From the NCBI GenBank assembly GCA_013306675.1, contig JABLUY010000345.1, forward strand, positions 1 through 29,624: 29,624 nt of DNA, written 5' to 3'. The notes below the pieces were generated by a model. That model was given only the letters and a program-made list of their open reading frames with translations. It was not told where the DNA came from and did not search any database. A program made the position numbers and the translations under genes. Below are positions 1-29,624 of this stretch, piece by piece. Origin of the DNA: Thraustochytrium sp. TN22 (lineage: Eukaryota; Sar; Bigyra; Thraustochytrida; Thraustochytriidae). Positions within the stretch are counted from its first letter, which is position 1. Each line of letters opens with the position of its first letter.

Positions 1-19
1 CGGCGGCGGCGGCGGCGCG

Positions 20-2176
20 ATGGCGGGCGCGCAGCGGGCGGCGGGCGCGCGCGCGCGCGTGCTGTCGGAGCAGGGCCGCGGCGCGGCGACGGGCGGCGCC
101 GCGGAGGAGGCCGAGGCAGAGGTGGCGGCCGCGCAAGGCGGGGAGGCGGCGGCGGCGCAAGGCGGCGCGGCGGCGCGGGAGCAAGAAGCGCAGGAGCAGG
201 AGGCGCGCGCGCGGGAGGAAGGCGAAGAGGAACAGGCCGTGCTGCGCGCGTGGGAGTCCAGCACGGACGGCTGGGACGCCGAGGAGCAGCAGGAGCAGCA
301 GCAGGAGCAGGAGCAGGAGCCTCAGGTGAACGGCTCGGGCCCGCGCATGGCGGCCCGCAGCTCGTCGGCAGCGTCCGATAGCGAGCACTCGATGACGACG
401 AGCCCCATGCTGGTGCAGGCGGACCCGAGTCGCGCGAACCTGGTGATCGAGAGCATGCTGCTGGATCCCAAGCAGCAGCGCTTCTCGGCCGTGCCGGAGG
501 ACGACTACAACCAGCTGCCAACGTACCCGCTGCGGCCGAGCTACAAGGAGTACCACGCACAGCTGCGGCCCGCGAGCCGGCCGGTGGTCTTTGACGGCTG
601 TCCTGACAACCCGTACCGGCCGTGCTCCGTGCCCATCTACCAGACGAGCACGTACGAGCAACCCAAGTCGACTGAGTTCGGCCCGTATGACTACACGCGG
701 TCGGGCAATCCGACGCGCACGGCGCTGGAGAAGCAGGTGGCCATGCTGGAGCACGCCCACGCCGCCTTTGCCTTTTCGACCGGCATGGCAGCGCTCAACT
801 GCGTCACGCGCCTGCTCAAGAGCGGCGACTGCATCCTAGTGGGATCGGACATCTACGGCGGCTTCCACCGCCTGGTGAGCCGCGTCACCTCGCTGTACAA
901 CGTTAGCGTAGATTTCGTGCCGACCTGGGACCTCGACGCCGTGCGGCGCGCGCTGGAGGCCAACCCCAAGGTGCGCATGCTTCATATTGAGACGCCCAGC
1001 AACCCGCTCATGAAGGTGAGCGACCTGCGCGCGCTCGCCGACCTGCTCGCGCGCTACAAGGTCCTGCTCTCCGTCGACAACACCATGATGAGCCCTCACC
1101 TGCAGGTCCCTCTCAATCATGGCGCGCACATCGTCGTGCACAGCATGACCAAGTTCTTCGGCGGCCACTCCGACACCATGGGCGGCGTGGTCTGTGTCGC
1201 CAACGAGGAGCTCGCGCAGAAGATCGCTTTTTTTCAGAACGCCGAGGGCTCCGGACTCGGGCCCTTTGATTGCTGGCTCTTCTTGCGAGGCATCAAGACG
1301 CTCGCGATCCGCGTCGAGCGCGCCCAGGAGAATGCCCAGTACATCGCCGCTTTTCTGAGGCGCCAGCCGCTCGTCAAGGATATCTTCTACGCCGGCCTGG
1401 AGCCCGCGCAGGACGAGATGCGCAAGCATAACCAGGCGGCGCGCGACTATAAGATCCACATGGGCCAGGCCAAGGGCGGCGGCAGCCTCATGTCATTCAC
1501 CACGGGCTCTGTCGAGGTCTCGCGCCGCATCATCGACTCGCTGCGCCTCTTCAAGCTCACCGTCTCCTTTGGCTCTTGCAACTCGCTCTGCGAGATGCCC
1601 TCCACGCTCAGCCACGCCTCCATTCCGGCGCACCTGCGCACCATCCCTGACGACCTCATTCGTCTTTCCATCGGCATCGAGGACGTCAACGATCTTATTG
1701 AGGACCTACAGCAGGCGCTCTCGCTTGCCGCCAGCACCTACCCGCTGCCCCCGCGCGACCGCTCCGCCTCGCTGCACCGCTCACGCGTCGTGCCCGAGCT
1801 CCCAGAGCACCCAGCCGATCCGGAAGTGCATGCCGACAGGACCGCCACCACCACCGCCACCACGCCGCAGCAGCTCGGCAAGAAGCTGCGCACGCTTTCT
1901 AACAAGCTCACCACACTCATGACGCAGGCTGGTGCCAGTAATGGCAAGGTCGCTGCAGAGGCCGCCAGCGCTTTTGCGAACCACCCCGAGGCCAACGGCA
2001 CACACGTCGACTCTACCGCATCTGCCGCCGCCGTTGCGGCCGTCGCCGCTGTTGCGGCCGCTGACGCCTCTGACGCCAACACACGCTTCATGTTCGCCAT
2101 GGGCCTTGCCGCCTTCCTGGGCGGCGTCGCCTCGGCGCTCCTGCTTCAGCCTGCGCTCCGCGGCCCGGGCGCCTGA
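20..2176 (+). CDS. Plant-type cystathionine beta-lyase with C-terminal hydrophobic tail
   Basis: PLP-dependent enzyme of the Cys/Met metabolism family, predicted to cleave cystathionine to homocysteine, pyruvate and ammonia for methionine synthesis. The catalytic core spans about residues 140-580. The subunit-crossing Y-x-R motif is YTRSGNPTR (Y225, R227), and the Schiff-base lysine is K378 in HSMTKFFGGHSD. The late motifs SFGS and LSHASIPA are closer to plant cystathionine beta-lyases than to cystathionine gamma-synthases. Two parts exceed the usual 400-460 aa length. The first ~110 residues are Ala/Gly/Glu/Gln low complexity. The tail (about 590-718) is Thr/Ala-rich and ends in a ~20-residue hydrophobic stretch (about 691-709) near the C-terminus, which looks like a tail anchor. 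The first ATG in the window is used, but the frame is open to the left edge and M109 (MAARSSS) is an alternative start. Gamma-lyase activity cannot be excluded from sequence alone. Confidence 0.9.
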   Translation: MAGAQRAAGARARVLSEQGRGAATGGAAEEAEAEVAAAQGGEAAAAQGGAAAREQEAQEQEARAREEGEEEQAVLRAWESSTDGWDAEEQQEQQQEQEQEPQVNGSGPRMAARSSSAASDSEHSMTTSPMLVQADPSRANLVIESMLLDPKQQRFSAVPEDDYNQLPTYPLRPSYKEYHAQLRPASRPVVFDGCPDNPYRPCSVPIYQTSTYEQPKSTEFGPYDYTRSGNPTRTALEKQVAMLEHAHAAFAFSTGMAALNCVTRLLKSGDCILVGSDIYGGFHRLVSRVTSLYNVSVDFVPTWDLDAVRRALEANPKVRMLHIETPSNPLMKVSDLRALADLLARYKVLLSVDNTMMSPHLQVPLNHGAHIVVHSMTKFFGGHSDTMGGVVCVANEELAQKIAFFQNAEGSGLGPFDCWLFLRGIKTLAIRVERAQENAQYIAAFLRRQPLVKDIFYAGLEPAQDEMRKHNQAARDYKIHMGQAKGGGSLMSFTTGSVEVSRRIIDSLRLFKLTVSFGSCNSLCEMPSTLSHASIPAHLRTIPDDLIRLSIGIEDVNDLIEDLQQALSLAASTYPLPPRDRSASLHRSRVVPELPEHPADPEVHADRTATTTATTPQQLGKKLRTLSNKLTTLMTQAGASNGKVAAEAASAFANHPEANGTHVDSTASAAAVAAVAAVAAADASDANTRFMFAMGLAAFLGGVASALLLQPALRGPGA

Positions 2177-2195
2177 TGTCATGACGGCGGACTAC

Positions 2196-2357
2196 CCCCG
2201 CGCAAATTCCCCCCAACCTGGTCGATCTCGCTCTGCGCTCTGAAGAATCCTTCACCCCGCGCACACTCCCCCCCGACCTGGTCGATCTCGCTCTGAAGAT
2301 CCTTCACCCCGCGCACATTTCCCCCAACCTGGTCGATCTCGCTCTGAAGATCCTTCA
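2196..2357. repeat. Three tandem copies of a ~52-bp repeat behind the lyase gene
   Basis: Three head-to-tail units run 2196-2254 (59 bp, carrying a small internal insertion), 2255-2306 (52 bp) and 2307-2357 (51 bp). All share the cores CCCCGCGCA and ACCTGGTCGATCTCGCTCTG and the end GATCCTTCA. They start 20 bp after the lyase stop codon, so they lie in its 3' UTR or in the shared 3' region with the convergent gene that ends at 2528. The rest of this gap (2358-2527) shows no gene. Confidence 0.9.
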
Positions 2358-2527
2358 CTCTCCCCCCCCTCTGCGTATCTGACCCTGCCAATCTAGCTTT
2401 TAGTAGAGCCACGAAGAGTAGTCGCTTTGGACGGACCTCGGCTTCCTCAGGCTGAAGACAAAGCGCAAAAGTTGAAAAATCAAATTTCTTGCCCCTTCCC
2501 CCACCCTACTTCGCGTGGCGCATTTCA

Positions 2528-4582
2528 CTAGCCCGTGAAACCACCCCCTGAGGGGACTTGGACGCGCACAAAGACTGGAGGCTGCGACGGTCCGAAGCCA
2601 CGGGCGCTGGCGGTTTGCTGCACAGGCACAAGCATCGGAGGCAACGGGGAACGGATGTCCCAGAAGCTGTCTTCACCGAGTTCCTCCTCGCCGACCTGCA
2701 GCGTCCGGACCCACATCGTCGCTGCGGAGCGACGACGGTTGTTTGCTGCAGATCCTGTTCCACGCGAGGCCGTGAGCATTGCAGTTCGAAGAGCGTCAAT
2801 CGCATTCACTACGTCCTGGGACTCGCTCCGCTCTCTCCAGCCGTTCTCGTCCTCATCGTCGTCCTCATCCCCATGCTGGGACCCGTCGTAATCGTGCTGC
2901 TCCCTCTCAATCTCGCTCATCCTCTCTAAAGCCGCGCTCGCCGCGTCGCGGTCCCCTCCGTGATCCACCACCTTCTGAAGAGCCGCGATCTCACCCTGGA
3001 GGTCGCGATCCGCTCTGTACGTCTCCGCGATTCCAAGCATCGGCTCAGAGGCGTCCTGCCACCCCATTTCCTCGCAGAGACTCACTACTTGCCCGTAGAA
3101 GAATCGCGCGCCATCCTGGTCCATGATCCAGGCACGCATATCACCTGCCCCCATCAGAGCGACGTATTCTCCCTCCGCGTCTTCTGCCTCGTAGAAGAGC
3201 TGCGCGGCCATGGCGAACTGCTGCGATGCATCTGAATACATCTTCTGGCACTCCAAGGCCGATCCAGATCCGAGGCGTGCTCGAGCCAGGAGCACGGTAA
3301 AGTCCCCTGCTTCAAGTTGGCTGCTGTTGACATTCATGATAACTGCCTTCGCCGCGTTGAAAATCCATGCCGATGCCGCGGGATCATGCTCCAGCATCAG
3401 ATCGCCGCAGCCCAGCAAGGCTTCGACGTCATCGCGCGGGTCGTTCCCGCGTGTTCGAGCTCGATGCCTCGCGTTTCTGGCGGTCTTCATTACTCCGGCG
3501 AGCTGCCACTGTAGATGCTTCTTGGAGATCTCCTTGCTGACGTCCTCCATGGTGATGCCTGCCTTCCTTATCGCATCTTTGATCATGTCCTCGTCCCCAG
3601 GCTGCGAGCAGCCCGGATGGCGAAGATCCATCCCGCGGGTCTCCATGTCGACACCCGACGCGCGCCGAAGCCGAATCTGATCGCGGAGCCGGCGCCGGAA
3701 CTCCACGCGCGACGCCGTTGAGTACACGATTTGGAGGTCCCGACCGGTCAAAACAGCCGAGTACATCTCCCACACGCACCACAGCCGCTGCAGCGGCATC
3801 GGGTCCCGCCAGTCGTTGAAGAACACCAGCACGCCCTTGCTGTCACGCACGGCCCTGCGTACACCGTCCTGGAGCACCGATGCCCTTCTTTGCATGGCGT
3901 CCTTGGCCAAGTCTTCCTTGCTCGACAGCCAAGGCTGGTTCGCGCAGAAGACGTCCATCCAGATATAGCGATCTTCCTCGGCGCATTGCTCCATGTGAGG
4001 GCGGAGCGCGTCGACCAGCATTTTGAAAAGAGAGCCCCGCCAGTGGCTCAAAAAGTAGCCCTGCCCTGGCTTCCCCACCTTGGCGTCCATCATCGTTCTG
4101 ACGTAGACCTGCGAGCTCGGCATGCGGCCTGTCCTGGCGATCACCACATGCTGCGCCACATCTTCCGTGGTCCACTCCTCGCGCGTCTTCTCCTTTGCGA
4201 GTGCCGAGGAAAACCTCAGCAACCCCTGATGCTGGGTGGATCCAATCATATCGCCACCCTCCTCCTCGAAGAGCTCCACTGACGTGCCTTTCGGGACAAC
4301 CTGCCCATCATCGGTTTCAACCTCCTGCAGGAGTTCGAAGAGGCGCACGCCAGGCGCGAGCTCGTCACGGAGAACACCACTCAGCACTTGCTCCAAAAAG
4401 TCGAAGCTCACGCACTTGTAGTCGATCAGCTGATCCTCGAGAAGCTGGTACGCGGGGTCCTTCAGCTTCTCGCTGCGCCTGCCCGTGGGCGGGCGTTGTA
4501 CGGATGCACGGTATGGCCCTGCGCCATTTCGTACACCGCCTCCACCTTGGTTATTGCGACGGAACAGAGACGAGCGGAACAT
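2528..4582 (-). CDS. TIR-like protein with C-terminal TPR-like helical region
   Basis: 684 aa from an ATG; no exact family name is assigned. A basic, Gly-rich N-terminus leads into a TIR/heterokaryon-like alpha-beta domain at about residues 175-300. In order it shows YFLSHWRG (176-183), YIWMDVFCANQ (207-217), VLVFFNDW (251-258) and RLWCVWEMYSA (266-276). The last holds W-C-x-x-E (W268, C269, E272), the motif that carries the catalytic glutamate in plant TIR NADases. Residues ~385-560 look like TPR-type helical repeats, followed by an acidic stretch (563-580) and a low-complexity tail. Its third-codon GC looks lower than that of its neighbours, which suggests a younger or faster-evolving gene. 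NAD hydrolysis is only an inference; a scaffold or signalling role without catalysis is equally possible. It is convergent with the cystathionine lyase gene. Confidence 0.75.
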   Translation of the reverse strand: MFRSSLFRRNNQGGGGVRNGAGPYRASVQRPPTGRRSEKLKDPAYQLLEDQLIDYKCVSFDFLEQVLSGVLRDELAPGVRLFELLQEVETDDGQVVPKGTSVELFEEEGGDMIGSTQHQGLLRFSSALAKEKTREEWTTEDVAQHVVIARTGRMPSSQVYVRTMMDAKVGKPGQGYFLSHWRGSLFKMLVDALRPHMEQCAEEDRYIWMDVFCANQPWLSSKEDLAKDAMQRRASVLQDGVRRAVRDSKGVLVFFNDWRDPMPLQRLWCVWEMYSAVLTGRDLQIVYSTASRVEFRRRLRDQIRLRRASGVDMETRGMDLRHPGCSQPGDEDMIKDAIRKAGITMEDVSKEISKKHLQWQLAGVMKTARNARHRARTRGNDPRDDVEALLGCGDLMLEHDPAASAWIFNAAKAVIMNVNSSQLEAGDFTVLLARARLGSGSALECQKMYSDASQQFAMAAQLFYEAEDAEGEYVALMGAGDMRAWIMDQDGARFFYGQVVSLCEEMGWQDASEPMLGIAETYRADRDLQGEIAALQKVVDHGGDRDAASAALERMSEIEREQHDYDGSQHGDEDDDEDENGWRERSESQDVVNAIDALRTAMLTASRGTGSAANNRRRSAATMWVRTLQVGEEELGEDSFWDIRSPLPPMLVPVQQTASARGFGPSQPPVFVRVQVPSGGGFTG

Positions 4583-4718
4583 GGTGCAGTCGCGCGTGCA
4601 GTGCTGTGCAGTCCGTCTTGACGGGCCTTGCGTTCGGGGTTTGCCCGCTCTGCCGTCGCCACGGACGCCTAAGGCGCGGCTTGGAGTTGACTCTGGGGTC
4701 CGACTCTGTCGCCTTCCT

Positions 4719-4731
4719 CCAATCTCACGTG
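4719..4731. promoter_or_regulatory. CCAAT box next to an E-box/G-box (CACGTG)
   Basis: CCAAT at 4719-4723 is followed 2 bp later by CACGTG at 4726-4731, about 140 bp upstream of the TIR-like gene's start. These are recognition sites for NF-Y and for bHLH/bZIP factors in other eukaryotes. Both are short and the call rests on their proximity and position. Confidence 0.3.
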
Positions 4732-4856
4732 ACTGAGCTCAACGCACATGGAACAAAAGGACACGACGTCGCGTCGCAGGCTGCTTTGCCAAGGCTGCAG
4801 CCGGCCGTCTGTCGCTCGCGGCGGACGCCGGTCGGCGCCAGCGGTTGCGTCAGCGG

Positions 4857-4864
4857 TGACGTCA
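4857..4864. promoter_or_regulatory. CRE/bZIP palindrome TGACGTCA
   Basis: A perfect TGACGTCA octamer lies 275 bp upstream of the TIR-like gene's start codon. This is the classical full-site for CREB/ATF-type bZIP factors. Binding is not shown here; an 8-mer can occur by chance in ~30 kb, but its position in the upstream gap supports a regulatory role. Confidence 0.35.
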
Positions 4865-5084
4865 GTGCGTGCCCGCCTAAGCCAGTTTGAAGCCACCGCT
4901 GCAGCCTGAGTGCTGTGCAACCTGCAGTGGGCTTGCGACTTGCAAGATGTAACTGCGTAGGCACGTGCGTCCTGTGCGGCACGCGCGCGACAGGAAGTGG
5001 AAAGTGTGAATGAGTGGTTAGGTTGAACAGCGCCGCCTGCGATCTTCGGATATCATCTTCCCATCCGGCGGCCGTCAGGCCTGA

Positions 5085-6437
5085 TCACGTCTCAGGGTAG
5101 CGAGCGATGCAGGGCACAGACGCGTTGACGACCCCGCTGCCACCTTCGTCATCATCATCCTCGCTTGAGAGTGAAAATTCGCTCGTTGTGGGCCGCCGCT
5201 CGCCCGTGGCGACGACGAAGCGACGCGAACGCGGCGCGAAGCTCGCGCCATTGACACAGAGTCCAAGGTCCTCCGTCGCGAACCTTGGCGCCGGGCCGCG
5301 AGAAGAGGCGCCATCGCCAGGCTCCGCGTCTGCCAGGCGATAGATGAGTGCGCGGCCGCCGCGACCACCCGTAAGGAGGAGCGTGTCGGAGGAGTCAATG
5401 TCGAGGCCGATGCGCTGGTTCGTGTGCGCGTCTCTTGCGAACCAGCCCACGGGCGTGTCCAGGCGCCGCAAGTCCCAGAGCCGCATGCGGCCGTCGCGGC
5501 GGCCGCCAGTGACGAGCTGCGTGCCGGAGCTGGTGAAGCAAACCTGTGAGACGCCGCTCTTGTGTGCTGGCACCATGAAGAGGTTCTCACCGCCCTGGCC
5601 ATTTGCATAAACGGCGATGGTGCCGTCGTAGGAGCCCACCACGAAGCGCGCCTTGTCCGTAGGGTGCATGGCGAAGCATGAGAGGATGCCGCGCTGGCCG
5701 TCGCGCGCGCGACGCGTGGAGGTGGTCGCAAAGAAGTCAATCTGCGCACCGGGCCGCCCGACATCGAAGATGTAGACGCCGCGCTCCACGCCGGCCAAGA
5801 GACGCGCGCCGGAGTGGTCGAAGCTCAGGGAAAGCGCCGATGACAGCTCGTCCAGCTCGTTCACGCACTTGTACGAGGCGCGCAAGTAGCCGCCATAGGC
5901 GTCCCACAGGTGCACGGGTTGGCCGCGGGCCGTGCTGGCAAAGCAGCACGAGGCCGGATCGCTGCTCTGCATGCCCGGAAACCACGCGTAGTCGAAGATG
6001 ACGTCTCCTTCGCGGCATGTCAGGGCCGGTTGCGTGGCCGCCGCCGCTCCGTCCACGCCGGCCCCAGCGAGCGCCACGTCCTCGTACACGTGCAGCACGT
6101 GGTCCTCGCGCGCCGTGAGCACGCAGGACCCGTCCGGCGAGTACCGCACGCCATTCCAGTACGCCTGGCGCGCCGGCGCTGTCGCGCGGCCCACGCTGCG
6201 CAGCTCCAACAGCGCCGGCGCAAGGCCTTTCTGCCGCTGCTCCGGCTGGTGGACGTGCACGTCGTCCTCGAGCGCGGCGGCCGGTCGCGGCCGCCGCCGC
6301 CGCCGCTTCGGTGCGGGGCTTGGGGGGGCGGCAGCGACGACGGGGTCGCGGGGGGTGTCTCTCGCGCGGCCCACGCGCGCCAGCACGGCTGCCACGCCCG
6401 AGAGGCCGCCGACAGCGGCGCCCCGCTCGTCGCCCAT
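5085..6437 (-). CDS. WRAP53: WRAP53/TCAB1-like WD40 protein (telomerase Cajal body protein 1)
   Basis: 450 aa. In animals this family binds the CAB box of scaRNAs and of telomerase RNA and directs the RNP to Cajal bodies. Family-specific motifs are clear: EGDVIFDYAWFPGM (143-156), PVHLWDAYGGYLRASYK (174-190), VNELDELSSALSLSFDHSG (192-210) and a GILSCFAMHP segment in the next blade. The beta-propeller runs from about residue 92 to the C-terminus. An Arg-rich stretch (KRRRRRPRP, 44-52) is a likely nuclear localisation signal. The first ATG in frame is at 6437; the frame stays open upstream to a GTG, which is not used here. The next in-frame Met is inside the propeller, so 6437 is the only good start. 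It is divergent from the nuclease-like gene to the right. Confidence 0.93.
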   Translation of the reverse strand: MGDERGAAVGGLSGVAAVLARVGRARDTPRDPVVAAAPPSPAPKRRRRRPRPAAALEDDVHVHQPEQRQKGLAPALLELRSVGRATAPARQAYWNGVRYSPDGSCVLTAREDHVLHVYEDVALAGAGVDGAAAATQPALTCREGDVIFDYAWFPGMQSSDPASCCFASTARGQPVHLWDAYGGYLRASYKCVNELDELSSALSLSFDHSGARLLAGVERGVYIFDVGRPGAQIDFFATTSTRRARDGQRGILSCFAMHPTDKARFVVGSYDGTIAVYANGQGGENLFMVPAHKSGVSQVCFTSSGTQLVTGGRRDGRMRLWDLRRLDTPVGWFARDAHTNQRIGLDIDSSDTLLLTGGRGGRALIYRLADAEPGDGASSRGPAPRFATEDLGLCVNGASFAPRSRRFVVATGERRPTTSEFSLSSEDDDDEGGSGVVNASVPCIARYPET

Positions 6438-6525
6438 GAAGGCCACCGCTCGTCGCGCAGAACCAGGTCTGCAGGTCTGCAGGGCGGCGGCGCGCGCCTC
6501 GGCCGGCGCGCGCCTACTCGCGGCA
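6438..6525. promoter_or_regulatory. Short putative bidirectional promoter (WRAP53-like / RRG7-like)
   Basis: Only 88 bp separate the two divergent start codons under the preferred models, so one GC-rich segment would have to serve both genes. If the nuclease gene instead starts at 6436, the two ATGs overlap in one CATG and the promoters must lie inside the opposing coding regions. Confidence 0.4.
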
Positions 6526-7209
6526 ATGGCGGCCGCGGTACGTGGCGTGCGCGAGGGCGCGGCCTTCGAGGCCGCCTGCAGGGATGCCCTGCGCCGCTAC
6601 GGCATGCAGCTGCGCGTGCAGGGCGGCGCAGGCGACGGCGGCATCGACCTCATTGGCCGCTGGCGCCTGCCAGCGGCTGCGGCCGCGGCCCGTGGCGCGG
6701 GCGGGGGCGCCGTGGAGGCCCGCGCGTCCGCCGCTGCAGTCCGCGCCGCCTCGCGCGCCTCCGGGCTCGGCCAGGAGGCCACCAGCGACCTAACCACCGA
6801 CGTCAGGACGGCGGCGAACCAGGACGCCACGACCAAGGACATGGTGCGGTCGCCGCTGCTGCGCGTGGGCGTGCAGTGCAAGAGCTACCGTGCCGCCAAG
6901 GTGCCCGTGGCGACAGTGCGCGAGCTCGAGGGCAGCCTGGCGCTGCTGCGCGGCGGTGTGCAGGTGGGCCTCGTCTGCGGCCACTCCGGGTTCACGGCTG
7001 ACGCTGTCAAACTGTGCCGGCGCTCCGGGCTGCCGCTTGCGCTCCTGAGCTTTGACAGCCCGGATTGCACCCACGTTCGCTTCTGCTTCCTCAACGATGC
7101 GCTGCGCCGCCTGCTGCCGCATCTGCAGGTTGCCGAGCAGCGCGCCACGTCAACGCGGCGCTCCGCCGCGATGCTGCTCTACGACGGCGAGCCGCTGCGC
7201 GAGATCTGA
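6526..7209 (+). CDS. Mrr-like / RRG7-like PD-(D/E)XK nuclease-fold protein
   Basis: 227 aa from the ATG at 6526, which has a purine at -3 and G at +4. The pattern is that of the Mrr_cat/DUF2034 (RRG7, required for respiratory growth 7) group of restriction-endonuclease-like folds: an N-terminal helix with E15, GDGGIDLIG (D41), then VGVQCKSY (Q117, K119), followed by VRELEGSL and a GFTADAV segment. The D...QxK residues of the nuclease fold are present, so catalysis is possible. Fungal RRG7 acts in mitochondria. An in-frame upstream ATG at 6436 would add 30 residues (MKATARRAEPGLQ...) rich in Ala and Arg and poor in acid, as in matrix-targeting presequences. Its context (C at -3) is weaker and it interlocks with the WRAP53-like start. 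The stop lies only 33 bp from the stop of the convergent neighbour. Confidence 0.75.
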   Translation: MAAAVRGVREGAAFEAACRDALRRYGMQLRVQGGAGDGGIDLIGRWRLPAAAAAARGAGGGAVEARASAAAVRAASRASGLGQEATSDLTTDVRTAANQDATTKDMVRSPLLRVGVQCKSYRAAKVPVATVRELEGSLALLRGGVQVGLVCGHSGFTADAVKLCRRSGLPLALLSFDSPDCTHVRFCFLNDALRRLLPHLQVAEQRATSTRRSAAMLLYDGEPLREI

Positions 7210-7242
7210 CAGCATTCTTTATGTACAATTATCTGCTTCTTC

Positions 7243-7255
7243 TCACCAGGGTTCG

Positions 7256-7297
<42 letters not shown>

Positions 7298-8364
7298 AGA
7301 GGTGCAGAACGGGCACGCTTGTACGCGGGCTCGCCCACATCGGGCGGACCCACGTCTTCGGCGGACTCCGATGGTCGCTCTCGGCGACGCCAGGACGCGT
7401 AGATGCTGTCAAAGTGCTTTTTGAAGACGCCTTCGTCGACCTCGCTCTTGACGCGAGACCATACTAGCTCGGCAATCTTCGGTTTACGTGTGCGGTCGCC
7501 CTTGGCCGCGCGCGGCACCGTGGGCCCCAACTCATGCAGAGCCTCCTTGATGGCATAGCGGCCGTGTACGACACGGTTCTCGGGGTCCAGTCGGCCGTTC
7601 TTCCACCAGGCATTTTCTGGTGGCGCGGCGGGCGTCGGGGTTGCTGCGTCCTTGCCGCCGCCGCCGCCGCGGGCCCCATGACGCGAACTCGCTCCGCGAC
7701 CCTGCACATGGCCGGCTTTGCGTGCCGCCAAGGTCCGCCGCAGCTCCGATTGCTCCTCGCGGCCCGGCAAGATGACGAAGCTGCGCACGCGTTCGTCGCT
7801 GTCCAGAAACGCGAAGCGAAAGGACTCGCCAGCGTGCGCGGCCGCCCGCCACCGCCCCTCCACGTCCGCCATGACGCGCTCGTACTCCTTCGAAGCCGGG
7901 ATGCGCACGTGCTCGAAGCGGCGCGTGTCCACCTCCGCCAGGGCCTCCTCGCGCAGCTTCTCCAGGGTCGCCGCGGGCGTCTCGGGCGCGATGAGCGCCG
8001 CCAGGTCGTCCTCCGCAACGGTGAGCCTGAGCGCGCCGCCCCCCGCGTCAGCCCGCACGAGCCGCCCCTCGTATCTGCCCGCGGCGCGAAGTAGGGCCGC
8101 CCACCACGCGCCCAGGCGCGTGCTCAAGGTCTCGTACAGCGTGGTGTCCGGCGGCAGCGCACAGGCCTGCAGGAGGTCGGTCAGCGGCAGCACGTCCACA
8201 TCTCCGCCAGCGGCCCGGCGCACGCTTTCGTCGCAGGCCGCGACGTCCGCGCCGCGGCCGCCGCCCGCCGCGAGCCTGCTCGCGGCGTCCACCGCCACGA
8301 AGGCCGCCGCGCGCAGCGCCTGCGGCGTGGCCGCTGCGGCGCCCTCGGCCGCGCCCGCGCTCAT
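7243..8364 (-). CDS. Unrecognised protein with C-terminal polyglutamine
   Basis: 373 aa from the ATG at 8364 (MSAGAAEG). No known family was recognised. The N-terminal half is Ala-rich and probably helical. The middle has a charged segment containing FAFLDSDERVRSFVILPGRE. The C-terminal region (WWKNGRLDPENRVVHGRYAIKE, continuing through RKPKIAELVW and FDSIYASWRRRERP; about residues 265-345) is the least biased part and the best candidate for a conserved domain. It is followed by a basic KRAR stretch and (Gln)13. An upstream ATG at 8517 (MARMRPQ) would add a Gly/Arg/Pro-rich leader and interlock with an alternative start of CSL4; the shorter model is preferred. It is convergent with the nuclease-like gene (33 bp apart) and divergent from CSL4. 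A nuclear role is possible from composition only. Confidence 0.65.
7258..7296. repeat. (CTG)13 microsatellite encoding a polyglutamine tract
   Basis: Thirteen uninterrupted CTG units on the plus strand read as CAG on the minus strand and encode 13 glutamines just before the C-terminal PEPW of the minus-strand protein. Pure codon repeats of this kind are prone to length change. Confidence 0.95.
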
Positions 8365-8632
8365 GACGCCGCCCAGGGGCGCCGCGAGGCCCGGCCCGGC
8401 GCGGCCCGGCCCGAGGCGGGGCGCGGGGCCGCCGCGCCCTGGCCGCCGCCCGCCGCCGCCGCCGCCCGCCCGCGCGCGCGCGCGCCCGGGCCGCGGCTGC
8501 GGCCGCATTCGAGCCATGGCGGCGCCCCGGCATGACTGGCGGCGCCGCGCACTGGCAGGCCGCAAGCAGACCTCGTTCGCGCGCGGCGCCCGGGGCGTCT
8601 GTCTGCGCGGTCGCGGCGAGGGCGGCGGCGGG
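8365..8632. promoter_or_regulatory. GC-rich bidirectional promoter region (polyQ protein / CSL4)
   Basis: 268 bp between divergent start codons, almost pure G+C, with GGCCCGGC-type and GCGCGCGC runs and (GGC)n just before and into CSL4. It resembles a CpG-island-like shared promoter. No TATA box was seen. Confidence 0.45.
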
Positions 8633-9289
8633 ATGGCGGCGGCGGCGGCGGCGGCGGCGGCCGCGCAGCACGGCGCCGTGGTGGCTCCGGGCGAGCTGCT
8701 GTGCGCGGCGAGCGACGGCGGCGCGGCGGGCGCCGGCGCGTACGTGGACGAGGCCGGCGCCGTGCTGGCGGCCGTGGTGGGCCGCGTGCAGGTGCGGGCG
8801 GGCGGCGACGCGGCGAAGAAGGTGTATGCGGTGCAGACGGCCTCGCGCAGACCAAAGGTCGTGCCCGTGGAGGGCAGCGAGGTCACGGTGCGCGTGACCA
8901 AGGTCACGCCGCGCTTCGCGCTCTGCGAGATCGTCTGCGTGGGCGCCGAGAGCGTGCCGGGGGCAGGCTTCCGCGGCATGATTCGCAAGGAGAACGTGCG
9001 GAGCTTTGAGGTGGACCGCGTCGAGATGCACAACAGCTTCCGTCCTGGTGACGTGGTGCGCGCCAAGGTGGCCTCGCTGGGCACTGCGCGCTCTTACGAG
9101 CTGTCCACGGCCGACCCGGCGCTTGGCGTCATTTACGCCGTGGGCGAGGCAAACGAGGCGCTGCTGCCCATCAGCTTCGAGGAGATGAAGTGTCCGGTGA
9201 CCGGCGTCATCGAGAAGCGCAAGGTTGCCAAACAGGAAGGCATTGCCACGCTCGAGGCCGCGGAGCAGGTGGGCGAGCCTCGCTCGTAG
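8633..9289 (+). CDS. EXOSC1: RNA exosome subunit CSL4 (EXOSC1-like)
   Basis: 218 aa, close to the ~195 aa of human CSL4. It is a cap protein of the RNA exosome. Match by order: N-terminal domain PGELLCAASDGG...GAYVDEAG (19-42), S1 RNA-binding domain about 79-163 with FRGMIRKENVR (113-123) and SFRPGDVVRAKVASLG (135-150), then LLPISFEEMKCP (178-188), which corresponds to VPISWCEMQCP in the human protein. The N-terminus is a polyalanine run encoded by (GCG)n. The ATG at 8633 has G at -3 and +4. An in-frame ATG at 8516 would add 39 basic residues unlike any CSL4 N-terminus, so it is not used. Its 3' end faces the receptor-like gene 165 bp away. Confidence 0.92.
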   Translation: MAAAAAAAAAAQHGAVVAPGELLCAASDGGAAGAGAYVDEAGAVLAAVVGRVQVRAGGDAAKKVYAVQTASRRPKVVPVEGSEVTVRVTKVTPRFALCEIVCVGAESVPGAGFRGMIRKENVRSFEVDRVEMHNSFRPGDVVRAKVASLGTARSYELSTADPALGVIYAVGEANEALLPISFEEMKCPVTGVIEKRKVAKQEGIATLEAAEQVGEPRS

Positions 9290-9454
9290 AGTCAAAGAGC
9301 GGGCTCTAATGACATCGTTTCCGTTCCCGCTGTCAAATTCTGTGCCCTAAGTTAGTTAGCTGCCCCACGTTTTGGTTGCAAGAACAAGGAGGTTTTTAAA
9401 AGATGGCATCTCTTTCTCTCGGAGAAGGAGGCATCTCTTCTCCTCTTGCCCTCA

Positions 9455-11680
9455 TCAAAGGTCATCGTCGTTCACATTGGCATCCTCTAGGCCACCGGCT
9501 TCGGTGGTTGTCTCTTCGGACGTGGCAGCACTCCTCGAGGATGACTTGCGACGCGTACGGCGCTTGGACCGGCGCGCCTTGTCCTTGTCGGGGCTTGCGT
9601 CGGCCTTCTCGGATGAATCCTCGCTCCCCTTCTCGCGTGCAGCGGCCTTGGAGCGCCGCCGAGACGGCTTGGGCACTACCTCCTGCTCCTCCTCGTCCAC
9701 CTCCTCCTCGCCCTCCTCGCCGCCTGTCTCAAACTTGAACGACGTCTCACGGCGTGCGCGGTGCGACGAGGCCTTGGACTTGGTCTGGACTTGGTCCCCG
9801 TCTTCCTGATGTTCTTGTTCTTGTCCTTGTTGATGCTGCATCTGTTGCTTGCACATTTGCTCCTGGTCCTCGGCCACGCCAGCTTCCTTCTCCTCGGCCA
9901 GCACGCTCTTTTGCGGCTCCTTGTGGGTGGACTCGACCTGCGCGGCGGCCACGAGGCTCGGGGCTGCAGGCTTGGCGACGGCCGATGCGAGGGCGCGCTC
10001 GAGCGCATGGTGCGAGGTGCTCCGAGGCATCTCCGGAGCATTCCTGGTGGCGGCGGACCCCACACCCTTGCTGGCCGAGGCGCGTTCAGACGGTGTGGTG
10101 AGCAGGCCAGCCTCAAGGTCTGTCGTGGCGGCAGGCGTGCTGACACCCGCGCGAATCTGCTCCAAAAAGGTGTACAGGTCGTTCGTGTAAGTCTGCAGCA
10201 TGCCGACATTGAGACGCATCTGCGAGGACAGCTGGAAGGCGCGCTGCAGGTGCACCTCCTCGAAGGTATTGGAGCCGCGCATTCCCTTTTTGTCGGCCTG
10301 CAGCAGATCGCGCGCCGCCGAGGCAGACTTGGCCCGCAGCGCCTCCTGCGTCGTGCTGTGAAAGGGGAAGCTGTGGTTGAGACAGACGAGACGTGGGTTG
10401 TACATGGCGCAGAGTACGGCCTGCGCCAAGAAGTTGGCGGCGTGCGCCACGAGGTTGAGTACCTTGGCGCGAAACCAGACGTCGATGAGGCTGTTGAGCA
10501 CCACGAGAAACGGCAGCGTGAGGATCCAAATCGTGACGAAGAGCCAAAACTTGCGGTAAAAGAGGACCTTTTGGCGGTACGTGCGCACCGTGGTACCCAC
10601 GGCGTAGGTGAACCAGACCAATGCCAAAAGCCGCAGCACGACAAGGATGACGCCAGGCACGGTCTCGTACACGTAAACGATGGCTGCCGGATCCACAAAG
10701 AAGACGTAGTAGCCCCAGCAGCCGATACTGCTGATAACATAGGTCGTCATGTAGGCAGCCAAGCGCACGCGACCCTGGGCCGAGATCTTATGGCGAACAA
10801 TAGTCCAGCCCTTGGCCACGAGAATGACCATGAGCAGAAGCTGAAACTCGGCAAGCTGCCCAAAGAACACCGAGGCCGCTTCGAGCTGCGGGTTCGCCTC
10901 GCCAGTTTGCGCATAGCGCGTGTGCATGGCGAGCTGGAAGGTCACGCTCAGTGCGGACGAGCCGATGGCCCCCATGAGCAGCTTGACGCTCGCATGGTAC
11001 TTCTCCCTGCGCAACAGCTCGCGCCGCGTGAAGACGGCAAAGATGGCCAGCAGCACGTACAGCACAAAGAAGGTGATCGAGGTCTCCCAGTACCACATCT
11101 TGTCCGCGCTAAAGTACATATCGTGGCCGTCCCCGTTGGTGAGCACCATCCTGTACTTGATGTCCAGAGAATTCGCGCAGTACCGAGAGGAGCAGGGAAC
11201 GGCCTTGCAATTGCCCACGGAGACGAACATCCACCGCGACCGATACGTGTTCATGTTGGCGACAACCGTCACCGAGTCCCAGGACTTGCCATTTTCATCC
11301 GTGTACGTAGTGACCGCCCGCGAGCCTGGCAGCTCGAGGAGAATGCCGCCCTTCATGTTGGCCACCTGCGCCTTCTCATAGCACTTGAGCCCGCGCTCGT
11401 AGGCGCGCTCCCAGTAGCCAAACTCCTTTTGCACGCCATCCTCGTCGCCGCCCTTGTAGAACAGCATTACCGAGGGGGCCTCTGGCTGATCCGACGGGTA
11501 GTCGAGCGTCAGCTTCAGGCGCCCCATGGAGTGGTTCCCAGCCGAGCTCGGGTGGAACACGAAGCGGTCCAGATACATCCACGTCTCCGTACCGCGATAG
11601 CTGCCCTCCACGATGCCGCCCTGCGCAACTCGCGCCAGCATCGCCAGGGCCAGCACCACGAGCGTCGCTGGACCTCCCAT
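9455..11680 (-). CDS. TMEM145/GPR180-type seven-transmembrane protein
   Basis: 741 aa. An N-terminal signal peptide (MGGPATLVVLALAMLARVAQG, 1-21) is followed by a luminal/extracellular GOLD-like domain (about 22-198) with paired Cys residues and the family signature YRMVLTNG...YFSADKM (176-195). Seven TM segments lie at about 199-217, 230-250, 268-289, 307-328, 341-361, 376-396 and 407-427. They include KYHASVKLLMG, LLLMVILVAKGWTIVRHKIS and FVDPAAIVYVYE, which fit GPR180/TMEM145 proteins better than GPR107/108. The ~300-residue cytosolic tail is low complexity: Gln/Glu-rich, then alternating Lys/Arg and Glu, ending acidic. It is much longer than in animal TMEM145. The function is unknown; the family is linked to secretory-pathway or surface signalling. 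The ATG at 11680 is chosen because it opens the signal peptide; the frame runs upstream only to a GTG. Confidence 0.9.
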   Translation of the reverse strand: MGGPATLVVLALAMLARVAQGGIVEGSYRGTETWMYLDRFVFHPSSAGNHSMGRLKLTLDYPSDQPEAPSVMLFYKGGDEDGVQKEFGYWERAYERGLKCYEKAQVANMKGGILLELPGSRAVTTYTDENGKSWDSVTVVANMNTYRSRWMFVSVGNCKAVPCSSRYCANSLDIKYRMVLTNGDGHDMYFSADKMWYWETSITFFVLYVLLAIFAVFTRRELLRREKYHASVKLLMGAIGSSALSVTFQLAMHTRYAQTGEANPQLEAASVFFGQLAEFQLLLMVILVAKGWTIVRHKISAQGRVRLAAYMTTYVISSIGCWGYYVFFVDPAAIVYVYETVPGVILVVLRLLALVWFTYAVGTTVRTYRQKVLFYRKFWLFVTIWILTLPFLVVLNSLIDVWFRAKVLNLVAHAANFLAQAVLCAMYNPRLVCLNHSFPFHSTTQEALRAKSASAARDLLQADKKGMRGSNTFEEVHLQRAFQLSSQMRLNVGMLQTYTNDLYTFLEQIRAGVSTPAATTDLEAGLLTTPSERASASKGVGSAATRNAPEMPRSTSHHALERALASAVAKPAAPSLVAAAQVESTHKEPQKSVLAEEKEAGVAEDQEQMCKQQMQHQQGQEQEHQEDGDQVQTKSKASSHRARRETSFKFETGGEEGEEEVDEEEQEVVPKPSRRRSKAAAREKGSEDSSEKADASPDKDKARRSKRRTRRKSSSRSAATSEETTTEAGGLEDANVNDDDL

Positions 11681-12474
11681 GGTCTCGGGTCGGCGCGAGA
11701 CGCGACCGAGGTGCTGCCCCGCTTTGGTCGATCGAGTTTGCTTTGCTCTGGGCGGAGGTTTGGGCAAACTCGCGCACATGTTCGCTTCGCCTGTTTGCGC
11801 GCGCGTGTGTGTGTGTGTGCCAACGATCCGAAGCGCCACGTGCGTTTTCTGCGACCGCTACAACTTGACAGTGAACGTAGCCGTTGCGGTGGCGTTGGGA
11901 GATGCCATTGGGAACCCGGGGCACCAGCCACGAGTAGACAGCGAAACGTATCGAGATTGCAAAGGAAGCAAGCTCGGGCCAGAGTGCATGGGCAGCTCGC
12001 GTCGCCTCGTGCAAAGTCCAGAGGAGAACACAAGAGGCATGTGTCGCTTACGTGATGTGTCGCTTACGTGCGGAGACCACGCGCGTGCCACCCAAACTTA
12101 AAAAAATGCTGAGTTGCCAGAGCTAGCTGCTTCTGAAAGCTTCGTGGGCCAAGGCCAAGACTCCTGTGCGCCGCAGCGCATCGCGCGCGCAGCAGACGTC
12201 CGAGTCGAATTGTCAGAAGTGCTACCGTGCCTGTGAACTCGAGCTCGGACTTGAGATTGATGGTCGCGATGGACAACTTGAGCATCGTGCGCCGCCGCGA
12301 CTCAGCAAGCTCGACTCGTGACTAACTTAACCACAATCGCTTCCCCTGCAGTGCGCGCCGCTGGACGCGGCGCGGCGTAGCGCGGCGGCGCAGCGCGGCG
12401 CAGCGCGGCGCGACGCGGCCTGTCTCGACGGAGAGGGGCGACAGCTGACAGCCTGAGATAATAGGCAAGCGGTC
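11681..12474. promoter_or_regulatory. Divergent intergenic region between receptor-like and SLC44-like genes
   Basis: 794 bp with no convincing ORF. It holds a (GT)n run (about 11805-11818), a CACGTG E-box/G-box at 11837-11842, and a 14-bp direct repeat (GTGTCGCTTACGTG) at 12041-12054 and 12057-12070. A GCGCGGC-rich low-complexity run covers about 12366-12418 just upstream of the SLC44-like start. It must contain both promoters. Confidence 0.5.
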
Positions 12475-14691
12475 ATGGACGATGAGGACGAGGACGTTCT
12501 CGCGGGCTCGCTGCGCGGCGGCTTCACGGAGGGCCGTGGGCTAGAGAGCTCGGACGAGGAGGAGGAGCACGCCCGGCCGTGGGCGAAGCAGCGGCAGCAG
12601 CCGCAGCCCCTGCGGCGGCCCCCGATCGCGGCGCCGCGGCGGCAAGAGCAGCGCTGGGAGCAGCTGGAGGACGACGTCTCCGACCTGGAGGAGGGCGGGA
12701 GCGACGCCTTCTTCGACGCGCGCGATGGGCAGCAGCAGCACGCCCTGGCGCGGCAGGAGCAGAGCTGGGGCGCGCAGTCGTCGCTGACATCGGATGGCCT
12801 GAGCAGGTTCCACAGCGCGGACGCAGGCTCGGAGGACGCGCGGGAGCCGGAGTGGGCCGAGCCCAGCGCCGCCACGGAGGCCAAGGGCGTCGAGGAGCCC
12901 CGGCGGGGCGTGCGCAGGGTGTCTTTCGCGCAAGACGTGCTGATGCATGGCGATGAGCCGGCGTCGGCGTCGGCGTCAGCGTCGGAATCTTCTTCGTCGT
13001 CCCCGGCCTCGAGCGAGGGCGAGGACGAGGACGAGGATGAGGACGAGGACTCTGGGGCCGAGCTCTTCGACGGAGGCATGGAACCTCTCTGGAACGGACC
13101 GCGCGGCGGGGGCGGTGCCGAGGAGGCGCACCGCGTGTACGCGCGCATCTCCGCGGACTCGCTCCACACGAGCGAGCTGGCATTTGTGGCGCGCGTGGCG
13201 CTGTATCGCGACCGCGCCTACGCTGGCGCCTTTGTTACCGTAACAGTGGCCACGCTTGTGGTGGGGTTTGCGACCTACCGCGTGGAGAGCAAGCACCACT
13301 ATATTGCCACGCTGCTGGTGGGCCTGTCGCTGACGGGCATCCTGAGCGCCCTGAGCGTCGGCCTGCACTACAAGCTTGTGAGGGATCGTCTGCACACAGG
13401 CACGCCGTTCTCACTACGGTGGCTTCGGGCCGTGCCGCCGATGGAGGGCGGTGCGCTCGTGGCCGTGTTGCTAGTCATTATTCTCAGGGGCTGGCCGTGG
13501 TTCGCGGCCGTCGTGGTGGCGTGGGCCGCTGCCCACGACGTCTACGCGATGACGCGGCTCGAGGACTCAACGCAGTTCGCCTCGGTTCTTCTGGAGATGG
13601 CGTCGAGTCTCGTTGTGGACAATGAGGAGCTGCGGCCGGCCGTGCGGCGCACGTGGCTGGTCTTCTCGCTGCTCAACGCCTGGCTCGTGGTGTGGATCGG
13701 CATCTTCGTGGACACCGTGAGCAGTGGCGCTGCGCACGCCAAGCTTCTGCTAGGACTCCTCCTCTTTGGGCTGTACTGGACGACGCAGGCGGCGCGCGCG
13801 CTCCTCAGCTTCTACGTCACGGGCGCCGTGACGTACAGGCTCGTGCTGGCCGAGCAGGACGGCCGGCGGCCTGGTCGCGTGCAGGCGGTGCTGCTGCGGC
13901 GCAGCCTGACCGTGGGCTTTGGTTCGGTGTGTGCCGGCGCTCTGCTCATCAATCTAGCGGCCTCGATCGCAGCCGCGCGCAATTCGCTGAGCATTCTGAG
14001 CAGCTGCTGCAGCAGGCGCAGCTCGCGCAGCTCGCGAACCAGACCGAGCGCGAGCGTGGCCTCGACCGGCAGTGGCGGTGGCGCAGGCGCGGGTGCAGGC
14101 TCCGGGGGCCGCTCTCTCTCCGACGGGGAGTCGGGGGAGCCCGCCTCCGCAGAGGCGCAGCGCGCAGCGCGCCAGGGCGGGCCGCTCTACCATGCTAACC
14201 GCTACGCGTGGGCTCGCGTGGCGCTGCGCGGCACGCGTTTCCGCAGTGCGTCGCGCGAGGCCTGGGCCAAGCTCGTGTCCTCGGGTGCCATAGGCGCGGT
14301 GCAAGCGGACACAGCGGACCGCTTACTGCACGGGTGGATCGTCTGCTTCGGCTGCCTAACGGCGCTCTGCGCGAGCCTGCTGCTGCCGGACATGACGAAG
14401 CGCACGTCGACGATTCAGTTCGAGTTCTTCGTGGCGAGCTTCCTCGCAGGCGCCAGTAGCGCCGCCATTCTGCTGGAGCCGCTTCGCGCCTCGACCGCCG
14501 CGGTCTTTGTCGCCTTTGCGGAAAACCCCAAGTGCTTTGCCAAGGAGTGGCCCATCGTGCATCACCGCCTCATGCGCATGTCGGAGATGACGCTCTTTGC
14601 AACTTCGGCCGCCGCCGTGGGCGTGGACAATGCGGCAAATGAGGCGGACGAGGCCAATTTTGGCGACCTCGATGAGGACGGCTTCGTGTGA
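12475..14691 (+). CDS. Choline transporter-like protein (SLC44/CTL/Pns1 family)
   Basis: 738 aa. The first ~235 residues are cytosolic and strongly acidic with Gln/Arg segments (e.g. DEEEEH at 23-28, Glu/Asp runs about 180-200). Then come roughly ten hydrophobic segments from about 247 to 665. The CTL signature is NRYAWARVALRG at about 575-586, in an amphipathic cytosolic loop, followed by FRSASREAWAKL. The C-terminal part has FVAFAENPKCFAKEWPIVHHRLM (first residue about 680), which corresponds to the cytosolic segment after the last TM helix of CTL proteins. Animal members move choline or ethanolamine; yeast Pns1 has no proven substrate, so the substrate is left open. A Gly/Ser-rich insert sits at about 520-560. 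The start codon is the first ATG, and the coding region is continuous. Confidence 0.87.
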   Translation: MDDEDEDVLAGSLRGGFTEGRGLESSDEEEEHARPWAKQRQQPQPLRRPPIAAPRRQEQRWEQLEDDVSDLEEGGSDAFFDARDGQQQHALARQEQSWGAQSSLTSDGLSRFHSADAGSEDAREPEWAEPSAATEAKGVEEPRRGVRRVSFAQDVLMHGDEPASASASASESSSSSPASSEGEDEDEDEDEDSGAELFDGGMEPLWNGPRGGGGAEEAHRVYARISADSLHTSELAFVARVALYRDRAYAGAFVTVTVATLVVGFATYRVESKHHYIATLLVGLSLTGILSALSVGLHYKLVRDRLHTGTPFSLRWLRAVPPMEGGALVAVLLVIILRGWPWFAAVVVAWAAAHDVYAMTRLEDSTQFASVLLEMASSLVVDNEELRPAVRRTWLVFSLLNAWLVVWIGIFVDTVSSGAAHAKLLLGLLLFGLYWTTQAARALLSFYVTGAVTYRLVLAEQDGRRPGRVQAVLLRRSLTVGFGSVCAGALLINLAASIAAARNSLSILSSCCSRRSSRSSRTRPSASVASTGSGGGAGAGAGSGGRSLSDGESGEPASAEAQRAARQGGPLYHANRYAWARVALRGTRFRSASREAWAKLVSSGAIGAVQADTADRLLHGWIVCFGCLTALCASLLLPDMTKRTSTIQFEFFVASFLAGASSAAILLEPLRASTAAVFVAFAENPKCFAKEWPIVHHRLMRMSEMTLFATSAAAVGVDNAANEADEANFGDLDEDGFV

Positions 14692-14705
14692 GATAGGAAG
14701 CAAGC

Positions 14706-15030
14706 GAGGCAAGCAAAGCCGGAGAGCGTAAGGTGGATTTAGCAAGCGCAAGAATCATGTAGGTAATCAAGCAATCAAGGTCTTGGCTGGAGTCGTGGAC
14801 AACGAAGGGTGCGGCACAGCCAGCCCACAGAAAAGTGCAGTCTTGATCAAGGTCGCGAGCAGGTGAGGCAAGCAAAGATGGAGAGAGCGCCAGGCAGGTG
14901 TCACAAGCGCAGGGATCGTGTGTTGTTGGTTATCCGGGTCTTGGCTGGAGTCGTGGACGATAAAAGGTGCGGCATAGCCAGCTCAAAAAGAAAAGCATCC
15001 TTGATTGGCGGTGTGCTACTACGGGACAAG
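14706..15030. repeat. Diverged ~158-bp tandem duplication
   Basis: Two head-to-tail copies run about 14706-14864 and 14865-15030. Shared segments include GAGGCAAGCAAAG (starts 14706 and 14865) and GTCTTGGCTGGAGTCGTGGA (starts 14780 and 14938), then GGTGCGGCA, AGCCAGC and CTTGAT. Many substitutions separate the copies, so it is older than the repeat at 15942. It lies between the SLC44-like gene and the last exon of the small spliced gene; no ORF of coding quality was seen in it. Confidence 0.8.
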
Positions 15031-15140
15031 CAATGCGACGTCAAGGTCGCGCGCGCGAAGCACCCGGACGGCGCTCGGTTAGATCGCAGCCGGGGTCCGC
15101 CGGCGCACGCACGGCCTCGCCTCATGGCCGCTCGCTTCGC

Positions 15141-15575
15141 TCAATCGTACCTCTTGTTGTACACGAGCGTCGAGCGACCGTGGCTCTCGAGGTCCTCCGC
15201 GAGGCTCTTCCTCATGGCCTCCAGCTGCACGTCGTACTGGTAGCCGACAACGCAGCCCACGCCCAGCGCGATCGCATGCTCCCAGGGGGCTGTGCCGTCG
15301 AAGATCGCTCGTCAGTCCCTCTCCCCGCCGCGACCCGCGCCGCGCCGCCGCCTCCTGCCGCCCGCGCGCGCCGCGCCGCGCCGCGCCGCGCCGCGCCGCG
15401 CCGCGCGCCACCACCACCTCCAGCCGCGGCGGCGCCATCATCACCATCCGCATCCTGCCCGGCCGCGCCTTGCGCGCCGCGAGACAGACGTACCCTTGGC
15501 CAGCGGCACCTGCCGCAGGCCGCGCGCCCACAGGTGGATGCCGAGCCCCGCCGCGGCGCCCGCGAAGATGCCCAT
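15141..15575 (-). CDS. Small two-exon gene, ~76-aa single-pass membrane protein
   Basis: Too short for simple ORF calling. Exon 1 is 15494-15575 (ATG at 15575, MGIFAGAAAGLGIHLWARGL, continuing to VPLAK). Exon 2 is 15141-15289 (APWEHAIALGVGCVVGYQYD, continuing to YNKRYD and TGA). The intron 15290-15493 has a GTACGT donor and a CACAG acceptor with CTGAC about 20 nt before it. Splicing AAG-G to CC-CCC-TGG keeps frame and gives 76 aa. The ATG has A at -3 and G at +4. The protein has hydrophobic Gly-rich stretches (about 3-14 and 33-44) and a charged C-terminus, like small mitochondrial inner-membrane subunits. A loose likeness in the W-x-H...G-x-x-G segment to complex I NDUFB1-type subunits is noted but not claimed. 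The frame is also open upstream of the ATG (LQQKSISADES), so the start could lie in a further exon. Confidence 0.6.
15290..15493 (-). other. Spliceosomal intron, 204 nt, in the small spliced gene
   Basis: Begins GTACGT and ends CACAG on the minus strand. CTGAC, a branch-point-like motif, lies about 20 nt before the AG. The interior carries a 5-bp tandem repeat (CCGCG units, about 15371-15405) and runs of CCA/CAT triplets. It is interrupted by stop codons in the frame of exon 2, so reading through is not possible. Confidence 0.65.
15371..15406. repeat. 5-bp tandem repeat (CCGCG)n
   Basis: About seven consecutive CCGCG units inside the intron of the small spliced gene. Confidence 0.9.
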
Positions 15576-15941
15576 GCTCTCGTCCGCGCTGATGGACTTC
15601 TGCTGCAGCCGCGCGGCAGCCCCGCCCGCCTTACGCGCGCCTGCGCCGCCCTGCCTGCCGCGCCCGCGCTTAAGGTGCTTCCGCCGTGCTCGCCGCGTAC
15701 GAGCGCCGCGCCGCCGAGTCCCTGCAGCTCCTCGAGGCCTGCAGCTCGTTGAAGGCGAGGAGGTCTCGAAACTCTCGCTCCAGCTAGCTCTAGAGCTAGA
15801 GCTTGCTAGCTAGCAGCTAGCCCGCGGCGAAGGCGTCGCTCTCGATCGCGAGGACTGCATTTGACGGAATATGCTCCGAGCCGCCCATGGGCACGACTAC
15901 GGGTACAAGAAGGTGCTCAATGCGTCGGGGCGGCAGCTGTG
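15576..15941. other. Intergenic stretch with CTAG/AGCT palindromes
   Basis: A perfect 16-bp palindrome (CTAGCTCTAGAGCTAG) lies at 15784-15799, followed by GCTAGCTAGC at 15805-15814. On the minus strand, open codons upstream of 15575 could belong to an unresolved 5' exon of the small gene (one segment reads EREFRDLLAFNELQ). On the plus strand a 49-codon ORF starts at 15871. Neither could be made into a supported gene model. Confidence 0.4.
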
Positions 15942-16411
15942 CGAGAACAGCCAGCTGGCTGGCTGGCTGGGACGCCTGCCGGCCGTGGCTCGCTCGTGGG
16001 CGTTGAGCTGCAGCTACTAGTAGCTGGAGGAGTGGGAAGGCTTGCTGCTCTACTAGCTGGAGCTGGCCAAGAGCGACTGGGGCGAGGGCGGCAGCAGCGG
16101 GAGCAGCAGCGAGCTACCAAAGAGGGAAGCCAATTGCCCGCGAGTTAGGACTTGAACCTGCGAGAGAGGTCAACGAGAACAGCCAGCTGGCTGGCTGGCT
16201 GGGACGCCTGCCGGCCGTGGCGCGCTCGTGGGCGTTGAGCTGCAGCTACTAACTTAGTAGCTGGAGGAGCGGGAAGGCTTGCTGCTCTACTAGCTGGAGC
16301 TGGACAAGAGCGACTGGGGCGAGGGCGGCAGCAGCGGGAGCAGCAGCGAGCTACCAAAGAGGGAAGCCAATTGCCCGCGAGTTAGGACTTGAAACCTGCG
16401 AGAGAGGTCAA
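15942..16411. repeat. Recent tandem duplication, 232-bp and 238-bp copies
   Basis: Copy 1 is 15942-16173 and copy 2 is 16174-16411, head to tail. By eye they differ by about three substitutions, a 5-bp insertion near 16250 and a 1-bp insertion near 16393. The unit opens with CGAGAACAGCCAGCTGGCTG and contains GAGCTGCAGCTACTA, GGGCGGCAGCAGCGGGAGCA and GTTAGGACTTG. The near-identity shows a recent event. It lies between the small spliced gene and the lyase gene. Confidence 0.92.
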
Positions 16412-17064
16412 CCGGGGGGGGCGTCGTCTGTGGATTGTGCCGCTGGCAAAGGCGGCTTTCTCTGTACATTCATTCACCTTCGTTTGGGTCCGCTCGGTCG
16501 ATACTAGCCGAGCTGGCGTCGAGCTGGCCACTCGGGCCACTGCAAGAGCGCCGACCAGCGGCCGAGCGGCGCTCCGCATCTCTGATTCACGAATCGCCAC
16601 TCGACTCGACCCGGCTCAAGCTGAGCGCAGGATCAGAAAATGCTCCCACCCATGCACCCTGCGCACGACGCTGCGCAACGAGGTCGCGTCGAACGAGGCC
16701 CGTGGTGGCTGGCGGCTGGCGTGGGGCGATCGCTCACGCACGCGGGGGCGGGCATCCGCGAGCTGCCTGCTCTCAGAGAGTGAGGCGCGCGCAGCCGGGT
16801 GCCGTGAGTCCGCCTGGCCGCGGTAGGGACGAGGTTGCACGCACGATGAGCACAGGCATGTGAACCCGACTCGCCCGACTCAGGCCTGGCAACGCGGGCA
16901 GCAAAGCATAACGCCAGGCAGGCCGCGAGCTGCGCCCAGCAATCCCGCAAGCCAGCTCGACCGGCCGCGATCGCAGGCGATCGCAGGCAATCGCAAGTGC
17001 TCGCAGGCAGCCAGGCAGCCAGGCAGCGAGGCGGCTAGCTAAAAGCACGCAAAGAGAAGAGGAG
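16412..17064. promoter_or_regulatory. Upstream region of the ICL/PEPM lyase gene
   Basis: 653 bp with no ORF of coding quality. Close to the gene it carries short direct repeats: GATCGCAGGC-type units at about 16970-16990 and CAGGCAGC-type units at about 17004-17028. The promoter is presumed to lie here; no TATA box was recognised. Confidence 0.4.
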
Positions 17065-18048
17065 ATGTCGTCGCCTGCCGCGCGGCTGCAGACCCTGCTG
17101 CGCGAGAGCGCGCACGAGACGGCCGCGAACGGGCAGGCGAACGGCGATGCCGGGGCCCCGCGCGGCGTGGTGCTGGTGCCGGCCGCGTACGACGCCATGA
17201 GCGCCAAGCTGGTGCAGAGGGCCGGGTTCCCGGCCGTCTTCAGCGCCGGCTTCGCGACCGCGGCCACCAAGGGAATGCCGGACACGGGCCTGGTGTGCTT
17301 CCGCGAGATGCTCGATGCGCACGCGTCGGTGTGCGAGGCCGTGCCGGCGGGCTACCCTGTGATTGCGGACGGCGACGACGGCTACGGCAACGCCATGAAC
17401 GTGAAGCGCACGGTGCGCGCCTTCCACCGCGCGGGCGTGGCCATGATCATGCTGGAGGACCAGCTTGCGCCCAAGCGGTGCGGGCACACGGAGGGCAAGA
17501 TGGTGGTCTCGCGCGAGGAGGCCGTGCTCAAGATCCGCGCGGCCGCGGACGCGCGCGATGAGCTGCGCAAGGAGCGCGGTCTGGCCCAGGACGACCCGGG
17601 CATTCTCATTTTGGCGCGCACCGACGCGCGTGCCAACCATGGCCTGGATGAGGCAATTGAGCGCTGCAAGGCCTTTTTGGAGGCTGGCGCCGACGCCACC
17701 TTCCTCGAGGCGCCCCAGTCCGAGGAAGAGATGAAGGCTTACTGCGACCGCGTGCCGGGCTTCAAGATGGCCAACCTGCTCACGCGCGGCAAGACGCCCA
17801 GCCTCTCCGGCTGCGATCTCAGCAAGATGGGCTTCACCTTTGCCGCCTATCCGCTGGACCTTCTCCTTGCCGTCAAGGACGCTGTCAAGGCCAAGCTTGA
17901 GGACCTCAAGGACCAGACTACGCCGCCGGCCCCGGTCGACCCGGCCGCCGTTGAGGAGCTCTGGGAGCTCGTCGGCTTCCGCGACTACGAGCGAGAGGAA
18001 AAGGAGTACGCGTGCCATGATGCCAAGCGCGCGCGCCTGACTGAGTAG
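17065..18048 (+). CDS. Isocitrate lyase/PEP mutase superfamily lyase
   Basis: 327 aa TIM-barrel enzyme. Motifs in order: VPAAYDAMSAKL (38-49), FSAGFATAA (59-67), the metal-binding acid cluster DGDDGYG (102-108), LEDQ (130-133), the catalytic loop KRCGHTEGK (137-145, C139), LARTDA (183-188), then LDEAIERCKAFLEAGAD. The Cys in KRCGH is typical of the C-C bond lyases (2-methylisocitrate lyase, petal death protein/oxaloacetate hydrolase types) and is absent from true PEP mutases. A 2-methylisocitrate or related 2-alkylmalate/oxaloacetate lyase activity is likely, but the substrate cannot be set from sequence. There is no convincing targeting peptide or C-terminal SKL, so it is perhaps cytosolic. 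The ATG sits in a purine-rich context (GGAGATG). It is convergent with PP1. Confidence 0.88.
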   Translation: MSSPAARLQTLLRESAHETAANGQANGDAGAPRGVVLVPAAYDAMSAKLVQRAGFPAVFSAGFATAATKGMPDTGLVCFREMLDAHASVCEAVPAGYPVIADGDDGYGNAMNVKRTVRAFHRAGVAMIMLEDQLAPKRCGHTEGKMVVSREEAVLKIRAAADARDELRKERGLAQDDPGILILARTDARANHGLDEAIERCKAFLEAGADATFLEAPQSEEEMKAYCDRVPGFKMANLLTRGKTPSLSGCDLSKMGFTFAAYPLDLLLAVKDAVKAKLEDLKDQTTPPAPVDPAAVEELWELVGFRDYEREEKEYACHDAKRARLTE

Positions 18049-18403
18049 AGATGTGACTGGGCTTGCTTGCCTGCCCACCTGTCCTCGAGTCTGCCTGTCT
18101 GCCTGCTTGTCTGCTCAAAATGCGTTCATTTATTATGTTTGCTCACTGCCTGCAGGACTGTGGCTCATGCCGCTGCCGATAGCTGTGATTCAATTTGATT
18201 TGCTCGCCTCAACGCCCACACAAGGGGGGGGGAGGTGCCCCCTCCCCCCAAAACACATGATGGGCCGTGCGCCCTTCCCTGCGCGTGGCTCATCACATCA
18301 CTCCAAGAGAGGCTGCTCGGTTTGGCCACACTGTAAGAATTCGCAAAGCCGCCCTTGGAAGCGCATCGCAAGGCTCTCTTCGACGATCTGGCGCATAACG
18401 TTA
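18049..18403. other. Convergent 3' region with G/C hairpin and duplicated PP1 end
   Basis: 355 bp between two facing stop codons. It contains a 9-bp perfect hairpin stem (18227-18235 with 18241-18249, loop TGCCC) and, next to PP1, a degenerate copy of the end of the PP1 coding sequence (listed separately). CTGCCTG-type short repeats lie at about 18065-18115. Confidence 0.6.
18224..18249. terminator. G-tract / C-tract inverted repeat
   Basis: Nine G's, then AGG, a TGCCC loop, CC-T and six C's: GGGGGGAGG (18227-18235) is the exact reverse complement of CCTCCCCCC (18241-18249). In RNA it would form a very stable hairpin, or the G run could join a quadruplex. Its place between convergent genes suggests a transcription boundary, which is inference; eukaryotic Pol II has no fixed hairpin terminator. 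Confidence 0.3.
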
Positions 18404-18533
18404 TCAGTCCAAGAGAGGCTGCTCGGTCTGGCCACTGTAAGAGTACGCAAAGCCACCCTTGAGCCGGGGCGCCAAAATGAGGAAGCGGATGGCGAGGTTC
18501 TCTTCCACCACCATGATGGCGCCTGCGTTGTCG
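18298..18533 (-). repeat. Tandem duplication of the PP1 gene's 3' end
   Basis: Unit 1 is the end of the PP1 coding region (18404-18533). Unit 2 (18298-18405) follows directly past the stop. Both carry TCCAAGAGAGGCTGCTCGGT on the plus strand (starts 18408 and 18302, 106 bp apart). Unit 2 still encodes the close of unit 1 (GQTEQPLLE against GQTEQPLLD) and EESLAMRF against EENLAIRF, and keeps its own stop. It is about 22 nt shorter. It lies in the +1 frame relative to the PP1 stop. Confidence 0.88.
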
Positions 18534-19473
18534 AACTCGCCGCAATAATTGGGCGCAGAAAAGAGTGTGACAAGCTGACGGTCCCCAAAGAGCTCGTACC
18601 CGGCCTCCACGACCTGGTGCGCGCGGACGAGCAGGTCAAACTTGTGCTTGCGAAGGAACGCCTTGAGCACGTCGGCACCAAAATTGTATGATATGCCGCG
18701 ATCGCTCTCGGCCCACCCGCGCACATCGGCATCTGGGTCGCTCCACAGGAAATCGATCAGCATGCCGCGCGGCGGGATGGTCAGCGGCCGCTCAAGCTCC
18801 TCAATCTGCGCCAAGTCCTTGAGCAGCGGCGATAGTCCGCCGTGGATGCAAAAGATCTTGTCCGAGATGATGGCAGCAATGGGCATCGTCGAGAACAACA
18901 CGTTGTGCGCGTCCCACGTGCGAGCCGATAGCCTACGCTTGCACTCGGCGAAGAACCCGTAGACGCGGTTGATGGACTCGCACTCGTGGTTTCCGCGCAA
19001 CAAGAAGACGTGGTTCGGGAAGCGCACCTTGAGCGCCGCAAGCAGCATCATGCACTCCAGCCCATTCCGGCCGCGATCCACGTAGTCGCCCAGGAACAAA
19101 TAGCTCACGTCGGGCGGGTACCCCCCGATCTCGAACGCGCGCAACAGGTCGATGTACTGGCCGTGAATGTCGCCCACCACGCGAATCGGCGCCGAGAGAC
19201 GCAGCAGCGTCGGCTGCGACAGCATCGCCTCCTGTGCCTTGCCCAGCAGCCACAGCATCTCCGACTCCGTCACATCCACCTGCAGGTCGCCGGCCCTGGT
19301 CATGGAAAACGACACACACTTGTCGATGATGCCCGCAGCCCGTGCGTCATCTGCGCGCTCGCCACGTCGCCGTCAGCATATCGCGCATCGTTGTCGCCTC
19401 GACCCCGCCCGCCTCGGGCACGCCGCCGCCTCCTTCACGTACCTTTCGCCGACAGCTTGAAGCTGCTGCTCAT
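18404..19473 (-). CDS. Protein phosphatase 1 catalytic subunit (two exons)
   Basis: Ser/Thr phosphatase of the PPP family. Exon 1 is 19443-19473 (MSSSFKLSAK), exon 2 is 18404-19350. Spliced, it is 325 aa, the usual PP1 length (~325-330). The metal-binding motifs are intact: GDIHGQ (70-75), GDYVDRG (98-104), RGNHE (129-133). PP1-type hallmarks are present: INRVYGF, WSDPDADVRGWAESDRG, RAHQVVEAGYELF and LFSAPNYCGEFDNAGA. Exon 2 alone has no in-frame ATG before the N-terminal helix region, only a GTG; splicing AAA-G to AT-GAC restores a full PP1 N-terminus (AAGIIDKC... against DSIIQRLL in animals). The C-terminus is short (YSGQTEQPLLD). It works with regulatory subunits that set substrate and location. 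Its last codons are duplicated just downstream. Confidence 0.93.
19351..19442 (-). other. Spliceosomal intron, 92 nt, in the PP1 gene
   Basis: Donor GTACGT directly after AAAG, acceptor GCGCAG, with CTGAC about 21 nt before the acceptor AG. The same donor and branch motif occur in the small spliced gene at 15290-15493, which supports both models. Confidence 0.85.
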
Positions 19474-20387
19474 GCTGCCAAGCGGCCGAGCGTGCTCCGT
19501 CCCAGCGCGACTGGGCTGTCGTCTGCCAGCGCGCAAGACGCCCGTGCGTGCTGGCAGGCGACCTCTGCGCCTGCGTTTGCGCCGCCGGCGCGACGCCTCG
19601 AGCTGCGCGTACGTCGATAGGCTCCGAGTCGCTGCTAACGTCATGGCTCGCTTTTCCATCGTAGTACCGTTGGTCCGGTCGCGTCGCTCAGTGGCACTGC
19701 GAACGTGTTCAATGTGACCGTGACCGTGACGACACCGTGACATGTGGCAGGACGATGTGCCAGTAAGCCAACGCCACCAGCGGCCAGGAACTGACCGTGG
19801 ATGGGCAGTCGCAGCAGTCACGGTCACATCTGTCTGTCTGGCTGATGCGCGGCGCGGCGGCGCGGCGCTCACCGTCTGAGACTCGTCAAGTCACCGCCGG
19901 CGGGCGTCTCTGCCAATCACAATCATTTCGTGAAAGAAAGACTTCGCCTAGCCTAGCGTAGTATAGGCTAGCCTCGCGTCGCGTCGCGTTGCATCGTGTC
20001 GCGGAAGCTCATGCCTATCGCCCGCGAGCGCGAGGTCACCCGATTCCCCGCGCACTCCTTCTCGTGTCGTGTCGTGTCGTCGAGCTCGCGAGGCGCCCAA
20101 AGCCTTCGGCCAGACCACTGCAGCAGTACCCGCCCGCGAGTCCGAGTCCGAGTCACGGTCCGAGTCGCTGTGGCGCCGGTCCTCCAGGTCCTGGTCGCGG
20201 TCGACGCCGTCGGAGACCGAGTCACGGGCCGTGAGACTCGGATGGCAACTTAGTCTCTTGGCTCACTGTCAAAGCAGGCTGAGCGCGGGCGGCGAGAGGC
20301 AGAGCCCGCCGACGCGGCGCGGCGCGGCGCGGCGCGGGCGGGCGCGGCGCGCGGCGCACAGCGCGCGGCGGCGGCGTGGCCGGCGCC
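19474..20387. promoter_or_regulatory. Divergent intergenic region between PP1 and the multi-TM gene
   Basis: 914 bp that must hold both promoters. Visible structure: GTGACC/GTGAC repeats at about 19714-19741 (CGTGAC motifs), an 8-bp inverted repeat CTAGCCTA...TAGGCTAG (19948-19955 and 19964-19971), TCGCG repeats just after it (about 19975-19990), GAGTCC repeats (about 20138-20152) and a GCGGC-rich run (about 20313-20375) before the multi-TM start. No coding ORF is supported. Confidence 0.5.
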
Positions 20388-23060
20388 ATGCGCATGCACA
20401 TGCCGTGGGCGCTGCTGCGCGGCGGCGTGAGCGTGTCGCGGCGGCAGGTGCTACAGGTGGTCTGGCGCAGCCTGGCGCGGCAGGAGGGGCTCGTGCGCTG
20501 GTACCACGTGGTGGTGGGCGTGTACCTGGCGCTGCTGTGGAGGTCGATGCGCAAGGCGAGGCTGATCAACGGGGACGCGTACTGGCGCGAGCTCATGAAG
20601 CGCGGCAGCGCGTGGCGCACCATCGTGGCTGCGCACGTGTCCATGTGGCGGTACATCCTGACCAAGGCGAGCCTGGGCGCGCTGCTGCTGCAGAATGTCA
20701 CGTCGCGCGCGGTCTTCGTTCCCAAGCTGGCGGCTACTTTCATGGAGAAGCAGTCCGCGGCCATCCAGGAGCGCCTGCAAGTCCGCGTGGAGAACTTCTT
20801 GGACCAGCAGATGGACGTCGTGGGCGAGAAGTTCAAGGATCTTGTCAAGGACCCGTACATGCCGCTGCCCATCCAAAGCACGATCGATGACTTCGTCGAC
20901 GTGCTGCTGCCGGACATCAAATTGGCGCTTTTTACCAAGACCAACGAGTACATCCGCGCGTACGGCGCCAGGCCCAAGCTCACGCGCCACCAGCACACCT
21001 TGCGTCGCCGGCGCACGCAGTCCGAGGCGGCGCACCGCCGACGGCGCGAGTCCAAGGACGGGTCCAAGGACGGCGCCGGGGCCAATCCCGTCGATCCGGC
21101 CGAGGAGGAAATTGATCGCGTGCTGGACTCGCTCATGGAAGACATCGACGAGGACGAGGCAGTTGAGACGTCCTCGATGGCGCTGGACGACCTGCTGTCC
21201 TCGGACGACGAGGACGCAGATTCAGAATCCGCCAGCGCCGCAGGTGGGAACTCTGACGCCTCCGACTCAGAGAACGATTCCGACGAGGAGGACGAGGACG
21301 AGGACGAGGAGGCCGAGGCGGGCGCCGACGCAGCCAGCTCGTTCCGCGGCTTGTCGCTGCGCAGACGCGCTGGCCAAGCGCGCCGGCTGTGCTGGCGCTG
21401 GCGACGCCGCTGGATGCGGCGCAGCAAGCGTCGCCAGCGCAACAGCTGCTGCTCCACCGGCATGGCCGCCTCGGCGCGCCGCTCAGCTCGCGGCGTGCGC
21501 GCCTGGGTCTTGTACACCCTGGTGCCTTACGACCGCAGCTTCTGGCGCTCCGTGCGCAACCCATGGTACCTGGCCCTCCAGGTCATCGGACTCATCCCCG
21601 GGCTCGGCATGCTCTGGTGGCTCTTTGTATTTATGCTCCACGACAAACGCGACGAGTTCCAGCTCTCGCAGTTCATCGTCGGCTTCCAGACAGCCAAGTT
21701 CTTCTCGCAAGGCTGCTTCAACCTCTCGCGCGGCGCGCTCGCCTACTTTTGGTGCGCCAATCGCGAGGTGCCCATTTGCGACACGCACGGGCCCATGTTC
21801 CAAGAGTACACGGACGCGCTCTTTTTCGCAGTGCAGATCGTCATCGTCTGGCTCACCTTCTTCATCCTCCCCTCCTCGGAGCCCTGCCGCGCCGTCAACG
21901 ACCCGCGCGACGCCCACCTGCTGGACGAGGAGCGAACCGACCGCAACCAGGCCGCGCTGCGCGCCAAGGTGCGCCTCGGACGTGGCGGACGTCTGCGCCA
22001 CCTCTTTTGGTGGGACACCATCGCCGTCTGCGCCGTCCTGCTCCTCGGCGCGCTCGCCTACTTTGTCGCGGACCTGCGCGGCTGGCAGCTACGCGCCACG
22101 CTCTACTGGCTCAGCACCATCTACGGGCTCACCGCGCTGCCCTTTGTGCCCTTCAAACTCCCCGTCATGGGCGCCCTGCTCACGCCCACCAAGGCCACTG
22201 GCTACACGCGCCGAGGCTACACCGTGCTGCGCGTCATCCCGCCGCCGCCGCAGCCGCTCCTCGACTACAACGAGCACGAGAAGTCGCACCAGGGCGACTC
22301 GCCTTCGCTGGCGGCGCTTCTCCCGCTCTCCACCTCCATGGACTCCGAGGACGGCTCCCCAGAACCCGCGCAGCCCCCGGGGGCCCTTCGCACCGCCGCC
22401 GCCGCCGCCGCCGCCTCCAGCAGCACCAGCAGCGCGGCCAGCGCGCACGGCAAGGAGCTCCGCACGCGGCCCTCGCCCTCAGGCGAGCCGACTGGCGGCG
22501 GCGGCGGCGGTAGCGGCGTCAGGAGAACGCCCAGCACAGGCAGCAGCCTCAGTATAGAGAGCGGCAGCAGCCGCCGCCTCGCAGCCGCCGCGCCCTCCCC
22601 GCTCGAGGAAACCGCGCGCTTCTTGCGCTTCGGCAAGTCTGCCACGCCCACCTCCACCGCCAGCATCAGCACGCTGCTCAGCCGCTCCGCTCCGTCCTCG
22701 GCGCGCACCAGCGACGCGGACGAGGATGAGGACGAGATGGAATTTGATGAGTCCGGACTCGCCTTCCGCCGCGCGTTCCGCCGCCCCAATCGCCTCGAGC
22801 GCGAGCGCCGCAGGCACGGTCGCTTCTTCTTGCCCGACAAATACGAGCGCAAATACGGCGACTACGCGCCCGAAGGCGACGAGGTCGCGCAGACCCCCGC
22901 CACGCCTGGCGACTTCGCCTCCACCGGCATCCACGACGTCACCGCAGAGGTCGCCGCGCGAACCACGCTCACCCACTCCAACGCCCAGCTCCTCTACAAC
23001 CTGCGCCGCCTACGCAGCTCCTCCTCGCTCTTCGACGATGGCACACCACGAGGCAAGTGA
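20388..23060 (+). CDS. Large multi-TM membrane protein of unknown function
   Basis: 890 aa; no named family recognised. Residues 1-190 look globular or membrane-associated, with a possible hydrophobic helix at about 38-52 and an amphipathic part (MEKQSAAIQERLQVRVENF). An acidic/Ser stretch (about 245-315) and an Arg/Trp-rich stretch (about 325-365) follow. Then comes a core of about five hydrophobic helices (about 391-415, 428-455, 474-496, 540-563, 573-595) that begins VLYTLVPYDRSFWRSVRNPWY and includes DKRDEFQLSQFIVGFQTAKFF and GYTRRGYTVLRVIPPPPQP. This core resembles uncharacterised membrane proteins of protists and plants in my memory, which is not proof. The last ~230 residues are Ser/Ala/Gly low complexity with a basic patch (RRPNRLERERRRHGRFF). 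Start: ATG at 20388 with G at -3; the frame reaches a GTG 12 nt upstream, which is not used. Confidence 0.75.
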   Translation: MRMHMPWALLRGGVSVSRRQVLQVVWRSLARQEGLVRWYHVVVGVYLALLWRSMRKARLINGDAYWRELMKRGSAWRTIVAAHVSMWRYILTKASLGALLLQNVTSRAVFVPKLAATFMEKQSAAIQERLQVRVENFLDQQMDVVGEKFKDLVKDPYMPLPIQSTIDDFVDVLLPDIKLALFTKTNEYIRAYGARPKLTRHQHTLRRRRTQSEAAHRRRRESKDGSKDGAGANPVDPAEEEIDRVLDSLMEDIDEDEAVETSSMALDDLLSSDDEDADSESASAAGGNSDASDSENDSDEEDEDEDEEAEAGADAASSFRGLSLRRRAGQARRLCWRWRRRWMRRSKRRQRNSCCSTGMAASARRSARGVRAWVLYTLVPYDRSFWRSVRNPWYLALQVIGLIPGLGMLWWLFVFMLHDKRDEFQLSQFIVGFQTAKFFSQGCFNLSRGALAYFWCANREVPICDTHGPMFQEYTDALFFAVQIVIVWLTFFILPSSEPCRAVNDPRDAHLLDEERTDRNQAALRAKVRLGRGGRLRHLFWWDTIAVCAVLLLGALAYFVADLRGWQLRATLYWLSTIYGLTALPFVPFKLPVMGALLTPTKATGYTRRGYTVLRVIPPPPQPLLDYNEHEKSHQGDSPSLAALLPLSTSMDSEDGSPEPAQPPGALRTAAAAAAASSSTSSAASAHGKELRTRPSPSGEPTGGGGGGSGVRRTPSTGSSLSIESGSSRRLAAAAPSPLEETARFLRFGKSATPTSTASISTLLSRSAPSSARTSDADEDEDEMEFDESGLAFRRAFRRPNRLERERRRHGRFFLPDKYERKYGDYAPEGDEVAQTPATPGDFASTGIHDVTAEVAARTTLTHSNAQLLYNLRRLRSSSSLFDDGTPRGK

Positions 23061-24093
23061 GCATGTCCCCTGCTCATCGGTCGTCGACGTGGCATGCCTT
23101 TCTCCTTCCCCCCGCTCTACTACCAACGCTAGCATAGGCCTACAAGCTTGTTACAATACAATACCAGAATCGTTCACGGAGCCTCACAGGCCCCGACTCG
23201 GGATCATTCACCCTGAACATTGCGCCAATCCGAGCAGAGGGAGCGAGGCGGCGAATGCATGCAGCCACCGTGGAAGGGTTGGCCGCGAGAAGGCTGAGGT
23301 CGTCTTCGTGCAGAAGAAGGGGGGGGGGGGGAAGCCGGGCCTCTTGTATGATACTTTTCCTTGTGCCAGTTTGAGTTGGAGTCCAGGGTGGCCTTTAGCG
23401 TGAAGGTGATGGGGCTGTTCACGTGCCCTGCACTTGCTCTCTCAGGAACTTAAGCTCGTTACCATCTTTAACGGTAGGCTCGCGTGATGGCTCTGCATGG
23501 ACGTTAATTGCTGCCTCGGAAACGGAGGTGGCCTTTCCGTGAGTCCGGACCGATTCCAGGGTTGCTTGTCCTCGAGTACGACCACGCTCGGGCTGCCCAT
23601 CGTCAGGCTGCTGTTCCTACGCGTCTTCTACTAAGCGCGGCGCTCGTTTTCGTTCCGGAAGTGCAGGTTGTGGGATTGCGGGCGCTGATGCTACGAGATG
23701 TATCGCTGTGCGTGGTGTGCGTACGCTTTGAGTCGCTGCGCATCTCGGAAGTTGGCGTCTCAAGGTCCTTCTCTTCGACCTTCGGTCTCTCGCGCTATGT
23801 AAATGCCGCAAGAAGCGTCTCATGAATTTCGCGCCTCAAGACGCTGCGAGCGCGCCGCCCGCAACTTTCACGCGAACTTTTTTCGCAGCGTGAGAGCAAC
23901 GCCGGCACTGAGCAGAGCTCGGTTTTCCTCACTGGCGACATGAACGAGACGCTGGGAGAGACTTCGCCAATCCCCAAGCGCGATGGTCCGAATCGGACCA
24001 TTGACACCACGTCGTACAACAAAATCAAAGCGAGTCTATCCTTCAATACATGCCTGCAGGAGTAAGGCCAGAACCAGGTCGTGAGCTAGTCTC
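23061..24093. other. Intergenic region between convergent genes
   Basis: 1033 bp, with a lower G+C content than the genes. There is a run of 13 G's at 23319-23331 and a 19-bp palindrome at 23983-24001 (listed separately). Short ORFs here (for example 23508-23825 plus, 23795-24046 minus) lack GC-rich third positions and recognisable motifs, so none is called. No tRNA or snRNA signature was seen. Confidence 0.5.
23983..24001. promoter_or_regulatory. 19-bp perfect palindrome ATGGTCCGA-A-TCGGACCAT
   Basis: Two 9-bp arms with a single central A. The form (CGG/CCG half-sites close to the centre) is that of a dimeric DNA-binding protein site or a tight cruciform. It lies about 92 bp beyond the stop of the syntaxin gene, in the convergent gap. 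No function can be assigned. Confidence 0.35.
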
Positions 24094-25140
24094 TTAGTCC
24101 ATGGCGTCGAGTATGAGAAGAAGTCCTGACGCGACGGCGAAGAAGATGATAACGTATTTGCGGAAGTGCGAGTTGTGGCTCTTTGCGCTGCGCAGCTGGT
24201 CGTTGGAGTTGATCATGTAGCCGGTGCTCATCTGGACGTTGGTTGCGATGTTGTCGACGAACTCGCTCTGCTCGACGATCTTGTCACTAAACAGCGCGAG
24301 TGTGTGCGAGAGCTCGTGGATCTGAGACTCAAGGTGCTTGACCGCCTCGAGCTCTTCGTTGAGCCGCTGCATGAGTGCGGACTGTTCGCTCTCGAACTGC
24401 TGAACCAGCTCCTGGTCCATGGCCTCGTCGTCGTAGTCGTCATCCTCATCCTCATGATCGTCGTCGTAGTCGTTGTTCCCATCGTACGCTCCCTGGTAGG
24501 CGGGTCTTGCGATCGGGTTGGCGTCCTCGTCCTGCGCCGGATTGCGGGCAGGGGGCCTACGGCGTCGGAGGCCCGCGCGCAGCGCCTCTGCTGGGTTATC
24601 GTTCTCGACTTGGGCGTCCTTGACGAGCTTGGCGATGCGCGCGTCGGGGGCGGCATCGCTTGCTAGCAAGGTCTTGCGTGCCGACTGGGTGTGGCGCAGA
24701 CGCAGCAGCTGCAGGTCGCTGGACGCCTTGGTGATCTCCTGCAGCAGCTCATACAGGCGGTGCACCACGACCTGCTGGTGCGCGAGCAGCGAGCCGGGCC
24801 TCGCCGCGCCCAGCGCCTGCACGCCGTCTCTCAAGCCGCCTAGCCGGTTGCGCTCCGCAGCGAGCAGCGCGGCCAGCTTCGCGTCGAAGGCGTCGCGCTC
24901 TTCGTCCGAGAGACCGCGGCGGCCGACGCCGGCGCCGAAGGTGCCGTAGGCCTGCGCCACGTCGCGCACCGAGACCCTGGCCCGCTGCAGCGCGCGCAGC
25001 GCGGCCAGGCTGTCGGCGGCGAAGGCGCCGCGCGGCGCGGCGACCGCTGCATCATCCTCGGGCCGCCGCCGCGCCGCTCGCCGCTGCTGCGCGGCCTCTG
25101 CGCGCTCTACAGCGCGCAGAAAGGCCGCACCCACGTCCAT
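24094..25140 (-). CDS. STX18: Syntaxin-18-like (Ufe1/SYP81) ER Qa-SNARE
   Basis: 348 aa. The Qa-SNARE of the ER accepts Golgi-to-ER COPI vesicles with Sec20/Use1/Sec22. The N-terminal helical domain begins MDVGAAFLRAVERAEA, like the syntaxin-18 N-terminal domain, then helices to about residue 185. A linker with an acidic Asn/Asp/Glu/Tyr stretch (about 220-243) follows. The SNARE motif is about 258-318 with the zero-layer glutamine probably Q291 in VEQSEFVDNI. A C-terminal anchor, YVIIFFAVASGLLLILD (329-345), ends the protein, and the terminus DAMD mirrors DWYD of animal syntaxin 18. The ATG at 25140 is the first of the frame. It shares orientation with the LRR-PP2C gene upstream. Confidence 0.88.
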   Translation of the reverse strand: MDVGAAFLRAVERAEAAQQRRAARRRPEDDAAVAAPRGAFAADSLAALRALQRARVSVRDVAQAYGTFGAGVGRRGLSDEERDAFDAKLAALLAAERNRLGGLRDGVQALGAARPGSLLAHQQVVVHRLYELLQEITKASSDLQLLRLRHTQSARKTLLASDAAPDARIAKLVKDAQVENDNPAEALRAGLRRRRPPARNPAQDEDANPIARPAYQGAYDGNNDYDDDHEDEDDDYDDEAMDQELVQQFESEQSALMQRLNEELEAVKHLESQIHELSHTLALFSDKIVEQSEFVDNIATNVQMSTGYMINSNDQLRSAKSHNSHFRKYVIIFFAVASGLLLILDAMD

Positions 25141-25700
25141 CCTTGGCTGCTGGCCTGCCTGCCGGCCGCCGAGGCCTCGGCGCGCTCCAGGTTTTGCTGC
25201 GGCAAAGATAGGAGCTACCAGGGTTTACGGGTATCGCGGCGCACTTGAACGCTGGTTCCGTCTTCACCACGTACGAGTAGTACCACCATCACCACCATCA
25301 CCACCACCACCATCACCACCACCACCACCATCACCACCACCACCGAGGTACGAGCACGGGGAGAACAATTCTGGTGAGCACTCATGAACCCGGGCCAGGA
25401 TGGCAAGGAGGCGCTCAAGAAAGGTCGCAGTGCAGCCAAGGCAAGAAAGAATCAATCAAACAAGAGGTAAAAAAGGTTCATCGGTCAGCAGAGACGTACT
25501 CGTCTCGGTTTGAAAAGCAGACAGCGCGTGGCGCGTAGACGCGGCACGGCGCAGGTTGAGTGAGTGCAGAAGAGGCAAATCTCGCTCGAAAGAGCGGCAG
25601 GCAGCGCGCAGACAGCAATAAGGCAGCAGGGTTGCTGGCCAGAGAGCTAGCTCGGCGGGTCGCCCAGGCTGTGGCTCTCGCCGTGCTCTTGGCACGCGCC
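25141..25700. other. Intergenic region upstream of the syntaxin gene, with ACC microsatellite
   Basis: 560 bp between two minus-strand genes. It holds the (ACC)n repeat at 25282-25344 and a GTACG element at 25271-25275. No ORF of coding quality was found. The promoter and 5' UTR of the syntaxin gene and the 3' UTR of the phosphatase gene should lie here. Confidence 0.5.
25282..25344. repeat. (ACC)n trinucleotide microsatellite with ATC variants
   Basis: About 21 units of ACC with regularly interspersed ATC units, 63 bp. It is in non-coding DNA; the Val/Met-rich minus-strand translation through it is an artefact of the repeat. Confidence 0.95.
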
Positions 25701-28700
25701 TCAGGCAGTGCCTACAGGGGCATCAGTCGGTCCCGGCCTCGGACGCGGTGGCAGGGGCGGGAAGGACAGGTCAAGGCGGACGCATACGACAGAGATGTTG
25801 TCGCGGGACAACTTGTTGAAGGCGAGGGTGCGCACCAAAAGGGCTGCGAGCGCCGGATCAAAGACGTGCTTGAGCTTGGCGGCGACGTCTTCGGGCTCAA
25901 GCACGTCCCAAACGCCGTCGCAACCGAGCACAAGCCAGGTGTACGTGGGCTGGCGTCGCGGCTGGGTCGGCTCGAGGCGGTGGACGGCGATGGTGGGCTC
26001 GGCGGAGACGTACGGCGCGAATTCGATGTCACCGAGAGCGCGCGAGACGGCGAGCTGGCCGACGACGCGGCCGTTAGGCGCGACGAAGCCGCCATTCTCC
26101 TCGATGCGTCGGCGCTCGTCATCGTCGGTGGGTTTCACGATCTTGGCGAGCCACTTGGTCTTGCCGCTGGGGCTGACGAGCAGCGCGCGCGAGTCGCCAG
26201 CGCAGGCCACAAAGAGTCGGCTCCCGACCAGATACGTGATGAGGGCGCAGCTGCCGTTGCAGATCCTGAGGTGCCGGCAGCGCGCCTGCACGGCGCGAAA
26301 GGCACGCGAGAGGCACATGGACACAGCGTGCTCAAGGTTCGACGAGGCGGCGGTGCTCAAGGGCTCGGAGCCCGCGGCGGCCGGGGCTGCGGCGTGCGTG
26401 TGCGGGAGAGCGTCGAGCTCAGCGAGCTCGGTGAGGAGCGCTTCGGGGAGCCACGTGCAGGCAAACTTGGCGCACTGCACGCCGCCGTGGCCGTCAAAGA
26501 TGCCAAAGAGGGCGCCCTTGATGGCGGCGGTGTGCGGGCCAAAGGCTGGGCGCAAGAGCACCAAGTCCTCCATGGACGAGCGGCGGCCGCGTGTCTCGGC
26601 AAATCCAAAGGCGACTTGCGCCGGCCCGGTAAAGCTGGGGTGCGGCGGCGGGCCGGACGGCGCTTGAGGGGCCGAGAAGCCGACAGAGACCGCGGGCTGC
26701 ATATAGTGCTTGTCGGACTTGAGCGCATCCGAGGAGTTGCGTCGGCCTGTGGTGCCGCGGCGCGTGCGGCCCGGGGCGGCATCCTGCATGGCGCGCACCT
26801 CGGATGTGGCTGACATGTCGCTAAAGCGATCAAAGGTCGTTGGCGATGACCCGTTCGAGCCGGGGCTGTCCTCGCTATCGTCAACGTAGGGCTCGCGAGC
26901 GGGCTGCGAGACCGGGCTCGCGCCACCGTGCAGGTTCGGTGATGACCCAGTGGTTCGCAGCGGCCCGCGAAACGGGTTCGCTGGCCACCCAAGGCGCCAG
27001 CTTGAGCGCCGTCCGCCAATGCCACCGTTGCGATGGCCGACTGCGTCCTCCGCGCCCCCGGTGCTGCTCCTCTCGGCGCCCGAGGCGCCCTTGGCGGCGT
27101 CCGGGACCGGGAGCGAGGCAATGATGTCCTGCAAAATCTCGGCCACGTCGTTGTTGCGCTTCAGGTAAGCCTCGATGCGCGACTCGCTCTCGGCCGTGGC
27201 CCAGAACCGGGGCGCCATCTCGCCGTTGTCGGCACCCGCAGCGGCCGCCGCGGTCGCGGGCGTGGGTGTTGAGGGAATCTGGTTCACCGCCAGGGCGAGC
27301 GCACCGGGGCCGCCGTTCGCGCCGCGGCTGGAGCCCTGGCTGGCGGCAGCGGCCGCGGCCCCGGCGGCGGCGGCGCCTGGAACGCTGACCGGCGTGAGCG
27401 AGGTGCTGCCGGAACTGTTGGCGCTGCTGTCGCTGAGCCGGCGCTGCAGGCGCAGCGCGGTCGGAACGCCACCGTTGCCGGCGATATTGAGTTTGCGCAG
27501 ACGGTGATTGCAGGCGACCGCGCGCGCGATGCCCTCAAGCGCGCGATCGTTGAGGCGGTTCCTGGAGACGTCGAGCACCTCGATGGCGGTGTTGGAGAGA
27601 ATGAGGCCATTGTAAATGGCATTGGCGCATTCCTCGTCCATGCTGGTGTTGGCGAGGCGCAGCTCCTTGAGCGTCTGGTTCCCGGCCAGGTAGCGTAGGA
27701 GGCCGCGCACGCCGCCGATGCCCAGACAGTTGTCGGACAGGTCGATCGACTCGAGCGAGTTGTTGTTGCGCAGGCCGTCGCCGAGCGCGGCAACGCCCGT
27801 GCGCCCCAGCGAACAGCTTTCGAGCGCAAGGCTACGCACGCTGCCGACCGTGAGAAAGTGCGCGAGGACCTCGGCGCCGAAGTCGCCCACAGCGGCGCCA
27901 CGCTTGCTAAAGTCGAGCTGTAGCGCGGACGTGGAGGTGGACGACTTAGCTTGCCGCATCGCTTGCTCAATGGTGGTGCGCGCTAGGTCTTCAAAGCCTT
28001 CGGGGCAGCCCTTGCCCGCGCTCCGTCCCATGGCGTGCCGCATAGCGTGCTGCAAGGTCTGCATGACGTCGGACTCGTCCGCGCCAGCGTCCTCGGACCC
28101 AGAGGAGAAATTCCGCAGGTCTGGCCGTGTGCTGCAGGTACCCATGGCCTCCAGGTTGATTGCCTCGACCTCCTCCTCGGTCACGGTGCGCAGGGAGATA
28201 CGCGCCTGCTGGTATGGCCCGCCACGCGGCGACGCGAGGGCCAGCGGCTCGAGCGACGGTGGCACCTGCAAGGGAGAGCCCACTTCGAGTGAGAGCTCGC
28301 CGTTAAGGCCGGGTGGGTCCAGCAGGTCCTCGTCGCTCACGAGAGCGTCCTCTTCCTCCAGCTGCTGCTGCAGCAGCTGGCGCCGCCCCTCCCTGCTTGT
28401 CGTGCGGTTCGCCTCCTGCTCGCGAACCGGCGCCGACTGCGCGCGGGGCGGGAACCGTACCCAGTTCGCCGGGTTGCGCCAGCCGCCGCCCTGCGCGGCG
28501 ATAGGACCCGGGTCACTCGCACCGCCGTTGCTCGCGTGCGAGCTGCCGTTGAAGGTGCCGTTCGTGTGGCCGCTCCCGCCACTCGTCACAGAGTCGCTGG
28601 ACGCGTCCCCGTCAGCCTGGGGCGCCGTCCGCAGCCGGCCGGGCCTCTTGACAGCAGCAGCTTCCTGCGATGACACCACGTCGTGGTCCTCCACGCGCTG

Positions 28701-28979
28701 CTGCTCTTGTTGGCGCTCCTGGTCCTGTTGTTGATGTTGATGTTGTTGCTGCTGCTCGTGCCGATAGGGTTGTGGTCTCTGTGCATGTGCAGGAGCACGG
28801 TTCTTGGCGGTGCCCGCGTTACCGTCGCTGTTGCGTGAGCCCGTGTGGTACCGCTCCCCCACCGCGTCGTCGGCGTTGTCGCCCGCCTTGTCGTCTTCCG
28901 ACCGCGGCGGGGGGCGCAGGCAGCACAGGTACCAGGAAATCGTGCCGGCCTTGTGTACTCCACTTCTTTTTGATTCCAA
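25701..28979 (-). CDS. LRR-PP2C fusion protein phosphatase (5' end unresolved)
   Basis: Open frame of 1092 codons. The N-terminal ~340 residues are low complexity with Gln/His runs. Residues about 350-500 are ribonuclease-inhibitor-type leucine-rich repeats (SLESIDLSDNCLGIGGVRGL, then LKELRLANTSMDE and IEVLDVSRNRLND). A Ser/Ala/Gly linker follows. The PP2C (PPM) domain spans about 785-1075 with the metal ligands in place: RRSSMED (E804, D805), FDGHGG (D829, G830), SRALGD, GCDGVWD (D1021) and RDNISVV (D1060). It should be an Mg/Mn-dependent Ser/Thr phosphatase; the LRRs probably choose the substrate, as in PHLPP and fungal LRR-PP2C cyclases. There is no in-frame ATG before 28145 (MGTCSTRP, residue 279); the frame begins after a stop at 29013-29015 and the coordinate given is a TTG. 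An upstream exon is the most likely source of the start codon; a start at 28145 is the alternative. Confidence 0.85.
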   Translation of the reverse strand: MESKRSGVHKAGTISWYLCCLRPPPRSEDDKAGDNADDAVGERYHTGSRNSDGNAGTAKNRAPAHAQRPQPYRHEQQQQHQHQQQDQERQQEQQRVEDHDVVSSQEAAAVKRPGRLRTAPQADGDASSDSVTSGGSGHTNGTFNGSSHASNGGASDPGPIAAQGGGWRNPANWVRFPPRAQSAPVREQEANRTTSREGRRQLLQQQLEEEDALVSDEDLLDPPGLNGELSLEVGSPLQVPPSLEPLALASPRGGPYQQARISLRTVTEEEVEAINLEAMGTCSTRPDLRNFSSGSEDAGADESDVMQTLQHAMRHAMGRSAGKGCPEGFEDLARTTIEQAMRQAKSSTSTSALQLDFSKRGAAVGDFGAEVLAHFLTVGSVRSLALESCSLGRTGVAALGDGLRNNNSLESIDLSDNCLGIGGVRGLLRYLAGNQTLKELRLANTSMDEECANAIYNGLILSNTAIEVLDVSRNRLNDRALEGIARAVACNHRLRKLNIAGNGGVPTALRLQRRLSDSSANSSGSTSLTPVSVPGAAAAGAAAAAASQGSSRGANGGPGALALAVNQIPSTPTPATAAAAAGADNGEMAPRFWATAESESRIEAYLKRNNDVAEILQDIIASLPVPDAAKGASGAERSSTGGAEDAVGHRNGGIGGRRSSWRLGWPANPFRGPLRTTGSSPNLHGGASPVSQPAREPYVDDSEDSPGSNGSSPTTFDRFSDMSATSEVRAMQDAAPGRTRRGTTGRRNSSDALKSDKHYMQPAVSVGFSAPQAPSGPPPHPSFTGPAQVAFGFAETRGRRSSMEDLVLLRPAFGPHTAAIKGALFGIFDGHGGVQCAKFACTWLPEALLTELAELDALPHTHAAAPAAAGSEPLSTAASSNLEHAVSMCLSRAFRAVQARCRHLRICNGSCALITYLVGSRLFVACAGDSRALLVSPSGKTKWLAKIVKPTDDDERRRIEENGGFVAPNGRVVGQLAVSRALGDIEFAPYVSAEPTIAVHRLEPTQPRRQPTYTWLVLGCDGVWDVLEPEDVAAKLKHVFDPALAALLVRTLAFNKLSRDNISVVCVRLDLSFPPLPPRPRPGPTDAPVGTA

Positions 28980-29585
28980 CCAATTCGATCCACCTCCTTG
29001 AATCGCCTCAATTCACTTCGATCTGATCCGATTCAACTGCGAGCGCGAGCACGTGCACGAGCACGAGCACGGGCACGAGCACGAGCGTGAGCGTGAGCGT
29101 GAGCGTGAGCGTGAGCACGAGCGCGGCGGCGCCCAGGGCGGCTTCCCGCGCGCCCTGGCCCTGGCTTCTGCCGGCGCGGGCGCTCCCGCGCGAACAGGCA
29201 GGCAGGCACGCACGCAGGCAGGCACGCACGCAGGCAGGCACGCACGCAGGCACGCACGCACGCAAGCAGGCGAGCGAGCAGGAAGCGGCGAAAGTGGGCG
29301 GGGTGGGGTCCCTCCGCTTCGAGCCCGCCCTCTCGCAGCGCTCGCACGCTCGCACGCCCGCGCGCGGGCGCGCCGGCGCGCGGGCGGCGGCCGCGCTCGC
29401 GGCCGCCGCAGCTCCGTCAGGGCGTGCGCTTGCCCGGCGCGCGCCGCCGCGGGGCGCACCCGCGGGGCGGGCGGGCGGGCGGGCGGGGCGGGAGGCGGGC
29501 AGGCAGGCGGCCGGTCTGCGCCGCCGCCGCTGCCGCGCGCGTGCTCCGCTTCGCTCCCTGCCGCTGGCGGCGGGCGGCGGCGAGG
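28980..29585. promoter_or_regulatory. GC-rich, repeat-filled divergent region
   Basis: 606 bp upstream of the LRR-PP2C frame. It is made mostly of microsatellites: GAGCAC/GAGCGT hexamers (about 29041-29124), GCAGGCAGGCAC/GCACGCAG repeats (about 29194-29276) and GGGCGGGC runs (about 29463-29490). Any 5' exon of the phosphatase gene would lie here but was not identified. The several long ORFs are low-complexity products of the repeats. Confidence 0.5.
29041..29276. repeat. GAGC(A/G)(C/T) hexamer array and CAGG/CACG tetramer array
   Basis: The first block (about 29041-29124) alternates GAGCAC and GAGCGT units. After a unique spacer, the second block (about 29194-29276) alternates CAGG and CACG/CGCA tetramers. 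Confidence 0.9.
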
Positions 29586-29624
29586 ATGGAGCCGCGCGAG
29601 GAGGACGGGGAGGCGGCGCGCAGG
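29586..29624 (+). CDS. Possible start of a gene cut by the window edge
   Basis: An ATG at 29586 in a GC-rich context with G at +4 opens a frame MEPREEDGEAAR that runs off the end. It has GC-ending codons like its neighbours. It would be divergent from the LRR-PP2C gene. Only 13 codons are visible, so this is a weak call. Confidence 0.3.
   Translation, partial: MEPREEDGEAARR

Follow-up and report, generated by a model that had tools for sequence, protein, structure and literature searches.

Little is known of the ways in which unicellular eukaryotes recognise viruses, bacteria or kin. The ORF at positions 2528-4582 of a 29,624-nucleotide stretch of Thraustochytrium sp. TN22 DNA (the window) had been predicted from its letters to encode a TIR-like protein with a TPR-like region, possibly an NADase sensor. 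The TIR-like fold often serves NAD destruction in immune cell death. A TIR-like domain coupled to a diversified-looking repeat groove in a large family is a concrete, testable recognition candidate, and the present gene is a divergent member of such a family.

The ORF and its predicted protein

The minus-strand ORF of 684 codons contained SHWRG, IWMDVFCANQ and RLWCVWEMYSA in the order originally predicted, and the alignment numbering agreed that residue 272 is the glutamate of WCVWE. The features of the gene are collected in Table 1.

Table 1. Features of the TIR-like/TPR gene and its upstream region (window coordinates)
Feature	Position	Strand	Remark
Single-frame ORF, 684 aa: N-terminal domain, TIR-like domain, TPR region, low-confidence tail	2528..4582	-	
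N-terminal family-specific domain, aa 38-158	4109..4471	-	Helices, then small beta-rich fold; no Pfam family above cut-off
TIR-like alpha/beta domain, aa 160-352	3527..4105	-	
WCVWE motif, putative catalytic Glu272	3767..3781	-	W268, C269, W271, E272 invariant (41/41)
W208-M-D210, second strand of the domain	3953..3961	-	W and D invariant (41/41)
TPR superhelix, degenerate, aa 345-564	2891..3550	-	
C-terminal tail, aa 565-684, low confidence	2531..2890	-	pLDDT block means <60
Upstream intergenic region	4583..5084	.	1 CRE, 2 E-box and 1 CCAAT matches; no evidence of function

No Pfam family scored above its cut-off with the window protein, and phmmer at E<=10 gave no match among PDB sequences. 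At E<=1 the sole Pfam match was a sub-cut-off RRM, in agreement with the predicted absence of a nucleotide-binding domain. The helical repeats expected behind the TIR-like part were borne out by the full-length model, which matched solved TPR domains and thus has a TPR superhelix fold. The N-terminal domain was modelled confidently (pLDDT block means 83-98, residues 41-160) and was conserved in the family alignment A2; profile searches with A2 gave no credible Pfam or PDB sequence match for it.

The gene had been said to stand apart by a lower third-codon GC and a dedicated upstream region. Its GC3 of 0.73 was indeed below that of eight other window ORFs (0.80-0.90) and below the mean of 40 aligned paralogues (0.88), but the ORF at 20695-22557 was lower still. 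The latter encodes 620 aa without a Pfam match, and its GC3 of 0.65 was the lowest of the ten measured in the window. The upstream matches, which include the only CRE within the window, are so short that they do not amount to promoter evidence, and the claim of a dedicated region was therefore not sustained. An Rfam scan of the window gave no match at the gathering threshold.

A large family in the same genome

The implied uniqueness of the gene proved wrong, because the genome carries a large family to which it belongs. When this genome (37.9 Mb, 453 contigs) was searched in six frames, 65 places, counting the window itself, matched beyond chance at E<=1, a number that is a lower bound because 65 of the 126 candidates were scored. 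All 64 other places matched the window protein inside residues 3-476. As 63 of the 65 matches held no stop, the family genes seem to lack introns within the matched part, judging from the sequence. DNA was taken for 44 of the 64 other places (43 stretches, 65% GC), in which 44 family ORFs were found, and the window protein plus 40 paralogues were aligned (A1, A2 and A3) after four short or broken ORFs had been left out. Two of the members (L043:2038-4185 and L043:4886-6910) are adjacent on the same strand of contig C16.

Residues W208, D210, W258, R266, W268, C269, W271, E272 and D330 were invariant in all 41 aligned proteins. The identity of the window protein to the other members was 22-39% (A2, A3), its terminal branch was 1.49 against a median of 0.38, and it deviated at 21 of the 67 columns common to at least 36 of the other 40 members; the two most divergent of these deviated at 21 of 66 such columns each (median 1.6%).

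Searches for relatives with the A3 profile in viral and prokaryote contig collections gave 50 and 36 pattern matches, respectively, none of which was confirmed. A2 matched only four weak, unrelated families in NCBIfam, and the A2 and A3 profiles gave weak matches to PDB sequences, with protein A at the top. Among the titles and beginnings of abstracts listed in literature searches on TIR/TPR families of protists, there was no report of such a family.

Diversification of the TPR groove

Pfam recognised TPR_12 in 40 of the 41 aligned members, that is, in all except the window protein, which matched no Pfam TPR family at E<=0.1 and had no high-identity internal repeats with diversifying groove positions. 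The window gene is a divergent, non-variable member, and the term sensor in the original prediction suits the arrays of the paralogues better than its own degenerate TPRs.

Using the motif LG[..]H, which misses degenerate repeats, we found 148 whole repeat units in 36 of the 40 paralogues. Magliery and Regan list seven TPR groove positions, including 33 and 34, and name position 6 as a contact (PMC1261162). Groove positions 2, 5, 9, 12 and 13, chosen after the per-position table had been inspected, showed a mean entropy of 3.14 against 1.71 and ranked first among 2002 five-position sets of helix A. For all seven listed positions the mean entropy was 2.76 against 1.70 (permutation p 0.00125), so that the signal became weaker yet held when positions 33 and 34, and the contact 6, were added (p 0.00125 and 0.00095). 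Positions 31 and 41, outside the published list, varied equally.

Within arrays, groove pN was 0.388, framework pN 0.049 and framework pS 0.090 (141 non-independent pairs from 12 proteins), the framework pN being lowered by construction because pairs were picked on a framework identity >=0.85. Groove pN exceeded framework pS in 12/12 proteins; none of the other paralogues among the 40 had qualifying pairs, and it is in these 12 that the diversification was found. Between near-identical repeats of one array, silent differences in the framework were about 9% and amino-acid differences in the groove 36-79% by position, a pattern that suggests recent diversifying selection and not just old functional divergence. 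In these 12 better-preserved relatives the binding surface seems to have diversified rapidly, in the manner of genes for self/non-self recognition.

The TPR variation could also be that of a kinesin-light-chain-like cargo or adaptor family with many intracellular partners (trafficking, cytoskeleton) and no recognition role: the units are of the KLC/NPHP3 type (TPR_12, TPR_10 and TPR_NPHP3 in 40/41), and TPRs of different proteins generally vary at their groove positions (PMC1261162). We regard such a role as improbable, since the variation sits between near-identical repeats of one array.

Targeted hypermutation of the groove codons was not supported by fourfold sites coding for the same amino acid (differences in groove and framework of 12/114 and 232/3160 at threshold 0.85, and of 4/84 and 159/2506 at 0.9). 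The raised groove pS is probably an artefact of multi-change codon counting.

The TIR-like domain and its putative active site

In the domain model, E272 (residue 113) lies in helix 108-120, after the third strand (91-96), the site of the catalytic glutamate in TIR NADases (W-C/V-x-x-E). By this modelled position, E272 is a putative active-site residue. The best 10 PDB matches of the domain model in Foldseek were all plant TIRs or SARM1, and the 50 VIA structural neighbours listed comprised 37 TIRs, 12 nucleoside deoxyribosyltransferases (NDTs) and one unnamed protein. The top viral structural match was a 'TIR/WD40' protein of Tetraselmis virus 1 (E 2.5e-3, prob 0.99). Two models and the structure comparison support a TIR-like fold followed by TPRs, but the scores for the TIR-like part were weak; the full-length fold search was filled by TPR matches and hardly probes this part or the N-terminal domain.

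The profile search proposed for the domain did not place it in a TIR (PF01582, PF13676) or HET (PF06985) family. Neither TIR nor TIR_2 was among the 12 Pfam families listed for the 41 members at E<=10, the window protein included, and HET was above its cut-off in no member, its only match being to one of the 41 (E 0.39), which was not the window protein. At E<=0.1 the only PADLOC families matched were two ThsB TIR-like models (6/41 and 1/41 members, best E 0.0059), and the Pfam ThsB family matched 2/41 members (best E 0.098). When A3 was compared with seven of the genome's 123 TIR_2 matches, FLSH, W-x-D and WC-x-x-E fell in register (E 0.066); 11 of 200 column-shuffled controls scored as high, and for this reason the comparison is not put forward as proof of common ancestry with TIR at the sequence level.

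Such weak similarity to catalytic TIRs, together with the W, C and W flanking the glutamate being as invariant as E272 itself, as in a structural core, would suit a non-enzymatic scaffold, in which the TIR-like domain merely self-associates, as the TIRs of TLRs and MyD88 do, the TPRs recruit partners and E272 is structural. We find this rather unlikely, because E272 is kept in 41/41 members, those on long branches included, and because most of the structural neighbours listed are NADase TIRs or NDTs, which are glutamate-dependent enzymes. The pN/pS of the N-terminal and TIR-like region was 0.18-0.41 (10 pairs, groups g2-g4).

The NDTs among the VIA matches listed tied in Z with the TIRs, and several NDTs appeared among the viral structural matches listed, so the fold might be nearer to an NDT or another nucleotide hydrolase serving nucleotide metabolism or modification instead of immunity. 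This seems very improbable to us: one would not expect a metabolic enzyme to occupy at least 65 places and to show a diversified TPR groove in the 12 members that could be tested, and the only PADLOC families at E<=0.1 were those of ThsB.

A proposed mechanism and its relation to known systems

The best explanation, to which we give about an even chance, is a two-part receptor-like effector in which a TPR sensor is joined directly to a TIR-like effector that is activated by clustering and uses E272 as catalytic residue. The proteins of this protist-expanded family would be cytosolic, with a TIR-like (TIR/HET/deoxyribosyltransferase-fold) domain followed by a C-terminal TPR superhelix without an intervening NB-ARC or NACHT switch. 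The TPR groove would bind a peptide or protein ligand, the proteins would cluster and their TIR-like domains assemble, and the assembled domains could then split NAD+ or a related nucleotide at its N-glycosidic bond through the invariant glutamate, leading to cell death or a second messenger, in what would be an immune or allorecognition role. Because of the diversity at their groove positions, different paralogues may read different ligands. The window member has kept the putative active site and its TPRs are degenerate and non-repetitive, for which reason a single fixed partner, with the protein as helper or regulator, is more likely than a place in a variable repertoire.

SARM1 and the plant TIR NADases RPP1, RUN1 and ROQ1 resemble the domain in predicted fold and glutamate position, but the similarity is weak, with no profile match, and the regulatory domains differ. 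ThsB of Thoeris, a prokaryotic defence not known to include a TPR array, gave weak profile matches (PADLOC 6/41, Pfam 2/41) and occurred among the VIA matches listed; in contrast, ThsB_TIR (PF08937) had no match in this genome at E<=0.001. Unlike NLRs, the window protein has no central STAND NTPase domain (NB-ARC/NACHT).

The closest likeness in architecture is to known proteins that combine a TIR/HET effector with superstructure-forming repeats, of which the present family is a variant without the nucleotide-binding switch. Fungal NLRs that combine a HET domain with TPR or WD40 repeats (Podospora HET-E/D/R and the nwd family; Dyrka et al. 2014, PMC4986451) share with our family a TIR-related N-terminal domain, large family size and C-terminal repeats that form superstructures, are highly identical within an array and diversify at groove positions; HET relatives are reported there from stramenopiles, haptophytes, choanoflagellates and green algae. 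They differ in that the window protein has no NACHT or NB-ARC and that the HET profile matched only 1/41 members, at E 0.39. Plant TNP (TIR-NBARC-TPR) proteins likewise have the TIR N-terminal and the TPRs C-terminal, and a maize TNP kills cells via its TIR NADase site and P-loop (PMC9806590). However, the protist family has no NBARC and 12 of its paralogues carry near-identical, diversified repeats, whereas TNP copies are few in that account (Marchantia 1, N. benthamiana 4; PMC9806590).

With less than even confidence, we suggest that the family could be a genome-encoded recognition repertoire of at least 65 places that diversifies rapidly, in which a TIR-like NADase is coupled straight to a variable TPR sensor without a nucleotide-binding switch. 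It would parallel fungal HET-NLR allorecognition while doing without NLRs, in a genome that also has more than 100 conventional TIR_2 domains, and the gene in the window would be an old, non-variable member. If true, TIR-based recognition would be able to diversify without the NLR switch.

Genomic context

At E<=0.001 the genome contained 123 PF13676 TIR_2 matches (114 over cut-off, some in one frame), three PF01582, one HET, two NB-ARC and eight NACHT matches (seven over cut-off). No place of the family overlaps with any of the NB-ARC and NACHT matches. The idea that family members cluster with TIR_2 genes was rejected, as 4/65 places lie within 10 kb of one and 4.1 were expected. Three TIR_2 proteins differed in architecture: one has a COR-A (Roco) domain with TIR (L053), one ZZ with TIR and a sub-cut-off Mind-bomb SH3 match (L054), and one a TIR behind an N-terminus without Pfam match, helical by eye (L052). 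Six TIR_2 matches run in a row at C160:192-5666, spaced by about 1,043 bases, with a stop inside four. The one PF06985 HET match belongs to a separate gene (L059:1273-2724), whose protein has MORN repeats.

Of 12 other window ORFs scanned, four had no Pfam match and eight had ordinary ones (Cys/Met metabolism enzyme, WD40, RRG7/Mrr, TMEM145, choline transporter, PEP mutase/ICL, metallophosphatase and PP2C). The RRG7 and Mrr_cat matches share the ORF at 5998-7209, and the ORF at 25701-28979 combines the PP2C domain with a weak LRR match. After the Cys/Met enzyme, at about 2200-2360, an intergenic stretch of some 60-70 bases occurs in three near-copies, as judged by eye.
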